Part shown: positions 1 through 64,000 of the stretch, in pieces
Layout: each line of letters opens with the position of its first letter
Position numbering within the stretch: the first letter of the stretch is position 1
Origin: Paenibacillus sp. FSL M7-0420
GTDB taxonomy: Bacteria; Bacillota; Bacilli; Paenibacillales; Paenibacillaceae
Direction: 5' to 3'
Assembly (NCBI RefSeq): GCF_038002345.1
Contig: NZ_JBBOCJ010000001.1
Location: forward strand, 7,192,001 to 7,256,000
Length of the DNA stretch: 64,000 bases
Translations under genes and position numbers: made by a program
The notes under the pieces: generated by a model
The model's input: the letters and a program-made list of their open reading frames with translations, nothing else
The model's database searches: none
What the model was told of the DNA's origin: nothing

Positions 1-155
1 AGTAACTCCGCTTGTTCTTCCGTGATTTCAAAACCTTCAGTTTGTTCAAAGAAGGCTACACTAATCACTATGTTTCCTTGTAGTGTAAGAAATGCATTAG
101 CCTGTTCAAATTGCTCCTTGAATTTTGTAGAACCGCATAATGTAATTATTTTCAT
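1..155 (-). CDS. Nucleoside 2-deoxyribosyltransferase-like protein (partial, C-terminus outside window)
   Basis: The minus strand opens with ATG at 155 behind an AAGGA ribosome-binding site and reads without a stop to the window edge, giving 51 residues. It begins MKIITLCGSTKF and continues with an ITEEQ segment. The CGS start followed by a short helix is the beginning of the Rossmann-like fold of nucleoside 2-deoxyribosyltransferase-like proteins, which cleave or transfer the N-glycosidic bond of deoxynucleosides. The catalytic residues would lie in the missing part, so the activity is inferred from the N-terminus alone. It is the last visible gene of the AT-rich left segment and its downstream neighbours cannot be seen. 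Confidence 0.6.
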   Translation of the reverse strand, partial: MKIITLCGSTKFKEQFEQANAFLTLQGNIVISVAFFEQTEGFEITEEQAEL

Positions 156-247
156 AAGCATATCCTTCCTGAGCCGTTTTAGATGTTTTTCAGGTAACCC
201 GTACACTGTTCGAATTCTTGCTGAAGCTTGGTTAACCACTTGCCCAG

Positions 248-688
248 TTACGGAAAATCCAACTCCTCATTGAGGATACGGAATATCTCCCTAACCCGCG
301 CCGGATACCGGGCATCCAGCTCCTCCCACTGCCGCTTCGGTAAAATCAAAAATTCGTGCGTATCCGAAAAATATGAGTCCTCAAACAGCCGGATTTCGTA
401 TTTGTCCCGGATCAGCTCCTGAAAGCCGCGAATCGTGATGTAGCGGTCTTGTCCGCTAAAGGTAAGCGCAATCGAATGCAGTTGTCCATTGTAGGTAACG
501 TCCAGTCCCTTGTCCGTTGATGTCACCTCAACCGTTTCATCTGGAAGCCGTTTACCGAACAACCTGACGATCTCCTCGTCCTCTTCTCGCCAATCTACAA
601 TGACGCTGTACGCAAAAGTAAATTGCTCAAGCTGTTGCCCATCTCCTTCGAATAGCAATGTCAGTTCGCTGTCGCTTGGCATTCTCAT
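248..688 (-). CDS. Hypothetical protein, 146 aa
   Basis: I do not recognise this protein. The reading frame is open from a TTG at 715, but ATG at 688 sits at proper distance behind a GGGAGG site and is the better start, giving MRMPSDSELT. The protein is acidic and soluble, with no signal peptide or membrane segment. Alternating hydrophobic and charged stretches in the first two thirds suggest mostly beta strand; the C-terminus is helical. The codon usage looks coding and no competing frame is better. The neighbours are a partial deoxyribosyltransferase-like gene downstream and an aminoglycoside phosphotransferase-like gene upstream, both on the same strand, but neither suggests a role. Confidence 0.6.
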   Translation of the reverse strand: MRMPSDSELTLLFEGDGQQLEQFTFAYSVIVDWREEDEEIVRLFGKRLPDETVEVTSTDKGLDVTYNGQLHSIALTFSGQDRYITIRGFQELIRDKYEIRLFEDSYFSDTHEFLILPKRQWEELDARYPARVREIFRILNEELDFP

Positions 689-751
689 CCCGGTATCCTC
701 CCTGTGCCCACTCAATTAAAATACTATATAGACAGATAATAACCTTGTTGA

Positions 752-1549
752 TCAGGCCCAAACCAGATGCTCTACAACTTGGTAGAATCTTATTTTTGCA
801 TAATCAATCTCTGAAACTCCATAGGATGTAAAGAATAACTTGACCCATTGCTCGCCGAAGTTTCTGATAATGCTCTTCTCCGCTACTGCCAAATCATAAT
901 AACGGTCCGCAATCCCGCAGTTCCCCAGATCAATAAATCCACTTATAGAATCATCAGCAATGATGATGTTTGGCAGGCTGTAGTCACCATGTGTGAATAC
1001 TAAATCTTCTTTGAGTCCCCGAGAATGATTGTTGACTTCAAGCAGCAACTTTTCAACACTCTCCTCACCAAATCTTCTGTGCAGCTCCGTCGAATCATAC
1101 TTAATCCCTCCACTCAACTTGTACTGAATAGTGCTCATCAGCTGTTCAAATGAATGATCAAAAGGACAATCTTCAATTGAAACTTCATGAATTCTCCGAA
1201 GACCTTGTGCCAATAAAGAGATTATCTCTTCTGTATTTGAAGAATACTGCTTATCGGAAGCTTGAACGCCTGGCAATTCAAGTGTTAATAAATACTCATA
1301 ATTCCCGATCATACCGAAATCAATAACCTCCGGAACAGGTAACTTATTGTATAACCACAATAACCTATGGGCTTGTCTTTCTAAGGATTCAGCATGTCCT
1401 GCTTCCTGGATTTTCAAATATTTATTTACTCCACTTTTACCCTGAATATAATAGGTCTTCGCTGTATTCACCCAAATCAATGAAGCCTCGTCATCTCCAA
1501 CCAACTCAAGGAATTCAAAGGGTACTGCATCTTTTTCTCCAAAACTCAT
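752..1549 (-). CDS. APH(3')-like aminoglycoside phosphotransferase family protein
   Basis: This is a 265-residue protein kinase-like fold phosphotransferase. The catalytic block HGDYSLPN is followed some 18 residues later by GFIDLGNCGIADRYYDLA; this pair of motifs (catalytic Asp of HGD, Mg-binding Asp of FIDLG, then the ADRYYD tail) is typical of APH(3') enzymes, which phosphorylate the 3'-OH of kanamycin- or neomycin-type aminoglycosides with ATP. The length also matches that family. ATG at 1549 behind AGAGGTGG was preferred over the GTG at 1558. The gene stands alone. The family also contains kinases for other substrates, so antibiotic resistance is likely but not shown. Confidence 0.75.
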   Translation of the reverse strand: MSFGEKDAVPFEFLELVGDDEASLIWVNTAKTYYIQGKSGVNKYLKIQEAGHAESLERQAHRLLWLYNKLPVPEVIDFGMIGNYEYLLTLELPGVQASDKQYSSNTEEIISLLAQGLRRIHEVSIEDCPFDHSFEQLMSTIQYKLSGGIKYDSTELHRRFGEESVEKLLLEVNNHSRGLKEDLVFTHGDYSLPNIIIADDSISGFIDLGNCGIADRYYDLAVAEKSIIRNFGEQWVKLFFTSYGVSEIDYAKIRFYQVVEHLVWA

Positions 1550-1679
1550 AATTTCCACCTCTATGGCTTAATCAATATCGTTTCCAAATACATAGCATAT
1601 TCCTGCAAACTTAGGCAAGCATTGCAGGGTATTTCAATGATAGCTGCTGTATAGTAATTAGTGAAAGGCAGGTGAGTAT

Positions 1680-2528
1680 ATGGATTGGTTAAACAGATTT
1701 AACAAAGCAATTGATTATATAGAAAGTAACCTTGATAACGAAATTGACTATTCTTATATTGCAAAAATTGCTTGCTGCTCCGAGTTCCATTTTTCACGAA
1801 TGTTCTCATCTTTAGCCAATGTTACTCTCGCTGAATATGTTCGGCGTAGAAGGCTTACTAAGGCGGCTTTTGAAGTACAGAAACATAGTGCAAAGATTAC
1901 TGATATTTCTATGAAATACGGATATAGTTCCCCTGATGCATTTACGAGAGCCTTTCGCCAACTGCATGGCGTTACACCTGCTTCCGTTCGTGAAAGCAAT
2001 GTTCAGTTGAAAGCATATCCTCGCATGTCCTTTCAGATTACCATAAAAGGAGTCTCTGAGATGGAGTATCGAATTGAAAATATTGATTGTAGCCTCCGTT
2101 TTGCAGTTAAAAGGGAAACGGTAAAAACTGATGATGCTTTTAATACTGTTCCACAATTGTGGGCCACAGCACAAACAAATGGGTTTCTTCAAAAGCTGAT
2201 AGACATGTCTTGGGAAAATCCAAAATGCCAACTTGAAGGGTTGCTTGGTATCTTTGGTAAAGATGCAGCAATTAAAGAGGATACCTTTGATTTACTTATG
2301 GGGTGTAGATATGACGGAAATATACCGAACGATATGGAAGAACTAACTCTTCCTCCCTCTGTATATGTAGTTTTCCCTAACGATAACGTCAATGCTTGGC
2401 AGCGCTTATATACTGAATGGCTTCCTACATCTGGATACGAGCTTGCAAATCTTCCTTGTATAGAGAATTATTTAACTCCAGGAGCTAAAATAGAGCAGGA
2501 ATTATGGGTTCCCATCATTACCAGGTAG
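1680..2528 (+). CDS. AraC-family regulator with GyrI-like effector-binding domain
   Basis: This 282-residue cytoplasmic regulator has an N-terminal AraC DNA-binding domain of two helix-turn-helix units (residues about 5-105, with the family signature YGYSSPDAFTRAFRQLHGVTPA). A C-terminal domain (about 125-282) resembles the GyrI/AraC effector-binding fold that senses small hydrophobic or cationic ligands. The order is reversed relative to classical AraC and matches the SoxS/Rob-like plus GyrI type. ATG at 1680 follows CAGGTGAG. It is divergent from the APH-like gene at 752-1549 across about 130 bp, so the two may share a regulatory region. Its ligand and targets cannot be read from the sequence. 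Confidence 0.85.
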   Translation: MDWLNRFNKAIDYIESNLDNEIDYSYIAKIACCSEFHFSRMFSSLANVTLAEYVRRRRLTKAAFEVQKHSAKITDISMKYGYSSPDAFTRAFRQLHGVTPASVRESNVQLKAYPRMSFQITIKGVSEMEYRIENIDCSLRFAVKRETVKTDDAFNTVPQLWATAQTNGFLQKLIDMSWENPKCQLEGLLGIFGKDAAIKEDTFDLLMGCRYDGNIPNDMEELTLPPSVYVVFPNDNVNAWQRLYTEWLPTSGYELANLPCIENYLTPGAKIEQELWVPIITR

Positions 2529-2577
2529 CGAATATTTAATATCACTTTGACCACAGGTTTTATATATCAATATAAAT

Positions 2578-2610
2578 AAAAGCCCATTTCCTTCAAAGAA
2601 GTGGGCTTTT
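2578..2610. terminator. Bidirectional rho-independent terminator
   Basis: An AAAAGCCCA arm and a TGGGCTTTT arm form a hairpin with A/T runs on both sides. It lies between the convergent AraC-type gene and the ABC permease gene and can stop transcription from both. Confidence 0.85.
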
Positions 2611-2620
2611 GAACAGAACT

Positions 2621-5212
2621 TCATATATTCTCTTGCTTTAATGCATCAATAATATTCTCCTTTTTTATTTTTGCTCCGGAATAAACAACCGCAGAGCTGA
2701 CAATGACAAATACACACACAATGACAGACAGAATGCTCATCCAGGGCAGGGTGAACCCATAGCTGAATTTGTTCGCAAATGCTTTATAGATCAGAACCAT
2801 CACGGCGAAACTGACAGGAAGCCCATACAAGAGCGACTTGACCCCATAAAAAACACTCTCATAGTTCAGCATTTTTGCAAACCCCTTTGGCGTCGCGCCT
2901 ACGGATTTCAGCATCGCAAATTCCCGTTTCCGAAGAGCCAGCCCTGTAGAGATCGTATTAAAGATGTTCGCAACGGAAATCGCAGAGATTAATACGATAA
3001 AACCGTAAGAAAAGACGTTCATCAGCAGAATCTGTTGTTCTTCTCTTATTCTGGATTGATTTACATTGTAGACATTCAGATTGGTCTCATTCATCGCTTC
3101 AATTTCCTGCTGCGTTTTCAACGGTTCCGTGCTTTTCAAATGGAGGTACATCGAAGCGTTAGCCAGCTCCTCGCTGTCTGCCAGCCGATTCATGACGCGT
3201 TCTGACACGATCATATTTAACCCGCCTACGCCTAACGGGCTCATCCCCATCGGTGCCTTATCTGTCAATGCGGCAACTATCACTTTATTTGTCTTCGTTT
3301 CTTCCCCGCCCGCTTTAAAAAAACTCGTTAGCTCGATAGGTTGTCCGACATTCGCATATATGGACTTCGTCTGAATATATTTCCCCGTATCTATATCTTT
3401 GTAATGAATCGTATCCATCACGATTGCGGCGGGATGATCCAGATCCGTAAGCTGTTCGTAATCTGCGTGAGCCGCTCTGGCATAGGCTTGCAGGCTAGAA
3501 TCATTCAGTGCATAGAGCTTAATTTCGTAAGGGTATTTCCCGTCTTGGAGCATACTCTTATCCTGCTTAACCTTCTCCTGCAATTCGTCGGCGATGCTTG
3601 CTGTATAGACCCAAGCGTTCCTGACTAACTCATGACTCACGCTGTATTCCGTGACGCCATCCAGAGATACAAGCGATTGCATCAACTGGTCATCTAGTCT
3701 TTCGCCATTACTGGACGACACTTCAATATCGTAATTAATGCCTTCCAGCGACAATGCCAGAGATTGTGTCAGGCCAGTCGTGAAAAACGATATCGTCAAA
3801 AACAAAACGATGCTGATGACAAGCGAAAAAAGAATAACATGATATCTTCGTTTGTTCCTTTTTAAGTTTTTCAGCCCGATTTCTGCTTCGATTCCGAAGA
3901 GCTTACGAATGATCTCGGGCGTCTTCACTGCATTGGCCGTAAGCTTTACGTCAGTGGTTTGGCGAATCGCGTCCATAGGAGATACCCTGGAGGCTTTAAC
4001 CGCCGGGAGATACACCGAAACGAAAATCGTCAGCATCGAAACAAGACAAGTCATCAAGAGCAATAACGGCGTGACGATAAGCCTCAGCTTTTCACTAGTC
4101 CATAATGCCCCTTCAATCATTGTGTTCATGAACGAAAAGGTGATTCCGATTCCGGCAAGACCGCATAAGATGCCAATGGGAATGCTGATCAAACCAATGA
4201 CGATACCTTCAAAAAATACGGAATTTCGCTTCTGCCTTTTCGTCGCCCCCACGCTTGCGAGCATCCCTAGATGGCGGGAACGTTCCGAGACGGATATCGC
4301 AAAAGCGTTATAGATGAGTCCAACCGAGCCAATGATAATGATCCCTAGAATGATTGCCGATAAGGAGAACATCATGCTGGACGAGGCCCCGCTGCTGGAC
4401 AAGCCATAATAACGAAGCAAATCGTTATTATATTGGATAGTGTCAATTTGGTTTTTCTCAGCCAGCTTCTCCGCATGTGCGAACAAGAACGGATTGACCT
4501 GCTGCAAGACAACCGACGCATCTACCCGATCGTCCCCCCCGATGATATGATCATCGACATAGCTAATAATCGTATAAGCCGGGGCCCAAGCCTTTTCCGA
4601 CACCGGGCGTTTAATGAAGCCTACCACCGTATAATCCCTAATTATGCTATGCTGTAATGTCTCGGTCAATGTGCCTTCTTTCCTGCGCAGCGGTTCCGTC
4701 TGATCCAGGGGATGATCGCCCCCTTGTTCGAACCGGTCGCCTACGCGAAGCGTTAGACGGTCGCCGATTTCGTACTTCACTTTGCCATTTGTTGCAACAG
4801 ACTCGGAGATCACAACCTCCTTGTCCGTGTGCGGAAGACGTCCCTTGCTTATTTCTATCTGAAATTGTGTGAACCCTTGCACATCATATTCCTTAATGAA
4901 CAAGTACGGCTTATTGGAATTTTGTCCCCCTTCTAATGGGGCATACCCAAGGTCTCTTGTGATTGCAACCGTTTTGGTTGCATCATCGCCCTGTATCGCC
5001 GCAAGCTGCTTCTTGGTTATATCTTGATACTGAATATGCCACTCCCCTGTATCTGTGATAGTTTGTCTAATCATTAAATCCGCAAAGGAAAAAATAAGCG
5101 TAATGACAGCGGTCATCATGGATACCGAAATAATTACGCCAAAAATAGTCACAAGTGTTCGTCTCTTGTTCTGCTTCAGATGCCGGATGGTTAATGTATT
5201 GACAATATTCAT
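2621..5212 (-). CDS. FtsX/MacB-type ABC transporter permease, 863 aa
   Basis: This is the membrane subunit of an ABC transporter. It holds two FtsX repeats. Each has one membrane helix (about residues 17-45 and 455-478), a large extracytoplasmic domain, and three closing helices (about 280-400 and 755-850). It therefore has eight helices, as in MacB/LolE-like permeases, and not the ten of BceB. Such permeases act by mechanotransmission on lipids, lipoproteins or peptides rather than by classical import. Its ATG overlaps the stop of the ATPase gene by four bases, so the two are translationally coupled. With the VanZ-like protein and two-component system upstream, a role in envelope stress or antimicrobial peptide defence is a reasonable inference; the substrate is unknown. 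Confidence 0.85.
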   Translation of the reverse strand: MNIVNTLTIRHLKQNKRRTLVTIFGVIISVSMMTAVITLIFSFADLMIRQTITDTGEWHIQYQDITKKQLAAIQGDDATKTVAITRDLGYAPLEGGQNSNKPYLFIKEYDVQGFTQFQIEISKGRLPHTDKEVVISESVATNGKVKYEIGDRLTLRVGDRFEQGGDHPLDQTEPLRRKEGTLTETLQHSIIRDYTVVGFIKRPVSEKAWAPAYTIISYVDDHIIGGDDRVDASVVLQQVNPFLFAHAEKLAEKNQIDTIQYNNDLLRYYGLSSSGASSSMMFSLSAIILGIIIIGSVGLIYNAFAISVSERSRHLGMLASVGATKRQKRNSVFFEGIVIGLISIPIGILCGLAGIGITFSFMNTMIEGALWTSEKLRLIVTPLLLLMTCLVSMLTIFVSVYLPAVKASRVSPMDAIRQTTDVKLTANAVKTPEIIRKLFGIEAEIGLKNLKRNKRRYHVILFSLVISIVLFLTISFFTTGLTQSLALSLEGINYDIEVSSSNGERLDDQLMQSLVSLDGVTEYSVSHELVRNAWVYTASIADELQEKVKQDKSMLQDGKYPYEIKLYALNDSSLQAYARAAHADYEQLTDLDHPAAIVMDTIHYKDIDTGKYIQTKSIYANVGQPIELTSFFKAGGEETKTNKVIVAALTDKAPMGMSPLGVGGLNMIVSERVMNRLADSEELANASMYLHLKSTEPLKTQQEIEAMNETNLNVYNVNQSRIREEQQILLMNVFSYGFIVLISAISVANIFNTISTGLALRKREFAMLKSVGATPKGFAKMLNYESVFYGVKSLLYGLPVSFAVMVLIYKAFANKFSYGFTLPWMSILSVIVCVFVIVSSAVVYSGAKIKKENIIDALKQENI

Positions 5213-5892
5213 CGCCTGATCACCTCGTTTTTGGCAATCCTCCCATCTTCAATCGAAATGATTCTGTCGGCTTGCAGGGCGATCCGTTCGTCATGCGTGA
5301 TTACGATCAGTGTCTGATGATAGGTCTTATTCAGCATTTTCAATAAAACGACGATCTCGTTGCTATTCCTGCTGTCCAGATTCCCGGTGGGTTCGTCGGC
5401 CAGCATGATCGCAGGATTGCCGATGATCGCCCTGCCAATCGAGACACGCTGCTGCTGTCCACCGGATAGCTGATTCGGCAGATGGTTTAATCGATGCTGC
5501 AAATTCAACGTATTCACAAGATCAGCCAATTGCTTTTGATCTACCTTTTGTTGATCCAGCAAGAGCGGCAGCGTAATATTCTCTTCCACCGTCAGGACGG
5601 GAATCAGATTGAAAAACTGGTAGATCAGCCCAATTTGCCTCCGTCTGAAGATGGCCAACTGCGTTTCGTCCAAGGTATACATATCCGTATCCTGAACATA
5701 CACTTTCCCGCCAGTCGGTCGATCCACACCGCCCAGCATATGAAGGAGTGTCGATTTCCCCGATCCGGAAGGTCCGATAATGGCGACGAATTCACCTTTT
5801 TGGACCGAAAAGGAAACATCATCAAGCGCCTTCACCGCCGATTCGCCTGTGCCGTATATTTTGGACAAATTTTCAATGGTTAAAATCTCCAT
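5209..5892 (-). CDS. ABC transporter ATP-binding protein (MacB/LolD-type)
   Basis: This 227-residue ATPase has Walker A GPSGSGKST (about 40-48), Q-loop YQFFNLIPVLTVEEN, signature LSGGQQQR, Walker B IMLADEPTGNLDS and switch ITHDE. The FNLIPVLTVEEN and DEPTGNLD wording is typical of the LolD/MacB/BceA group that pairs with FtsX-type permeases. ATG at 5892 lies seven bases after AGGAGG and is preferred to the GTG at 5898, which would be too close. The permease gene follows with a four-base overlap and the VanZ-like gene precedes it by 24 bases, so all three are probably on one transcript. Confidence 0.9.
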   Translation of the reverse strand: MEILTIENLSKIYGTGESAVKALDDVSFSVQKGEFVAIIGPSGSGKSTLLHMLGGVDRPTGGKVYVQDTDMYTLDETQLAIFRRRQIGLIYQFFNLIPVLTVEENITLPLLLDQQKVDQKQLADLVNTLNLQHRLNHLPNQLSGGQQQRVSIGRAIIGNPAIMLADEPTGNLDSRNSNEIVVLLKMLNKTYHQTLIVITHDERIALQADRIISIEDGRIAKNEVIRR

Positions 5893-5916
5893 TGCCACCC
5901 CTCCTTCCCTAGATGC

Positions 5917-6855
5917 TCAATTCCAGGTATACACCATCTCTCTATATCCAACATCCCAAAGGGTTTCATTCCCCTCAATGGTTATCTTGAGCTCATTAGC
6001 CCGGGTGAGATGAAGGATCCTATTATCCGGCTCATGGAGCTGATCTTCTGCAGATACAGACAGGAGCTCATTCCCGTCAACGGTAACCTTAAGGCTGCCC
6101 TGAACATCCTTATGATCAGGAATTCCATAATTCAAGCTAAGATACAGTTCTCCCTTATTGTCTAGCGAATAGGTATATGTTTCCTTCTTTTTACCTTCGA
6201 TGCCATACACATTATATTGGGGTGTCACGTCTTGACCGCCAATCTTAAGACGGTCCTGTTTGGTTCCCGTTAATCGATTTCCGGTACTATCTTCCCATTC
6301 GTTTATCGCTACAAAAGGGGCCAACTCTTTGGTGAACACTTGATCCACTACTCCTAAGACCCCCCACACGCCGAGCATTAAGACAGCACCGGCAAATCCC
6401 GTAGCAGTGATATTTCTCCAGTAGGTTTTTGTACGGAAGCCAATCTTGTACGCCCCGAATCCAATAGCAGCGCCCAATGAGTTCTTTATGACGTCGTTCA
6501 TGTCAAAGCTGCCGAGGAATGTTAGGGCCTGGATGGTCTCCACCACAAGAATGGACAGGATAAACCCTGTCATGAAGCGAACAAAACTGGTGCGGTATAA
6601 CAGCGGGAACAGTATGCCAAAAGGTATGAAGGCTGCAAGGTTTCCAATACCCACCAAGTCCATCAGTGTCGGATGCAGGAGATCGGAAAGACCCGGCACC
6701 CTAAAAAAATCGTCCGGCAAAAAAATAAAGGTGTACTGACTGGTTTGATCTACAGTATCCGCTCTGCCGAAAGCAAAAAACATAAAATAAAGAATAATCA
6801 GGGTGTAGCCTATCGTGATAAAAAAAGTAATCTTGCGCTGCTGCTTCATTTGCAT
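5917..6855 (-). CDS. VanZ-like membrane protein with C-terminal outer domain
   Basis: This 312-residue protein begins with a VanZ-like domain: four to five membrane helices within residues 10-165 and the conserved stretch NLAAFIPFGILFPLL, then ETIQALTFLGSFDMNDVIKN. VanZ proteins give low-level teicoplanin resistance, and relatives are found with antimicrobial peptide resistance genes. A C-terminal domain of about 140 residues follows, rich in beta strand and predicted to be outside the cell. I do not recognise it. ATG at 6855 behind GGAGGT was chosen over ATG at 6876. The gene heads the ABC transporter unit and is preceded by a candidate regulator-binding array. Confidence 0.8.
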   Translation of the reverse strand: MQMKQQRKITFFITIGYTLIILYFMFFAFGRADTVDQTSQYTFIFLPDDFFRVPGLSDLLHPTLMDLVGIGNLAAFIPFGILFPLLYRTSFVRFMTGFILSILVVETIQALTFLGSFDMNDVIKNSLGAAIGFGAYKIGFRTKTYWRNITATGFAGAVLMLGVWGVLGVVDQVFTKELAPFVAINEWEDSTGNRLTGTKQDRLKIGGQDVTPQYNVYGIEGKKKETYTYSLDNKGELYLSLNYGIPDHKDVQGSLKVTVDGNELLSVSAEDQLHEPDNRILHLTRANELKITIEGNETLWDVGYREMVYTWN

Positions 6856-6882
6856 GGTTGTACCTCCATCGTTCATCTGATG

Positions 6883-6943
6883 ATTATCATTTTATCTGTC
6901 TAAAATGACTTTACAGTGACGTTGGAGGTGACAGTTCAGTCAC
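6883..6943 (-). promoter_or_regulatory. Candidate promoter and response-regulator box upstream of the VanZ-ABC unit
   Basis: On the minus strand a GATAAT -10-like hexamer (6883-6888) has no good -35 box. Upstream, TGAC (plus-strand reading) recurs at 6906, 6917 and 6929, spaced 11 and 12 bp, followed by TCAC at 6940. OmpR-type regulators bind direct repeats spaced about one helical turn and replace a weak -35, so the regulator encoded at 7959-8642 is the natural candidate. This is inference from spacing only. Confidence 0.4.
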
Positions 6944-6956
6944 TTACGGAGTGCTG

Positions 6957-7958
6957 TTAAATGACATGCTTATAAAATTTGATCCGAAACTCTGTACCAG
7001 TCCCGCTGTCGCTCGTTACATCAATCACGCCGTTCTGGCTTGCAATGATGCTGTGAGCCATCGCAAGCCCTATACCGATGCTTCCTTCATTAGCATTCTT
7101 TCCTTTATAAAAACGTTTGAATATATAAGGCAAATCCTCTTTCGGAATGCCCTCTCCGTTGTCAGCAATAACGATTTCCGTAAATAGCACGTTGTCGGAA
7201 AATGTGATGGTAATCGCACCGCCCTCAGGTGTATGCTCCACTCCATTCTTCAAAATATTGATAACCGCTTCAGCAGTCCAATGCAAATCGCCGTCAAAAG
7301 AGACGTTGTCATCCCCTGTGATGGAAACGGTCTGTCCCTTAATATCCATCGGAATCATAACCGGCTCCAGTGCCTTTTGGATTAGGGTTTTCATGTGTAT
7401 TCGATCTTTTTTGAACGGGATCGTTCCCGCATCCATTTTCGCTAGCTTTAATAAGGATGAAACAAGCCAATCGATCCGTTCAAGCTGAATGCGAATATGA
7501 TGGGTGAACTCCGTTCTTTTGTGTGGAGGCAGATCAGGGGCGCTTAACAGATCTGCCATGACTGTCATAGAGGTGATCGGTGTTTTGAGTTGATGTGAAA
7601 TATCGGAGATGGCATCGGTCAGTTGAAGCTTATCCTGCTGCAATAGCGAACGATGCTCGGAGAGCATGCGTGTCACCTTGTAAATATCATTCTTTAAGAT
7701 GCTAAGCTCACCTTCTTGATTATCGCGGGGGTCAAGGGAAGCCTGGCCGCTGCTAATCTCCCGCAAATAGACGGACAGCTTCTCTAGCTCGTAATATCTC
7801 CGTTTTGTGAATAATACAGCTGTGCCGGTAAGCAGCACGGATACAATAATAACCAGGGCTGCGGCGGCAGACGAAATGAAAGCAGCAATGACGGTCGCCG
7901 ATAAGCTGATCGAGCCCATGACGAGCAATAATACTAGATTTTCCCGATTGCGCAGCAT
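6957..7958 (-). CDS. Sensor histidine kinase with short sensor loop
   Basis: This 333-residue kinase has two membrane helices close together (about 8-28 and 31-50) with almost no outer loop. That design is seen in intramembrane-sensing kinases that take their signal from a partner transporter. HAMP-like linker, HisKA domain with phosphoacceptor His122 in SHQLKTP, and an HATPase domain with N-box NILKNGVEH, DNGEGI and GIGLAMA follow. Its start directly abuts the stop of the response regulator gene. The ABC permease encoded at 2621-5212 could be its sensory partner, as in Bce-like systems, but the permease architecture differs from BceB. Confidence 0.88.
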   Translation of the reverse strand: MLRNRENLVLLLVMGSISLSATVIAAFISSAAAALVIIVSVLLTGTAVLFTKRRYYELEKLSVYLREISSGQASLDPRDNQEGELSILKNDIYKVTRMLSEHRSLLQQDKLQLTDAISDISHQLKTPITSMTVMADLLSAPDLPPHKRTEFTHHIRIQLERIDWLVSSLLKLAKMDAGTIPFKKDRIHMKTLIQKALEPVMIPMDIKGQTVSITGDDNVSFDGDLHWTAEAVINILKNGVEHTPEGGAITITFSDNVLFTEIVIADNGEGIPKEDLPYIFKRFYKGKNANEGSIGIGLAMAHSIIASQNGVIDVTSDSGTGTEFRIKFYKHVI

Positions 7959-8642
7959 CTAATCACCAACCTTATAGCCTAAACCGCGTACCGTTTTGAT
8001 CAGAGCCGGCTGCTCCGGATGATCCTCCAGCTTTTCCCTTAGCCTTTTGATATAGACCGTTAACGTGTTGTCATTCACGAAGTCGCCGGCCACGTCCCAG
8101 ATTTGCTCCAAGAGCTGATTCCTGCTGAGGACCTGTCCAACGTGGTTGCCAAAGATCAGCAATAAGCGGTATTCCAAGGCGGTTAGCGAAACTTCGGCAC
8201 CGTTCTTATATACTTTGCCTTCCAGCGTATGGATGCGCACATTGTCAATGTCGATGACCGCTCCGGCGTGGGACAGCTTCTGGTATCTCCGCAAGACGGA
8301 TTTGATCCTGGAGAGAAGCTCGCGTACCCGAAAAGGTTTGGTAATGTAATCATCGGCTCCCATATCGAGCCCCATTACGACATTGACCTCATCATCAATC
8401 ACCGTTAAGAAAATGACCGGAATATCCCGCCGTTCCTTCACCATCTTGCATAATTCATAGCCCGTTCCGTCTGGAAGCTGTAAATCGAACAGGCACAAAG
8501 TGAACTGATCGATGTCTTCGGCAAGCACCTTTCGGGCTGAAGCGGCATTATGGCAGAGAACAGTCCAATAACCCTCTTGCTGCAGCGAATATTCCAGTCC
8601 CGAAGCGATCGTCTTATCATCTTCAACTAATAATATTTTCAT
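7959..8642 (-). CDS. OmpR-family response regulator
   Basis: This 227-residue regulator has a receiver domain with acidic pocket EDD (residues 7-9), phosphoacceptor Asp53 (LFDLQLPDG) and the conserved Lys in DDYITKPF, followed by a winged-helix domain ending YIKRLREKLEDHPEQPALIKTVRGLGYKVGD. It is encoded directly before its histidine kinase with no spacer and 14 bases after the U32 peptidase gene. The likely targets are the VanZ-ABC genes downstream, where phased TGAC repeats precede the promoter. It resembles VanR/BceR-like regulators of cell-envelope defence; the inducer is unknown. Confidence 0.9.
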   Translation of the reverse strand: MKILLVEDDKTIASGLEYSLQQEGYWTVLCHNAASARKVLAEDIDQFTLCLFDLQLPDGTGYELCKMVKERRDIPVIFLTVIDDEVNVVMGLDMGADDYITKPFRVRELLSRIKSVLRRYQKLSHAGAVIDIDNVRIHTLEGKVYKNGAEVSLTALEYRLLLIFGNHVGQVLSRNQLLEQIWDVAGDFVNDNTLTVYIKRLREKLEDHPEQPALIKTVRGLGYKVGD

Positions 8643-8656
8643 CGGAAGGTCATCCT

Positions 8657-10900
8657 TTACACAATCTCTTTATTATAATGCCCTCTTGTGTCGGTTTCCG
8701 GATTAAAGACAGCATGATTCATTGAGCCATTTAATTTGCCTGAGGCCATATGAATGACTTCTACAACCTGCTCTTTAGATTCAACTGTGAAGTTTAACCG
8801 GAGCGCCTCGATTCCTTTGATATTCGGCAGCTCATCCAACAGATTAAGCGTCTTCCCGTTAAGAATAGTCGCTGTACAATCCTCATGGGAAAGGATCGGG
8901 AACGTTCCTTGCTCATCTTTTAACTCATAGCTTTTCGTTCTGCAAATTCTGCATTGATTCATTTTTCTCATTGGACAATATTTGGTGAACATCAACGGAG
9001 CCTTGCCATACACAATCATTTCCAGCGCAGGATAGCCGTCATTTTCTTCAACATAGGCATTCAATACATCTTCAATTTGACTCTTATTCATTTCATAAGA
9101 TAAAGTGACTCGCTTGGCACCTAATTTATAGAGTTCATAGCAGCTAGTAGCATTAATAACGTTTAGAGAATAGTCCGTAACAAACGGATTGGTGTCTCTA
9201 TAGTGATAAATGCCGCCATATCCGCCGATCAGCAGCTGCCCTTCTTGTTCCTTATAATCATTCTGATTTCTTCTAACCACATTGTCAAAATAGATCTCCT
9301 TAATTCCACAGCTCACGCAGGCATCATACTGTTCCTGATTCGTTACAGAGGCCGTAAGGTATGGCATTACAGGGGCAAAGCTGATTTTTTCTTTTGTAGA
9401 CACAGCCTTGGTTCTTTTCTGCTGGCTGTTAAGCTTCAAATCATATAAGCCCAGTACAATATCTCTTCTTGCTGCATTTAACAGTTTGGCTGGAATAAAC
9501 GCATTGCCTTCCTCATAATCGACATGATTAAGTTCAAATATTGTATCATTTAATCTGGAGAATTGCTTGATGACCTGGTCTTTGGTGGTTGGATTATTAA
9601 TGGCTTCGCCCAGTATTTCCTCACTTTCATAGGAATAATTAAAGCCTAAGCCCTCCGCCTCTATGACAAGCTTTGAACCTGGATATGCATATACTCTAAG
9701 ATCCAGGTCGAACCGCTTAAATTCTTTTTCCAGTGACGCTTCTAATTCCTTGTGGTAGAAATAATCCTTCGTTTTATAGACTACATCTCCCGTGGACATC
9801 TTTTCTTTGACTTTGATATAGCAGACATCATCTGCTGTGTTGATTAAGTCGCCGTCTTTGTTGTATAGCTTGGCAACCGTTAAATTAACATCTTCATTAT
9901 TATGGCTTATTCGAATGGTATCGTTCTGATTCAAAGTACGTGTAAGTGTGATTTCATACCTGTCCTTCTCAATCCTGCTAATGGTTCCAATCTCATAACC
10001 AAAGTGATTAGGTCTTGAGATGTTTGTAATATTCCTCCGGTCCTCGTGGAACAAATAGCCTTTGGTAAAGGTCCGATTGAATGTCTTCTTCAGATTTTCT
10101 TTATCTGCTTCGGTGATTTTATGATCTAAAGCCCTGCGATATTTGGATACCACATTCGCCACATACGTCGGCACTTTCATTCGGCCTTCTATTTTTAAAG
10201 AATCGATTTCTTTTAAATCGTCGATATAATCGATGGTGTTCAAGTCCTTAGTGGATAAAATATAGCTTTTGCCTAAAGATGTACCTGTTGTCTGATCAAT
10301 CAGATCATATTCCTTACGGCAGGAACCCACACATCTTCCGCGATTGGCGCACCGAAAGCCGCTTAGTCCTGACATTAGACAGTTTCCCGAATAAGATACA
10401 CATAACGCACCGTGAACGAAAATCTCTAAAGGGATGTCAGCTACTCTTTTGATCTCTTTGACTGTTTCAATCTTAACCTCACGGGACAGAACAACCCTTT
10501 TAGCACCAAGTTCTTTGAATAATAAAGTTCCGTCTACATCGTCTATTCCCATCTGGGTGGAACAATGTGCTTCCATATCATGAAAGTTTTTAACGATATA
10601 ATCGAAAGCCGTCAGGTCCTGGACGATAATGCCATCCACACCGATTTCATTTAATTCGCGGATCTGCGCTTTCATCTCTTCCACTTCGTTTTCGAACACG
10701 ATGGTATTCATGGCAACATAGATTTTAACGTCCCTCAGATGCGCATACGTAACAGCCTCTTTTAACGTTTCCAAGTCAAAATTAGATGAGTAGGCGCGTG
10801 CACCAAATTTTTGCATGCCTAAGTATACTGCATCACAACCATTAGATATTGCAGCTTTCAAAGCTTCCATATTTCCTGCTGGCGCTAATAATTCAGTCAT
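8657..10900 (-). CDS. Peptidase U32 family protein (RlhA-like), 747 aa
   Basis: This full-length U32 protein has an N-terminal TIM-barrel-like domain starting MTELLAPAGNMEALKAAI, the family core around residues 150-200 with HGALCVSYSGNC and several further cysteines (C-x6-C, then three more within 20 residues), a central DUF3656-like region and a C-terminal second barrel with KYCPMRKMNQCRIC. U32 proteins bind an iron-sulfur cluster through such cysteines. RlhA, the best studied relative, hydroxylates a cytidine of 23S rRNA; others act on tRNA or collagen-like substrates, so the old peptidase label may mislead. ATG at 10900 follows GGAGGT. Only 14 bases separate it from the response regulator, so they may be cotranscribed, which is an unusual partnership. 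Confidence 0.85.
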   Translation of the reverse strand: MTELLAPAGNMEALKAAISNGCDAVYLGMQKFGARAYSSNFDLETLKEAVTYAHLRDVKIYVAMNTIVFENEVEEMKAQIRELNEIGVDGIIVQDLTAFDYIVKNFHDMEAHCSTQMGIDDVDGTLLFKELGAKRVVLSREVKIETVKEIKRVADIPLEIFVHGALCVSYSGNCLMSGLSGFRCANRGRCVGSCRKEYDLIDQTTGTSLGKSYILSTKDLNTIDYIDDLKEIDSLKIEGRMKVPTYVANVVSKYRRALDHKITEADKENLKKTFNRTFTKGYLFHEDRRNITNISRPNHFGYEIGTISRIEKDRYEITLTRTLNQNDTIRISHNNEDVNLTVAKLYNKDGDLINTADDVCYIKVKEKMSTGDVVYKTKDYFYHKELEASLEKEFKRFDLDLRVYAYPGSKLVIEAEGLGFNYSYESEEILGEAINNPTTKDQVIKQFSRLNDTIFELNHVDYEEGNAFIPAKLLNAARRDIVLGLYDLKLNSQQKRTKAVSTKEKISFAPVMPYLTASVTNQEQYDACVSCGIKEIYFDNVVRRNQNDYKEQEGQLLIGGYGGIYHYRDTNPFVTDYSLNVINATSCYELYKLGAKRVTLSYEMNKSQIEDVLNAYVEENDGYPALEMIVYGKAPLMFTKYCPMRKMNQCRICRTKSYELKDEQGTFPILSHEDCTATILNGKTLNLLDELPNIKGIEALRLNFTVESKEQVVEVIHMASGKLNGSMNHAVFNPETDTRGHYNKEIV

Positions 10901-10985
10901 AAATGATCCTTACCTCCTACTTCAAATAACCGCTCAAAATCAGCACCATTAATCATAGAATATGAACTACACTTAAGCTACGGCA

Positions 10986-11020
10986 AATAGCACAAGCGAG
11001 TGGCTTGTGCTTTTGTTTCT
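10986..11020 (+). terminator. Hairpin repeat, copy A, with T-rich tail on the plus strand
   Basis: AGCACAAGC (10989-10997) pairs perfectly with GCTTGTGCT (11003-11011) and is followed by TTTGTTTCTT. It looks like a terminator, but no plus-strand gene ends here. Similar hairpins occur at 20276 and 29045. Confidence 0.55.
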
Positions 11021-11048
11021 TGCGGGGCTTATTTATTGAGCTGCTTGG

Positions 11049-11440
11049 TTAATTTATAAATTCTTCTACTCTGTCTCTTTTGGTGTACATGTCGTACCAA
11101 ATATCAGCGATTTTGTCTTGAACTCCTGAATTCGGCTGCATCCAGATTCCGATCGAAAGGTGACCCGCATACACACCTTTGTCCGCTAATTCGCTGTTCA
11201 AATTAAAGATATTATTACGAAGTCCTGAGATTGCAATTCCGACATTCCCCGTCCTTGGAACTGGGTGGACTGATGCACCTCCAGTTGTAAATAACAGGGC
11301 ACCGCTTTGCTTATCCAGCATTTCCGGCAGCACTTGCCGGACACTGGATAAGTGTTGGCGCTACTGTGTTGATGCAATAAATCCGTACTTCTCTTTAATA
11401 GCGGCGAAGGCCCTGATGACCCTTGACGTTCACTTATTTC
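11049..11440 (-). pseudogene. Decayed short-chain dehydrogenase/reductase
   Basis: The minus strand between about 11440 and 11049 reads as the middle and end of an SDR oxidoreductase: AAIKEKYG, then an in-frame TAG, then SSVRQVLPEMLDKQSG, GGASVHPVPRTG and a C-terminal tail ending VEEFIN. The N-terminal Rossmann motif (TGxxxGxG) is missing, and material that normally lies between the KYG and SSVRQVLPEML segments appears deleted. No start codon with a ribosome-binding site precedes the remnant. HxlR regulators such as the one encoded just upstream often control SDR or DoxX genes, so this was probably once a regulated partner. Confidence 0.7.
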
Positions 11441-11470
11441 TTTATACATTTGATGATCATCGTTGGACGA

Positions 11471-11791
11471 CTATTTCTTATTCATATGTTCAATATGGGA
11501 AATTGCCCAATCGTTTAACACCTGTAGCACCGTACTCAGACCTTTGCCGTACTCCGAGATCGAATATTCTACCTTCGGAGGAATTTGGTTGTAGACCTCG
11601 CGATGAACGATATCGTTATATTCAAGTTCTCTTAGTTGTTGGGTAAGCATCCTCTTGTTTATGTCCGGTATTGCCTTTTGAAGCTCACCGAATCTCATTG
11701 TGCCGTTTGAAATAAGCTGAAGCAGGATGACCGCTTTCCATTTCCCCGCTAGAATATCCAGCGCCGATTCAAACTTACAATATGATTTCAT
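11471..11791 (-). CDS. HxlR-family winged-helix regulator
   Basis: This 106-residue DNA-binding protein has the HxlR signature: CKFESALDILAGKWKAVILLQL, then MRFGELQKAIPDINKRMLTQQLRELE in the recognition region and KVEYSISEYGKGL in the wing. Such regulators sense thiols, quinones or aldehydes, or act as simple repressors of a divergent gene. ATG at 11791 follows AAGGGTGG; the longer frame to 11902 would run into the promoter of the divergent DoxX gene and was not used. It is divergent from DoxX and directly upstream of a decayed SDR gene. Confidence 0.85.
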   Translation of the reverse strand: MKSYCKFESALDILAGKWKAVILLQLISNGTMRFGELQKAIPDINKRMLTQQLRELEYNDIVHREVYNQIPPKVEYSISEYGKGLSTVLQVLNDWAISHIEHMNKK

Positions 11792-11822
11792 TGTCCGCAC
11801 CACCCTTTGCTTCAATACGGTT

Positions 11823-11851
11823 ACTTTTTGTTTACTATGTTTAGTTAAAGT
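11823..11851. promoter_or_regulatory. Candidate HxlR operator
   Basis: An imperfect dyad with outer arms ACTTT and AAAGT and inner ACTA/TAGT lies in the 140-bp divergent HxlR/DoxX region, where an autoregulatory site would be expected. The dyad is AT-rich and imperfect, so the call is weak. Confidence 0.3.
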
Positions 11852-11931
11852 GCCTACTTCCGTGAGCTGCCTCTTAGGGACTATTATACCTGTAGCGGGC
11901 AACGAATAAATACTCAGGAGGAGTCATAGTC

Positions 11932-12297
11932 ATGAATATCGCGTTATGGGTCGTGCAGGTTATTACGGCAATCGGTTTTGTATACTCAGGTGGGTTAAAG
12001 GCATTCCAGTATGAGAAAGCCAAAGCGTCCTGGGGATGGGTAAAAGACGTTCCACAGGTGCTTGTGGTTCTTATCGGGCTAGCCGAATTATTGGGGGCAC
12101 TTGGAATCATATTGCCTTACGCCACCAAAATCGCACCTGTGCTAACGCCAATTGCCGCAACGGGACTGGCCGTGATCGTTCTTTGCGGGGCACTTTTCCA
12201 TGTTAGCCGTAAGGAATACCGGGAACTCGGAGTGAACATCGTCTTCATCGCGTTAGCTGTAATAATTGCGGTTACCCGCTACAGCACCGCCACTTAG
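11932..12297 (+). CDS. DoxX-like membrane protein
   Basis: This 121-residue protein has four hydrophobic helices (about 5-22, 45-65, 72-90, 97-117). The opening WVVQVITAIGFVYSGGLKAFQYEKA and AELLGALGIILPYAT are typical of DoxX/DUF4870-like four-helix membrane proteins, which associate with thiol or quinone redox systems and are often controlled by HxlR or MarR regulators. ATG at 11932 follows GGAGGAG at good spacing. It is divergent from the HxlR gene and probably regulated by it. The substrate or redox partner is unknown. Confidence 0.8.
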   Translation: MNIALWVVQVITAIGFVYSGGLKAFQYEKAKASWGWVKDVPQVLVVLIGLAELLGALGIILPYATKIAPVLTPIAATGLAVIVLCGALFHVSRKEYRELGVNIVFIALAVIIAVTRYSTAT

Positions 12298-12355
12298 CTT
12301 AATAAGAACTCTTTTGTACCTTATCAACGTTAACACCTAGAGGTGAAGTGAGATT

Positions 12356-13357
12356 ATGTTTTTACAAAAAGAAATAGTACATACCAAAAACGATAAATAT
12401 TTGGCGCTTACTAACCATGTAATTAGAGCTAAGAACCAAATTTCCTGCTCCGCAGCCGCTACAATTATCATCCATAATGACACCATTGTTAATGAAAGCT
12501 ACTTTGGCTCATATGAGTATAATTCAAAGATACAATCAGTGATGCCCTCAACCCGATTTAATGTTGCTTCAGTAAGAAAGTCATACATTGGCTTTGCGAT
12601 CAGCTTGGCCTTATACCAAAATAAACTTTCAAGCATTGATGATTATATTTCAGAATACTTAGAAGATCTAAACCTAGCTGCTGTAGAAGGGGTTAGAATA
12701 AGACATTTATTAACACATACTCATGGACTCAAAAATAATCAAGAGAAACTCTTCCCGCCGGGATCGAATTGGAATTATAACAATATAGGAATCAATATGC
12801 TCATTAGATTAATACGGAAATTATTTGAAGCGCCCCTGTCAGGGGTCATGCAACAATATGTTTTCAAACCCTGCAATTTCATTGAGACAGGTTGGTGTAA
12901 GAATAGAGATGACAATTTAGTATGGTTAAATGAAGAATATGCTGATGAACAAGGGGGAGAAGCCAATCTTTTTGTAAGTGCCCGTGAATTGGCATTGTGG
13001 GGTTATCTTCACCTGAACCGTGGACTCGTCAATGGACAACAGCTTGTTCCGAAAGAGGTTATAGAACAAGCTACAACCAATCAGAGCCCAGCAAATCTTG
13101 ATGATACTTTGCCTAGAAATGGCTTCGCTTGGTGGGTTCAGGATAAGCCTAGAGCTATTTCTGAAATAGGAAATACACTCCCACCAGGGTCCTATCAAAT
13201 GCTGGGACTAACTGGCTGTGCCTGTTTGGTTATTCCTGAACATCGGCTAGTCGCGGTTAGAATGTATAACCAAGCAGGTTCAAATCCACCGGGGTACGAC
13301 TACTTGGAGGATATTAAAGCATTTGGAGACAAAGTCTTATCGTGTACTTTGAACTAA
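12356..13357 (+). CDS. Beta-lactamase-like serine hydrolase (class C / PBP fold), cytoplasmic
   Basis: This 333-residue protein is a beta-lactamase/transpeptidase-fold hydrolase. The nucleophile motif is SVRK (Ser72-Lys75), the second motif is YNN (Tyr141, Asn143), and HTHGL follows the family's usual position before it. Near the C-terminus LTGCACLVI occupies the position of the third motif but lacks the KTG or HxG pattern. No signal peptide or membrane segment is present, so it is unlikely to protect against beta-lactams outside the cell; esterase or peptidase activity is more probable. ATG at 12356 follows GAGGTGA. Neighbouring genes give no pathway. Confidence 0.8.
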   Translation: MFLQKEIVHTKNDKYLALTNHVIRAKNQISCSAAATIIIHNDTIVNESYFGSYEYNSKIQSVMPSTRFNVASVRKSYIGFAISLALYQNKLSSIDDYISEYLEDLNLAAVEGVRIRHLLTHTHGLKNNQEKLFPPGSNWNYNNIGINMLIRLIRKLFEAPLSGVMQQYVFKPCNFIETGWCKNRDDNLVWLNEEYADEQGGEANLFVSARELALWGYLHLNRGLVNGQQLVPKEVIEQATTNQSPANLDDTLPRNGFAWWVQDKPRAISEIGNTLPPGSYQMLGLTGCACLVIPEHRLVAVRMYNQAGSNPPGYDYLEDIKAFGDKVLSCTLN

Positions 13358-13563
13358 TTATTAATTCCGCTTATTGCTTTAGCAATAACCCCGCGTTGTA
13401 CATGCGATGCCGAGACGACGCCTATCCAATAGGAACGCAGATGGAGAACCGTATTTCGAATAAGTTGTTCAAGACTTGAGCCAGCCAATTCTTGAATATT
13501 ACCGCTGACCGCTTCCTCAAAATTACACAACGTTTCTTTCGTATTCATTGCTGAACCCAGCAT
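13354..13563 (-). pseudogene. Possible gene fragment, 69 codons
   Basis: An open frame on the minus strand (start at ATG 13563 or 13548) gives a mixed alpha-helical sequence with apparently coding codon use, including NTKETLCNFEEAVSGN. There is no clear ribosome-binding site, no family I recognise, and it overlaps the stop of the serine hydrolase gene by four bases. It is listed because it could be the end of a decayed gene; it may equally be chance. Confidence 0.2.
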
Positions 13564-13631
13564 AGAACAACGCTCAGACTATAAAATAATTCAATTAGTC
13601 TATAATAGTTAGGTAAAGGAGTGAAAATTAA

Positions 13632-14474
13632 ATGATAAAATCATTTTTAATGTTGGGTCAATCTAATATGGCAGGCCGTGGATTCTTGCATGAAGTCGAC
13701 CCTATATATAATGAAAAAATAAAAATGCTGCGTAACGGACAGTGGCAGATGATGACAGAGCCGATTAATTATGACCGTCCGGTTTCCGGAGTAAGCCTGG
13801 CGGCGTCTTTCGCCGATGCCTGGTCGAAAGCGAATTCTGACGAAGAAATTGGTTTGATTCCTTGTGCAGAAGGTGGCAGCTCTTTGAATGATTGGCATCC
13901 GGAGGGCATTCTTTTTCAGCATGCTTTGTCCGAAGCCCGCTTCGCCTTGCGGTCCAGTCAGATCTGCGGAATTCTTTGGCACCAGGGTGAGAGCAACAGT
14001 TATCATTCGCTGCATGAAACGTATTACGAGAAGTTAACCCTTATCATCGAGACCCTAAGAAATGAATTGAATCTTGATGAGGTGCCGTTAATTATTGGCG
14101 GACTTGGTGATTTCCTTGGGAAGACTGGTTTTGGACAACAAGCGACAGAGTATAGACAGGTCAATGAACAATTGTTGCGCTTTGCTAACGAACAGCAAAA
14201 TTGTTATTTTGTAACGGCAGCAGAGTTGACCGCGAATCCTGATGGCATTCATATGAACGCAGTCTCGCAACGCAAATTCGGCTACCGCTATTTCGAAGCT
14301 TATTCGAACAAGTGTCATGTCCTGGAGCCCCTCCAGGGGGAGGAGCAGTCACTGAAAGTGAAGCGCGACTATTCGAAAACAGAACAAATCTACCTTCACA
14401 GCATGGATTTGGCTTTGGGTAAAATCACTTACGCCGAATTCGAGGCGCAGATGGTGAAGGTTATGAAGCTTTGA
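13632..14474 (+). CDS. Sialate O-acetylesterase-like SGNH hydrolase
   Basis: This 280-residue protein carries the SASA/DUF303 acetylesterase motifs: LMLGQSNMAGRG with nucleophile Ser11, WHQGESN near residues 116-122, and DGIH (Asp204, His207) completing the triad. Members remove acetyl groups from sialic acids, xylan or other carbohydrates. There is no signal peptide, so it acts in the cytoplasm, probably on imported oligosaccharides. The last 60 residues are an added helical tail outside the hydrolase core. ATG at 13632 follows AAAGGAGTG. It is a single-gene unit closed by the hairpin at 14505-14540. Confidence 0.85.
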   Translation: MIKSFLMLGQSNMAGRGFLHEVDPIYNEKIKMLRNGQWQMMTEPINYDRPVSGVSLAASFADAWSKANSDEEIGLIPCAEGGSSLNDWHPEGILFQHALSEARFALRSSQICGILWHQGESNSYHSLHETYYEKLTLIIETLRNELNLDEVPLIIGGLGDFLGKTGFGQQATEYRQVNEQLLRFANEQQNCYFVTAAELTANPDGIHMNAVSQRKFGYRYFEAYSNKCHVLEPLQGEEQSLKVKRDYSKTEQIYLHSMDLALGKITYAEFEAQMVKVMKL

Positions 14475-14504
14475 TCCCTTAAGCTTAACGGGTCTATCGG
14501 GAAA

Positions 14505-14540
14505 ACAAAGGGCGGCCCGGAAGGCCGCCACTGTTGTTTA
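14505..14540 (+). terminator. Terminator of the esterase gene
   Basis: GGCGGCC (14511-14517) pairs with GGCCGCC (14523-14529) and is followed by a short T-rich tail, 30 bases after the esterase stop. Confidence 0.7.
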
Positions 14541-14569
14541 TATTATGAATAGATAGGCTTGATTCATAA

Positions 14570-14760
14570 TGATTCTTTATAATAATTCCTTCAGTACATT
14601 TTTAGCCACACGTACCTTCTCCTCGGCGTTCTATAATCGGAATAGCGGGAGATATTCGCTTTTTCCATCATTGTTGCAAATCGTTTTTCAAACTGTGGTG
14701 CATCACGCATCATATACTTGAAATTCATCACCCAGAGCTTCATCAAATAATGCTATTGTA
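14570..14760 (-). pseudogene. Decayed gene remnant
   Basis: The 330-base stretch between the esterase and Lrp genes holds no intact gene. On the minus strand, three short coding-like pieces in different frames follow one another: ALFDEALGDEFQVYDA, then MMRDAPQFEKRFATMMEKAN, then NAEEKVRVAKNVLKELL ending in a stop. They read as one helical protein broken by frameshifts. I cannot name the family. Confidence 0.45.
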
Positions 14761-14802
14761 ACATACCATCTTTGCTGGGGAACAAGCTGCGCACGTAACA
14801 GG

Positions 14803-15225
14803 TTAGAGCAAAATCCTGTTTTCCAATATATTTTTCAAACTGATATGAGACTTTGAAGGTCCGAACTTTATAAGGTAATCTTGAAATTCGGCAAGTTCCT
14901 CAATAGATGCGGTTTGTACCTTAATGAGATAATTGTATTCCCCACTAATGCGAAATAAATCAGTTACTTCCATAGCATTCTTACAAAAATCAGTGATCTC
15001 TTGGCAATGTTCTGTTTTTAATAGAATAAAAGTGGTCGTACCCCGATTCAGATCCCGTAAATTAAAAACTGTGTTATACCCAGAAATGATGTTTTTTTCT
15101 TCTAACTTGATCATTCTTTCTTTAACGGATGGTTGCGACATCGAAACCTCTTTGCTGATTTGAGAAATGGATATTCGCGCATTGTACTGAAGTAATGCCA
15201 TGATCTTTTTATCAATGTCATCCAT
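14803..15225 (-). CDS. Lrp/AsnC-family transcriptional regulator
   Basis: This 140-residue regulator has the N-terminal Lrp helix-turn-helix (DIDKKIMALLQYNARISISQ, then MSQPSVKERMIKLEEKNII) and a C-terminal RAM ligand-binding domain (about 65-140) with the ISGEYNYLIKV strand. Lrp-type proteins form octamers and respond to amino acids. ATG at 15225 was preferred to the TTG at 15237, although neither has a strong ribosome-binding site. It is divergent from the VOC-family gene across about 170 bp, and that gene is a probable target. Confidence 0.85.
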   Translation of the reverse strand: MDDIDKKIMALLQYNARISISQISKEVSMSQPSVKERMIKLEEKNIISGYNTVFNLRDLNRGTTTFILLKTEHCQEITDFCKNAMEVTDLFRISGEYNYLIKVQTASIEELAEFQDYLIKFGPSKSHISLKNILENRILL

Positions 15226-15395
15226 AAGATGTTCCAAATCAAGAACCCCCTGAACCTATTTAATAAAATAAACCCATTTAACTAAAACACCTTGTATTCA
15301 ATAACCATATTACTATAAAACCCTTATCTTTTGTATGTATCTCACATTTTAATATAACTATAATAAACATATATTATTTAAGGGAGCGATTTTAG

Positions 15396-15860
15396 ATGAG
15401 CGTAAAAGGCCTTTCACATGTAGCGATCCAAGCCAGAGATTATAAAGAAACTATTACATTCTATATTGAAGTTCTAGGGTTCAAGTTAGGGCATCATTGG
15501 AGTCTACCACTATTTCAAATCAAAGAAGCTTCCATGCTGATTTCACCTGACCAAAGAACCTGCATTGAGATCTTTGATAACGATGCAGTCATCCCAGCTC
15601 AAGGGAAGAAAGCATCTTCCGAAGAAGATATAGCTCACGGAGCGTTATTACATTTTGCCTTCTATGTAGATAATGTAGATGAAATGTATCAAAAAGCCCT
15701 TGCTCATGGAGCAAAGGCTTTTATAGAACCGGATAACCTTTCTCTCGGCGAACCGCCTCTTCTGATAAAGAACGCGATCATTCACAGTCCCAACGGAGAG
15801 ATTATCGAATTAATTGAAGATGTTGATTTTGATATGTCCAACAAAAACCAAGTAAATTAA
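15396..15860 (+). CDS. VOC-family (glyoxalase/bleomycin resistance-like) protein
   Basis: This 154-residue protein has two beta-alpha-beta-beta-beta repeats of the vicinal oxygen chelate fold: KGLSHVAIQARDYKETITFYI with metal ligand His8, then ALLHFAFYVDNVDEMYQKA with a second His, and GEIIELIED at the end with a Glu. This arrangement suits a divalent metal site. VOC members include glyoxalases, extradiol dioxygenases and antibiotic-binding proteins; the substrate cannot be told here. ATG at 15396 follows AAGGGAG. It is divergent from an Lrp-type regulator. The first 17-bp rlmH-like repeat begins 23 bases after its stop. Confidence 0.8.
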   Translation: MSVKGLSHVAIQARDYKETITFYIEVLGFKLGHHWSLPLFQIKEASMLISPDQRTCIEIFDNDAVIPAQGKKASSEEDIAHGALLHFAFYVDNVDEMYQKALAHGAKAFIEPDNLSLGEPPLLIKNAIIHSPNGEIIELIEDVDFDMSNKNQVN

Positions 15861-15882
15861 GCTTTTCAGAAAAAACTTGCCC

Positions 15883-15899
15883 CTACTTATGATACGGTT
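15883..15899. repeat. 17-bp rlmH-end repeat, copy 1 (candidate att site)
   Basis: CTACTTATGATACGGTT is identical to the 3' end of rlmH (24496-24512) and to copy 2 (20551-20567), all in the same orientation. Read on the minus strand it encodes the rlmH C-terminus GEPYHK followed by TAG. The flanking bases TTCACCGGAA differ from rlmH but resemble copy 2. Confidence 0.7.
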
Positions 15900-15929
15900 C
15901 ACCGGAATGTTCCTTAAACTATGGTGCCT

Positions 15930-16796
15930 CTACCGGAAATTGTCTACACTCTCATGCAGAAAATCTTCCAGCTTGCGCGGCCCTCTGCCAAGCAAGCGCT
16001 GCACAGTGTCATTTGGACGTTCTGGAACCACCGTAGCCATGGATTGAATTTCCACCACGTGGTTCGCAAGCCAAGGAGGCATATGCCCGTGTTCGATAAG
16101 ATTACGGAGTAGCTCTTGGGGTTCCATGTTGATGTAACTTATTGGCCGATTAAGCAGGACGGATAGCCGGTCCGCGATCTGAGGATAGCTGAGAATCTCT
16201 GAACCCGTAAGCGTATATATTTGGCCTGATACCTCAGGGTTGGTTAGGGCTTCTGCAGCAACATCTGCGATATCCCGGCAGTCAATGTAGTTACACGGTG
16301 AATTGCCCATGGAGCCGAAGAAAGCATTTTGGGTTGTAATCGTTGGTACAAAGCGCATGATGTTTTGCATGAACGCATAAGGGCGCAACACGGTGTGGGT
16401 GAGACCTGATTCCCTCAGCACTTTCTCGATTTCCTGATGCCAGCCCGCGACTGCGACGGGAGAGCTCTGCTCAAAGGCAGGGCTGGATATTTTCACGATG
16501 TGTTTGATTCCAGATTCGCCTGCAATCTGAATGATTGAAGTTTCCAATTCGATTTGTCTTGGACTGTTGGACATGGCGAGGAAGAGCTGGCTGGCACCTG
16601 TAAATGCGCGGCGCAGCGATTCGGGGTCGGCAGCATCTGCCGATGCGACCTCGATAGTCGACCGGCCTTTTTCTCCGATCTGATGACGCAATTTCTCTGG
16701 GTCTCTGCTCAGAGCCCTGACGGGCACGCCAAGATCAACCAATCGTTCCACCAGCGCACTGCCTATCGTACCTGTTGCTCCCATAATAACTATCAT
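15930..16796 (-). CDS. NmrA-like NAD(P)-binding protein
   Basis: This 288-residue atypical SDR begins MIVIMGATGTIGSALVERLV, the NAD(P)-binding GxxGxxG loop of NmrA/HSCARG and azoreductase-like proteins. There is no SDR catalytic YxxxK where classical enzymes have it. Members act as redox-sensing regulators or as quinone or azo reductases. The C-terminal half (about 160-288) resembles the substrate lobe of this group. Its ATG overlaps the stop of the upstream membrane protein gene by four bases, so the pair is translationally coupled. A MarR-type operator lies before the pair, suggesting inducible expression. Confidence 0.82.
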   Translation of the reverse strand: MIVIMGATGTIGSALVERLVDLGVPVRALSRDPEKLRHQIGEKGRSTIEVASADAADPESLRRAFTGASQLFLAMSNSPRQIELETSIIQIAGESGIKHIVKISSPAFEQSSPVAVAGWHQEIEKVLRESGLTHTVLRPYAFMQNIMRFVPTITTQNAFFGSMGNSPCNYIDCRDIADVAAEALTNPEVSGQIYTLTGSEILSYPQIADRLSVLLNRPISYINMEPQELLRNLIEHGHMPPWLANHVVEIQSMATVVPERPNDTVQRLLGRGPRKLEDFLHESVDNFR

Positions 16797-17302
16797 TTTT
16801 CTCTTCTCCTTTTGGATAAAAAATTATTTGTGACGGCCAGACGCCACCGCCATGTCACTATCGTGCTTGCTATGAATCCGGACAACGGGAAATCGGTCCA
16901 GACGCGATCGACCCAGGCCAAGTGATGGCCAGGCATCATAAGTTCTAGTACACCAGATATCACCCATGCCACGCATAGGCCACACAAGGACCCGGCTAAT
17001 GCGAACCCTCCTAGCACAACCAAGTGAGGTGCACCTATGACCCATCGCATATGGCCCACTCGGCTGCGCAACAAAAGGCCCAGCATCAAGGCCATGAAGG
17101 CCGATGCACCGCCGATTGTGGTCAATGCCCCTATCTGAAGCCCCCTATCAGCAGTAACCAATCCCCCAATACCTGCCATGATGGCAGGAGCGACATAGGC
17201 CATTACAACTTCACGCCATAGTACAAAGGCCTTTTTTCTGGAACCCACAGTCTTGATACCATGAACATCATCTGTCTGATTCGGGTATTTCATCTGGTTC
17301 AT
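16793..17302 (-). CDS. Hypothetical four-helix membrane protein
   Basis: This 169-residue protein has a charged N-terminus of about 30 residues and then four membrane helices (about 32-52, 59-80, 92-118, 138-158). I do not recognise the family. The general look resembles small DUF4267- or DoxX-like proteins found with oxidoreductases. ATG at 17302 follows AAGGGAG and is preferred to the upstream ATG at 17332. It is coupled to the NmrA-like gene by a four-base overlap. The promoter region contains an inverted repeat that recurs in front of the MarR gene, so MarR probably controls both units. Confidence 0.6.
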   Translation of the reverse strand: MNQMKYPNQTDDVHGIKTVGSRKKAFVLWREVVMAYVAPAIMAGIGGLVTADRGLQIGALTTIGGASAFMALMLGLLLRSRVGHMRWVIGAPHLVVLGGFALAGSLCGLCVAWVISGVLELMMPGHHLAWVDRVWTDFPLSGFIASTIVTWRWRLAVTNNFLSKRRREK

Positions 17303-17360
17303 TTCGTTGCTCCCTTCTTTCTTAGAGATCATTCAATCAACGATACTTTCAGCGAAATAT

Positions 17361-17376
17361 AATTAGGAGCCTAACT
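17361..17376. promoter_or_regulatory. Candidate MarR operator, site 1
   Basis: AATTAGGAGCCTAACT is a near-perfect dyad (AGTTAGG/CCTAATT around two central bases). It matches site 2 (17985-18000) at 13 of 16 positions and lies about 60 bases upstream of the membrane protein start, near an AT-rich TATATAG stretch that could be its -10 box. Confidence 0.5.
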
Positions 17377-17432
17377 ATATAGGAGTAAAAATAGGCTAGC
17401 ATTACTAGCCCATTCTACTCATTACTGATGTT

Positions 17433-17984
17433 TCACTTTGGTTTCGTGCCTGGTTCGTCCGTAAGTGCAGAGATGCCTTGTGTAACCCGGCCTAGCAAGT
17501 CGAGGAATACGCTGCGCTCGTCTATACTGAGTAAGCCCACCGTGGCCTCCAGCCAAGCGAAATGCTCAGGAGCCATTTCACGTAGCTTCTTCGCTCCTTC
17601 TTCCGTCAAAATAACCGATCTCTGGCGGCCATCTTTTGAGCTTAAGCGTCTAGATACTAGGCCATCTCGTTCAAGAATGTCGATCAGACCAGTCACTGTA
17701 GCACGTGTAACGCCTAGATGCTCTGCTAATTGCGAAGGCAGCTCTTCTCCTTCGTAATCCTCAAGATCTGCCAATACACGATATCGGCCTGTTGATAAGC
17801 CGAATCTGGAGAAATGAATCTCCGAGGCCTGACCAAGCTGGGCTCCCGCTGCCATTAGCCTAGACGCGACGAGTATAGCCTGGGCGTCTATGTCCAGGTT
17901 ATAGCGATCAATCTGACGCTGGGATTGTACAAGGGAGGGAATAGCCTCCATGTCATTTATTTTTCTATTGTTCTTCATACACAT
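17433..17984 (-). CDS. MarR-family transcriptional regulator
   Basis: This 183-residue winged-helix regulator has the MarR core: LSTGRYRVLADLEDYE, then LAEHLGVTRATVTGLIDILERDGLVSR as recognition helix and SSKDGRQRSVILTEEG as wing. Dimerisation helices flank the core at both ends. ATG at 17984 follows TAGGTG at fair spacing. The reading frame is open to 18032, but that would run through the operator. The same dyad occurs at the start of this gene and upstream of the membrane protein/NmrA pair, so it probably represses itself and that pair and is released by a small aromatic or oxidant. Confidence 0.85.
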   Translation of the reverse strand: MCMKNNRKINDMEAIPSLVQSQRQIDRYNLDIDAQAILVASRLMAAGAQLGQASEIHFSRFGLSTGRYRVLADLEDYEGEELPSQLAEHLGVTRATVTGLIDILERDGLVSRRLSSKDGRQRSVILTEEGAKKLREMAPEHFAWLEATVGLLSIDERSVFLDLLGRVTQGISALTDEPGTKPK

Positions 17985-18000
17985 AGTATGGCACCTAATT
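17985..18000. promoter_or_regulatory. Candidate MarR operator, site 2
   Basis: Read on the minus strand, AATTAGGTGCCATACT lies immediately before the chosen MarR start and covers its weak ribosome-binding site. It matches site 1 at 13 of 16 positions. A position on the start codon would allow direct autorepression. Confidence 0.45.
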
Positions 18001-18064
18001 ACTTTCGTGTCAACAAGGAGATGCTCCCGCATGTCCCCACTTCAGACCGCCCTGCCGCTATGCC

Positions 18065-18946
18065 CTAATTAATATATTCCTGGCTGACCAGCAGCGAGTT
18101 AATTACTTCTGTCGGTATTACAAATTGAACAGGTCCCATAATTCCCGGAGCAACATCATATTCGTTAAAGGAAATAACCAATTTTCCGTCTGCATTAATG
18201 TAGAAGCTCTGAGTCTTCGAAATGCTGTCGAATCCACGTGTCGGATACTCCTCACTTTCGCCCTTTATCCAATAATGCTTATTATCTGGGTCCGCCTTCA
18301 TTTGCTCGTACATTTGCTCCTTGATATTTTCGCTGATAACAGATACATAACTTCCATCCTTGAAGAGACTTGGCAAAGTGAGCAGCACTTGATTTTTTTT
18401 GTCAATCGTATCGTATTTCATCGTTTCATAACCGGATGCCGCCGTTTGCACGACCCAGCGCCGAATAGAGAGAAGCTGATCCGTATCGGTGACAACCTCA
18501 TACCCGCTGTCTACTCCCATATTGGGTCTGCCCTTGTCCTTCAACTGATCAATCTCGGCCATGAATTCCTTGTACAGCTTTTGATCCTCCGCAATATACT
18601 TCTCGTTCAACATATCTTGCAACTTCATATCGGGCATATTCGTAATTGCTGGAACCTTCACATCCGCATGGTAGCCGTCTCCCTCCGCTGTATATTCCGT
18701 GAAGGTTACCAGCTTCACCAATGCACCGACAGCCGGCAGCTCTGACATGGATTGTGCAAACGTCGGGCTTATATTCACCCCAGACACGAACAGAGCAATC
18801 GCAGCTGCCGCCGAGCCAAGGTACCATTTGATGCTGCGTTTGCGCTGCGGGGCAGGCCGCAGCGATTGTGTGACGAGCGTATCCAATTCAGTAGGGATTT
18901 GTATATTCATATAATCTTGCTTGAGCTTTTCCATTTTTTTGTCCAT
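18065..18946 (-). CDS. rsiV: Anti-sigma-V factor RsiV-like protein
   Basis: This 293-residue protein has a short cytoplasmic N-terminus (about 1-38) that would hold the sigma factor, one membrane helix (about 39-62) and an outer domain ending in a DUF3298-type fold (SIRRWVVQTAASGYETMKYD, LPSLFKDGSYVSVISENIKEQ, FNEYDVAPGIMGPVQFVIP). In Bacillus subtilis RsiV binds lysozyme outside the cell, is cleaved by signal peptidase and RasP, and releases SigV. The start ATG lies one base after the stop of the sigma factor gene, the usual sigV-rsiV order. Genes for peptidoglycan O-acetylation (oatA) do not follow, unlike in B. subtilis. Confidence 0.82.
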   Translation of the reverse strand: MDKKMEKLKQDYMNIQIPTELDTLVTQSLRPAPQRKRSIKWYLGSAAAAIALFVSGVNISPTFAQSMSELPAVGALVKLVTFTEYTAEGDGYHADVKVPAITNMPDMKLQDMLNEKYIAEDQKLYKEFMAEIDQLKDKGRPNMGVDSGYEVVTDTDQLLSIRRWVVQTAASGYETMKYDTIDKKNQVLLTLPSLFKDGSYVSVISENIKEQMYEQMKADPDNKHYWIKGESEEYPTRGFDSISKTQSFYINADGKLVISFNEYDVAPGIMGPVQFVIPTEVINSLLVSQEYIN

Positions 18947-18947
18947 A

Positions 18948-19445
18948 TTAATAGGTCTCCTCTTGCTTCATATTGATGCGAAGAATTTTCAGTGCTTGAT
19001 ATAACCGGGATTTAACTGTGCTTAACGGTATATTGAGAACGAGAGCCACATCCTCCAGCTTCATATCCTCGAAGAACCTCAAAATAATGACTTCCCGATA
19101 CATCATAGGCAGCTCCTCTAAGGTCTCTGACAGATGCAAATCCTGAATCACATCATGATCATTCACTCCCTGCTGCTCCAGCACCTCATCAGCAACGGGA
19201 ACGAGCTTTTTTGCTCTCCGCAAATAATCGAGCGCCGTATTGACCACGATGCGGTAAAACCAGCTCTTTATGGATTCTGGCTTTGTCAGCGAATCGCTCT
19301 TGGTCAGCGCCTTCTGTATCGCATCCTGTACCACATCCATGGCGTTCTGCGGATGCTTTACATAGCTGTAAGCCAATCGGTACACATTCTCCTTGTAATC
19401 CCTCATAAATTCTGTCAATATCTTGTGAAATAGCTTGCTATTCAT
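18948..19445 (-). CDS. sigV: ECF RNA polymerase sigma factor, SigV-like
   Basis: This 165-residue sigma factor has region 2 (VYRLAYSYVKHPQNAMDVVQDAIQKAL, then IKSWFYRIVVNTALDYLRR) and region 4 (LPMMYREVIILRFFEDMKLEDVALVLNIPLSTVKSRLYQALKIL), and nothing else, as in ECF sigma factors. ATG at 19445 is read behind GAAGAGAGG and preferred to the TTG at 19448. The anti-sigma factor gene follows directly, which supports the SigV/RsiV assignment. An ECF-like promoter lies about 60 bases upstream and suggests positive autoregulation. The pair lies between two rlmH-end repeats, so it may be cargo acquired with the island rather than the core copy. Confidence 0.88.
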   Translation of the reverse strand: MNSKLFHKILTEFMRDYKENVYRLAYSYVKHPQNAMDVVQDAIQKALTKSDSLTKPESIKSWFYRIVVNTALDYLRRAKKLVPVADEVLEQQGVNDHDVIQDLHLSETLEELPMMYREVIILRFFEDMKLEDVALVLNIPLSTVKSRLYQALKILRINMKQEETY

Positions 19446-19506
19446 CAATAGGCCTCTCTTCCTTCTTTACTGCGCGCGCATTTCTTTATTTACCGCCTTT
19501 CATTAT

Positions 19507-19538
19507 GCAAGACGAATCAGACCGTGAAAAAGTTTGAA
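19507..19538 (-). promoter_or_regulatory. Candidate autoregulated ECF promoter
   Basis: On the minus strand a TTCAAAC -35-like element (19532-19538) is followed after 17 bases by CGTCTTG (plus-strand GCAAGACG, 19507-19514). AAC and CGTC at this spacing are the hallmark of SigV/SigW/SigX-type promoters. Confidence 0.45.
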
Positions 19539-19751
19539 GCCATAATTTTCTGCGAATTGCGAAATGCCATAGCCGATGTCGTCAACCATATTTTCAAAGT
19601 GAGGATGCAAGAGGTTTGGGGTGAGGGTACAACGTCCTGCGCGGATCAGTACCTCATGACGGAATGAGGGATCAACAAATTTCCAATATAACCTATACGT
19701 TTGCACTTGGTGACAGCGACGCTGGTATTACCCCATTTAATAATGCAGGAT

Positions 19752-20168
19752 TCAATCATATATTATATTTTTTCCTTCTTCAGTCAGTTTTTTCAAAGAT
19801 GTAAGCATATGATTTATTTCCTCATCGGAATGTCTTTCCCATGAACTTAATTCCGCTACTATTTTCAGAGGCGATTTAGACCTGTATGAACGTGTTGGGT
19901 TTCCTGGAAATCTTTTATCTGTTAAGTTTGGATCATTCTCGAAATCACCTACGGGCTCCACAATATAAATTCTCTCTTTTGAATTAGATTTTGCCAATTC
20001 AGCCCCCCATTTAGCAGCGTCTAAGGTTGCAGTAAAATATATATGATTAGATTTTTTATCCTGATAATTGGATACATACAATGGTTCAAGCAAGTCTCCT
20101 ATCTTCAATGCTGCTTTAGTCCCATGAAAAAACGGACCTGGATCTAAGATGTTTTTTTTGTCATTCAT
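19752..20168 (-). CDS. arr: NAD(+)--rifampin ADP-ribosyltransferase
   Basis: This 138-residue enzyme transfers ADP-ribose from NAD to the 23-hydroxyl of rifamycins and inactivates them. The family signatures are all present: FFHGTKAALKIGDLLEPLY with the NAD-binding His15, HIYFTATLDAAKWGAEL with Tyr44, IYIVEPVGDFENDPNLTDK with Asp79, and FPGNPTRSYRS. These match His19, Tyr49 and Asp84 of the mycobacterial Arr at a constant offset of four to five residues. The length is right for the family. ATG at 20168 follows AGGGGTG. It stands alone between two rlmH-end repeats, which suggests acquisition with an integrated segment. Confidence 0.93.
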   Translation of the reverse strand: MNDKKNILDPGPFFHGTKAALKIGDLLEPLYVSNYQDKKSNHIYFTATLDAAKWGAELAKSNSKERIYIVEPVGDFENDPNLTDKRFPGNPTRSYRSKSPLKIVAELSSWERHSDEEINHMLTSLKKLTEEGKNIIYD

Positions 20169-20275
20169 ATAGGCACACCCCTTTTTGTTTTAGACTTTCG
20201 TTTAAGAGTATACGGCTATAGGGGCGCAAAAAGTAGTCTATAAAATAATTCCAAACCCGGTTAACTACTGCAAAA

Positions 20276-20305
20276 AGCACAAACCAATGGCTTGCGCTTT
20301 TGTTT
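20276..20305. terminator. Hairpin repeat, copy B
   Basis: AGCACAAACC (20276-20285) pairs with GGCTTGCGCT (20289-20298) using two G-U pairs, with A/T runs on both sides, so it can act in either direction. It belongs with the hairpins at 10989 and 29045. It lies in the 600-base gap between arr and the DUF1989 gene. Confidence 0.5.
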
Positions 20306-20353
20306 CTAACGAACTTTTTTGCCCTCGTTAATGGGGAGGGGAAGGAGTTAGAG

Positions 20354-20437
20354 ATGATAACGGACGAGGATATGAAGAGAGTGATGAGACGGGCGAGTGA
20401 GGTTTTGGAGGAGTTGTGTTGGAGGATGGGGATGTAG
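20354..20437 (+). CDS. Possible 27-residue peptide
   Basis: In the gap between arr and the DUF1989 gene, ATG at 20354 follows AAGGAGTTAGAG, a strong ribosome-binding site at good spacing. It opens a short frame with a charged, probably helical sequence starting MITDEDMKRVMRRASEV. The region is purine-rich. No family is recognised, and no promoter was found, so it may be chance. Confidence 0.3.
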   Translation: MITDEDMKRVMRRASEVLEELCWRMGM

Positions 20438-20550
20438 AGAGAGGTACTCATAGCGAGGAAAATACCTTTTAGCGCTATTGTGAATTTACTTTCCATAAAT
20501 CAAGAAGAGCCAGACCAGTCACATGTCTGACTCTAACTTTCCGCTTACTA

Positions 20551-20567
20551 CTACTTATGATACGGTT
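20551..20567. repeat. 17-bp rlmH-end repeat, copy 2 (candidate att site)
   Basis: CTACTTATGATACGGTT is identical to copy 1 (15883) and to the end of rlmH (24496). On the minus strand it ends a short frame reading NQLGAIKISLYKCYGKPYHK and stop, which resembles a diverged rlmH C-terminus. The adjoining TACGGT-TT-ACCGTA dyad is not present in rlmH. Confidence 0.7.
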
Positions 20568-20716
20568 TACCGTAACATTTATAGAGCGAAATTTTAATGG
20601 CACCTAATTGATTGACCTTATCCACTAGTCGCTATTAAGGCGTTGGTTCCCCCGGCCCCTAATAAGATAGATCTCTTTTCTCATAGCTATAATGGCTCTT
20701 ACTATGCATGACTTTT

Positions 20717-20746
20717 TTGACAAACAGCCATACTAACTTGTATAGA
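20717..20746 (+). promoter_or_regulatory. Promoter of the DUF1989 gene
   Basis: A perfect TTGACA (20717-20722) is followed after 18 bases by TATAGA (20741-20746), 28 bases before the start codon at 20774. It fits a vegetative sigma-A promoter. Confidence 0.6.
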
Positions 20747-20773
20747 CTATGAACATCCAAGAGGAGATTACTG

Positions 20774-21364
20774 ATGACTGAACAACAATGGCTGATACCA
20801 GCAACGCAGAGATTGGGCTTCAAGCTGGACAAAGGGCAGATCGTCCGAGTGACCGATGTGGAGGGAGAGCAGGTTGCTGATTTTACTGCCTATAATGCCT
20901 CTCGCCCCAATGAGCGGATTGATCCCGGCGTAACGATAGATGCTCTCGGGAAGATAAATGTAATGCCAGGAGACATCCTCTATTCCAATCAATATAGACC
21001 CTTACTTACAATTATGAAGGACACCGTGGGCCGCCATGATTTCATTAATTCTGCCTGCCGTCCCGAGATGTATGAGGTGTTATATAACAGAAAAGATCAC
21101 GCCAGCTGCTACAACAACCTAAATGAAGCCCTGAAAGAGTTTGGTCTGCCCGCTCCCGATCAGCATTATCCATTCAATCTTTTTATGAATACCGTCATTG
21201 AGCCTTCCGGAAAAGTTAGCGTGGAGCGTCCGCTATCTAAAGCAGGTGATTACATTGAATTGCGGGCTGAGATGGACCTTATTATTGCTATATCTGCTTG
21301 CCCCTGCTCCGAAAGTGCTTGCAACGGTTACAAATGTACCCCTATTGCGGTGAAGATCCTTTAG
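20774..21364 (+). CDS. DUF1989 (urea carboxylase-associated) family protein
   Basis: This 196-residue cytoplasmic protein has the DUF1989 features: GQIVRVTDVEGEQVADF near the N-terminus, a GRHDFINSACRPEMYE block and the C-terminal cysteine motif SACPCSESACNGYKCTPI. The cysteines and histidines suggest a metal site. Family members are encoded with urea carboxylase and guanidine-degrading or transport genes, but their own reaction is not well established. ATG at 20774 follows AGAGGAG, with a good promoter upstream. The genes downstream on the same strand encode a LysE exporter and a YqcI/YcgG protein, which together point to metabolism or export of an amino-acid-like nitrogen compound. Confidence 0.85.
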   Translation: MTEQQWLIPATQRLGFKLDKGQIVRVTDVEGEQVADFTAYNASRPNERIDPGVTIDALGKINVMPGDILYSNQYRPLLTIMKDTVGRHDFINSACRPEMYEVLYNRKDHASCYNNLNEALKEFGLPAPDQHYPFNLFMNTVIEPSGKVSVERPLSKAGDYIELRAEMDLIIAISACPCSESACNGYKCTPIAVKIL

Positions 21365-21449
21365 AATCCATTAAGCTCGTCTTCTATCTGGCCCACTTTT
21401 TGAATAGAATGACTTGTACAAGATACTTCTCATTCAAGGGGCGATGTCC

Positions 21450-22076
21450 ATGAATAGCTTTTTAACCTATATAGTGCTAGGGATTTCTTTATCTGCACCT
21501 ATGGGCCCCATCAATGTAGCCCAGCTCGATCGGGGAGCGCGGATGGGATTCTTGCAATCCTGGATGATCGGACTGGGCGCCATGTGTGCAGATTTAGTAT
21601 ACATGCTGCTCATCTACTTTGGGCTAGCGCACTTCCTTAATACCCCATTCATGAAAACCTTCCTGTGGACTTTCGGCAGCTTTGTTCTTCTTTATACCGG
21701 GATTGACACCTTAAAAAACATGAATACCGCTTCCCAAACCGCCTTGCGCGGTGAACAGACAAGCATCAGCGCCTTTCATTCTGGATTTCTGATGGCACTG
21801 ATGAACCCCCTCAGCATTTTGTTCTGGTTAGGTATTTACGGCTCAATTCTGGCCAAAAGCATGGAGAATCAACAGTTCGATCAAGTGCTGTGGAATAGCA
21901 TTGGTATTTTTGTTGGCATCTTATTCTGGGATCTGGTAATGGCAATGATATCCAGTTTATTCCATCAGTTTACCGGCCCTGCTGTACTTCGATTCATTTC
22001 CCTTGCGGCTGGCATTTGCTTGCTTAGCTTTGGTCTGTATTTCGGATATCAGGCATTTATACAATTGTTCGCCTAA
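21450..22076 (+). CDS. LysE-family amino acid exporter
   Basis: This 208-residue membrane protein has six hydrophobic helices and the family opening LTYIVLGISLSAPMGPINVAQLDRGARMGFLQSWMIGLGAM, followed later by LMALMNPLSILFWLGIYGS. LysE/RhtB exporters remove lysine, arginine, homoserine or related compounds from the cytoplasm. ATG at 21450 follows AAGGGGCG; the frame is open to 21414 but that start has no ribosome-binding site. The substrate cannot be read from the sequence. It follows the DUF1989 gene by 85 bases and precedes the YqcI/YcgG gene by 92, all on the plus strand. Confidence 0.88.
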   Translation: MNSFLTYIVLGISLSAPMGPINVAQLDRGARMGFLQSWMIGLGAMCADLVYMLLIYFGLAHFLNTPFMKTFLWTFGSFVLLYTGIDTLKNMNTASQTALRGEQTSISAFHSGFLMALMNPLSILFWLGIYGSILAKSMENQQFDQVLWNSIGIFVGILFWDLVMAMISSLFHQFTGPAVLRFISLAAGICLLSFGLYFGYQAFIQLFA

Positions 22077-22168
22077 TAAGTTCACCTGGCAAGAGTGTTT
22101 CTATGCTTTCACCCATCCCCCTTCTAGCGCATAGGATGTTTTGTGCGTAACGAGGAGGGTGTTTTAGG

Positions 22169-22942
22169 ATGGTCTATTTGAAAACAAAGCAATGGCTGGA
22201 TGAACATATGTCCGAGATACCGGACTGGCAACAGGATGCTTTTCGCCAATTTACAGCTATGATTGCAGATCCCGAAGGGAAATATCCCTGTATTCCGGGA
22301 AGGCAGGGTTTTTTGTCTAATCATTTACGTTTTGGATTTGCAACTGATCCACGAAACGAAGCGTCAACTTTGGAAGTCGCCGATTTCCTTCGCCAATATG
22401 GCGAGTGCTCGCGGGATACCGGCAAATATGCTTCACTTGTTCTCTTTTTCGAAACTCCGGAAGATTTAGCAGAGGGCCGCTCCATTGAGGACAATGAAGC
22501 TTTGTTCTGGTCCGTCCTGAGCCGCGTCAGCGCGGTAGATACAGTACCTTGGCCGGATCAGATTTCTACAGACCCCTCGAACCCTTCCTGGGAGTTCTGC
22601 TTTGATGGGCAACCATATTTCGCCTTTTGTGCAACCCCGGCACATCAGTTGCGGAGAAGCCGCCATACTCCTTATTTTGTGATTGCCTTTCAGCCTCGAT
22701 GGGTATTCGAAGATATTAATGATTCTACTGCATTTGGCCGCAATATGAAGAAGCTAATCCGCAAGAAGCTTGCCGACTACGATAGTATTCCCGCGCATCC
22801 TTCCCTTAAATGGTATGGGCAGGAGAACAATTTGGAATGGAAGCAATATTTTCTACGCGATGACGAAAGTGCACCCTCTAAATGTCCCTTTACGTATATG
22901 AAGAACAAGTTCAAAGGACTAGGAACCAAATTCCACTCTTGA
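22169..22942 (+). CDS. YqcI/YcgG family protein (possible heme-dependent N-oxygenase)
   Basis: This 257-residue soluble protein matches YqcI/YcgG: KYPCIPGRQGFLSNHLRFGFA near residue 35, SWEFCFDGQPYFAFCATPAHQLRRSR in the middle, YFVIAFQPRWVFE and a C-terminal PSKCPFTYM. The family contains heme enzymes that hydroxylate guanidino nitrogens, for example GntA of guanitoxin synthesis and DcsA-related arginine N-hydroxylases. The Bacillus members themselves are uncharacterised. ATG at 22169 follows GGAGGG. Its 3' end meets the permease gene head-on four bases away. Conserved His and Cys residues would be the candidates for heme ligation; that function is inferred from the family. Confidence 0.85.
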   Translation: MVYLKTKQWLDEHMSEIPDWQQDAFRQFTAMIADPEGKYPCIPGRQGFLSNHLRFGFATDPRNEASTLEVADFLRQYGECSRDTGKYASLVLFFETPEDLAEGRSIEDNEALFWSVLSRVSAVDTVPWPDQISTDPSNPSWEFCFDGQPYFAFCATPAHQLRRSRHTPYFVIAFQPRWVFEDINDSTAFGRNMKKLIRKKLADYDSIPAHPSLKWYGQENNLEWKQYFLRDDESAPSKCPFTYMKNKFKGLGTKFHS

Positions 22943-22946
22943 AAGC

Positions 22947-24257
22947 TTAAAAAAGCTGTCCGCGCTTCTTCCCGTGATGCTGCTTAAACCAAGTGATCAA
23001 AATAATAATACCGACGAGCAGAAGGCTAGACCAGAAGCCGGGACGACCGCTTTTCTCTAAGAGTACACCTGCCACGGCAGCAATAATCAGCACCATAGCG
23101 ATACTCGATCTGATCCATCCCCCCATCTTCGGCTTCAATAACTTAAGGTACGAAGCTAAGATGAATAGCCAAGTGTACAAAATAACTAATCCTGCCGCTG
23201 TGGTGATATGCTCGAATATTTGCTTCGGCAGCAGTACGCCTAGCACAATCGTCACGCACAGGCCCAGCGTATTAATGCCAAGTGCGTAGATCGGCAGTTT
23301 TCTTTTCCCTTTGGTCACCGCTAGCCAGGAAGGAGCATCTTTATCCTCAGCCAAGGCTACCAGCATAGTTGAGACCGCGTACAATGATGCAACGAGGATT
23401 GAGAATCCGGCCACTATCATTACTCCATTTAGCACATACACAAGGATGGGTAGGCCCATCGCTACAAGTGCAGCAATTATTGAGCTTTGGGCAGGAGTTA
23501 CTTTCTCAGGACTGACGAATAGCAGCGCAAGCCCTATAGACAATACATATAGTATGGTCACCCCTAACAGCATAAATCTTCCTGCTTTTGGAGCTTCTTT
23601 CGGATTACGTAGATCCGCCGCCATAAAGCCCATCACCTCAATGCCTCCAAAAGCATAGAACGCATAGAGTAGCCCTTTCCAGGCCCCTATCCATCCTTTA
23701 TTCAGCCATGCTTCCAGGCTGTAAACCGTAACCCAGTTTCCCTTCCCCCTCACAAGTGCGGCCACGGCGACCCCTATGAACGTCAGCACAGCTGCGATTT
23801 TGATCATGGCAAATAAATTTTCCGCTTTATTAATCCCTCTGCTACCTAGAAGAATAACCAGCAGCCCCAGCACTGTATAAAATAAGGTGAAACTCCAAAG
23901 TGGCCAACTGGGAAACCATAACCGCGAGAACAGTCCCAAGGCAGTCAATGAACTCCCGATTATTAGAATCTCTGAACACCAATAGATCCAGCCCATACTG
24001 AAGCCGGCCCAGCTACCAAAAGCATCTTTGGCATAACTGCGGAAAGATCCCTTTTGAGGATTCTGCATCGTCATTTGACCCAAGGCTTCATAAACGAATA
24101 AAGCTGCTATAGCGGCTAACACAAAAATAACCAACACCAATAATCCGCTTTTTCGGATAGCGATGCTGGAACCAAGAAAGAAACCGGTGCCAATCGTGCA
24201 GCCAACACCAAATAAAGTTAACTGCCACCAGGGTAATTTACCTGTTGGAGTACCCAA
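22947..24257 (-). CDS. APC-superfamily amino acid permease
   Basis: This 436-residue transporter has twelve hydrophobic helices. The first reads WWQLTLFGVGCTIGTGFFLGSSIAI, the unwound GxxIGTGFF substrate motif of amino acid/polyamine antiporters, and FYAFGGIEVMGFMAADLRNPKEAPKA is the matching helix 6 segment. It resembles GabP/ProY-like proton symporters for neutral amino acids or GABA. The start appears to be TTG at 24257, ten bases after GGGAGGG; there is no better ATG nearby. It is convergent with the YqcI/YcgG gene. It lies directly next to rlmH, inside the inner interval between rlmH-end repeats. Confidence 0.88.
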   Translation of the reverse strand: MGTPTGKLPWWQLTLFGVGCTIGTGFFLGSSIAIRKSGLLVLVIFVLAAIAALFVYEALGQMTMQNPQKGSFRSYAKDAFGSWAGFSMGWIYWCSEILIIGSSLTALGLFSRLWFPSWPLWSFTLFYTVLGLLVILLGSRGINKAENLFAMIKIAAVLTFIGVAVAALVRGKGNWVTVYSLEAWLNKGWIGAWKGLLYAFYAFGGIEVMGFMAADLRNPKEAPKAGRFMLLGVTILYVLSIGLALLFVSPEKVTPAQSSIIAALVAMGLPILVYVLNGVMIVAGFSILVASLYAVSTMLVALAEDKDAPSWLAVTKGKRKLPIYALGINTLGLCVTIVLGVLLPKQIFEHITTAAGLVILYTWLFILASYLKLLKPKMGGWIRSSIAMVLIIAAVAGVLLEKSGRPGFWSSLLLVGIIILITWFKQHHGKKRGQLF

Positions 24258-24495
24258 AATCTATAATCCCTCCCTCTGCTTCTGCTGTTACTATGTGCTT
24301 CGCAGTGTTATTCTATTCCGCAATAGAACGATGGGAAAGTCTGTGCTGCAAATGATGGGTGCGACAGCGCAACTTAAAAGGGTACAAATCTCTCAGAACG
24401 TAAGTCTCGGAATGCGTGAGCGTAGTAAACAGGGTAAGTTCGTGGAATCTTGAAAAACTATAACTACATTGGAAAAATTCAATACTAATTTCGCC

Positions 24496-24975
24496 CTACT
24501 TATGATACGGTTCCCCCCTATTAATCTTCACCGCCCGGTACACCTGCTCCACCAGCACCAGGCGCATGAGCTGGTGGGGCAGCGTCATGCGGCCGAAGCT
24601 CATGCGCTGCTGGGCGCGGCGCATGACTTCATCGGAGAGGCCGTGGCTGCCTCCGATGACGAAGACGACGTGGCTCGTCCCGTAGGTGCCGAGCCGGTCG
24701 ATCTCGGCGGCAAGCTCCTCGGAGCTCCAGAGCTTGCCGTCAATCGCGAGCGCAATGACATGCGCCTCGCTCTTAATCTGCGCGAGGATACGTTCGCCCT
24801 CGCGCACCTTCACCTGAATAACCTCTGCGTCGCTGAGGTTATCAGGGGCCTTCTCATCCGCCACCTCAATCATCTGGAACTTGAGGTAGGGCGTGAGCCG
24901 TTTGGCATATTCTGCGATGCCGAGCGTCAGATACTTTTCCTTCAATTTTCCTACGCTTATCAGTTGAATTAACAT
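24496..24975 (-). CDS. rlmH: 23S rRNA (pseudouridine1915-N3)-methyltransferase RlmH
   Basis: This 159-residue SPOUT methyltransferase methylates N3 of pseudouridine 1915 in helix 69 of 23S rRNA using S-adenosylmethionine. It shows the family start [27 protein letters not shown], the SAM-binding [13 protein letters not shown] knot, the substrate region [25 protein letters not shown] and the C-terminus GEPYHK. ATG at 24975 follows GGAGGAAC. In staphylococci the last codons of this gene (orfX) are the integration site for SCC elements; here the same 17 bases occur twice more downstream. Its GC-rich codon use contrasts with the AT-rich genes that follow. Confidence 0.97.
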
Positions 24976-25076
24976 AGTTCCTCCATCGGTCTGATCTTGT
25001 CATGTCCCTGTATTTTATCACATCCCTGTCCATAACATGCCCTCCATAAGAGACAATCCCCGCTCACCCTATACCG

Positions 25077-25108
25077 ACACAAGAAGAGCCATCCTTCACG
25101 GATGGCCC
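25077..25108 (-). terminator. Terminator of the BlaI-M56 operon
   Basis: GCCATCC and GGATGGC (25088-25106) form a stem with a five-base loop; on the minus strand it is followed by TCTTCTTG. It lies 25 bases after the last gene of the operon. Confidence 0.75.
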
Positions 25109-25132
25109 TAAGATACTTCGGATGCCCTTCCC

Positions 25133-26338
25133 TTATTGGTTAGGCATATCCACAATCAACTGCTGTGTAATCTTACGGTCTTTCATATTGGTGAAATCCA
25201 GGCGAAGCGATTGCGGCTTATTCAAGAAGAAGTAGCTTTCCGACACGATTCTCATCTCATGGTCTGCATAGGTATAGGCAGAAGCTCCCTCTTGCGATTT
25301 ATAATCACCGGTTCCGTTCTTGACCAATAGCGATGGATTATATTCCATATAGAAGGTCTCCATAAACTCTCTGTTTTTAAACAAAGCTTCGTCTGAGGAT
25401 AGTGTGGTTACCGTCGTGAACGGTGTCAATTCCAGCTTCACTTTGATCTTATGCCCTGCCACATCAATGGTTTCCTCCGGCATCAGTGTCCGGGTCTCCT
25501 GCTTCCAGACCTTGGGATTGATATCAAAAGCCACCTTCAGCACAGGGCTATACTTCACGTTGGACTTGAGCGCGTTATACTTCTTTAGCAGTTCAGGACT
25601 GTAGCTGAACGATGAGGTCTGGTCCGGGTCGTCCGCATGGGCCTTTTCGGCGGCAGCGAGCATTTCAGCATCCAGCGCCTTTAACTGATTCAGCTCAATG
25701 GCGGTTAAGGTGCCTAGCTGAAACTCAGCAGCTACTTTTTTGGGCGGCGTGGTCAATGGACTGCTTAACCGGATTTTAGCAATTCCATATAGAATATGAT
25801 CTTTCTTTGCCGGACTTGCGCCTATGACTAGAGCATCATTGAATTTTTTGCCACTGATGACCTTGCCTGTAACCGCATCGGACAATTGGAGACTATGACC
25901 CTTTGGCGGCATGGACACGAATGCTCTCTTACTGTCGGCTTGGGCTGTAAAAAGGATGATCAGCTCATATTTGTCTGCGATAAAACCATTTACTATCAAT
26001 TTATAACCGTCTTTTTTGACGACTGTGTTCAGCGGCTGCACCAGATTGTGTTTGATGGCATACTCAACCTGTCGATAACCCTGAATCTCGGGATTTACAA
26101 AGGGGGCAAGCGCTGCCGACGGTTTCGCGGCGGTTGCCGAGGCGGCCAAAGCTTGACCTGTCACGGCAAAAGGGCTAAGCACCAGCGCTGCGGTTGTCAT
26201 GACTGCGACGATGGCGGTAGATAGCCCGGTCCTGGAGGACCGCCGTTTATCTGGCGCTGACCCTTGCTTTTGCTCCTGTATGGGCTGCGCCTGCGCCGCA
26301 TGTGAGATATCCAGTTCATTCCGCTTCATTCTAATCAT
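25133..26338 (-). CDS. Exported or anchored paralogue of the M56 receptor's outer domain
   Basis: This 401-residue protein has about 40 cytoplasmic residues, one membrane helix or signal (about 42-68), and a long outer part. The outer part aligns over its length with the C-terminal third of the M56 receptor encoded upstream: YAIKHNLVQPLN / YAIRHNLLVPMN, KDGYKLIVNGFIADK / QDGYQVTVTGFMADK, WKQETRTLMPEETIDVAGHKIKVKL and SYFFLNKPQSLRLDF. I cannot name the domain with confidence; it resembles DUF4179-like sensor domains. ATG at 26338 follows AAGGAG. It is the third gene of the BlaI-M56 operon, so it may modulate or mimic the receptor's ligand binding. Confidence 0.65.
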   Translation of the reverse strand: MIRMKRNELDISHAAQAQPIQEQKQGSAPDKRRSSRTGLSTAIVAVMTTAALVLSPFAVTGQALAASATAAKPSAALAPFVNPEIQGYRQVEYAIKHNLVQPLNTVVKKDGYKLIVNGFIADKYELIILFTAQADSKRAFVSMPPKGHSLQLSDAVTGKVISGKKFNDALVIGASPAKKDHILYGIAKIRLSSPLTTPPKKVAAEFQLGTLTAIELNQLKALDAEMLAAAEKAHADDPDQTSSFSYSPELLKKYNALKSNVKYSPVLKVAFDINPKVWKQETRTLMPEETIDVAGHKIKVKLELTPFTTVTTLSSDEALFKNREFMETFYMEYNPSLLVKNGTGDYKSQEGASAYTYADHEMRIVSESYFFLNKPQSLRLDFTNMKDRKITQQLIVDMPNQ

Positions 26339-26380
26339 TGTTACACTCTCCTTCAATACAAGTTGGTTGTTTCATCCGGA

Positions 26381-28474
26381 TCAGCTCTGATCCTGTCCGG
26401 GGACATCAAAGGTCATCTGGTATGTATGCTCAAGATCATTCATTCCAGTAGGTTTCGCCGGACTCTTCATGAAATCCAGCCGCAGAGATTGCAACTTATC
26501 CAACAAATAATAGCTTTCTGTAACCATCTTCATTTCATAGTCTGTAAACGTAATTGATGAAGTGCCTGGCTGCTGCCTATAGTCTCCCGTTCCAGTCTTG
26601 CTCCACCACAGGAAGGGTGAACCGTACTTCTCATGGAATGATTTAATAAATTCCTTATTCTTAAACAAAGGTTCATCTGAATAAAAAGTGGCTATGGTTG
26701 TTAAGGGTGTCAATTGTAATTTCACTCTGATCTTGTGTCCGCCTACATTAAGCGTTTCTGGCGATGTGATTGTATGCGTCTCTTGCTTCCAGTAATTTGC
26801 CCTCACATCAAAGGTTGTCTGGAGTGCCGGAGACTCCTGAATGTTGGACTCATTGGCTGCCAGTGTGCGCAAATGGAACTCCACCTTAATCTTTGAGGGC
26901 AGGTCCGTCAAAGGAGTCGCGAACTTAAGTCTGGCAACCGCATATGCAATATGCGGCTCCGGGCTGCTGCTGCTGACCAGCGCGTGGGTCCGGCCGTTAA
27001 TCACCTTGCCAGTAATACCATCCGTAATGATGCATTCTACAAAACGAGGATCACTGGAGAATAGTGACCTACCGCCGTCCACTTTCGCAGTATAGAAGAT
27101 AAGGAATTGGTTCTTGTCTGCCATGAAGCCCGTCACTGTGACCTGGTAACCATCTTGCTCAATCTCCACATTCATCGGCACCAGAAGATTATGCCTGATG
27201 GCATACTCCGTCTGTTGTTCATCTATGCTCGTTAACGGCACCAGAGTCTCCCCTTGCTCCGTTGCCGTATCTACGCGTTCCCCCACAGCAACGCCTTCTG
27301 CATGAGTACCAGCGGAATTGGCCTCAGGTTCCGTGACAGCAGAGTCACCAGCTTCTCCAGAGACACCTGTAAGCGTCACGACGCTGAGCAGAGCTACCAG
27401 AACTACAGCGGTTGCGGAGATGCGGTAGGAGCCTTTTTTGAAAGATTGAATCATACTGATTCTTCTTCTGATCTGTTGCCGCTGCTGCGGATTGAAGAAA
27501 TAGAGCTGCTCCCGCCTCTCCCGGACTCTTGAAAAGCGCTTCAGGAACTCTACCAGAGTAAGCCCGTAATCAATTGCCTCCTCTTCTCCCAATACCTCCA
27601 GCACATAGGCGTCGCACGCAACCTCCCTATCGATCTTCATCCGCCGGATCGCCAGCCACATCAGGGGATTGAACCAATGTATCGTTGCGGCTAGGCTCCC
27701 TAGCAGGTTCCACAGCATATCCCTCCGCTTGTAGTGGGCAAGCTCATGCGCGAGGATGTGCCGCAGCCGGGAAGCATCCAGTTCCCGCAGAGCTTGCTCC
27801 GGGACAAAGATCCATGGACGCAGGAGTCCTGACAGATATGGGTTGTTAGCGGAACCTCCGGTATAGATAGGTATCGCTCTCCTTATTCCAAACTGGCGTC
27901 TGGTGGCAAGAACCACCTTAAGAATCTCCGGGGCATTCACCCGTCTAAGCTGTCTGCGTTCGCGGTGCATCCGCCGGATGTACAGGAGTCCATTCAGCAG
28001 CATAAGCATAGCGCCCAGCAGCCAGATCACGGTGCCTATCTTCATCCAGAGCGGATAGCCTGCGGCCCCCGCAGAGCTGCGGTTAACGGCTGCCGATTCA
28101 TCGTTCTGTTCGATTGGGCCTGTCTGTCCCGCTTCATTCAGGACGTTACTATTCGCCGGATATGTAGTCTTAGCTCCCTCTCCAGGCGGAAGCTCCTGAT
28201 AATCACCCTTAGAAGCTCCAGTGCCCGGCCCCTTGTCCAGGACAGTAGTTAAGAAGTGCTTACTATTGCCAAGAATATGCAACATGCTGACAGGGCTGTC
28301 CGGTACAGCAGGCAATAACAGCCGGGCGATAACAAGCAGCCACAGGAGGTAACGCACCCGGGCGTTGATGAATCTCCGCAGAACATATTGAATGAACAAC
28401 ACAGCCAGAATCACCATGCTTGCCGCGAGTGTCTGTTCTGCGATACCGGCAAACCATCCGTAGACCATATTCAT
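26381..28474 (-). CDS. M56-family (BlaR1-like) membrane zinc metalloprotease receptor
   Basis: This 697-residue protein has the BlaR1/MecR1 layout: four membrane helices in the first 350 residues and the zinc protease site HELAH (His243, Glu244, His247) in LAHELAHYKRRDMLWN. In BlaR1 the outer C-terminal part is a penicillin-binding domain; here it carries none of the SxxK, SxN or KTG motifs and is replaced by a beta-rich domain after a helix at about 350-372. The signal is therefore probably not a beta-lactam. Activation would cleave the BlaI-type repressor encoded just upstream, with which it shares a four-base overlap. An extra 75-residue hydrophilic loop separates helices 2 and 3. Confidence 0.85.
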   Translation of the reverse strand: MNMVYGWFAGIAEQTLAASMVILAVLFIQYVLRRFINARVRYLLWLLVIARLLLPAVPDSPVSMLHILGNSKHFLTTVLDKGPGTGASKGDYQELPPGEGAKTTYPANSNVLNEAGQTGPIEQNDESAAVNRSSAGAAGYPLWMKIGTVIWLLGAMLMLLNGLLYIRRMHRERRQLRRVNAPEILKVVLATRRQFGIRRAIPIYTGGSANNPYLSGLLRPWIFVPEQALRELDASRLRHILAHELAHYKRRDMLWNLLGSLAATIHWFNPLMWLAIRRMKIDREVACDAYVLEVLGEEEAIDYGLTLVEFLKRFSRVRERREQLYFFNPQQRQQIRRRISMIQSFKKGSYRISATAVVLVALLSVVTLTGVSGEAGDSAVTEPEANSAGTHAEGVAVGERVDTATEQGETLVPLTSIDEQQTEYAIRHNLLVPMNVEIEQDGYQVTVTGFMADKNQFLIFYTAKVDGGRSLFSSDPRFVECIITDGITGKVINGRTHALVSSSSPEPHIAYAVARLKFATPLTDLPSKIKVEFHLRTLAANESNIQESPALQTTFDVRANYWKQETHTITSPETLNVGGHKIRVKLQLTPLTTIATFYSDEPLFKNKEFIKSFHEKYGSPFLWWSKTGTGDYRQQPGTSSITFTDYEMKMVTESYYLLDKLQSLRLDFMKSPAKPTGMNDLEHTYQMTFDVPGQDQS

Positions 28475-28881
28475 TCCTGCTTACCTGAGTTGCCGCTGGT
28501 GCCCTGCGACTTCTTCTCCCTCAGCAGCTGTTCGAGTTGTTCAATCTCCTGCTTGGACAGCTCGACATCCTCCAGGAAGCTGGTCACCATTAACTGGGTG
28601 GCCCCGCCGAATACGCGCTTCAGGAAGGAGCGGCTCTCGGCCCGGACACACTCATTCTCTGACACCAGCGGATAATAGAGATAGCTCCGGCCGGATTTCT
28701 CATACGCTATCGCGTTCTTCTTAAGCAGCCGGGTGACGAAGGTGCGCACCGTCTGCTCGCTCCATTCCACAGATGCAGGCAGGAGCCGGGTGATTTGTTC
28801 CGAGGTGAGCGGATGATGCTCCCAGATAATCTTCATAATTTCCCATTCAGCTTCCGAAATCTTCGGGGTTGTACTCATCAT
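28471..28881 (-). CDS. BlaI/MecI-family repressor
   Basis: This 136-residue repressor has the BlaI winged helix: ISEAEWEIMKIIWEHHPLTSEQITRLL, then SEQTVRTFVTRLLKKNAIAYEKSGRSYLYYPLVSENE, and a C-terminal helical dimerisation domain. The proteolytic bond cut in BlaI (Asn-Phe) is not obvious. The start was set at ATG 28881 behind TGGAG; the frame is open to 28947 but that stretch contains the operators. Two TACA-N2-TGTA dyads cover the promoter, so the gene represses its own operon until the M56 protease acts. Confidence 0.88.
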   Translation of the reverse strand: MMSTTPKISEAEWEIMKIIWEHHPLTSEQITRLLPASVEWSEQTVRTFVTRLLKKNAIAYEKSGRSYLYYPLVSENECVRAESRSFLKRVFGGATQLMVTSFLEDVELSKQEIEQLEQLLREKKSQGTSGNSGKQE

Positions 28882-28914
28882 TACAGCTCCATTCCGTGGC
28901 GGCGGCATTCGATC

Positions 28915-28972
28915 TACAAGTGTAAATACAAGATCTGTTCTATACATTACACTTGTAGATTTAATTTGTCAA
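28915..28972 (-). promoter_or_regulatory. BlaI-type double operator and promoter
   Basis: TACAAGTGTA (28915-28924) and TACACTTGTA (28948-28957) are the TACA/TGTA dyads bound by BlaI/MecI, centred 33 bp apart, about three helical turns. They are part of a longer inverted repeat. A consensus -35 TTGACA (minus strand, 28967-28972) lies upstream, with TGTAAT or TAATGT as -10 inside the outer operator. Confidence 0.75.
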
Positions 28973-29040
28973 ATATGCCCACATTGTGATGAAAGCACGC
29001 GAAACGACACCCGAAGTGGCTAAGTAGCCGTAACCATAGC

Positions 29041-29067
29041 AAAAAGCACAAGCCAGCGGCTTGTACT
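29041..29067 (-). terminator. Terminator, hairpin repeat copy C
   Basis: AGTACAAGCC and GGCTTGTGCT form a ten-base stem on the minus strand followed by TTTTTGC. It can terminate the phosphatase/S-layer gene ending at 29134. It belongs with copies at 10989 and 20276. Confidence 0.7.
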
Positions 29068-29133
29068 TCCTGCATCCTATTCATAAGAACTTACTTACTC
29101 CTGTCACTCACTTGCAGCTAACAACCCTGCCGC

Positions 29134-31725
29134 TTACAACCCCGCAATCAAAGCCTTAACCGAGCTGTCGCTCTCCAGCGCGCGGATGATCACAGCCACC
29201 GCTTCGGCACGGGTAGCCTGATTCTTTGGAGCGAACGCTGAAGCAGAGATGCCCTTCACCAGATTGGCCGAAGCAGCCTGGCGGATGGCGTCAGCCGCCC
29301 AGTAGCTGCTGCTGACATCCTTGAAGCTCACCGGAGTGCCGGTCTGGAGCACGCCGAGATCAAGCACACGGCCAATGATTGTGACCATCTCAGCGCGGGT
29401 AATGGTCGCGCCTGGCTTGAAGCTGCCGTCCGAGTAGCCGGTTACGATGCCTTTGTCCGCCAAGACACCGATATAGCCTGCCGCCCAATTGGAGGCTGTA
29501 TCTCCAAATTTAGAGGCCGCCGATGTAGTGCCTAGCCCGAAGGAACGGGCGATCATCGCCGAGAATTCGGCTCTGGTCACCGGCGCATCCGGCCGGAAGG
29601 AGCCGTCTGCATAGCCGCTGATAATCTGCAGCTTCACGGCTGTAGCGATGGTGCTGCTGCCCCAGTGGCCTGCGGTGTCCTTGAAGCTGATGCTCTGATT
29701 CTTCGTGGCTGCAATAGCTTCAGTCACGGTCTTGTATACCGCTTCTCTGCTGACCACTCCGGATTGGAACGGATCAACTCCGCTCTGTGGCTGTTTCTCC
29801 GGTTCAGCCGGAGTAGTGCTGCCGTTCCCTGGAGTGGTGCCAGTGGTGCCTGGTACTGTTCCGGTATTTCCAGCCGGAGTACCCGGCGTTCCGCCGCCAG
29901 TTCCACCGCCGGGACCAGGATTCCCGCCGCTTGTCGTATCTGTAATACTAAGCGCAATCTGATCGCTCAGGTATACTACCTGGGTGTTATATTTGCTTGG
30001 CAGTCCTTCAACCTGCACGGAAGCAAACTGCCCGCTGCGCTGGCTGACGCCATGCGTAATGAGCGGAATCAGGCCGCTGCCTGGAACGTAGCTGTTCGCG
30101 AAGTTCACCTTCAGCTTCCCGTCAGCCTTCACCTCACCCTTAATCTCAAGGACATCGTCTGCTCCGGTAAGGCTCAGTACAAGCGTACCTTCGGAGGCCT
30201 GGGTGAAGCTGCCGCCAATCACTATTTTACCGTAGACGTTCTCAACTACAGAGCCGCCGGTATTCGTCACATTCCCTTTGCCGAAGGCTGTTGCCGAGTC
30301 TCCTTCCAGGACACCTGCGTTCACCTCTGTACCGCCGGAGTACGTATTGTTGCCCGCCAGCTTCAGCGTGCCTGTACCCTCCTTGGTCAGTCCGCCCGTC
30401 CCGGAGATATCATTGCGCCAGCGGTCTGCGGCGTGGAAGCCGCCCTTCGCAGCGTCCATCGCTACCGTTACATGCTCAGCGAATGCACCGTACCCGTCAG
30501 CAGCGGCGAACAGGTTCAATCGTCCCCAGCCTTCGGGATCATTAAGCAGCGGATAACCGGAAGGGATTGCCGTTGTAACGAGAACTGCTCTACGCTGATC
30601 CGCAGTCAGGTAAGGCAGGCGGGTCTCCAGCAAGACCTCCGCTCCCTTAGGAGCAACGGCAGGCTCAGTCGTGGAGTGAATCTGCGGGAAGCCGTAGGTC
30701 AGCCGCTGCGTATACTGGGCCTTATTCTTCGCATAATCTGTGAACCGGTCTTCTGCGGTGCCCGTCTGTGTAAGCAGCACTTCATGAGCCTGAGTATAGG
30801 CCGCCTGCTTCAATGCCGCATTATCCGGGTCATTCAGCGCTCCTGCTGCGAAGGCCATGGCCGTCACCCGTCCGCCCATAACATCCAGCGGCGAGTGCAT
30901 CCCGGCGACAACCCGGTTGTTGCCCATCTCCGAGGCCCGGGCCATCAGCTCCTGGAAGCGCTCAGGTACAGAATACGCCAGAGCCAGGGCTGCCAGATAG
31001 GAAGCGTTGGTATGTCCGCTCGGGAAGCCACCGTCTGTGGCAGGCGTACTGCTTCTCGCCGGCACCAGCGTCGGCACAATGACGGAGATATCCTTCCAGC
31101 GGAAAGGACGCATGTAGCTGTAGAAATTCTTAGCCTGACTCGTTGAAGCATAATTGCCGCGGACAATCCCGATCAGGTCCACCATTTTGCCCAAGCTGGA
31201 ATTGGAATCGCCTGCCTTGTTACTGTCATTGCCGTCACTATATTTCACGGAAGTAGCATCATCAGGGATGCTGTTAATGGTCGTGAAGGTTCCTGACATC
31301 GAACGGTACACCTCAGACAACGGTCCAAGGCCGTCAGCCGCTCCATAGGTCTGGTTCCGCCGGTCATCGTAATACGCGGCCTCCTCCTCTGCCGGAGTAC
31401 GGGTCTTAGACAGATCCGCCACATATTGAATGTTATAATTCAGTATATCGGGATTCTTCATCTTCCCGGTATCCCAGGTGGCCCCCGGTGTCCACAGATC
31501 CAGGAAGCCGGAGAGAACACCGATCGAGGGGTTGGAATACACCGCCGTATTCACAGGTGTGTTATTCTTATAAGTATCTACGAAATGTCCCCATGCCGGA
31601 GCAGCCGGCAGCCCGGTTAATGAATTACCCGTGGCCGCCTCTGCAGGATGTACCGCGATCGAATTCGTGAGGAGTACCAGACCTGCCGTAACAGACAACA
31701 GCTTTCTTTTCGACTTCAAGTTCAA
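29134..31725 (-). CDS. Secreted PAP2 acid phosphatase with autotransporter-type repeat and three S-layer domains
   Basis: This 863-residue cell-surface protein starts at a TTG (31725) behind AGGGG, which gives a clean signal peptide (KSKRKLLSVTAGLVLL, cut after AEA). Residues about 190-290 hold all three PAP2 motifs: K-x6-RP (Lys199, Arg206-Pro207), PSGH (235-238) and R-x5-H-x3-D (Arg271, His277, Asp281). A single autotransporter-associated beta strand repeat (GTGTLKLAGNNTYSGGTEV) follows near 440-475. A Gly/Pro/Thr-rich linker leads to three SLH domains (about 670-840). It would hydrolyse phosphomonoesters, perhaps scavenging phosphate, while bound to the cell-wall polymer. It is divergent from the AraC-type sensor. 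Confidence 0.88.
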   Translation of the reverse strand: MNLKSKRKLLSVTAGLVLLTNSIAVHPAEAATGNSLTGLPAAPAWGHFVDTYKNNTPVNTAVYSNPSIGVLSGFLDLWTPGATWDTGKMKNPDILNYNIQYVADLSKTRTPAEEEAAYYDDRRNQTYGAADGLGPLSEVYRSMSGTFTTINSIPDDATSVKYSDGNDSNKAGDSNSSLGKMVDLIGIVRGNYASTSQAKNFYSYMRPFRWKDISVIVPTLVPARSSTPATDGGFPSGHTNASYLAALALAYSVPERFQELMARASEMGNNRVVAGMHSPLDVMGGRVTAMAFAAGALNDPDNAALKQAAYTQAHEVLLTQTGTAEDRFTDYAKNKAQYTQRLTYGFPQIHSTTEPAVAPKGAEVLLETRLPYLTADQRRAVLVTTAIPSGYPLLNDPEGWGRLNLFAAADGYGAFAEHVTVAMDAAKGGFHAADRWRNDISGTGGLTKEGTGTLKLAGNNTYSGGTEVNAGVLEGDSATAFGKGNVTNTGGSVVENVYGKIVIGGSFTQASEGTLVLSLTGADDVLEIKGEVKADGKLKVNFANSYVPGSGLIPLITHGVSQRSGQFASVQVEGLPSKYNTQVVYLSDQIALSITDTTSGGNPGPGGGTGGGTPGTPAGNTGTVPGTTGTTPGNGSTTPAEPEKQPQSGVDPFQSGVVSREAVYKTVTEAIAATKNQSISFKDTAGHWGSSTIATAVKLQIISGYADGSFRPDAPVTRAEFSAMIARSFGLGTTSAASKFGDTASNWAAGYIGVLADKGIVTGYSDGSFKPGATITRAEMVTIIGRVLDLGVLQTGTPVSFKDVSSSYWAADAIRQAASANLVKGISASAFAPKNQATRAEAVAVIIRALESDSSVKALIAGL

Positions 31726-31933
31726 TGTGTCAGCCCCTATCCTGTTATTTTGATTGCCTGAATCGGACTCAATATAGCACCTGCCTCCACCGCCGCTCAA
31801 TAACACAATTTCGCAATTCTATGATTTTGGGAACAATTCAGCTTTTTTCCGGCCATTTAACATTGATTTAACATGAATCCCGAACAGATCTGTGAGGGGC
31901 TAGTGTATAATCCGCCTGGGAGGAGAATACATC

Positions 31934-34294
31934 TTGCGAAAATGGAACTCTGCCTTTGCCGCCCTAGCCGCTTCATACATCTCTGTTGTGTTAGTCATTG
32001 TCCTCTTACTCTGCTCTGCCTTCTATCTGTATTTCTCGAATCATTATAAGGAAGAGCTTCAGGGCCGCAACCGGCTCATCCTTGACAATACCGCCCGTAC
32101 CCTTGAAGCTTCCGTGCTTCAGCGGGTGCAGCAGATCTATCTGGAAGTCTCCCTGAACCAGCGGGCTGCGCTCCGTATGCTGCCTGATGCTTCACTTCCA
32201 GCGAATCTCAGCAAGGTAAGCAGTCTCCAGGAGTCGCTGAACATGCAGGTATCCAATCATTCGGACCTGATTCAAGCTGTACATCTGTATGCTCCCAGGC
32301 AGCATCTCCTGCTGTCCTCGCTGTATGGGCTGAAATTCCGTGCAGACAAGCAGGCGGGTGCCGCCTACTGGATGGATTGGGTGAACGGCATGAACCTGAA
32401 TTCCCGTAACAGCCTCTGGACAGAGGCCCGGTTCGTGCCGGACGATATCGTCTCCAGCATCCCCGGCGGCAGCGGCAGCCAGCTGATCACCTATGTGCAC
32501 AGCTATCCGTTCCAATCTCCCGGGGCAGCCAGTGAGCTGCTGATTGCCATTGATCTGAAGGAGAGTGCGCTGCGCGCCATTCTGCAGAATATGATGCCTG
32601 CCCGCTATCAGAGCAGCTTCATTGCTATGCCCTCCGGGGGAATCGTGGCCGGATCGAATCCGGATGCTGCGGCTCAGGCCGATACTTATGCTGCCAGTAT
32701 CTCGAATGCCCTAGCCTCTCCTGAAACATCCGGGAACATGAGCCAGGAGATCGGGGGCAGTACCTACGTCATCTCCTATCAGGACCTGCCGACCACCGGG
32801 TGGAAGCTCTTCAGTGCGGCTCCGGCGAACCTGTTCTATGAGAAATGGCTCGTTGTCCAGAGGGTCATCCTCTCCCTGTGTCTGCTTGCTCTATTGGTAG
32901 GAATCTGTCTGTCCGGCATTCTGGCCAAATTGAATTACAGTCCGCTTAAGCGGCTGCTTCGCACTATTAAGGACCTCTACGGCCCGGGGCCAGGGGTACC
33001 TGAACTTCCGGGACAAGCCCTTAACGAATTCGGAATTATTGACTCCGCTTTCATCCGCCTGAACGACAAAGTCACCACACTGGAGGGAACGCTTGAGGCC
33101 AGCAGTCCGCATATCCGGCAGAATATGATCCTGAATCTCCTTCAGGACAGCCCTGCCCAAGGCAGCGTAACCGTAGATCCCCAATTCCTGGGACTCTCTC
33201 CGGAGCACCGTTATTACTGCTGCCTGCTCCTCAACACCCGTGGAGCCTATGCCCGCATGAGTCTAAGCGGCTTGCAGGCAGCCATGAGCGGGATCACCGG
33301 GACGCTTGAGGCGATCCGGCTTCACGGAAGCCGTATTCTGGCCGAGGAGCTGCCGGACAAGCAGACAGTTGTCATTATCAGCGCGCTCGAAGCCTCCGGG
33401 ACGCTGCTCGAACAGCTCTCGGACCGGATTACAGCAGCGGCGGAGCAGCAGTTCCAGCTGGATATTCAGCTCTCGCAGGGCTGCTGGGTGGATGCCATCA
33501 GCCTTCTCCACACCAGCTATGCTGAAGCGCAGACTTTAATGAAGTATGCTTATTTTCTGCCGGAGAGCAGGATCTTGAAGGACCGGGAGCTGCTGAAGAA
33601 GGAGCAGAGTCTTGACGAGATTCCGCAGCCTGTGCTGATGCGGTTCAAGGATAAGCTGCAGACCCGTCAGCTGGATGAGACTCTGGCCGCGCTGGAGCAG
33701 CTCATAGCCGTCATGCGGGAAGGCAGCTACCCGGCGGATTATTGCCACTTCGTGCTGGCGAACACCGTATTTATGTACTCGGATTATCTGAAAAGCATCC
33801 GCTACACCCCTTCCGCCTACGGGCCTCTGGATCTGTATAACGAATATATTGGCCTGCCGGATATCCGGCAGCTGCAGGAGTGGTTCGCGGCCTCTATCGG
33901 CACCTTCATTATGGAGACACAGAAGCGGAACAGTGACCGTGCACTCTCGGCCATTGAAGCGGCCAAGGCCTATATCGGGGAGAATCTGTCCGAGGATCTA
34001 TCGCTGGATGCCGTATCTGCCAAGGTCTTCATCAGTCCCAAGTATCTAAGCAAGCTGTTCAAGGAAGAGCTGGGGATCACCTACACCGACTATATCACCG
34101 GCATACGGATGGAAGAGGCCCGGCGGCTGATTGAGAACAATAACATGTCGATCGAACAGATTGCCGGTACAGTCGGTTATGCAACGACTCCGTACTTCAT
34201 CAAGCGCTTCAAGGAGATCTACGGCTGTACGCCGGGGAATTATCTGCGAACCGTGAATACACTACCGCCGCAGGCGGAGATTAGCATGGGATAA
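31934..34294 (+). CDS. Membrane-bound AraC-family regulator with outer Cache-like sensor
   Basis: This 786-residue protein has an N-terminal membrane helix (about 10-32), an outer domain of about 260 residues of the Cache type, a second helix (about 297-318), a cytoplasmic linker and middle domain, and a C-terminal AraC helix-turn-helix pair (about 675-775) with LSEDLSLDAVSAKVFISPKYLSKLFKEELG and IEQIAGTVGYATTPYFIKRFKEIYG. Such one-protein sensors are common in Paenibacillus and control sugar ABC transporters. The start is TTG at 31934 after GGAGGAG. The next gene, 12 bases away, encodes a solute-binding lipoprotein and is likely its signal partner or target. Confidence 0.85.
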   Translation: MRKWNSAFAALAASYISVVLVIVLLLCSAFYLYFSNHYKEELQGRNRLILDNTARTLEASVLQRVQQIYLEVSLNQRAALRMLPDASLPANLSKVSSLQESLNMQVSNHSDLIQAVHLYAPRQHLLLSSLYGLKFRADKQAGAAYWMDWVNGMNLNSRNSLWTEARFVPDDIVSSIPGGSGSQLITYVHSYPFQSPGAASELLIAIDLKESALRAILQNMMPARYQSSFIAMPSGGIVAGSNPDAAAQADTYAASISNALASPETSGNMSQEIGGSTYVISYQDLPTTGWKLFSAAPANLFYEKWLVVQRVILSLCLLALLVGICLSGILAKLNYSPLKRLLRTIKDLYGPGPGVPELPGQALNEFGIIDSAFIRLNDKVTTLEGTLEASSPHIRQNMILNLLQDSPAQGSVTVDPQFLGLSPEHRYYCCLLLNTRGAYARMSLSGLQAAMSGITGTLEAIRLHGSRILAEELPDKQTVVIISALEASGTLLEQLSDRITAAAEQQFQLDIQLSQGCWVDAISLLHTSYAEAQTLMKYAYFLPESRILKDRELLKKEQSLDEIPQPVLMRFKDKLQTRQLDETLAALEQLIAVMREGSYPADYCHFVLANTVFMYSDYLKSIRYTPSAYGPLDLYNEYIGLPDIRQLQEWFAASIGTFIMETQKRNSDRALSAIEAAKAYIGENLSEDLSLDAVSAKVFISPKYLSKLFKEELGITYTDYITGIRMEEARRLIENNNMSIEQIAGTVGYATTPYFIKRFKEIYGCTPGNYLRTVNTLPPQAEISMG

Positions 34295-34306
34295 GGAGGG
34301 TGCCTT

Positions 34307-35974
34307 ATGTATAAAAGATTAATGCTCTTGCCCCTCCTGGGGCTGATCTGCGGCTGCAGCGGGCAGCCAGCTTCCCTCCCGTCCGCGCCTGGACAAGGGC
34401 TGCAGGATGCCGCCGTTTCCGCTGCTGATTCTGCTGTTCCCGCTGCCTCTGCCCCGAAGCTCAAAATCTCTTGGACCATGCATCAGAATCTGCCTGTTGC
34501 GGAGGATGCAGTGATCGTGCGGGAGCTGGAGCAGAAGTTCAAGGTAGATCTGGAGTTCTGGAATCTGCCGAACAACAAATACGAATCTCTGCTCGACCTG
34601 AAGCTGGTGCAAGGCAGCATTCCCGACCTGTTCCGTGTCAGGCAGACCCAGGATCTGCTGAAGTACCAGCAGCAGGGCGTGCTCGCCCCTATTCCCGAGG
34701 ATATGCTGAACACCTACGCTCCCAATATCCTTAAGGCCATCCGCGAGAATGCACCTGCCTATCAGCAATATGGCCGCATTAACGGGGCCTATTACGGCAT
34801 TCCGGTCATTAATCCTACCAATATCTATCGGGTCCCCGTGGTCTACCGGCAGGATTGGCTGGACAAGCTCGGCCTTAAGGTGCCGGACACCTTGGCCGAT
34901 TTCGAGAAATTCATCTATGCGGCTACGAACGAGGACCCGGACGGCAACGGTATCCGGGACACCTACGGCTTGTCGCAGGAGGGCATGAATGTGGTCTTCG
35001 GCGCATTCGGACAGATGGTCTTCACGGATCAGCTCTACTTCAGCCGGAAGGATCAGGGGCTGGTCATTGGCGCTCTGGAGCCGGACATGCAGGAAGCGCT
35101 GCGTTATCTCCGCAAATGGTACCGGGACGGGGTCATCGATCCCGAGTTCATCACCGGGGAGAATAGCGGAGGCTACAAGCATCTGTCACATGCCTTCATT
35201 AACGGACGGATTGGCATGACCTCCATGGGCAATTATTATCACTGGACACAGGCAGGGGATTATACGGACTGGAGACTGGATGACCAGAAGGCAGCGAGGC
35301 TGGTTCCGGTAGAAGCAACGTTTAACGTCAAGGAGTTAACCGCCAAGCATCCGCAGGCCAAGATCGCTTTCGGGCGGCCCTTCAGCGGTCCGGACGGCAG
35401 GCGCGGCTCCAAAGCCTACGATATGCTGATGAGCTTCACCGCCATTGGCGCGGATGCTACCCAGGAGCCGGGCAAGCTGGAGAAGATCCTCCAGCTGCTG
35501 GACTACGTCAGCGCAAATCCTGACCCTGATGAAGCGGCATCTCTGCAGTACGGTATTCAGGGGACACACTGGGACTGGGCCGGAACGGACAAGAAGGATA
35601 TCATCCTGCTGCCGCCGTATAACCATAAGTTCAGCTACCAGAATACGATCGGCGCGGGGATCGGCATGACCCTGCCCATCCTTCCTGCCGGCCGGAGCGA
35701 GCAGTGGGCGGCAACCCTGGGGCTGGATCACGACGGCATCTATAATGCCTTGGAGGTGGCTACCCCCTCTCTGATCAGGAACAGCCCTGGGCTTATTAAC
35801 CTAAGAGACCAGGCGTATATTGCCTTCATCACCGGGGAGCGTCCGCTGGAGGAATTCGGGGAGTTCGTGGAGGAGTTCCTGGCGGCGGGCGGTGCCGAGG
35901 TACTGGCGGAAGCAAATGAGTCCTATAAGAAGCTTGATCCACATCAAAAAGGTGAGCAAGAGGCGAGACCATAG
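34307..35974 (+). CDS. Extracellular solute-binding lipoprotein (YtcQ/LipO-like)
   Basis: This 555-residue substrate-binding protein begins with a lipoprotein signal (MLLPLLGLICGC, lipid-bearing Cys17) and an Ala/Ser/Pro-rich spacer. The two-lobed binding fold shows the family pieces LEQKFKVDLEFWNLPNNKYESLLDLKLVQGSIPDLF, GAYYGIPVINPTNIYRVPVVYRQDWLDKLGLKVP and NEDPDGNGIRDTYGLS, the last resembling a calcium-binding loop. The best studied relatives bind complex oligosaccharides. No permease or ATPase gene follows, so it must share a transporter encoded elsewhere or serve as a sensor for the AraC-type protein encoded 12 bases upstream. ATG at 34307 follows AAGGAGG. Confidence 0.87.
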   Translation: MYKRLMLLPLLGLICGCSGQPASLPSAPGQGLQDAAVSAADSAVPAASAPKLKISWTMHQNLPVAEDAVIVRELEQKFKVDLEFWNLPNNKYESLLDLKLVQGSIPDLFRVRQTQDLLKYQQQGVLAPIPEDMLNTYAPNILKAIRENAPAYQQYGRINGAYYGIPVINPTNIYRVPVVYRQDWLDKLGLKVPDTLADFEKFIYAATNEDPDGNGIRDTYGLSQEGMNVVFGAFGQMVFTDQLYFSRKDQGLVIGALEPDMQEALRYLRKWYRDGVIDPEFITGENSGGYKHLSHAFINGRIGMTSMGNYYHWTQAGDYTDWRLDDQKAARLVPVEATFNVKELTAKHPQAKIAFGRPFSGPDGRRGSKAYDMLMSFTAIGADATQEPGKLEKILQLLDYVSANPDPDEAASLQYGIQGTHWDWAGTDKKDIILLPPYNHKFSYQNTIGAGIGMTLPILPAGRSEQWAATLGLDHDGIYNALEVATPSLIRNSPGLINLRDQAYIAFITGERPLEEFGEFVEEFLAAGGAEVLAEANESYKKLDPHQKGEQEARP

Positions 35975-35992
35975 TCTCCTCTGTTGCTCACC
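35951..35992. other. Large hairpin overlapping the lipoprotein stop codon
   Basis: GGTGAGCAA (35951-35959) pairs with TTGCTCACC (35984-35992); the interior pairs further through GAGAC/GTCTC and AGAGG/CCTCT. The stem includes the stop codon at 35972-35974. No T-run follows on either strand, so it is not a standard terminator. Confidence 0.55.
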
Positions 35993-36025
35993 GGGTGTAG
36001 ATTACTTCATTAATCTGCTCCACAT

Positions 36026-36367
36026 CTATTCTTCCGGCTCCCCGAATCCCTCATCCGGCCCGGGTCTGACGTAAGCCTGCAATACAGAATCCAGCAGCCC
36101 GGGGAACCGCTCGTCCAGATCTTCCGTCCGCAGGGATAGAATACGCTGGGTACCCTGCACCCGGGTATGAATGACACCCGCTTCGCGCAGCGTCCGGGCA
36201 TGGTGGGTCAGCGTGGACTTGGCAATCGGCACCTTGAAGCTGTTGCAGGACTGCGGGCCGTGGTTACAGATCTCCGACACTACATATAGACGGATCGGGT
36301 CGCTAAGCGCATAGAGCACCGAGGCGAGCTGAATGTCCTTGCGTTCCGGATGATGGAGCTGCTTCAT
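36026..36367 (-). CDS. ArsR-family transcriptional regulator
   Basis: This 113-residue winged-helix repressor has LASVLYALSDPIRLYVVSEICNHGPQSCNSF and the recognition helix region PIAKSTLTHHARTLREAGVIHTRVQGTQRILSLR. The three helical cysteines of metal-sensing ArsR proteins (ELCVCDL) are absent; the CNHGPQSC pair is unusual and could be redox- or metal-active. ATG at 36367 follows AAGGAG. It is divergent from an MFS transporter gene, with a GTTCG-N8-CGAAC dyad between them, so it probably represses that transporter and itself. The inducing ligand is unknown. Confidence 0.85.
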   Translation of the reverse strand: MKQLHHPERKDIQLASVLYALSDPIRLYVVSEICNHGPQSCNSFKVPIAKSTLTHHARTLREAGVIHTRVQGTQRILSLRTEDLDERFPGLLDSVLQAYVRPGPDEGFGEPEE

Positions 36368-36457
36368 GAATAAGACTCCTTCAGAGTATATAATAGTACT
36401 TCTTTTCACGATGATTTCCTAATTGCATTTTACATTAGCGCATGCTATATTTCAATA

Positions 36458-36475
36458 GTTCGTAAGTAATCGAAC
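36458..36475. promoter_or_regulatory. Candidate ArsR operator
   Basis: GTTCG (36458-36462) and CGAAC (36471-36475) form a perfect dyad with an eight-base centre, in the 140-bp region between the ArsR-type and MFS genes and about 35 bases before the MFS start. Confidence 0.5.
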
Positions 36476-36508
36476 AATACAATAAAAGAATGAAGGAGTG
36501 GCTTTCTC

Positions 36509-37921
36509 ATGACCTCATCACCTGCTTCTGAGGGCGATCAAGAGCATTCAATGGCTGCTCCGCAAGCGGCTCTTCCACGGGAAGGACTGTTAACTCTGCT
36601 ATTCAGCGTTGCTGTCGTCCTCGTGATTATGAACACAGCGATGTTCAATTTGGCCCTGCCTGATGTAACCGAGACCTTCGGCATCACCGCAGCGTCCGCC
36701 TCCTGGATTGTAACCGGGTATTCCATCATGTTCTCTATTGCCTCAATCACATACAGCCGGCTCTCGGACTTCCTGCCGATCCGCCGGCTGCTGGTTATCG
36801 GGCTGCTCACCTTAGGGCTTGCAGCTGTGGCCGGATTCTTCAGCACCAGCTTCATTTTCCTGCTGATTGCGCGTATTCTGCAAGCCTCGGGTGCAGGCGC
36901 CGTGATGTCACTGTCCCTTGTCCTGTTCACCCGCTACATTCCGCAGGCCCGGCGCGGCAAAGCCATGGCGACGATCATGTCGGCCGTCTCTCTGGGACTC
37001 GGTCTGGGTCCGGTAGCCGGCGGCTCCATTGTTGAATACCTCGGCTGGACCTGGCTGTTCGCGGTCACTGCTGCCATTCTGCTGCTGGTGCCGCTGTTCC
37101 TGGTCCTGCTGCCCAAGGAAGTTCCGGCACGCGGCTCATTCGACGTTCTGGGCGGGATCTTCCTCGGCGTGGGTACCACCGGTCTGCTGCTGTTCCTGAC
37201 CAGCGGACTGTGGATCGCGCTGATCGCCGGCATCGCCGCGATTGCCTTATTCGTAGGGCGCATCCGCACGACTCCTGATCCATTCGTGCTGCCTGCGCTG
37301 TTCAGCAACCGGCCATATCTGGTACTGGCGCTGATCGGGGTTGCCTCTTACCTGTGCAGCTTTGCTACCCTGTTCCTGCTGCCGCAGATTCTGACTCACC
37401 GCTTCGGCTTCAGCGCCAGTCATGCCGGGCTTGTCATCTTCCCGGGCTCGCTGCTGGCCATCTTCGTCTCCCGCCTGGTCGGACGGATGATTGACCGCTA
37501 CGGCAACACCGGAATTCTGCGCTTCGCACCGCTGCTGGTTCTGGCCGCCACCGTATTGTTCGCCCTATTCGCCGGACAATCCTGGATCGCCGTTATGCTC
37601 GTCTATATGATCATGAGCCTGTCCTTCACTGTACTGTCGAGCAGTGTGTCGAATGAGATCTCGCGTATCCTGCCTGCTTCGCAGATCGGCTCCGGAATGG
37701 GGCTCTTCCAGCTGCTGCAGTTCTTCAGCGGTGCCTTCAGCGTCGCGATGGCCGCCAGCGCCCTGGAATGGCAGCGCAGCCTGCCGCTTCAAGCCGCTTA
37801 CTCCAACATCTACTGGGGCTTGTCGGTTGCGGCAATCGTGGCGATTGGCTCCGCCTTCATCTACCTGCGGGGCAGTGGGCGCGGACCGCTGTCCGAGATG
37901 GCGAAAGCCGCAGACTGCTAG
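36509..37921 (+). CDS. MFS drug-efflux-type transporter (DHA2-like)
   Basis: This 470-residue transporter has a cytoplasmic N-terminus of about 25 residues and twelve to fourteen hydrophobic helices. SASWIVTGYSIMFSIASITYSRLSDFLPIRRLLV carries the loop 2-3 motif A, and SLGLGLGPVAGGSIVEYLGWTWLF carries the antiporter motif C, both typical of proton-driven drug exporters such as QacA, EmrB and Tet(L)-like proteins. An acidic residue in TM1 region (ALPDVTETFG) is also conserved. ATG at 36509 follows AAGGAGTG. It is divergent from an ArsR-type gene and presumably induced by its own substrate, which cannot be predicted. Confidence 0.88.
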   Translation: MTSSPASEGDQEHSMAAPQAALPREGLLTLLFSVAVVLVIMNTAMFNLALPDVTETFGITAASASWIVTGYSIMFSIASITYSRLSDFLPIRRLLVIGLLTLGLAAVAGFFSTSFIFLLIARILQASGAGAVMSLSLVLFTRYIPQARRGKAMATIMSAVSLGLGLGPVAGGSIVEYLGWTWLFAVTAAILLLVPLFLVLLPKEVPARGSFDVLGGIFLGVGTTGLLLFLTSGLWIALIAGIAAIALFVGRIRTTPDPFVLPALFSNRPYLVLALIGVASYLCSFATLFLLPQILTHRFGFSASHAGLVIFPGSLLAIFVSRLVGRMIDRYGNTGILRFAPLLVLAATVLFALFAGQSWIAVMLVYMIMSLSFTVLSSSVSNEISRILPASQIGSGMGLFQLLQFFSGAFSVAMAASALEWQRSLPLQAAYSNIYWGLSVAAIVAIGSAFIYLRGSGRGPLSEMAKAADC

Positions 37922-37988
37922 ATCCATTTTAGGTAATGCTAAATCCGCAACTGCACCACTCGCACACTCGCACATACGCCCGCACGCC

Positions 37989-38030
37989 AAAACACCCTGC
38001 AGCCTTCACGGCCACAGGGTGTTTCTTATT
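37989..38030 (+). terminator. Terminator of the MFS gene
   Basis: AAACACCCTG (37990-37999) pairs with CAGGGTGTTT (38015-38024), followed by CTTATT. It lies about 70 bases after the MFS stop. Confidence 0.8.
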
Positions 38031-38040
38031 CCAGCCGTCC

Positions 38041-38208
38041 TCAGACGACCAGATATTCCGCATTTCGTTCACATTCCGCACATTTCGCCGGCGGGTCCCA
38101 GTCCGAGAACTCCGTCTCCTTCAGATCGACTACATCTGGTGCATCCTCGTACTCGTCCACAAATTTGTCGATGGCCAGCTCTACGTGTTCCTTACAGACT
38201 ACATACAT
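38041..38208 (-). CDS. CxxH/CxxC mini-protein (BA_5709 family)
   Basis: This 55-residue gene fills much of the 390-base gap between the MFS and pepF genes. It starts MYVVCKEHVELAIDKFVDEY and ends AKCAECERNAEYLVV. CKEH and CAEC are the CxxH and CxxC pairs that name this Bacillales family; together they can bind one zinc ion. Function is unknown. ATG at 38208 follows AAGGGATG. It follows pepF on the same strand, about 100 bases downstream. In Bacillus relatives this gene lies in the same htrA-rlmH neighbourhood, which supports the call and indicates that the surrounding gene order is ancestral. Confidence 0.87.
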   Translation of the reverse strand: MYVVCKEHVELAIDKFVDEYEDAPDVVDLKETEFSDWDPPAKCAECERNAEYLVV

Positions 38209-38310
38209 TCAATCAAGCATCCCTTTCTGTGCCGCTGCGGCGTAGACTTATACTACTGTTCTACCACACTTCCCTGCAAAAAGGAACCTCCCGCAGCGCA
38301 AAACGCCCCC

Positions 38311-40107
38311 TTATTCCCGCCCCGTAAACTTCCGGACATCCCCGGCAATGAATCCGAGCGCCTCCTGCCAGAATTCCAGAGAATGTACATCAATATCCAT
38401 CAGCTTCGCAGCGTCTGCAATGCTCCGGGTACTGGTCGCTGAGAGGAACTGTTCATAGCGGCTTACGAACGCCTGCCCCTGCTTTTGGTACTGGGCATAC
38501 AGCCCCTTAGAGAACAACAGCCCGAAGGAATACGGGAAGTTCAGGAACTCATTGCCTGCCATATAATACCCGGCCTTGCTAATCCACTGGTAAGGATGAA
38601 TGGACCCGGGCAGTACACTGTCCCCATAAGCCGCGGCCATCGACTCCAGCATCAATGCGTTAAGCTCCTCTAATGGAAGGGGACCGGATAACCGGCGGGC
38701 ATAGAGCGCGCTCTCGAAGCAGTACCTGGCATAGAAATCGACAATATAATACCCCGCATCCGAAAGACTCCGTTCCAGGATCGCATCCGCTTCCTCCGCA
38801 GGCAGCGAGTTCAAGAGTTCAACATGAATCAGACTCTCGCAAAAAATCGACGCCGTCTCCGCAATCGGCACCGGGTACTCCGTGTTAACCATTGTATGTC
38901 CTGCGAGACGGCTGCTATGGTACGCATGCCCAATCTCGTGGGCCAGCACACTCACATCTATATATTGGCCGTGGAAGCTCGTAATAATCCGGCTCTCTCC
39001 TATCGGGACGATATCGACACACATCCCGAAATTGCCTTTCCCGCTGCGCGGCTCGGCATCAATCCAGCGCTCCCCGAACACCTTGCGGGCGAACCCGCCC
39101 AGCTCAGGACTGAACCCGCTGAACCCCGCGATAATCATCGCCTGGGCCTCAGCATAGGTTACGCGGGCTGAAGACTCCGTCCCTATGGGCGCAAAAACAT
39201 CCCAGAATGGCAGCTGTCCCCCCGCATGCCCCAGCCGTCTCGCCTTCTCGGCATAATACTGCCGGAAGACCGGCAGGCTCTCCCGGATGGCCTGAAGCAT
39301 CACCTCCAGCGTCTCCTGATCCATCCGTGCTGCTTCCAGCACCTTATGCAGCGGGGAAGCATAGCCCCTTAGCTCATAGATGGCTGCCGCCTCACCGGAG
39401 ACAGCATTGATACAGGCAGCACTCTGCTCCGCTACACTGCGGCAAGCCTCATGCTCTGCTTCAGCCGCCGCCTGCCGTACCGCAGGATCGGGATCGTAGA
39501 CCAGATTCCGCAGCTCCGCCAGCGTCACACTGCGGGTCACTCCGGCCAGCTCCAGATCGGTCCGCAGTGTAGACAGCGTCTGCATGTACAGCCGCTCCCA
39601 AGCCTTGGAGCCGGTGCGCTGCATCCGGGCAATTACTGCCTCGCCTTCCGCGCTGAGCATATGCTGCGATTTACCCTGTAATCCGCGCAGATAGAAGCTA
39701 TGCTGCTCCAGATAAGCGCTGGAACGGAGACTCCGCTCCAGTTCATCCGCACTTACACCTGCCAGCCATTTGCTGTAGCGGACCAGGGCTTCCCCCGCCC
39801 CGCTGGTCACCTCTTCCAGCTCGTCCATCAGATTCACAGCTTCCTCACACTGGCTGTCCGCACTGAACCGCAGCTCCGCGTAGCTGAACAGACGCAAATA
39901 TAGCTGTTGATACGCATTATATTGTTTAAGGAACTCTTCCATCAGTTCGGCAGGAGCCTGCCCGCTAACGGGCTGCGAGGCCGACCATGTGTTCAGCTCC
40001 CCGGCAAGTCTCTCCACCTGCCGGCGGTCCTGCTGAAATCCCTCCGACTCGAACGAGGGATAGATCCGGTCCAGATTCCATGTTAATTCGCATGTTGTTG
40101 ATTCCAT
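38311..40107 (-). CDS. pepF: Oligoendopeptidase F (M3 family)
   Basis: This 598-residue cytoplasmic zinc peptidase hydrolyses short peptides. The zinc site is HEIGHAYH (His390, Glu391, His394), with the third ligand Glu about 28 residues later in PIAETASIFCESL. The N-terminal helical lid (about 1-200) and the FGMCVDIVPIGESRIITSFHGQ segment before the active site are typical of PepF. ATG at 40107 follows AAGGAGAG. It is a separate unit between the cyd operon, from which it is split by a terminator and tandem repeats, and the CxxH/CxxC gene. Confidence 0.92.
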   Translation of the reverse strand: MESTTCELTWNLDRIYPSFESEGFQQDRRQVERLAGELNTWSASQPVSGQAPAELMEEFLKQYNAYQQLYLRLFSYAELRFSADSQCEEAVNLMDELEEVTSGAGEALVRYSKWLAGVSADELERSLRSSAYLEQHSFYLRGLQGKSQHMLSAEGEAVIARMQRTGSKAWERLYMQTLSTLRTDLELAGVTRSVTLAELRNLVYDPDPAVRQAAAEAEHEACRSVAEQSAACINAVSGEAAAIYELRGYASPLHKVLEAARMDQETLEVMLQAIRESLPVFRQYYAEKARRLGHAGGQLPFWDVFAPIGTESSARVTYAEAQAMIIAGFSGFSPELGGFARKVFGERWIDAEPRSGKGNFGMCVDIVPIGESRIITSFHGQYIDVSVLAHEIGHAYHSSRLAGHTMVNTEYPVPIAETASIFCESLIHVELLNSLPAEEADAILERSLSDAGYYIVDFYARYCFESALYARRLSGPLPLEELNALMLESMAAAYGDSVLPGSIHPYQWISKAGYYMAGNEFLNFPYSFGLLFSKGLYAQYQKQGQAFVSRYEQFLSATSTRSIADAAKLMDIDVHSLEFWQEALGFIAGDVRKFTGRE

Positions 40108-40265
40108 TGATTAATCTCTCCTTATTTATAATCGCAGGAGCCCTCCGTTATCACATGCTTCCACCCCGTTCTAATTGATCCTGACAGGATCATCCATTTC
40201 AGTATACCTTAATTCCTGAACGTCTCCCATCCACAGCCAGGCACCTTTTTTCGCATACACCCGGC

Positions 40266-40422
40266 CCCAACACCCAGCACTTTCGCCCAATGTGATCGGT
40301 TTTCCGATTACATCCCGACCCAACACCCAGCAACTCGCCCAATGTGATCGGTTTTCCGATTACATCCCGCCCCAACACCCAGCACTCGCCCAATGTGATC
40401 GGTTTTCCGATTACATTGGGCG
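40266..40422. repeat. Triple tandem 52-53-bp repeat with hairpin core
   Basis: Three head-to-tail copies (40266-40318, 40319-40370, 40371-40422) of a unit that starts CCCAACACCCAGCA and holds the core TGATCGGTTTTCCGATTACA. The core pairs with itself around a TTTT loop; in the third copy the stem extends to CCAATG/CATTGG. Units differ by one or two bases in length just after the CCCAGCA. The 433-base gap between pepF and cydC holds nothing else except the cyd terminator. Confidence 0.85.
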
Positions 40423-40429
40423 CACGTGC

Positions 40430-40472
40430 AAAAAAGCTCTTCCTGCCCCCAGCGGGACAGGAAGAGCTTTTA
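40430..40472 (-). terminator. Terminator of the cydABCD operon
   Basis: AAAAGCTCTTCCTG pairs with CAGGAAGAGCTTTT over 14 bases around a 12-base loop, with a T-run on the minus strand, about 70 bases after the cydC stop. Confidence 0.9.
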
Positions 40473-40540
40473 CCTTTGTACTCACACACTTACCTCGGCT
40501 CTAATCCTAGCCTCTACACACCATCTGCCCCATTCAGATA

Positions 40541-42316
40541 TTAACCCGGCCGGTCCAGTTCATAGAGCTTGCGGTAACGCGGCTGCTGCTCCATCAGCTC
40601 GGCATGGGTGCCGCGCATCTCCACTTGGCCGTTCTCCATGAAGATGACCTCGTCCATCTGCTCGGCACCCACCAGATGATGCGTGACCCAGATCAGCGTC
40701 TTGCCGGCCATTGCCTCGAACATCGTGGCCAGCAGCTCGCGCTCCGTGCGCGGGTCGAGGCCAACCGTGGGCTCGTCCAGCACGACTACCGGCGTATTCT
40801 GCAGCAGAATACGGGCCAGGGCCATGCGCTGGCGCTCTCCGCCGGAGAAGCGCTGCCCCGCCTCGCGTACCGGAGTATCATAGCCCTCCGGCAGCGAAGA
40901 GATCAGCGTATCCAGCTTCGCCAGGGCTGCCGCCTGCTGGACCGCTGCCTCTGAAGCCTCCGGGTCCCCGAGCCGGATATTGTTCACCACCGTGGTGTCG
41001 AACAGATGAGGGCTCTGGTTCAGCACCGCGATGAGCTGCGGAATCCGCTCACCGTAAGCCGCAGCATCGATACCGTTAATCGTCACAGAGCCGACGGTGG
41101 GCGCTATCACGCCCTGCACCAGCTTGAGCAGCGTCGATTTACCCGCTCCGCTGCGGCCGATAACTGCAACCTTCCGCCCCTGCGGCAGCGCAAGGTCCAA
41201 CCCCTGAACAGAGAAGTCGTCACCTGCCGCATAGCGGTAGCCCACCGACTTCAGTTCAATCTGAACCTGCCCGCTGGCCTTAGCCGCCTGCAGCGCAGCG
41301 TCAGCCTGAGCTTCCGCTCCGGTACTCCCAGCAGCAGTTCCCGCGCTAAGCGGCGCATCTCCCGCTGCGGCTTCCACGCCCTCCAGCCGCTCCAGTGAAT
41401 TCCGGTATTGCGGAATTTTCTCCACAGCCTCGGATACGGGCAGGAAGGCATCCGCTACCGGGAAGACTACCAGCACGAACGCCGCAATCAGCGTTCCGGC
41501 AATCGCCCCTTCAGCATACTGTCCAGCCGCCCAGTATAACAAGGACAACACGGCCAGGCCGACAACCGCCTGCCCGATGAACATACGCAGCCGTGCCCAG
41601 CGCCGCAGCGAACCGTCTACGCGGGCAACCGCCTGCTCGTCTGCTTCGTACATATCGACGAACTGGTTCTGCCGCCCGCTGATTACCCAGTCGCTTAAGC
41701 CAAGCACAGCATCTGTCAGCTTTTGATACAGCCGGTTGCGCTCCTGCTTCACCTGACGCTGACGCTTCTGGGTCAGCAGGAGGGAGATCAGCGGCAATAC
41801 GACAACCAGCACCAGCATATAGAGTCCCATAAGCAGAGCAAAGGCCACATCAAACGTCCCGAGCGCAATCATCGCCGCTGCATAGATCAAGAGCGCGATA
41901 ATACCCGGAAAGACCGTACGCAGATACACATTCTGCAAATATTCGATATCATCGGCAAGCATACCGAGAATATCCCCGGTACGGAAGCGTGTGGATAAGA
42001 ACAGTGCCTGCGGCTCCAGCATATGGTACAGCCGGACCCGCATCTTCGACAGAATGCGCAGAATCGTGTCATGTCCCACCAGCCGTTCCACATAATGAAT
42101 GACAGCCCGGCTGGTCCCGAAGGTACGCACACCAACAATGGGGACATAGATCATCAGTATATTTTCCGGCGGAATCGAGGCCTTCGAGATCAGGAAGCCT
42201 GAGGTGTACATCAACGAAGAAGCTGAGAAGATCGTCAGTGCGCCCAGCAAGATAATTAACACGAACCGCCAGAAGTAGGCAGAGTAATAGGGAGCAAACC
42301 ATCCTTCACGTTTCAA
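40541..42316 (-). CDS. cydC: Thiol reductant ABC exporter subunit CydC
   Basis: This 591-residue half-transporter has six membrane helices (about 15-300) and a nucleotide-binding domain with Walker A GRSGAGKST, signature FSGGERQRM, Walker B VVVLDEPTVGLD and switch His in VTHHLVG. CydCD exports cysteine and glutathione (or exports heme-related signals), which the cytochrome bd oxidase needs for assembly. An Ala/Gly-rich insert of about 35 residues (near 325-360) joins the two domains and is longer than usual. Its ATG overlaps the cydD stop by four bases. It is the last gene of the four-gene operon. Confidence 0.93.
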   Translation of the reverse strand: MKREGWFAPYYSAYFWRFVLIILLGALTIFSASSLMYTSGFLISKASIPPENILMIYVPIVGVRTFGTSRAVIHYVERLVGHDTILRILSKMRVRLYHMLEPQALFLSTRFRTGDILGMLADDIEYLQNVYLRTVFPGIIALLIYAAAMIALGTFDVAFALLMGLYMLVLVVVLPLISLLLTQKRQRQVKQERNRLYQKLTDAVLGLSDWVISGRQNQFVDMYEADEQAVARVDGSLRRWARLRMFIGQAVVGLAVLSLLYWAAGQYAEGAIAGTLIAAFVLVVFPVADAFLPVSEAVEKIPQYRNSLERLEGVEAAAGDAPLSAGTAAGSTGAEAQADAALQAAKASGQVQIELKSVGYRYAAGDDFSVQGLDLALPQGRKVAVIGRSGAGKSTLLKLVQGVIAPTVGSVTINGIDAAAYGERIPQLIAVLNQSPHLFDTTVVNNIRLGDPEASEAAVQQAAALAKLDTLISSLPEGYDTPVREAGQRFSGGERQRMALARILLQNTPVVVLDEPTVGLDPRTERELLATMFEAMAGKTLIWVTHHLVGAEQMDEVIFMENGQVEMRGTHAELMEQQPRYRKLYELDRPG

Positions 42317-44082
42317 TGGATTCCCTCCAATTGACTTTGAATAAGCTCATAATAAGCACCCTTCCGCGCAGTCAGCTCGTCGTGTGTGCCTATTTCAGCC
42401 ACCCGTCCCTGCTGCATAACGACAATCAGATCCATGTCGATCATCCAATGCAGGCGGTGTGTAGCCAGGAATACCAGCTTGCCTTCGAATAACGGCAGCA
42501 TCGTCTCCTTCAGCTCATATTCCGTCTCAATGTCCAGATGGGCCGTCGGCTCATCCAGCAGCATAATGGGGCGGCTGCTCAGCAGAGCGCGGGCCAGAGC
42601 CACACGCTGCTCCTGTCCGCCGCTGAGCGAACGGCCGCCGCCGCCGATCATTTCGTTCAATCCCTCTGGCAGCGAGGATACCAGCTTCGATAAACCTGCC
42701 GACTTCAATGCGGCAGCTACCGCTTCCTGGGAAGCCTCAGGATAATAGAACCGGACATTATCAGCCAGAGTGCCGCTGAAGATATACGGGCGCTGCGGAA
42801 TATAAGCCGTCTGCTTCCGCCACCCCTCATCGGTCAGCGCGCTGACACGGTTTCCATTGATCGTAAGTGTCCCAGAGGTTGGATGAAGGAAGCCGCCCAG
42901 AATATCTACAAGCGTAGACTTGCCGGCCCCGCTCTCTCCGATAATGCCAATCTTGCGATAACCGCTGAATTCAAGATGAACAGCTTCAAGTGACGACACT
43001 CCATCCGCTTCATAGGTCACGCCAACCCCTTCAAGCTTCAGGCGGCTGTTATTGTTCCACGTGAAAAAGTCGCCGGACCAAGCTCCGCCCAGGCCTGTCA
43101 TCTCCTTCTGCCCACCCGGCTCCAGCAGCTTCGCCTGGACCGTCTCACGGTCAATGATGCTCTTCATCGCTTCTCCGGCTTCCTTGCCGTCCAGTGTGGC
43201 ATGGAAATCTGCACCCACCAGCCGCACCGGCAGGAAATATTCCGGCGCGAGAATCAGGATCGTCAGTCCGGTAACCAGCGTCATCTGCTCATTAACCAGA
43301 CGCAGACCAAGACTTACCGCTACCGAAGCGACAGACAGCATGGTGAAGAAGTCCAGTGCAAATGAAGACAGGAAGGCAACACGCAGCGTACGCATGGTTG
43401 CTGAACGATAGCGGTCACTGACCTTGGCAATACTCTCACTGTGGCTGCGGCTGCGTCCAAGAAATTTCAGCGTCTCCAGACCGCGCAGCGAATCCACGAA
43501 GTGATTCGATAAGGTACGGTAGGACTTCAGCTGACGGTCCATCTGCTTGCGGGCTGTCATCCCGATCAGGATCATGAATACAATAATAATCGGCATCGTT
43601 AAGGTAAGAATGACACCGCTGGACGTATCCAGGGTGAATACATAGATAAGCAGCAGAGCAGGCGTTACCGCCATACCGACCATACGCGGAATAATCAGCT
43701 CCAGGTACGTTCGGAACTTCGTTACTCCTTCAAGCACTAATGTGACCATATTTCCGGTCCCCCGGTCGCCAGCCAGCCTTGGTCCCAGCTGGAACAGCTT
43801 GTCCATCATCTGTCTCCGCATGCTGCTGCCGGTCGCTTCCGCGAAGCGGTACGCCGCCCGGCTCATCAGCAGAGCGCAGGCATGGCGCACAAGAAACGCA
43901 AGAAGGAACAAGAGCGCTCTAGCCCCTTGTTCCTTCAGCGGTTCTCCCGCAAACAGCGCAGAGACAGCTTCTGCCAGCGACTTCGCCAGCAGAAGAATGG
44001 AGAAGCTTTGCACCAGGGTCAGGAAGCCAACCAGCAGAAAGACAGGCTTAACTCCTTTGTACCCAAGCAAATTTTTATCCAT
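42313..44082 (-). CDS. cydD: Thiol reductant ABC exporter subunit CydD
   Basis: This 589-residue partner of CydC has six membrane helices and an ATPase domain with Walker A GESGAGKST, signature LSGGQEQRV and Walker B IMLLDEPTAHLD. The His switch is ATHRLHW. MGMAVTPALLLIYVF and the FLGRSRSHSESI coupling region agree with CydD. It begins one base inside the cydB stop and overlaps cydC by four, so all are coupled. In Bacillus the order cydABCD is the same. Its partner CydC and the oxidase subunits are encoded beside it, as expected for export of reductant during cytochrome bd maturation. Confidence 0.93.
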   Translation of the reverse strand: MDKNLLGYKGVKPVFLLVGFLTLVQSFSILLLAKSLAEAVSALFAGEPLKEQGARALLFLLAFLVRHACALLMSRAAYRFAEATGSSMRRQMMDKLFQLGPRLAGDRGTGNMVTLVLEGVTKFRTYLELIIPRMVGMAVTPALLLIYVFTLDTSSGVILTLTMPIIIVFMILIGMTARKQMDRQLKSYRTLSNHFVDSLRGLETLKFLGRSRSHSESIAKVSDRYRSATMRTLRVAFLSSFALDFFTMLSVASVAVSLGLRLVNEQMTLVTGLTILILAPEYFLPVRLVGADFHATLDGKEAGEAMKSIIDRETVQAKLLEPGGQKEMTGLGGAWSGDFFTWNNNSRLKLEGVGVTYEADGVSSLEAVHLEFSGYRKIGIIGESGAGKSTLVDILGGFLHPTSGTLTINGNRVSALTDEGWRKQTAYIPQRPYIFSGTLADNVRFYYPEASQEAVAAALKSAGLSKLVSSLPEGLNEMIGGGGRSLSGGQEQRVALARALLSSRPIMLLDEPTAHLDIETEYELKETMLPLFEGKLVFLATHRLHWMIDMDLIVVMQQGRVAEIGTHDELTARKGAYYELIQSQLEGIH

Positions 44083-45095
44083 TAGTATTCAAGATGCTCC
44101 TTCTCATGAACCCGTTTGTGGAAGATGAAATAACTCCAGATCTGATAGCCCAGCACGAACGGCAGCAGGGTCAGCGCTACAATCGTCATCACCTTCAGCG
44201 AATATTGGCCGGAGGCCGCATTCGTAATCGTCAGGTTGAACGCCTGATCCAGCGAGCTGATCATAACCCGCGGGAAGAGTCCGATGAAGATCGATGCAAC
44301 AGACAGCGCCATCACAGCGCCGGTCATCCCGAAGGCATAGCCGTCCTTCTTCTTAGTCATGAAATATCCGGCCAGCAGATAAGCGGCGACAGCGAGAACA
44401 ACTACAATCCACAGCAGCGTTCCGCGTTTATCGAAGATATCCGTCATAGTATATGTCATCACAACGAAGGCTACCAAGAGCGCCGCCAGTGGAATCAGCA
44501 GCTTCTGGGCCAGCTTACGCGCCCGTTCCTGCAGATCTCCAAGCGTGCGGAGCGTAGTGAACATCAGCCCGTGCACCAGACACAGCAGGACAACCGTAAT
44601 CCCTGCAACCACCGTATACGCATTGACGATATCGAAGAATCCGGCATACATCTGCATATCCTTGTCGATCGGCAAGCCCTTGATGAAGCTGGCGAATACC
44701 ACGGCGAGCAGGAACGGCGGCAGGAAGCTGCCGAAGAAGATGCAGACATCCCATGTTTTCTGCCAAGCCTTGGAATCGCGCTTGCCTCTGAATTCGAAGG
44801 CGACACCACGGGCGATCAACGCCAGCAGAGCAAATACAAACGGAATATAGAAGCCGCTGAACAGCGTAGCATACCAGTGCGGGAAGGCCGCGAACATTGC
44901 ACCGGCACCCGTAATCAGCCATACCTCATTCGCATCCCAGAACGGCCCGATCGAATTGATCAGTATCCGTCGCTCCGTATCATTCTTAGCCAGAATCTGC
45001 GTCTCCATCCCTACACCGAAGTCGAAGCCTTCCAGGAAGAAGAACCCGACGAACAGCACCGCAATCAGCAGAAACCATAATTCATTAAGTGACAT
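44082..45095 (-). CDS. cydB: Cytochrome bd oxidase subunit II
   Basis: This 337-residue integral membrane subunit has eight to nine helices. It starts MSLNELWFLLIAVLFVGFFFLEGFDFGVGM and contains NSIGPFWDANEVWLITGAGAMFAAFP, both signatures of CydB. With CydA it forms the quinol oxidase that reduces oxygen at very low concentrations without pumping protons. Three bases separate it from the cydA stop and it overlaps cydD by one base. Its start has little ribosome-binding sequence of its own, so translation probably depends on cydA. Confidence 0.96.
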   Translation of the reverse strand: MSLNELWFLLIAVLFVGFFFLEGFDFGVGMETQILAKNDTERRILINSIGPFWDANEVWLITGAGAMFAAFPHWYATLFSGFYIPFVFALLALIARGVAFEFRGKRDSKAWQKTWDVCIFFGSFLPPFLLAVVFASFIKGLPIDKDMQMYAGFFDIVNAYTVVAGITVVLLCLVHGLMFTTLRTLGDLQERARKLAQKLLIPLAALLVAFVVMTYTMTDIFDKRGTLLWIVVVLAVAAYLLAGYFMTKKKDGYAFGMTGAVMALSVASIFIGLFPRVMISSLDQAFNLTITNAASGQYSLKVMTIVALTLLPFVLGYQIWSYFIFHKRVHEKEHLEY

Positions 45096-45098
45096 GGG

Positions 45099-46487
45099 TT
45101 AGCCCTCCTTGTTATACGGATCGTGGGATTCACCGTGTTCGTTATCCATAGCATAAGGACCTTTTTTGATCACTTTGACGAACAGGCCGACCAGCACTGC
45201 ACCCAATATGGCATAGATCGCGGTAAAAGAAATCACCGAGAACAGCACCTGTCCGCTCGTAATATTAGGTGATACACTGTCTTCTGTAGTCATAAGTCCG
45301 AATACAGTCCATGGCTGACGCCCGATCTCTGTCATAATCCAGCCGGCCGTGTTGGCAATCGGCGGAAGCAGCAGTCCCCAGAACATGAAGCGCATGAACC
45401 AGGTATTGGGTCTGTCCATCTTTTTACGCCACATGAGGTAGATAGCATATACCCCGAACAGCATCATCAGCGTGCCGGCAGCAACCATGATCCGGAAGCT
45501 CCAGAAGGTTGTTTTGACCGGCGGAATATAATCTCCTGGTCCGTAGGCTACTTCATACTCCTTCTGCAGCTCCAGCATCCCCTTCACATCACCGGAGAAT
45601 TTACTGTAGGACAGGAAGCTCAGCAGATACGGAACCTGAACCTCATTGCTGTTGGTCTGGTTCTTCACATCGATATTGGCAAATACGGTCCAAGGTGCCG
45701 GGTCGCCGCTCTCACCCCACAGCGCTTCGGATGCTGCCATCTTCATCGGCTGTGTCTCTACCAGATATTGAGCCTGTGCATGTCCTGCAACAGCAACGCC
45801 GAAGGAAGAAATAACCCCTACAATGGCTGCAATCTCGAATGATTTCCGGAAAAAAGCAACGTCCTGCTTCTTAAGCAATTTGTAAGCACTGATCCCTGTT
45901 ACCAGGAAGGCGCCTGTAGCGTAGGCGGCAAGCACTGTATGCGGGAATTCCACCAGCAGCTGGCCGTTCGTAATCAGTGCGAAGATATCATTCATTTCAG
46001 CCCGACCGTTATTTATTGCGAAGCCGACCGGATGCTGCATGAACGAGTTAGCCAGCAGAATCCAGAATGCCGACAGCATCGTTCCGAAGGCGACCAGCCA
46101 GATGGATAACAGATGAATCCGCTTGGATACCTTATCCCAGCCGAAGATCCAGATTCCGATGAACGTGGACTCCAGGAAGAAGGCCAACAAGGCTTCAATC
46201 GCAAGCGGAGCCCCGAACACATCACCGACGAAGCGCGAATAATCCGACCAGTTCATCCCGAACTGGAACTCCTGCAAGATCCCTGTTACTACACCTACTG
46301 CGAAGTTAATCAGGAATAGCTTCCCCCAGAATTGCGCCATTCTTTTGTACTCTTCATTGCCCTTTCTTACGTACATGGTCTCCATAATGGCAATTATGAG
46401 CGCAAGTCCGATCGATACTGGCACAAAGAAATAATGAAAAATTGTCGTCGACGCAAATTGTATACGCGACAGCAGTACTGTATCCAT
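45099..46487 (-). CDS. cydA: Cytochrome bd oxidase subunit I
   Basis: This 462-residue subunit holds the quinol site and three hemes. Expected ligands are visible: His18 in TTIFHYFFVPVSIG, the His in LVEFPHTVLAAY and the Met in GWIMTEIGRQPW, the last block being the family hallmark. The quinol (Q) loop is the short form of Firmicutes. ATG at 46487 follows GGAAGGGGAG; the frame opens at 46511 but that start lacks spacing. Upstream are an FNR-like and a Rex-like dyad, so expression should rise with low oxygen or high NADH. Confidence 0.96.
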   Translation of the reverse strand: MDTVLLSRIQFASTTIFHYFFVPVSIGLALIIAIMETMYVRKGNEEYKRMAQFWGKLFLINFAVGVVTGILQEFQFGMNWSDYSRFVGDVFGAPLAIEALLAFFLESTFIGIWIFGWDKVSKRIHLLSIWLVAFGTMLSAFWILLANSFMQHPVGFAINNGRAEMNDIFALITNGQLLVEFPHTVLAAYATGAFLVTGISAYKLLKKQDVAFFRKSFEIAAIVGVISSFGVAVAGHAQAQYLVETQPMKMAASEALWGESGDPAPWTVFANIDVKNQTNSNEVQVPYLLSFLSYSKFSGDVKGMLELQKEYEVAYGPGDYIPPVKTTFWSFRIMVAAGTLMMLFGVYAIYLMWRKKMDRPNTWFMRFMFWGLLLPPIANTAGWIMTEIGRQPWTVFGLMTTEDSVSPNITSGQVLFSVISFTAIYAILGAVLVGLFVKVIKKGPYAMDNEHGESHDPYNKEG

Positions 46488-46550
46488 ATTTCTCCCCTTC
46501 CTTCTCCCCATTTCGTTATGTCTATTTTGTCAAATTTCTATCACTCAAAG

Positions 46551-46566
46551 TGTGATAATCATCACA
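46551..46566. promoter_or_regulatory. FNR/CRP-like site upstream of cydA
   Basis: TGTGATAATCATCACA is a perfect dyad of the form TGTGA-N6-TCACA, the pattern bound by FNR/CRP proteins. It lies about 65 bases before the cydA start. A Rex dimer could also bind it. Confidence 0.55.
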
Positions 46567-46601
46567 TTATACGCCCCGTTTAGGCATAAAAAACAATAAA
46601 T

Positions 46602-46619
46602 TTGTGACAAATATCACAA
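46602..46619. promoter_or_regulatory. Rex-like site upstream of cydA
   Basis: TTGTGACAAATATCACAA has perfect TTGTGA/TCACAA arms with a six-base AT-rich centre, the Rex consensus. In Bacillus, Rex represses cydABCD at high NAD/NADH ratio. Confidence 0.75.
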
Positions 46620-46634
46620 TTTTGCATTTAAAAG

Positions 46635-46663
46635 CAAAAAAAATAAGACGGTTTCACCGTCTT
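46635..46663 (-). terminator. Terminator of the ydjO-like gene
   Basis: AAGACGG (46645-46651) pairs with CCGTCTT (46657-46663), followed on the minus strand by a run of eight T residues. It shields the cyd promoter from upstream transcription. Confidence 0.85.
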
Positions 46664-46710
46664 GAAGGTGCCCTGCATATATAGTTGTCTTGACTCATAA
46701 AGGTATTGGT

Positions 46711-46941
46711 CTAGGTAATGGAAATACCTTTCTTAAGCGATTTGAGATCGCCATTTGAATTAAGCAATTGCGGCAGCATCTTCATGCTACGAACCATTGG
46801 GGAATGACAGAGACGGCAGGAAGGCGCATGTTCAAATGCGAAATTATCCCTCATCCATCCATTGCAATCCTCATTGGTACAGGCCCAAATTGCGGTATTT
46901 TCTTCCGGTACTTCCTCCAAAGGCTTTTTCCGGTAGTTCAT
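46711..46941 (-). CDS. Cold-inducible YdjO-like zinc-ribbon protein
   Basis: This 76-residue protein has four cysteines in a ribbon pattern: CTNEDCNGWMRDNFAFEH, then CRLCHSPM. YdjO is a small cold-inducible Bacillus protein of unknown function; this one shares the WACTNEDCNGWMR and SPMVRSMKMLP segments. ATG at 46941 follows GGGAGGAAC. It is encoded directly after a cold-shock protein gene on the same strand, though a terminator lies between them. The arrangement fits joint induction after a temperature drop. Confidence 0.8.
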   Translation of the reverse strand: MNYRKKPLEEVPEENTAIWACTNEDCNGWMRDNFAFEHAPSCRLCHSPMVRSMKMLPQLLNSNGDLKSLKKGISIT

Positions 46942-46982
46942 TGCCGTTCCTCCCTTCCTTTATGTTGCAAGCAAGTAATGAT

Positions 46983-47021
46983 AAAAAAAGACCGTCCCAA
47001 CTTTCACAAGCGGGGACGGTA
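46983..47021 (-). terminator. Terminator of the cold-shock gene
   Basis: ACCGTCCC (46991-46998) and GGGACGGT (47013-47020) form an eight-base stem, with CTTTTTTT on the minus strand. Confidence 0.85.
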
Positions 47022-47032
47022 CCTTCTATTAA

Positions 47033-47233
47033 TTACAGTTTTACAACGTTTTCGGCTTGTGGTCCGCGGTTGCCTTGAACAACGTTGAATTCAACGCGTT
47101 GGCCTTCGTCCAAAGTTTTGAAGCCGTCGCCAGTGATTGCGCTGAAGTGAACGAATACGTCGCTTCCGCCTTCAACTTCGATGAAACCGAATCCTTTTTC
47201 TGCGTTGAACCATTTAACTGTACCTGTTTGCAT
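47033..47233 (-). CDS. Cold-shock protein (CspA family)
   Basis: This 66-residue OB-fold protein binds single-stranded RNA and DNA and melts mRNA structure in the cold. RNP1 (KGFGFI) and RNP2 (VFVHF) are intact in [20 protein letters not shown] and [13 protein letters not shown] at 47233 lies behind GGAGGTAAC; the GTG or ATG forms further upstream were not used. The gap of nearly 400 bases to htrA could include the long structured 5' leader typical of csp mRNAs, though I could not prove a promoter. Confidence 0.94.
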
Positions 47234-47626
47234 GTGTGTTACCTCCACAAATTTAAATTAATATGTTCTTTTTATCTTCAGACAAAGAAAAAATTCACAC
47301 ATTGAGAAAGGTTGTAGCTTTGGTTGACAGCCCTTTTCAATGCGAGAATAAGGTATCAATGTAAGAATAATTTCATGTTACCACACCTTAATAACAAAGG
47401 CAAGCTGTTCTATCCTAATTCCTCCGTTTTTTCCCTTATAAGGACTACTTCCCAATGTAAGGGCTACCAGTCATATTAAATTGTAATATTTATACCCAAT
47501 GCTACCAATTACCCCATTTATTTATTCTTGAAACAGCCCCGCCCTCTTCTTTTTTCCTGAAAAGGACGGCTTGAACTGTTTCCGTAATCGTGACTGCCTC
47601 ATTATTATATACGGCCATTTCCAATT
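47234..47626. other. Gene-free region between csp and htrA
   Basis: About 390 AT-rich bases with no plausible gene. It should hold the csp promoter and leader and the end of the htrA transcript. Near 47565-47600 an imperfect GC-rich inverted repeat (GGACGGC and GCCCTCTTC side) may stop htrA transcription, but the pairing is poor. Confidence 0.5.
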
Positions 47627-48874
47627 TTATTCCTCTGGCTTCTCAAGAAGCTGGACCGTGGTCTGCTTCACTTCACCATTGCGGTAAAAGGTAATCTTCA
47701 GCTTATCGCCGATCTTGGTATGATCGTACAGATATTTGCGCAGCGACAGGGTGGAGGTAATCGGCTTATCGTTGAACTTCGTAATTACATCGTTAAGCTG
47801 CAGACCCGCATCCTTCGCCGGTCCCACCGCATCCAGAACTACAACCCCATCGGTTACTACAGACGGAAGATTAAGCTCCTTGCGCTGGTCGTCGGCCAGC
47901 GGCACATACGGATTATTCAGATCCACTGAATAGACGCCCAGATATGACCGGGCTATCCGGCCTTTGGAGGTAAGCTCATTGGCTGTATCCACCACATGAT
48001 TGGCGGGAATCGCAAAGCCCAGTCCCTCTACCCCCGTATCGGAGATCTTCATCGTATTGATACCAATCACCTTGCCGTCCAGATCCACTAGTGCGCCCCC
48101 GCTGTTGCCCTCGTTAATGGCCGCATCCGTCTGGATCACTTCCTGCTCCCAATCGTACACGCCGTCCTGGTTCAGTGACACCGGTATCGTCCGCTCTGTA
48201 TAGCTGACAATGCCGGAAGTCAGTGTATCTCCAAGCCCCAGCGGATTGCCGATGGCAATGACAGTCTCACCCAGACGCAGCTTGGAGGAATCCCCGATCT
48301 CAGCAATCCGGTCGATTCCCTTGCCGTCAATGGAGAGTACAGCAATATCGCTCACCTTGTCGGCCCCTACCAGCTCCGCCTTGTGTGTCACGCCGTCTAC
48401 TGTAACCACTTCCAGCTTGCCGGCACCCTCAATGACATGATTATTCGTGATGATAAATGCCTTATTGTCATCCTTCTTATAGATAACTCCCGACCCTAGC
48501 GCAGATTCATCGAGAATATTAAGTTCCTTATTGTCTTGTTTATGATTAATGATGCTCACTACCGCAGGGCGGATATGTGCAGCAGCCTGAATAATCCGGT
48601 CATACGGATCTGCGCTGCTCGCAGCCACCTTATCAATAACCACCGGAGCCTGAGCTCTCTCAGCGGCGAACTGTCCCGTTACCAGACTGAACAGCAGCAC
48701 AGCCGCTACAGCACTGCAGACAGAGCTAATCAGCGAGATCTGCCAGGTTGCCAGCGACCGCTTCGATTTGCGGACAGCCCACTTGCCGTCAGCATAACCG
48801 CCGGTTGATTTAGATTTGCCGCTTTTGCGCCGTGACACCTTGGTTGAATAGAAATCATCATCGAATAATCCCAT
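47627..48874 (-). CDS. htrA: HtrA/DegP-type membrane serine protease
   Basis: This 415-residue protease has a cytoplasmic N-terminus of about 40 residues, one membrane anchor (about 45-66), a trypsin-like domain with triad His146 (ITNNHVIEG), Asp176 (SDIAVLSI) and Ser258 (NEGNSGGALV), and one PDZ domain (about 310-410). It degrades misfolded proteins outside the membrane. ATG at 48874 behind GGGGAGAG was chosen; the longer frame to 48931 starts in a poor context. It follows the wal operon by a gene-free stretch. In Bacillus, htrA-family genes are induced by the CssRS two-component system. Confidence 0.92.
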   Translation of the reverse strand: MGLFDDDFYSTKVSRRKSGKSKSTGGYADGKWAVRKSKRSLATWQISLISSVCSAVAAVLLFSLVTGQFAAERAQAPVVIDKVAASSADPYDRIIQAAAHIRPAVVSIINHKQDNKELNILDESALGSGVIYKKDDNKAFIITNNHVIEGAGKLEVVTVDGVTHKAELVGADKVSDIAVLSIDGKGIDRIAEIGDSSKLRLGETVIAIGNPLGLGDTLTSGIVSYTERTIPVSLNQDGVYDWEQEVIQTDAAINEGNSGGALVDLDGKVIGINTMKISDTGVEGLGFAIPANHVVDTANELTSKGRIARSYLGVYSVDLNNPYVPLADDQRKELNLPSVVTDGVVVLDAVGPAKDAGLQLNDVITKFNDKPITSTLSLRKYLYDHTKIGDKLKITFYRNGEVKQTTVQLLEKPEE

Positions 48875-49229
48875 GTTACACTCTCTCCCCTCTATTGCCA
48901 CCGCATTCACGACTGAACGCCAAGCAACCACGCCCGAGCTTAACCGCTATATCTCTTAGACTTCACGAAGTACTAAAAGGTTTCACTTGATTTATTCACC
49001 ACATTCCAGTGGGTTCTAAGCGCAAGGGATGTCTATTATTCTAATAAGCTACTAAAAAGTTTAACAGCTTGTATCCGGAATATTTTGCAACTTAAAAGAC
49101 TACAATAGGATTAGAACGCTCTATATGATTGTATCACAGGCAGCCGCGCTGCCCACATGTTTTCTATGTTAAATAAATGTAAATTATTCACAGCTTCATT
49201 ACTATCCATTTCACAAGGAGGGCCCGACT
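48875..49229. promoter_or_regulatory. Upstream region of htrA and the 68-aa gene
   Basis: No gene is seen in these 355 bases. TACTAAAAGGTTT (48971-48983) recurs as TACTAAAAAGTTT (49050-49062), 79 bp apart, and may be a regulator site of htrA. A short perfect hairpin with arms GGCAGC/GCTGCC lies at 49139-49153. Confidence 0.4.
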
Positions 49230-49436
49230 ATGGAATCTTTTTCAACAAGTAAAGATCTGGTGCAATTCATTGGCAAGCTGGGGGACCTTAAGGATGAACA
49301 TTATCAGCTGATTCTTGTCCAGCATGCAATGATTGAGCTGTTAATCGATAAAGGGCTATTCTCCCGCCAGGAGCTGGAGCACAAGATTACCGAGGTTGAC
49401 CGTCTTATGACTGGCTCACCTTATCCCATGGCGTAG
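49230..49436 (+). CDS. Small hypothetical protein, 68 aa
   Basis: This gene encodes a helical acidic protein of 68 residues with no signal or membrane segment. HYQLILVQHAMIELLIDKGLFSRQELEHKITEVDRLM looks like a helical hairpin; the DKGLFSRQELE wording recalls nitrile hydratase-like accessory helices, but I cannot assign it. ATG at 49230 follows AAGGAGGG, the best ribosome-binding site in the neighbourhood. Its last 32 bases overlap the 3' end of walJ on the other strand. It is the only plus-strand gene in the right third of the window. Confidence 0.7.
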   Translation: MESFSTSKDLVQFIGKLGDLKDEHYQLILVQHAMIELLIDKGLFSRQELEHKITEVDRLMTGSPYPMA

Positions 49437-50211
49437 GCCGGTCATAGTAGGTGTCGCAGAGCCTGAACTCACTGTCTTTGTAAAAGCAGCCCCGGTCCTC
49501 CATAGCCCCGCGCACGGACATCTTCGCCAGATCCATCATATTATGGTCTCTGCTCAGATGTGCCAGGTAAGCGCGCTTGGTCCGCCCGCTCAGAATCTCG
49601 CTGAGCGCTGCGCCTGCCGCCTCATTGGACAGATGCCCCAGATCGCCGAGAATCCGCCGCTTCGTATTCCAGGGATAACGCCCCATCCGCAGCATTTCGA
49701 TATCATGATTCGACTCCAGCACCAGCACATCGGCATCCGATATGGCCGTTCTCACCTTGTCGCTGACATACCCGAGGTCTGTCGCAACACATAGCTTCTC
49801 CTTGCCATCATAGAAATTGTAAGCCACCGGCTCTGCAGCATCGTGGGAGATGGCGAAGGATTCCACCCGCATACTGCCGAAATCCCGGTGCTGCCCGGTT
49901 TCCATAACGACCCGGTTATGCTCCTCAATCTTGCCAATCCCCTTCTCAATGGCTCCCCAGGTGTTCGAATTCGCATAGATCGGAAGATTATACTTGCGGG
50001 CCATCGCGCCCAGCCCCTTAATATGATCCGAATGCTCGTGGGTCACAAGAATTCCGTCCAGCTCCGCTCCCGTCAGTTCGCGCATGGCCAGCAGCTCGTC
50101 AATCCGCTTCGCGCTCAGACCCGCGTCGATCATAAGTGTGGTCTCGCCATTGCGCACCACTGTCACATTCCCGGTAGAACCGCTGGACAGTACTGTAAAT
50201 GAAATCCCCAT
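49405..50211 (-). CDS. walJ: WalJ (YycJ) metallo-beta-lactamase-fold hydrolase
   Basis: This 268-residue protein has the MBL-fold metal motif THEHSDH (HxHxDH) and later HD and H ligands (ISHDAAEPV, AHLSRDH). It starts GISFTVLSSGSTGNVTVV, as in YycJ. The fold suggests 5'-3' DNA exonuclease activity; YycJ relatives act in mismatch repair and in coordinating cell division with replication. ATG at 50211 follows AAGGAG. The open frame to 50370 overlaps walI and has arginine-rich, non-family residues. It is the last gene of the wal operon, 16 bases after walI. Confidence 0.92.
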   Translation of the reverse strand: MGISFTVLSSGSTGNVTVVRNGETTLMIDAGLSAKRIDELLAMRELTGAELDGILVTHEHSDHIKGLGAMARKYNLPIYANSNTWGAIEKGIGKIEEHNRVVMETGQHRDFGSMRVESFAISHDAAEPVAYNFYDGKEKLCVATDLGYVSDKVRTAISDADVLVLESNHDIEMLRMGRYPWNTKRRILGDLGHLSNEAAGAALSEILSGRTKRAYLAHLSRDHNMMDLAKMSVRGAMEDRGCFYKDSEFRLCDTYYDRPTPWDKVSQS

Positions 50212-50227
50212 ATCTCTCCTGCTCCTT

Positions 50228-50968
50228 CTACTCTGTTGTCTTCGGACTGATAATGTCCGCACTGATCGCATCCATATAATAGGCGCTGCCGTCCTCCAGC
50301 ATGAACCGCCACATCGGCGAAGCCACCTGGCTCTCGGAGTTGAACAGCTCGCCGTAATAGCCCAGCTCAATCTCCTTCACTGCGGCATCCGCAGGAAAAT
50401 ACTTCTCGATCAGACTGCTAAGCGCCTGCGAAGCCGGGAGCACCTTCTGCAGATCCTCGCTCCGGCTTGCTGCGATCTCAATCTTCGGCCAGCGGTAGGC
50501 CACAATCTTCTGGTCACTGTTAATCAGCTCCAGCCGCACTCTGAACAGAGACCACTTGTTATCCACCAGCGGATGCAGGACGAACCTGCCGACCTCACTC
50601 TCCTGTGAATCGAACCGGTAATTGGCAATGTCGGGAATCTGGCTCTTCAGCAGATTGCTCAACTCCGAGAACGAGGAGTACATCAGCTTGCTGTCGATCG
50701 GCTCCTTAAGCTTCACAGGCAGTTCATTCTGCTCTTCGGCCGAATAACGGTACGTGATATCAGGCAGCTGCGGAGTAGCAGCCGGAATCGGACATAGCAG
50801 CCGGATATTCTTCTCCTCCATCACCGCCTGAGTCTCTGCGGACAGGGAAGTGAAGTCAAGTCCCGCACTGACCTGATCGCGCACATCGATCCATAGCTGA
50901 TAGCACAGCAGCAGATTCAGCACCAGAAAGGCATATATCAATACACTCTTGGCCCTTCCCCAGTCCAT
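50228..50968 (-). CDS. walI: Regulator of WalK, WalI (YycI)
   Basis: This 246-residue protein has one N-terminal membrane helix (MDWGRAKSVLIYAFLVLNLLL) and an outer domain that pairs with WalH. Together they restrain the WalK sensor kinase through its membrane region. The C-terminus MWRFMLEDGSAYYMDAIS fits YycI/YycH-type folds. Sequence conservation is low in this family, so gene order (walR-walK-walH-walI-walJ) carries most of the identification. ATG at 50968 follows GGAGGG. It starts 48 bases after walH. Confidence 0.88.
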   Translation of the reverse strand: MDWGRAKSVLIYAFLVLNLLLCYQLWIDVRDQVSAGLDFTSLSAETQAVMEEKNIRLLCPIPAATPQLPDITYRYSAEEQNELPVKLKEPIDSKLMYSSFSELSNLLKSQIPDIANYRFDSQESEVGRFVLHPLVDNKWSLFRVRLELINSDQKIVAYRWPKIEIAASRSEDLQKVLPASQALSSLIEKYFPADAAVKEIELGYYGELFNSESQVASPMWRFMLEDGSAYYMDAISADIISPKTTE

Positions 50969-51016
50969 AACGTCCCTCCTCGAATCGGTATTCTGTCCGC
51001 TTGGCTTAACTCCGCC

Positions 51017-52309
51017 CTAATTCAATGTAAGCTCACTGCCATCACTAAGCGTAACCCGCCAGACGGGATGAAGCTGCAGCTTCTCCCCGGCCAGCGCAGG
51101 CATATAAGCAGGCGTAAGCTCAACAATCCGCAAGGAGCTGCCGATCTGCGCCAGCCGCTGCTTCAGCAGTTCGCCGCCGGGCAGCTCGACAATGGTCTTC
51201 TCAGACTTGTCCTCATTCGTATACATCAGGGAGCGCTCATAGGAAGAGACCGTTCCCTGCTGGAGCTCCAGATGGATTACCCCATACTGAAGCTGCGGGT
51301 TGCTCATAATTGGATAGGAGCCGGATGGATAAGCGCCATAATATTGCTGAAAAGAAACCTTGCGGTCCTGCCGGCCCTCCTCCGTAGCAGCCAGCCTGTA
51401 GGTTCCGTTCCAGCCGCCGTGCCGGTTCACGAAATCCACCGCCTCCAGCGCATCTTTTGCCGGTGTACTGTCGCCATCGGGCAGTGCAGCCGGGTCGCTA
51501 TAGCTCATCCAGTTCTGTTCCTGGTCTACCTGCAGGCTGCGCTTGCTGTCCGTATAAATCTTGGAGCCATCCTTCTCCGGAATGTATCTGGTGCTGCCCG
51601 CATCGAAGAACAGATTGCTCTGCATTTGCTCAATGGTATACATACCCGCAGGCATCACAACTTTAACCAGCGGAACATCCGCCTCAGGAACATAGTACTC
51701 ACCGTTCACGGCTGTATACAGCGTCAGATTCTTGCCGAAGTCCACATGCTGCTGCACATCCTGGACCGTAAGGTCCGCCTTGGCCGCCTCGTACACAATA
51801 TCCCCGCGTGTGCTGAAGAAGATGGCATGGGCTTTGGAGTCATTTTTGATATTATAGATCCAGATCCGGTCAATGCTCTCCCCCTCGAACAGCGAATCCG
51901 GTGAGATCTGCATGACCCGCTGCAGCAGCGTTACCGGAATGCCTGCCCCGAACGACAGCTCAATGCCCGGATTCTCGCTGCGGATCTTGTCCCAGTCGAA
52001 GTCCTGTACGGACCGCCGCTGGAAGCTCTCGAAGCTGCGGCCCTTCAGGCGGTTCATAATCAGATTATAGAAGGTGGAGCTGGGGTAGAACAGCGTATGC
52101 TTGTCCCCGCCCATATGAATGATCATTTTATCGGGGTAGAGCAGGTTCTCCACCTTCTCCTCCGGCCCCATATTATCCGTCTTCACATATAAGGTCTTCG
52201 ACAACACTGCCGAATCACTACCGGGCAGCCTGTAGATCAGATAATAGCTCTCTACGAGACTTCCGAGTATAAGCAGGACCAGCATCCATGACTTGATTCT
52301 CTCCTTCAC
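51017..52309 (-). CDS. walH: Regulator of WalK, WalH (YycH)
   Basis: This 430-residue protein has an N-terminal membrane helix (KSWMLVLLILGSLVESYYLIY) and a large outer domain. With WalI it keeps WalK inactive in B. subtilis or activates it in staphylococci. The family segment DNMGPEEKVENLLYPDKMIIHMGGDKHTLFYP near the start agrees with YycH. Its ATG overlaps the walK stop by four bases, so expression is coupled to the kinase. Outer-domain sequence is poorly conserved, and the assignment leans on position and topology. Confidence 0.9.
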   Translation of the reverse strand: MKERIKSWMLVLLILGSLVESYYLIYRLPGSDSAVLSKTLYVKTDNMGPEEKVENLLYPDKMIIHMGGDKHTLFYPSSTFYNLIMNRLKGRSFESFQRRSVQDFDWDKIRSENPGIELSFGAGIPVTLLQRVMQISPDSLFEGESIDRIWIYNIKNDSKAHAIFFSTRGDIVYEAAKADLTVQDVQQHVDFGKNLTLYTAVNGEYYVPEADVPLVKVVMPAGMYTIEQMQSNLFFDAGSTRYIPEKDGSKIYTDSKRSLQVDQEQNWMSYSDPAALPDGDSTPAKDALEAVDFVNRHGGWNGTYRLAATEEGRQDRKVSFQQYYGAYPSGSYPIMSNPQLQYGVIHLELQQGTVSSYERSLMYTNEDKSEKTIVELPGGELLKQRLAQIGSSLRIVELTPAYMPALAGEKLQLHPVWRVTLSDGSELTLN

Positions 52310-54138
52310 GCCTCACTCCCCCTTTGCTTCATCAAAGGCAGTGTGAACGTGACCAGCGAGCCCTCATTCAGCTCCGATTGCAGGGAAATGGAGCCGCCGT
52401 GGGCTTTGACAATTTCCCGGGCAATGGACAGCCCCAGACCTGTTCCACCCATGTTCCGCGAGCGTGCCTTATCGACCCGGTAGAAGCGTTCAAAGATACG
52501 CTCAATATCCTTCTTCGGAATCCCTATACCGGAGTCGCGGACAGACACGGCCAGCATGCCGTCCTCGCTCTTATGCGCCTCCAGCTGGATTGTCCCGCCT
52601 TCTGGCGTATACTTGAGGGCATTGGAGACCAGATTGCCCAGCACCTGATCAATCTGGTCGCGGTCCAGCCAGGCTGTAGCGACATCCTTGCGCACCCTGG
52701 TGCTGATGTGAATCCGCTTCTGGCGGATCTGGAAGGAGAAGCGGTCCGCCACATCCTCCAGCATCTCGGTGATATCCGTCTGCTGAATGCGCAGGCTGGA
52801 TTCCTTGGAATCCAGCCGCGACAGATGCAGCAGATCCGTAACCAGCCGGATCATGCGCTCCGTCTCATTACGGATAACGCCGACGAACCGCACGGCAAGC
52901 TGCGGATCTTCAAGTGCGCCGTCATCCAGCGCCTCTGCATAGCTCTTGATCGTCGTAAGCGGCGTCCGCAGCTCATGCGACACATTCGCCACGAACTCCC
53001 GCCGGGACTCCTCCAGATTCTCCTGCTCCGTAACATCCTGCAGCACCGCAATCGTCCCGGCGATCCGTCCGCCTTCGCGGCGGTGAATCGGGGTGAAGGT
53101 CACCCGCACAATATTGGGGTCCTCTCCGCCCATGGGAGACAGATGGAGCATAGCCGACTGGGGAACGCCCTGAGTTACCGAGACAGACTGCTCAGGCTCC
53201 AGCCCCAGCAGCCCGCCAAGCGAGGCTCCTGCCGGAAGCGGTCCTTCCGCGCCCAGCATCAGGGCAGCGCGGGTATTCATCAGAATCACCGCGCCACTCT
53301 CGTCTGTGGCTACGACACCGTCACTCATATTGGCGAGAATGGACGACAGCTTCTCCTTCTCCTCTTCGTTCTGCAGCAGCGCCTCGCGCAGCCGGTCCGT
53401 CATATAGTTGAAGGCCTGGCTCAGCTGGCCAATCTCATCATTGCCGAACACAGGAACCTTCCGGTTGAAGCGCCCTTCGGCCACAGCCGTGGCATGCTTG
53501 GTCATCTCCTTGATCGGATGTGTGATCGTATGGGCCAGAATGACCCCCAGCACGGCCGTGAGCGCCAGCGCCAGCAGCAGCCCCGAGAGGAATACACTGT
53601 TAATCCGGCTCATGGTGGCATATAAGTCTTTCATATCGGCAGCTATATAGATGGCGCCTACCACCTTATCACCGGAAATTACCGGCTTCGCCACTACCTT
53701 CTTGCGCACATTATCATCAGCGATGATATATTCCTCATTATCACTGATCCCCTGCAGCGCACGGCTGACCACGGTCTGCGTGTTCCGCTGGCCGACATAG
53801 TCATTCTGCGAAGGGATCGAGGTGGTAATAATCTTGCCGCTCGCATCCAGCACCTGAATTTCTGCACCATTGATATACAGATTATTCACCATGCCGCGCA
53901 GGCTCTCCACCGCCGATTCCTCATCGGCTGTTCCTGTCTCACTGCCGAATTTGTCAGCGGTGAGGATCGAGAGCATCTCGGCCCGGGCCTTCAGATCCTT
54001 GGTGAAGTTATCCGTCAGCGAGTTCTTCATCGAGCTGACAAAGTATACGCCGATCAGCTGCATCGCAATCAGAATCAGCAGCACGTAGATTACGATAAGC
54101 CTGGCCTGAATCGTCCGGAAAAAGGACAGTGCCTTCAT
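52306..54138 (-). CDS. walK: Sensor histidine kinase WalK
   Basis: This 610-residue kinase controls cell-wall turnover through WalR. It has helix 1 (about 12-35), an outer Cache-like domain (about 38-175), helix 2 (about 180-203), HAMP, PAS (about 260-375), HisKA with phosphoacceptor His388 (VANVSHELRTPLTTIKSYAEAL) and an HATPase domain with NLVSNALKYTPEGG, DSGIGIPKKD and GGTGLGLSI. The order matches WalK exactly. It overlaps walR by one base and walH by four, so the operon is tightly coupled. It is essential in many Firmicutes. Confidence 0.96.
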   Translation of the reverse strand: MKALSFFRTIQARLIVIYVLLILIAMQLIGVYFVSSMKNSLTDNFTKDLKARAEMLSILTADKFGSETGTADEESAVESLRGMVNNLYINGAEIQVLDASGKIITTSIPSQNDYVGQRNTQTVVSRALQGISDNEEYIIADDNVRKKVVAKPVISGDKVVGAIYIAADMKDLYATMSRINSVFLSGLLLALALTAVLGVILAHTITHPIKEMTKHATAVAEGRFNRKVPVFGNDEIGQLSQAFNYMTDRLREALLQNEEEKEKLSSILANMSDGVVATDESGAVILMNTRAALMLGAEGPLPAGASLGGLLGLEPEQSVSVTQGVPQSAMLHLSPMGGEDPNIVRVTFTPIHRREGGRIAGTIAVLQDVTEQENLEESRREFVANVSHELRTPLTTIKSYAEALDDGALEDPQLAVRFVGVIRNETERMIRLVTDLLHLSRLDSKESSLRIQQTDITEMLEDVADRFSFQIRQKRIHISTRVRKDVATAWLDRDQIDQVLGNLVSNALKYTPEGGTIQLEAHKSEDGMLAVSVRDSGIGIPKKDIERIFERFYRVDKARSRNMGGTGLGLSIAREIVKAHGGSISLQSELNEGSLVTFTLPLMKQRGSEA

Positions 54139-54869
54139 TACAACCCTCCGTTTTTGGGGCTATGCATCAAATAACCGAGTCCGCGCCGGGTATGAATATA
54201 CTCCGGCTTGCTGGGATTCTCCTCAATTTTTTCTCTGAGCCGGCGGATGGTCACATCCACCGTCCGCACATCGCCGAAATATTCGAAGCCCCACACAGCC
54301 TGCAGCAGATGCTCCCGGGTCATTACCTTGCCCGCATGGCGGATCATATAATAGAGCAGCTCATATTCACGATGCGTCAGATCCAGCGGCTCACTATCCT
54401 TGTAGACCATGTACATATCCGTATCAATGAATAATCCGAAATGATAGACCCCCTGCTTGCTCTCCACTGTCTCACTAGGCGCTTCCGACGGAGACGGCTT
54501 ATGCTGGCGCCGCATTTGGGCCTTAACCCTGGCCAGCAGCTCACGGGTACTGAACGGCTTGGTCACATAATCATCCGCACCAAGCTCCAGACCCAGCACT
54601 TTATCAATCTCCCCATCCTTGGCGGTAAGCATAATGATAGGAATATCCAGATGGGCAGAGCGCACCTCACGGCAGACATCCATTCCGTCCTTACCGGGCA
54701 GCATGAGATCCAGCAGCATCAGATCGGGGCGCTTGGACAGAGCCAGCTCCACCGCACTGTTGCCGTCGAAGGCGCAGATGACCTCGTAGCCCTCTTTTTC
54801 CAGATTGAATTTCAATATATCAGCAATAGGTTGTTCATCATCCACTACAAGAATCGTTCCCATTTGCAT
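54138..54869 (-). CDS. walR: Response regulator WalR
   Basis: This 243-residue OmpR-type regulator has acidic pocket DDE, phosphoacceptor Asp54 (MLLDLMLPG), the conserved Lys in [23 protein letters not shown], and a winged helix ending [27 protein letters not shown]. It controls autolysins and other cell-wall genes. It begins the wal operon; two close ATG codons (54869 and 54863) are both possible. The linker of about 25 residues between domains is a little longer than in B. subtilis. Upstream is the M23 peptidase gene, which would be a natural WalR target. Confidence 0.96.
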
Positions 54870-55006
54870 ATGCTCAGCTTCACCTTTCTAACGATACTCG
54901 AAACCCTGATTCCTTTATTTTAACATACCTGCCTTGGTGTCACATCAAAACAGCCCCACAAAGTGAGGCTTTAGCTCCGAGATTGCTCAGAAACTTTCCG
55001 CGGGAC

Positions 55007-55037
55007 ACAAAAACCGCCCGAAATCATCCGGACGGCA
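55007..55037 (-). terminator. Terminator of the M23 peptidase gene
   Basis: CCGTCCG and CGGGCGG pair on the minus strand with one G-U and are followed by TTTTTG. It separates the peptidase gene from the wal operon. Confidence 0.75.
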
Positions 55038-55071
55038 GAGAATTATAGAATCGAAGCCTATCAGCTATTCA

Positions 55072-56622
55072 CTATTTCAGGAATTTCATCGGATTGATGG
55101 CCGTCCCGTTCTTGCGGATCTCGAAATGCAGATGCGTCCCCGTCGAGCGCCCGGTGCTGCCCATAATTCCGATGGGGCTGCCCTGTCCCAGCTTCTGTCC
55201 GGCAGAGACCGAAATACTGCTTAAATGCCCATAGTACGTAACGTATCCGTTATTATGGTTAACGATCACCACATTGCCGTACCCGTTCTGCACACCAGCG
55301 AAGCTGACCGTCCCAGCGTCCGCAGCCTTGATCGTGCGGTTGCCCGATACCAGATCGACTCCCTTGTGTGTGCGTCCCCAACGCTCGCCGTAGCTGCTGG
55401 AGATCATCGCTCCGCTAACCGGCCAGGCGAACATTCCTGTTCCTTCACCTACAACCTTGGTGGCGGAATAGACCACTTCAGGCAGGGAAGCCTTCACTAC
55501 GCTCTGGCCCAGCCACTCCTCCTGAACCACCTGTCCGTTCTCTTTGGTCAGCCTGTACTTCATTGTTTTGAGCCCGGTTTGTCCGGGGCGGACTACCTTC
55601 CGCTTGCCTGCCGGCAGCTGGTCACTCTTGCGGATAATAACCTCAGGCTCCGTGACCACCTCTTCGGTTACCTGTTCTACGGTCACTACCGTTAGGTCAG
55701 GCTGTGGTACCGTTAGCTGCAATTCATCCCCAATCTGCAGACTAAGCTCCTTCACCTCGGGATTATTGCGGAAAATCTCCGCCTGAGTGATATTGAACCG
55801 GGAAGCAATAGCGGAGACTGTGTCGCCTTCCTGAACCGCATAGCGCAGCGGCGCCTCCCTGCCTTCGGTCAGCATCTTCACTGCCTCTTCTACACTAAGC
55901 ACCTTATTGGGATCTGCCTTCACCGGAACGATGTTCACTTCCTCCCGGATCTTGACCGACTCCACCTGATCATTGGCGGCTGAACCCGCCGCTCCCGCCT
56001 TGGCCGCTGTCTTCTTCAGCTTCGCACCCGGAGCTGCCGCATTCTGCGGAGCGTAATGCGACTTAACGGCCTGAAGCACCGCCGCCGCCGTCTCCTGATC
56101 CTTCACGATCCCGAGCGGTTCCCCGTCCACAGCCAGTTGTACGCCTACAGCATAAGCCTTGAGCATACCATCCAGCTTGTCCAGTGTAGCCTCGCTGTTA
56201 ATCTCCGGCTTGTAAGCTCGCTGGGCCTCGGTCGTAATACCGCCGGTCTGTAGTACCATCACAGAGTCAGGATACTTGAGCTGATATTCCCGTCTCTTCT
56301 CCTCGAAAAGCTTGTTCAAATCCGCCTGCTGGTTCAGCGCTCCAATCTCCTCACCGTTCACCAGCACTTTGTAATAGGTTACTGTATTCGCTGCTACCTG
56401 CTTCTTCTGTGCCCCCACCAGGAAGGTGGTCAACAGAACCAGACCGGCAGAAGCCAGTATCCATGAACGCCGGCGACGGAATTTCATCTCCGGCTGAAAG
56501 ACACGGGGTTCACCCGCAGTCATTGCATCCTTACCTTGTTCACCTGCTGCACCAGATCCTGCGGATGCTTCTACGCGGTTCCGCAGGTTCCCCATCCGGC
56601 GCATAAATTTAAATCCTTTCAT
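55072..56622 (-). CDS. Membrane-anchored M23 peptidase with LysM and G5 domains
   Basis: This 516-residue protein has a cytoplasmic N-terminus of about 50 residues, one membrane helix (about 54-72), a long outer region, a LysM domain (about 262-306, YAVQEGDTVSAIASRFNITQAEI), a G5-like domain (about 312-385, ending VVRPGQTGLKT) and a C-terminal LytM/M23 domain with HKGVDL (first His/Asp) and GTHLHFEI (final His). It would cut peptidoglycan cross-links or act as a scaffold; the metal ligands look complete. ATG at 56622 follows GGGAGAG. It precedes the wal operon on the same strand and is likely part of its wall-homeostasis network. Confidence 0.9.
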   Translation of the reverse strand: MKGFKFMRRMGNLRNRVEASAGSGAAGEQGKDAMTAGEPRVFQPEMKFRRRRSWILASAGLVLLTTFLVGAQKKQVAANTVTYYKVLVNGEEIGALNQQADLNKLFEEKRREYQLKYPDSVMVLQTGGITTEAQRAYKPEINSEATLDKLDGMLKAYAVGVQLAVDGEPLGIVKDQETAAAVLQAVKSHYAPQNAAAPGAKLKKTAAKAGAAGSAANDQVESVKIREEVNIVPVKADPNKVLSVEEAVKMLTEGREAPLRYAVQEGDTVSAIASRFNITQAEIFRNNPEVKELSLQIGDELQLTVPQPDLTVVTVEQVTEEVVTEPEVIIRKSDQLPAGKRKVVRPGQTGLKTMKYRLTKENGQVVQEEWLGQSVVKASLPEVVYSATKVVGEGTGMFAWPVSGAMISSSYGERWGRTHKGVDLVSGNRTIKAADAGTVSFAGVQNGYGNVVIVNHNNGYVTYYGHLSSISVSAGQKLGQGSPIGIMGSTGRSTGTHLHFEIRKNGTAINPMKFLK

Positions 56623-56794
56623 GGAACTCTCCCTTTCGGCTGTAAAAACAAGAATGTATATGCTTCGCGCACCCGATTTGCATGAGTACGAATATGACTG
56701 TGTGACGCATACGTGAAAAGGTTACAAAATATTAACCCTTATTAGTCCTTTTTTACTGTACCATAGCCTGAAGAAAAATTTCAACTTTGCTCCA

Positions 56795-56824
56795 ACAGCA
56801 AAACCCGCGAATTTCGCGGGTTTA
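56795..56824 (-). terminator. Terminator of the exported protein gene
   Basis: AAACCCGCG and CGCGGGTTT pair over nine bases around AATTT, with a TTTT run on the minus strand, about 55 bases after the stop at 56878. Confidence 0.9.
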
Positions 56825-56877
56825 TTCCCAAAATATGCGTTTTAAACGGAAAAATCGTGTCCAAAAAATGACAATTT

Positions 56878-57555
56878 TTAATTCTGATTCGTCCCTCCGC
56901 TATCTGGTGTAAGCATTTTCATCAGCGCCTTATATTCATCCTCATCCACGTACTTCTCAATGATTCCCTGTAGTTCCGTTACTTCGCTCTCTGTCAAGCC
57001 GCCCTCCAGAGCAGCGGAGATCTTAACCATCTCCTCCGGGGGAAGCTTGTTCATCAAGATATTGAAGATATTGGATTTCTCACTCGCGGGGAGCTTCTCC
57101 TTCAAGTCGTTCATAGCCTCGGGTGTCATCACCAGATTCTGGTCCAGTCCCTGCTCACTTTGTTCTTCTCCCGCCGAAGCTTGTCCCATCACAGGCAGTG
57201 CATTGTCCGGCACCGTCTCGTCCATTGGTTTCTCCTGATTATTGCCGCTCTTTCCGCCGCTGCTGTCCTTCTTCGCCCCATCCACCTTGCTCACATCAGC
57301 TTCCTTCGCAGAGTTCTTCGTCCCGCTTGAGGCCGCTTTGGAGTTCTCCTTGGAGGCCGTTCCGCTGCCGCCTATACCGGTCAGACTCTTCACGAAGCCG
57401 CCGATTCCCGGCCCCGGCCCGTCCAGCTTAATATCGAAGCTGGCCAGCACCGACTGGATATACGTATTCACCACATAGGCCGTTGTCAGCATGGACAGGC
57501 CGCTCGCCAGCACCACAATCAGGCAGACGCTCAGCGCACGCTTCACTATTTTCAT
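56878..57555 (-). CDS. Hypothetical exported or anchored protein, 225 aa
   Basis: I do not recognise this protein. It has an N-terminal membrane helix or signal (about 4-27: KRALSVCLIVVLASGLSML), a short conserved-looking stretch IQSVLASFDIKLDGPGPGIGGF, a low-complexity Lys/Ser/Asp-rich linker (about 60-110) and a helical C-terminal domain (about 145-220) with ILMNKLPPEEMVKISAALEGGLTESE. The last part resembles helical repeats seen in spore or wall proteins, but the similarity is weak. Start at 57555 follows AAGGGAG at better spacing than the ATG at 57561. It lies between the large palindrome and the M23 gene. Confidence 0.6.
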   Translation of the reverse strand: MKIVKRALSVCLIVVLASGLSMLTTAYVVNTYIQSVLASFDIKLDGPGPGIGGFVKSLTGIGGSGTASKENSKAASSGTKNSAKEADVSKVDGAKKDSSGGKSGNNQEKPMDETVPDNALPVMGQASAGEEQSEQGLDQNLVMTPEAMNDLKEKLPASEKSNIFNILMNKLPPEEMVKISAALEGGLTESEVTELQGIIEKYVDEDEYKALMKMLTPDSGGTNQN

Positions 57556-57694
57556 CAACATCACTCCCTTACACCCTGCTCTATTCAATCTCTGAAGAAT
57601 CAGTTCGCTATTGATCCCATTCTCACAGTATTGACTAGATCAACGCCCGGGAAACGTCCCCGAAGCACAGAAAAGCTGATTAACCTGCTGAAAA

Positions 57695-57919
57695 ACATCT
57701 ATATAAATTGAACTAATGATTTTAATGCTTTGGAATTAGCCGTGACTCCAGAGAAGTTTTGGACTTCCGGCCGCTGTTGTCTACAGATTTCATGATTTTT
57801 TACCGTTTTAACGGTTGAAATCCGTAGACAAAGGCGGTCGCTACCGCTCCTCCAGTTCCAAAATTCCCCTCCGTCACTTTTCCTTTAGCTTAAATTTTTA
57901 GTTCAATCCATATAGACAT
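57695..57919. repeat. 225-bp imperfect palindrome (MITE- or structured-RNA-like)
   Basis: The left half (57695-57808) pairs imperfectly with the right half (57809-57919): ATTGAACTAA with TTAGTTCAAT, GTGACTCC with GGAGGGGAA side near GTCAC, TTTTGGA with TCCAAAA, GTCTACAGATTTC with GAAATCCGTAGAC, and a central ACCGTT/AACGGT hairpin. The gap of 427 bases between the exported protein gene and purA consists largely of this element plus the purA terminator. No ORF, target-site duplication or transposase is evident. Confidence 0.85.
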
Positions 57920-57950
57920 ACAGAAACAGGAGCCTCACCGAGGCCCCTGC
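57920..57950 (-). terminator. Terminator of purA
   Basis: AGGGGCCTC pairs with GAGGCTCCT on the minus strand (one mismatch, three-base loop), followed by GTTTCT, about 35 bases after the stop. Confidence 0.7.
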
Positions 57951-57982
57951 TCCTATACGTATCTATTTAGTTCTGCTTCAGT

Positions 57983-59338
<1,356 letters not shown>

Positions 59339-59422
59339 TCATCTTGTACGCAGCCCTCCGGACACAGGCGGGCAGGCCGCCAAAGCACAATAATCAGTGT
59401 AACAGCGGCACTTTTTAAAGTC

Positions 59423-59466
59423 AAATAAAAACGAACGATCACAGACTGAAATGTGCGATCGTTCGT
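59423..59466 (-). terminator. Terminator of the dnaB unit
   Basis: ACGAACGATC (59431-59440) pairs perfectly with GATCGTTCGT (59457-59466), with TTTTTATTTG on the minus strand. It follows dnaB by about 20 bases. Confidence 0.9.
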
Positions 59467-59484
59467 GTATTGTGCGAAGTTTGC

Positions 59485-60846
59485 CTAACCTGCAAATGGT
59501 TCTGCATGGGCCCGCTCGTAGTTGACGAACTTGTTGAAGTTCTTGAGGAACACAAGCTCCACCGTCCCTACCGGACCGTTACGCTGCTTGGCAATAATAA
59601 TTTCGATAATATTCTTCTTCTCGGTATCCTGATTGTAATAATCATCACGGTACAGGAACGCTACGATATCGGCATCCTGCTCGATAGAGCCTGATTCACG
59701 AAGGTCACTCATCATCGGCCGTTTGTCCTGGCGCTGCTCCACACCGCGGCTGAGCTGGGACAAGGCAATAACCGGAACGTCAAGCTCACGGGCGATCTGC
59801 TTCAGGGTACGGGAGATTTCCGATACCTCCTGCTGGCGGTTCTCGCCGGCCTTGCCCCGGCCCTGGATCAGCTGCAGGTAGTCGATGACAATCATTCCGA
59901 GTCCCTTTTCCTTCTTGAGCCGGCGGCATTTCGCCCGGATATCGGTAACCGTGATGCCCGGAGTGTCGTCGATGTAGATTTCGGACTCGGACAGCGACTG
60001 GATGCCCATCGTGAGCTTGGACCAGTCATCATCGCTCTTGAAATCACCGGTACGCATAATATTGGCGTCCAGATTGGCCTCTGCGCAAATCATACGCTGA
60101 ACCAGCTGGGGCGCCGACATTTCCAGACTGAAGATGGCTACCGTCTCCTTCGCCCGCACCGCCACATTCTGCGCGATATTCAGAGCGAAGGCCGTCTTCC
60201 CGACGGAAGGACGGGCCGCCACAATAATTAAGTCATTGCGCTGGAAGCCGTTCGTCATATGGTCCAGATCAACGAACCCGGTTGGAATCCCCGAGGTTCC
60301 GCCTTTATTCTGATGGAGCAGCTCGACCCGGTCGAATACCTGCATGAGCACATCGCGGATGGCAATGAACCCGCTGCCGCTGCGGCGGTTCGAGATCTCC
60401 AGGATTCGCCGCTCGGCGTCACTCAGCATAATGCCTACGTCTTCGCCGCCGGTATAGCCTTCGCTGACAATCTGCGTGGCTGTGCGGATCAGCCGCCGCA
60501 GCATCGCCTTCTCTTCAATAATCTGGGCGTAATAATCGACGTTGGCCGCAGTCGGCACCGCATGCGCCAGCTTCGCCAGATAGCTGACCCCGCCGATATC
60601 CTCAAGCTCCCCTTTATCCTGGAGGCGGGAGGTCAATGTAATCAAGTCAATCGGCTGGCTCTCTTCTCCGAGCTGCACCATCGCCTCAAATATCATCTGA
60701 TGCGGTTTGTCGTAGAAGTCTTCGGTATTCACCCGCTCCATCGCGGTAATTAGCGCCTCATCCGACAGTAGAACTGCACCCAGTACGGCCTGTTCTGCCT
60801 CCAGATTCTGCGGGGGAACCCGATCGAAAAAGAGATCTCCACCCAT
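59485..60846 (-). CDS. dnaB: Replicative DNA helicase DnaB/DnaC
   Basis: This 453-residue hexameric helicase unwinds DNA ahead of the replication fork. The N-terminal domain (about 1-110) starts FFDRVPPQNLEAEQAVLGAVL and binds primase; the RecA-like domain has Walker A ARPSVGKTAFALNIA, Walker B MIVIDYLQLIQG and the DnaB hallmark LSQLSRGVEQRQDKRPMMSDLRESGSIEQDAD. ATG at 60846 follows GGAGGAG. It lies one base after rplI, in the conserved rplI-dnaB pair. The Bacillus subtilis name is dnaC. Confidence 0.98.
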   Translation of the reverse strand: MGGDLFFDRVPPQNLEAEQAVLGAVLLSDEALITAMERVNTEDFYDKPHQMIFEAMVQLGEESQPIDLITLTSRLQDKGELEDIGGVSYLAKLAHAVPTAANVDYYAQIIEEKAMLRRLIRTATQIVSEGYTGGEDVGIMLSDAERRILEISNRRSGSGFIAIRDVLMQVFDRVELLHQNKGGTSGIPTGFVDLDHMTNGFQRNDLIIVAARPSVGKTAFALNIAQNVAVRAKETVAIFSLEMSAPQLVQRMICAEANLDANIMRTGDFKSDDDWSKLTMGIQSLSESEIYIDDTPGITVTDIRAKCRRLKKEKGLGMIVIDYLQLIQGRGKAGENRQQEVSEISRTLKQIARELDVPVIALSQLSRGVEQRQDKRPMMSDLRESGSIEQDADIVAFLYRDDYYNQDTEKKNIIEIIIAKQRNGPVGTVELVFLKNFNKFVNYERAHAEPFAG

Positions 60847-60847
60847 C

Positions 60848-61294
60848 CTACTCCTCCGTTACCTGAACCGTGAGGTTAGCCTTTACTTCAGTGTGCAGCT
60901 TAACTGTTGCCTGGAACGTGCCTACATGGCGGATCGAATCGCTCAGCTCAATTTTGCGCTTGTCGATCACGATGCCCTGAGTAGCTGCCAGTGTCTCGCC
61001 GATCTGCTTGCTGGTAATAGCGCCGAAGAGACGGCCGCCTTCGCCAGCTTTGGCCTTCAGAGTCAGAGTCAGCTCATCCAGCTTTTTGCCCAGCTGTACC
61101 GCTTCCTCCTTCTCCTGATCCTTGCGGCGCTGTTCGGCTGCCGCCTGGTTCTCCAGTGTCTTCACATTGCCGTCTGTAGCCGGACGCACCAGCCCGCGCG
61201 GCAGCAGGAAATTGGCTGCATAGCCTTCCGACACCTCTTTAACCTGCCCCTTCTTGCCTTGACCCTTAACATCCTTCAAGAATATGACCTTCAT
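60848..61294 (-). CDS. rplI: Ribosomal protein bL9
   Basis: This 148-residue large-subunit protein has the N-terminal domain [38 protein letters not shown], which binds 23S rRNA, a long connecting helix (about 45-75) and a C-terminal domain ending [16 protein letters not shown]. Length and layout are normal. Its ATG overlaps the gdpP stop by four bases, and dnaB follows after one base, so the three are one translational unit. Confidence 0.98.
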
Positions 61295-63294
61295 TCAAAT
61301 AACCCCTCTTTCGCTTCAATTTCGGCCAGCACTGCGAGCAGTCTGGCTTCCGCTTCTTTGGTTGTTCCTTCAAGCTGTACAGCCGCGTTGGACAGATGTC
61401 CGCCGCCGCCCAGCTTCTCCATGACTACCTGCACATTCATCCGACCCAGAGAACGGGCGCTGATGCCGATCAGGCCGTCAGGACGTTCACTGATGACGAA
61501 GGATGCCACCACATTCGTCATCCCAAGCAGCGTATCCGCCGTCTGGGCGATCAGCAGCTGCGGTATCTTCATCCCGGGCTGTGTGACCACCAGTGCTATC
61601 TGGTCATACACCATACGCGCATGCTTGATGATCTCCGCCTTCGAGATGTATTCCTGCAAATCCTCCTTCAGCATGCGCTGAATGAGAATCGTATCCGCCC
61701 CGACCCGGCGCAGGAACCCGGCCGCCTCGAAGGTCCGCGAACCTGTATGCAGCGCGAAATGCTTCGTATCGACCGTAATCCCGGCCAGCAGCATCGTGGC
61801 CTCCAGCGGGCTGAGCTTAATCTTGTCATGAATGTACTGCAGCAGCTCCGTCACCAGCTCACAGGTCGATGACGCATACGGCTCCAGATACACGAGCACA
61901 GCGTCATTGATGAACTCTTCACCCCGGCGGTGATGGTCAACCACCACAATCCGGCTGGCAACCTGCACCAGCCTCGGCTCCATAGTCATGGAAGCCTTGT
62001 GTGTATCCACAACAATGAGCAACGTATGCTCCGTCATCATCTGGAGAGCCTGCTCTGGCGTGATGAAGGTCTTGTAGAGCGCCTCATCCTTACGAATCTC
62101 CTCCATCATCCGGGTAATCGAAGGATTCGGTGTCTCCATCACAATGCTGGCTTCCACATTGTACATCTGTGCCGCCTTGAGCAGGCCAATCGCCGCCCCC
62201 ACCGCGTCAATATCCGGTATCCGGTGCCCCATAATCAGCACCCGGTCGCTCTCCTGCATCAGATCCCGCAGGGCGTGGGCGATCACCCGCGCCCGGACGC
62301 GGGTGCGTTTCTCGGCGGCATTGGTCTTGCCGCCGTAGAAGGAGAGCCGCTGGCCCGCCTTCACAGCGGCCTGGTCCCCGCCTCTGCCGAGCGCCATGTC
62401 CAGACTCGACTGGGCAAGCGCTCCCAGCTCACTGGCCGATTCCGAGCCGTAGGCAAGGCCTATGCTCAGCGTCATCGGCACCTTGAGGTCAGCCGTCATC
62501 TCACGGACCTCATCCAGCACCACGAACCTGCTCTCCTCCAGGGCCTGAAGGCTGCGGTGATTCAGCAGCATCAGGTAACGCTCGGAAGACAACCGGCGCA
62601 GATATACCTCGAATTGTTTGCTCCACTCGGTAATCTCACTGGCAACCTTGGCGATTAGCGAAGTGCGCTGCTGATCATCCATCCCCTGGGCGGCCTCATC
62701 CAGATTATCCATCATGACAATTCCAATCGCCAGCTTCTCTTCCTCATACCGCTCACGCAGCACCACAAGCTCGGTAATATCGAATAAATACAGCAGCCGT
62801 TCGCTTGGAATCACCACGACCTCATAATAACGGTCATCCACCGTAAGCTCATGGCGCTGCTCCTTCAATACCCCTTCCTTAACCGGTTCCCGCTTGGACG
62901 GCAGGCTCTGCAGAGAAGCCATAACCTCAGGCATCAGCTCCTGCATATCTTCACCCACAAGAGACTTGCGGGAGAAGATCTGGCCGGCATTCCGGTTATG
63001 CCATTCCACCGCCCGGTCCTCACTGTACAGGATAATTCCGAGCGGAAGCATGCTTACAGCCTCCCCCTCCACCCGCTTGATGCGGAAGGACAGGCCGTTG
63101 ATATAATCTACAAGGTTGCGGCGGAACGACAGCTCGGCCTGCAGCATGGTGAAACACAATGTGCCGGCCAGGAAGAGGCTGGCAACACCGAGGACCCAGT
63201 TATAGATACTCACTACTATAATCAGGACCAGCAGCAGTAAGAACGCCCACACGGTATGATAGCCGTGCCAGCGTCTTTGCAGAAATTTTGGCAT
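61291..63294 (-). CDS. gdpP: Cyclic-di-AMP phosphodiesterase GdpP
   Basis: This 667-residue membrane enzyme cleaves c-di-AMP to pApA. It has two N-terminal helices (about 15-55), a PAS domain that can bind heme (about 75-150), a degenerate GGDEF domain (about 175-305) and the DHH/DHHA1 catalytic part with [26 protein letters not shown] and [11 protein letters not shown]. All metal-binding motifs look intact. ATG at 63294 has a GGTGAGG site. c-di-AMP level controls potassium transport and wall stress, so the neighbourhood with WalRK is functionally related. It is coupled to rplI by a four-base overlap. Confidence 0.97.
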
Positions 63295-63305
63295 GAGCCC
63301 TCACC

Positions 63306-64000
63306 CTATCGTTTCGATTTCTTCACAAGCTCCCGCAGCGGAAACGCCAGGTCCACCACACCAATAATCCAGAATCCCGGCAGAGCAATAACAGGAATGG
63401 CCAGCAGAAGAGCGATGATCTTGCTCCACTTCCGTTCATGCACCAGGAAGAAGAGGAAGCCGATGGTCTGAATCTTGAACGCAATCTGCAGCAGCGGCAG
63501 CAGATTGGCCGAGACCATTAGCATGAAGCCGCTGTCGGCACCGCCGAACAGCAGGCTGATTACGACGCCAAGCAGATAATACCAGATGAATGCTCTGGCC
63601 AGTCTCCATTCCCGCGCCGGCTTCAGCTTGGGCACCGCATATCCCATACTGTTCAGAATAGGGCGGACAATGGAATGGGTAATGACCGCAATCACGAACG
63701 CACTGAGGATCAGCGTCATCGGTATCGCCTGGATCGTCAGCCAGCTCATCTGGCCAATCTGATCGGAGGAGAGGGCGATCTCGGACAGCAGCGGATTGCT
63801 TGCCCCCATACTTGCCAGCCAGTCTGCATAGGTCTTCAGAACATCATAGACATAGTCGTACAAGTTGAACTTAAGGAACGTCGTACTGATCAGCAGGATC
63901 AGCAGGAATTCAGCTAGGATAGCGACCATACCGGCAATCAGTGTAGAAATCGCTGAAGCACGCTTCTTGTACCATCGTCCCATCACAAGGGCCGGGATTA
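63306..64000 (-). CDS. yybS: YybS-family membrane protein (partial, N-terminus outside window)
   Basis: This DUF2232 membrane protein is cut by the window edge. The visible frame, open to base 64000, includes IPALVMGRWYKKRASAISTLIAG, an internal segment of YybS, so the ATG at 63986 or 63983 is an internal Met rather than the true start. At least four membrane helices are seen (about 18-40, 85-110, 135-160, 195-215 from Met 63986). Function is unknown; it is linked to sporulation in Bacillus. It precedes gdpP by 11 bases, the usual order. Confidence 0.85.
   Translation of the reverse strand, partial: IPALVMGRWYKKRASAISTLIAGMVAILAEFLLILLISTTFLKFNLYDYVYDVLKTYADWLASMGASNPLLSEIALSSDQIGQMSWLTIQAIPMTLILSAFVIAVITHSIVRPILNSMGYAVPKLKPAREWRLARAFIWYYLLGVVISLLFGGADSGFMLMVSANLLPLLQIAFKIQTIGFLFFLVHERKWSKIIALLLAIPVIALPGFWIIGVVDLAFPLRELVKKSKR

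Follow-up and report, generated by a model that had tools for sequence, protein, structure and literature searches.

The rlmH locus and its repeats

The window, a 64-kb stretch of the genome of Paenibacillus sp. FSL M7-0420, carries on its minus strand the host gene rlmH (24496..24975; an open reading frame with a Pfam match to SPOUT_MTase), whose 3′ end is the putative attachment site discussed here. The sequence CTACTTATGATACGGTT is found exactly at 15883-15899, 20551-20567 and 24496-24512, always on the same strand and with starts spaced by 4,668 and 3,945 bp, which agrees with the original prediction of three identical repeats in one orientation, 4.67 and 3.95 kb apart. The third copy had been taken for the final codons of rlmH, and it is indeed the 3′ end of that gene with its stop codon, the encoded protein ending in GEPYHK. 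No further copy with up to three mismatches occurs in the window, and shuffled versions of it contained 0.10 copies on average and never three (100 shuffles). The genome-wide search that had been proposed for the core was made with the 14-mer CGTATCATAAGTAG at up to one mismatch, and gave three matches in the 7.67-Mb genome, all exact and identical with the three sites of the window. The reversed control pattern gave seven matches in the whole genome at the same tolerance, so it is the exactness and clustering of the copies that count; by an arithmetic estimate, about 0.06 exact copies would be expected by chance in the whole genome.

The three copies are distinguished by their surroundings. 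Site 1 (24496..24513, minus strand; an exact repeat) consists of GAACCGTATCATAAGTAG, the final rlmH codons and stop; site 2 (20551..20568, minus strand) lies in a dyad TTACGGT/AAACCGT, and site 3 (15883..15900, minus strand; an exact repeat) in a dyad CCGGT/ACCG. The copies at 24496 and 15883 have 18 bp in common (GAACCG... on the rlmH strand), while that at 20551 opens with AAACCG; at this first position P. silagei, like 192 of 197 sites, carries G. Both outer copies are flanked by an ACGGT/ACCGT dyad that rlmH lacks, as the extra flanking bases of the original prediction had indicated. A weight matrix built from 116 sites of other sequences gives site 2 a score of 50.6, site 3 47.5 and site 1 31.8, the first, second and third ranks in the window; the next-best score, 13.5, belongs to the dyad of site 2 read in reverse, and five shuffles reached 1.5 at most. 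A chance origin of the repeats was dropped on the grounds of their uniqueness, the shuffles and these scores. Judged from their sequence, the three repeats are attachment sites of the type used by SCC elements, which are best known for carrying methicillin resistance. As in SCC, insertion is at the 3′ end of rlmH, and a direct repeat with the core TATCATAA is present at both ends of each of the two intervals that the sites delimit.

Cassette 1 and interval 2

The interval adjoining rlmH, cassette 1 (20569..24512, about 3.94 kb), is bounded by sites 1 and 2 and has no recombinase gene. Pfam matches identify an amino-acid permease (AA_permease; 22947..24257, minus strand), a YqcI/YcgG family protein (YqcI_YcgG; 22169..22942, plus strand), a LysE-type translocator (21414..22076, plus strand) and a DUF1989 protein (20774..21364, plus strand). 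Its start terminus, GGCGAAATT (24487..24495, minus strand), is the inverted partner of the end terminus, AAATTTCGC (20586..20594, minus strand), and these imperfect inverted termini, GGCGAAATT/AATTTCGC, pair with a score of 8, a value equalled or exceeded by about 11% of permuted pairs. Cassette 1 is an att-bounded unit without ccr adjoining rlmH, as are pseudo-SCC and ccr-less composites. Two observations on it speak against the general reading that we prefer below. Its genes lie 66-81 kb from rlmH in three other genomes (G057, G058 and G079), where they are without end sites; and in P. silagei, which has cassette 1 and site 2 at 97% identity, the insert adjoining rlmH lacks a second site at its junction with cassette 1. 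P. silagei was rejected as a plain empty site because of this 6.7-kb insert without a second site, and because the junction leaves about 56 bp of cassette 1 without a match.

Interval 2 has a different composition. On the minus strand, and in order away from rlmH, it encodes an Arr-ms family rifampin ADP-ribosyltransferase-like protein (19752..20168), a sigma factor with Sigma70_r2 and r4_2 matches that is probably of ECF type (18948..19448), a DUF4179/DUF3298 protein that is a probable anti-sigma factor (18065..18946), a MarR regulator (17433..18032), a hypothetical protein that gave no match in the Pfam search (16793..17332) and an NmrA-like protein (15930..16796); the cargo names of the original prediction hold by Pfam in both intervals. 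The NmrA and MarR module is found nearly whole in at least 19 other genomes. By comparison with other genomes, the stretch beside site 2 (20261..20550, minus strand) is flank-type DNA, which makes up the rlmH-side end of the interval (20567-20325). P. silagei and G009 both have 20550-20325 next to a site, G041 and G058 have part of it near their U32 peptidase gene, and 20323-20261 resembles the stretch upstream of the U32 gene. The inverted repeats of SCC are not found at the termini of interval 2, which pair with a score of 4.5 against a permuted mean of 5.4. Interval 2 was rejected as one clean cassette on account of these unpaired termini and of a rlmH-side end made up of flank DNA common to other species. 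Of the two gene clusters that had been predicted as framed elements, the second is not supported as a simple cassette.

At the other end of interval 2 the sequence at 15901..15926 (minus strand) forms a cassette end terminus common to G046 and P. silagei up to the GGTGAAC of site 3; the window and G046 share this cassette end up to GGTGAACC and diverge after it. The far end alone of interval 2 can be taken, on these comparisons, as a genuine cassette end. Past it, at 15867..15882 (minus strand), sequence comparison places a start-type terminus, GGGCAAGTTTTTTCTG, of a further putative unit, whose far end was looked for beyond site 3 and not found.

The flank-type DNA after site 2, shared with P. 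silagei, G009, G041 and G058, together with the unpaired termini, would fit a history in which cassette 1 alone is an SCC-like relic still in its place, and rearrangement of a neighboring array brought in site 3 together with the NmrA/Arr region. This account overlaps with the one that we prefer, differing only on interval 2, and it is quite possible, if clearly on the lower side of even odds. Against it, site 3 scores as highly as noted above, and the same cassette end is present in P. silagei and, in G046, inside that genome's own array; the region would therefore derive from cassettes even if it has ceased to be a single unit.

Arrays and recombinases across Paenibacillus

The attachment site, frequently repeated in tandem, is present in 98 of 100 Paenibacillus genomes, with at least two sites in 88, at least three in 75, at least ten in 18 and a maximum of 14. 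The pattern used for this count includes the opening G and so misses site 2 of the window, which opens with A, the window genome being counted as having two. Positions were compared in 24 one- or two-contig genomes (the count leaves out G028, which has no rlmH place listed, and G086 onward). Random scatter of the core, which the original prediction had named as telling against it, is not what these genomes display: 56 of the 123 core copies outside rlmH lie within 120 kb downstream of it on its strand, where about one would be expected, and none occurs within that distance upstream or on the opposite strand. Of the other 67 copies, which lie elsewhere, 41 fall in secondary clusters; G017, outside the 24-genome set, has one site 12 kb upstream of rlmH as well as a Ccr-type gene upstream of rlmH, so that it would be wrong to describe the sites as lying only downstream. 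Among 79 usable loci of named genomes (L073 was left out since its contig ends before the rlmH end), 12 have, within the stretch of sequence examined, an additional same-strand copy of their own rlmH end downstream at up to one mismatch, 14 copies in total; one opposite-strand copy occurs in L011, and there are none upstream. Interval length has a median of 4.5 kb over 90 intervals, a figure in which short intervals are favored by the shortness of the sampled stretches.

The sites of these arrays, which come from related species and are not independent, have a symmetry of their own. Across 118 non-rlmH sites the dyad is centered on GA, with 43.8% symmetric pairs against 30.6% for the next-best center, and GA is not among the five best centers at 79 rlmH ends; the rlmH ends reach 40.1% at another center, so the value of 43.8% alone is not decisive. 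Start and end termini pair within their own interval (6.40 against 5.37 ± 0.17 permuted, reached in 0 of 5000 permutations) in 88 intervals, two of the 90 having been left out because they end in a rlmH-type site. The stop codon of a site is associated with the start terminus that follows it (mutual information 0.717 against 0.341; 0 of 2000) and more weakly with the preceding end (137 of 2000 and 24 of 2000 at two places). Among five variable site features a clear link to the following terminus is seen in the stop codon alone, and weakly at one inner position. The earlier suggestion that the outer copies carry element ends is supported.

Serial insertion at the rlmH 3′ end, also predicted, is supported. 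Compared with the related genome G057, G079 has two cassettes inserted at rlmH, with homology resuming exactly at site position 0 and the rlmH end codons replaced (CCT..TAG, CCG..TGA); a 304-bp interval is absent, and the common cassettes are 98-99% identical. Homologous recombination between common flanks could also have produced this difference. On another reading, the repeats would have spread from rlmH by homologous recombination or gene conversion and would mark no mobile units; in its favor are the shortness and identity of the copies and the second rlmH-like fragments seen in G023 and at secondary sites. We consider it very improbable, as the outer copies have a long dyad and termini that are missing at rlmH, the termini pair within intervals, one breakpoint falls exactly at site position 0 and Ccr homologues are found in sibling arrays.

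The absence of ccr noted for the window extends to the whole genome, which gives no match to the large serine recombinase family PF07508 at E ≤ 0.001; the ccrAB or ccrC genes that an SCC proper carries are accordingly not found here, a point that counts against the reading that we prefer below. Sibling species do have Ccr homologues inside the same kind of array, several of them as pairs, making the arrays SCC-like at the level of the genus. Seven array recombinases have CcrB or CcrC as their best NCBIfam match, at 236-424 bits, and nine non-array recombinases reach at most 70-170 bits with these profiles; as the equivalog cut-offs stand at 900 bits, far above these scores, the array proteins are Ccr homologues and not CcrB or CcrC themselves. 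In a wider genome comparison the gap between array and non-array recombinases is narrow (232 against 226 bits), and a Ccr-type gene at 232 bits or more is found in only five of 30 one- or two-contig genomes.

Other recombinases were considered. The rlmH gene is used by tyrosine integrases in other bacteria, and the window genome has 14 PF00589 matches, which would suit use of the rlmH end by such an integrase, as in some other islands. The nearest match is 155 kb from rlmH, an adjacent integrase being absent, and the dinucleotide-centered dyads and sibling Ccr homologues fit serine recombinases, so we dropped the tyrosine integrase, whose chances are slim. Small serine resolvases were dropped too; the genome has two, the nearer one 164 kb away.

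Known systems and a model for the arrays

Staphylococcal SCC and these arrays both insert at the 3′ end of rlmH, form tandem units, and have imperfect inverted repeats at their termini and an 18-bp direct repeat closing with a stop codon (GAAGCATATCATAAATGA in Staphylococcus, PMC8407400; GAACCGTATCATAAGTAG here). S. haemolyticus (PMC3637587) and S. sciuri (PMC8407400) are reported to have remnants or elements that lack known ccr genes. What sets the present case apart is the Paenibacillus host, the lack of a large serine recombinase in the genome, the short intervals and the many sites per genome. The Enterococcus cassette chromosome (ECC) likewise has ccrAB homologues, the rlmH 3′ site, the TATCATAA core and a dyad at attR, with several attR in 16 of 32 elements; its elements, however, span 21-78 kb and carry ccrAB, the reported number of sites per genome is below five, and tandem ECCs with several ccrAB were not directly observed, according to the sections consulted (PMC6222049). 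The secondary clusters resemble, by description, an SCC-related island of Staphylococcus brunensis that lies outside rlmH and carries ccr-type genes (PMC10581047, in part).

A composite downstream of rlmH in P. pinistramenti has the same genus and site, tandem islands and more than one rlmH-end repeat; it comes from a study of other Bacillota in which SCC-like composites follow rlmH, and whose table gives P. pinistramenti two large serine recombinases (PMC10061031). This is a primase study naming one Paenibacillus example, and its examined parts contain no genus-wide count or recombinase-less arrays. Our literature searches found no other account of Paenibacillus cassette arrays. The kind of element is thus already known, and with Ccr homologues in sibling arrays the new element class of the original prediction is not needed; what looks new is the extent of the arrays across the genus and the large number of sites that occur without a recombinase.

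The reading that we prefer, with a probability of roughly 0.86, is that passive, ccr-less SCC-like cassettes were stacked at rlmH and moved in trans. One end of a cassette would consist of final rlmH codons and a start terminus (such as GGCGAAATT or GGGCAAGTT), and the other of an inverted terminus finishing in a dyad centered on the GA dinucleotide. A Ccr-family large serine recombinase would join the circular cassette to the rlmH end at GA, giving rlmH a new 3′ end and shifting older cassettes outward; strand exchange at GA, action in trans and circular intermediates are steps that we infer. Cassette 1 would be such a unit without its own recombinase, and site 3 would mark the far end of a second unit that has lost its beginning through rearrangement. 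Since no large serine recombinase is encoded in the genome, either the cassettes would have been moved in trans or a recombinase-bearing member would have been lost, and they may now be stranded.

Integrons hold arrays of small cassettes that lack a recombinase and have one attachment site each. The arrays described here are alike in these respects, as a functional analogy only, and differ in that the recombinase family of the sibling arrays is serine, not tyrosine. Paenibacillus may thus possess a genus-wide, integron-like form of gene capture, in which small recombinase-less cassettes of a few genes, each with an SCC-type attP half at its end, build up into arrays both at rlmH and at secondary sites, with a Ccr-bearing minority acting on them in trans and every insertion replacing the final rlmH codons, a proposal to which we give slightly less than an even chance. 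The movement of ccr-less cassettes in trans, the position of the crossover and the relation of Paenibacillus-type arrays to staphylococcal SCC are directly testable, and the base-exact difference between G057 and G079 is a ready natural experiment. By the genome counts given above, the landing site of SCC and a related recombinase family are in use in this soil genus on a wider scale.

Repeats of the rlmH end and their spread through the genus

The three repeats of the original prediction, at 24496-24513 (site 1, the 3' end of rlmH), 20551-20568 (site 2) and 15883-15900 (site 3), all on the minus strand, are exact and have no other copy in the window at up to three mismatches. Across the 7.67 Mb genome (G000), the 14-mer core likewise occurs exactly at these three places only. 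A reversed control pattern gave 7 matches in G000 at one mismatch, so that it is exactness and clustering that carry weight. The full site on the rlmH strand is 18 bp, GAACCGTATCATAAGTAG, with the copy at 20551-20568 starting AAACCG; the staphylococcal site, GAAGCATATCATAAATGA in the available portion of PMC8407400, is also 18 bp and likewise has a stop codon at its end. A weight matrix built from 116 sites, the window's own excluded, scored 50.6 (20568), 47.5 (15900) and 31.8 (rlmH). The next best score in the window, 13.5, is the dyad of site 2 in reverse reading, and five single-base shuffles of one strand reached at most 1.5.

In a survey of 100 Paenibacillus genomes, the window's own among them, 540 sites were found (6 matches for the reversed control), with at least one in 98 genomes, at least two in 88, three in 75, five in 50 and ten in 18, to a maximum of 14. 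The core does not fall at random. Of 145 sites in 24 genomes assembled in one or two contigs, 22 are rlmH ends and 56 lie within 120 kb downstream of rlmH on its strand, against about 1 expected; over the same distance there is none upstream or on the opposite strand. The remaining 67 fall elsewhere, and small clusters on one strand account for 41 of these. Outside this set, G017 (L162) has one site 12 kb upstream of rlmH (C1:7002161) with a Ccr-type recombinase gene beyond it (7006439), the usual order being downstream. Among 79 named loci, L011 alone has an extra copy on the strand opposite to rlmH, at 9.1 kb downstream of the gene. Beyond Paenibacillus, extra copies occur in one locus each of Cohnella, Cytobacillus, Neobacillus and Bacillus.

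Sites of this type also cluster far from rlmH in G049 (C1:534992-554627; L207-L208), G058 (C1:4011089-4024554; L209), G072 (C1:610374-647579; L212-L213) and G069 (C1:5072977-5079713; L214), and a cluster in G067 (C1:4820648-4842611; L210-L211) has a Ccr-type recombinase gene inside. Those of G049 and G072 open at short open stretches ending GEPYHK; these starts (L207:4900-5010, L212:2300-2392) end AFKIQ(R/H)GEPYHK and resemble a detached RlmH C-terminus. In G023, C25:112283-112626 (in L173) holds a second rlmH fragment, which has diverged (61-73% identity) and has a site at its end. It belongs to an array that spans about 74 kb and counts 13 sites, 10 of them exact and 3 carrying a single mismatch, and contig C25 has none of that genome's matches to the large serine recombinase profile PF07508.

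Site and terminus structure

The site collection, drawn from 17 stretches of array and 150 other loci, comprises 197 distinct sites, of which 79 are rlmH ends and 118 are not. Position 0 is G in 192 of the 197, which come from related species and hence are not independent, and A at position 1 was demanded by the search pattern. Non-rlmH sites have their dyad centred on the GA of GAACCG, between position 0 and position 1, with 43.8% of pairs symmetric there versus 30.6% for the runner-up centre. In rlmH ends the GA centre is outside the five best, and a different centre reaches 40.1%. Intervals tend to open with a terminus, such as GGCGAAATT, GGGCAAGTT or CGGCTAAAT, and its reverse complement tends to close the interval about 18-26 bases ahead of the next site. 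Over 88 intervals, the pairing of start and end termini scored 6.40 versus 5.37 ± 0.17 when permuted, above all 5000 permutations, with 26 intervals scoring at least 8 against 9.5 expected.

The stop codon of a site is associated with the following terminus (0 of 2000 shuffles as strong) and less so with the preceding sequence (137 of 2000 at -24 to -22; 24 of 2000 at -6 to -4). One of four inner variable positions, Y11, is associated with the next three bases (4 of 2000 shuffles), the other three showing at most weak association on either side. Part of each site's right side thus seems to travel with the cassette that follows it.

Cassettes in the window and in relatives

Cassette 1 (20569-24512; DUF1989, LysE, YqcI/YcgG and a permease) has matching termini with a score of 8, which about 11% of permuted pairs reach. 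With site 2 it also occurs in P. silagei (G050) at 97%, and there homology with the window, 93.5% up to that point, ends 2 bp past rlmH and gives way to 6.7 kb of other DNA. Beside rlmH this insert has a large serine recombinase whose coding sequence is broken into two frames (L004:15349-16864), with an uninterrupted 590-aa relative in G001; it also encodes, at L004:10695-15112, three proteins of 366, 446 and 543 aa, none with a Pfam match. P. silagei is ruled out as a clean empty site, since it lacks a match to about 56 bp of cassette 1. The centre of site 2 is AA in the window, whereas P. silagei has GA; were GA the crossover, site 2 would pair poorly with rlmH here. The genes of cassette 1 recur at 82-83% in G038, G057, G058 and G079, and in the last three their distance from rlmH is 66-81 kb, with the order relative to the VOC/AsnC genes swapped and no sites at the ends of the cluster. 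This speaks for movement, but it also shows that these genes can occur outside a cassette.

A natural experiment is offered by G057 and G079, which have two cassettes in common at 98-99% identity. Between rlmH and this pair G079 has two extra cassettes, of 2,038 and 1,611 bp, and homology restarts exactly at site position 0. As predicted, the rlmH end codons differ, CCT..TAG in G057 and CCG..TGA in G079, with CCT..TAG sitting further out in G079. A 304-bp interval of G057 is missing from G079 between two sites, where the start of the aligned block precedes the site by 4 bases. Such a block could also be moved if a longer donor stretch were exchanged by homologous recombination; the primary event must still be site-exact. 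The CcrB profile gives no match at E ≤ 1e-40 in either genome. What cargo was seen is small and comprises AraC with DUF4386, one protein that lacks a Pfam match, a glyoxalase with a collagen-like protein, and MarR with an aldo/keto reductase.

Interval 2, from site 2 to site 3 (Arr, sigma, MarR, NmrA), had been proposed as a second cassette, and this stood in part. Its NmrA/MarR module, nearly whole in at least 19 other genomes, finishes in the end at site 3, which is shared with G046 up to GGTGAACC and with P. silagei up to GGTGAAC before each diverges; site 3 is therefore a real cassette end. The stretch between the two sites is instead composite, since flank-type DNA lies behind site 2. The sequence at 20550-20325 turns up again next to a site in both P. 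silagei and G009, and G041 and G058 have part of it close to the U32 peptidase gene. The window's version is shortened and fused to 20323-20261, a copy of the U32 gene's upstream stretch. The stretches at 20261-20323 and at about 10950-11020 are terminator-like near-duplicates, the former displaced to its place behind site 2 and the latter lying upstream of the U32 gene. The start terminus after site 3, GGGCAAGTTTTTTCTG, has no matching end within the window.

Recombinases and known elements

That no ccr recombinase accompanies the repeats holds for the whole window genome, which has zero PF07508 matches (E ≤ 0.001). It encodes two proteins with a resolvase domain, 199 and 223 aa long and no closer than 164 kb to rlmH, and the nearest of its 14 PF00589 matches is 155 kb off. 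PF07508 matches are present in 23 of 27 sibling genomes, some within or beside site arrays, several of these as adjacent pairs (G011 and G017, and also G009 and G025, where contigs end). Seven array proteins match CcrB or CcrC best among NCBIfam profiles, at 236-424 bits and below the 900-bit cut-off. With the CcrB/CcrC profiles, nine proteins of the genus from outside arrays score no higher than 70-170 bits, XisF being the best match for three of them. Among 30 one- or two-contig genomes, each with at least one site, the CcrB profile gave 27 matches (E ≤ 1e-40). Eleven, in five genomes, reach at least 232 bits, nine between listed sites and two, of G087, within 5 kb of rlmH; the remaining 16 have 226 bits or less, and none of the 12 checkable lies between clustered sites. 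The other 25 genomes have no CcrB match of at least 232 bits.

Arrays like those of the staphylococcal cassette chromosome (SCC) behind rlmH are of a kind already known, as the accessible portions of several papers attest. These describe SCC-like islands behind rlmH in several Bacillota, including tandem islands of P. pinistramenti with more than one rlmH-end repeat and two large serine recombinases tabulated (PMC10061031), the Enterococcus cassette chromosome with fewer than five sites per genome (PMC6222049), SCC remnants or elements that lack known ccr genes (PMC3637587, PMC8407400) and an SCC-related island outside rlmH (PMC10581047). The literature searched yielded no account of a genus-wide scale in Paenibacillus, of many recombinase-less arrays or of secondary arrays in the genus. 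The rlmH-repeat observation is a real finding, which we read as passive, ccr-less SCC-like cassettes stacked behind rlmH. In the accessible part of PMC3783163, attP × attP recombination is reported for CcrA/CcrB, and such recombination could help cassettes to recombine among themselves.
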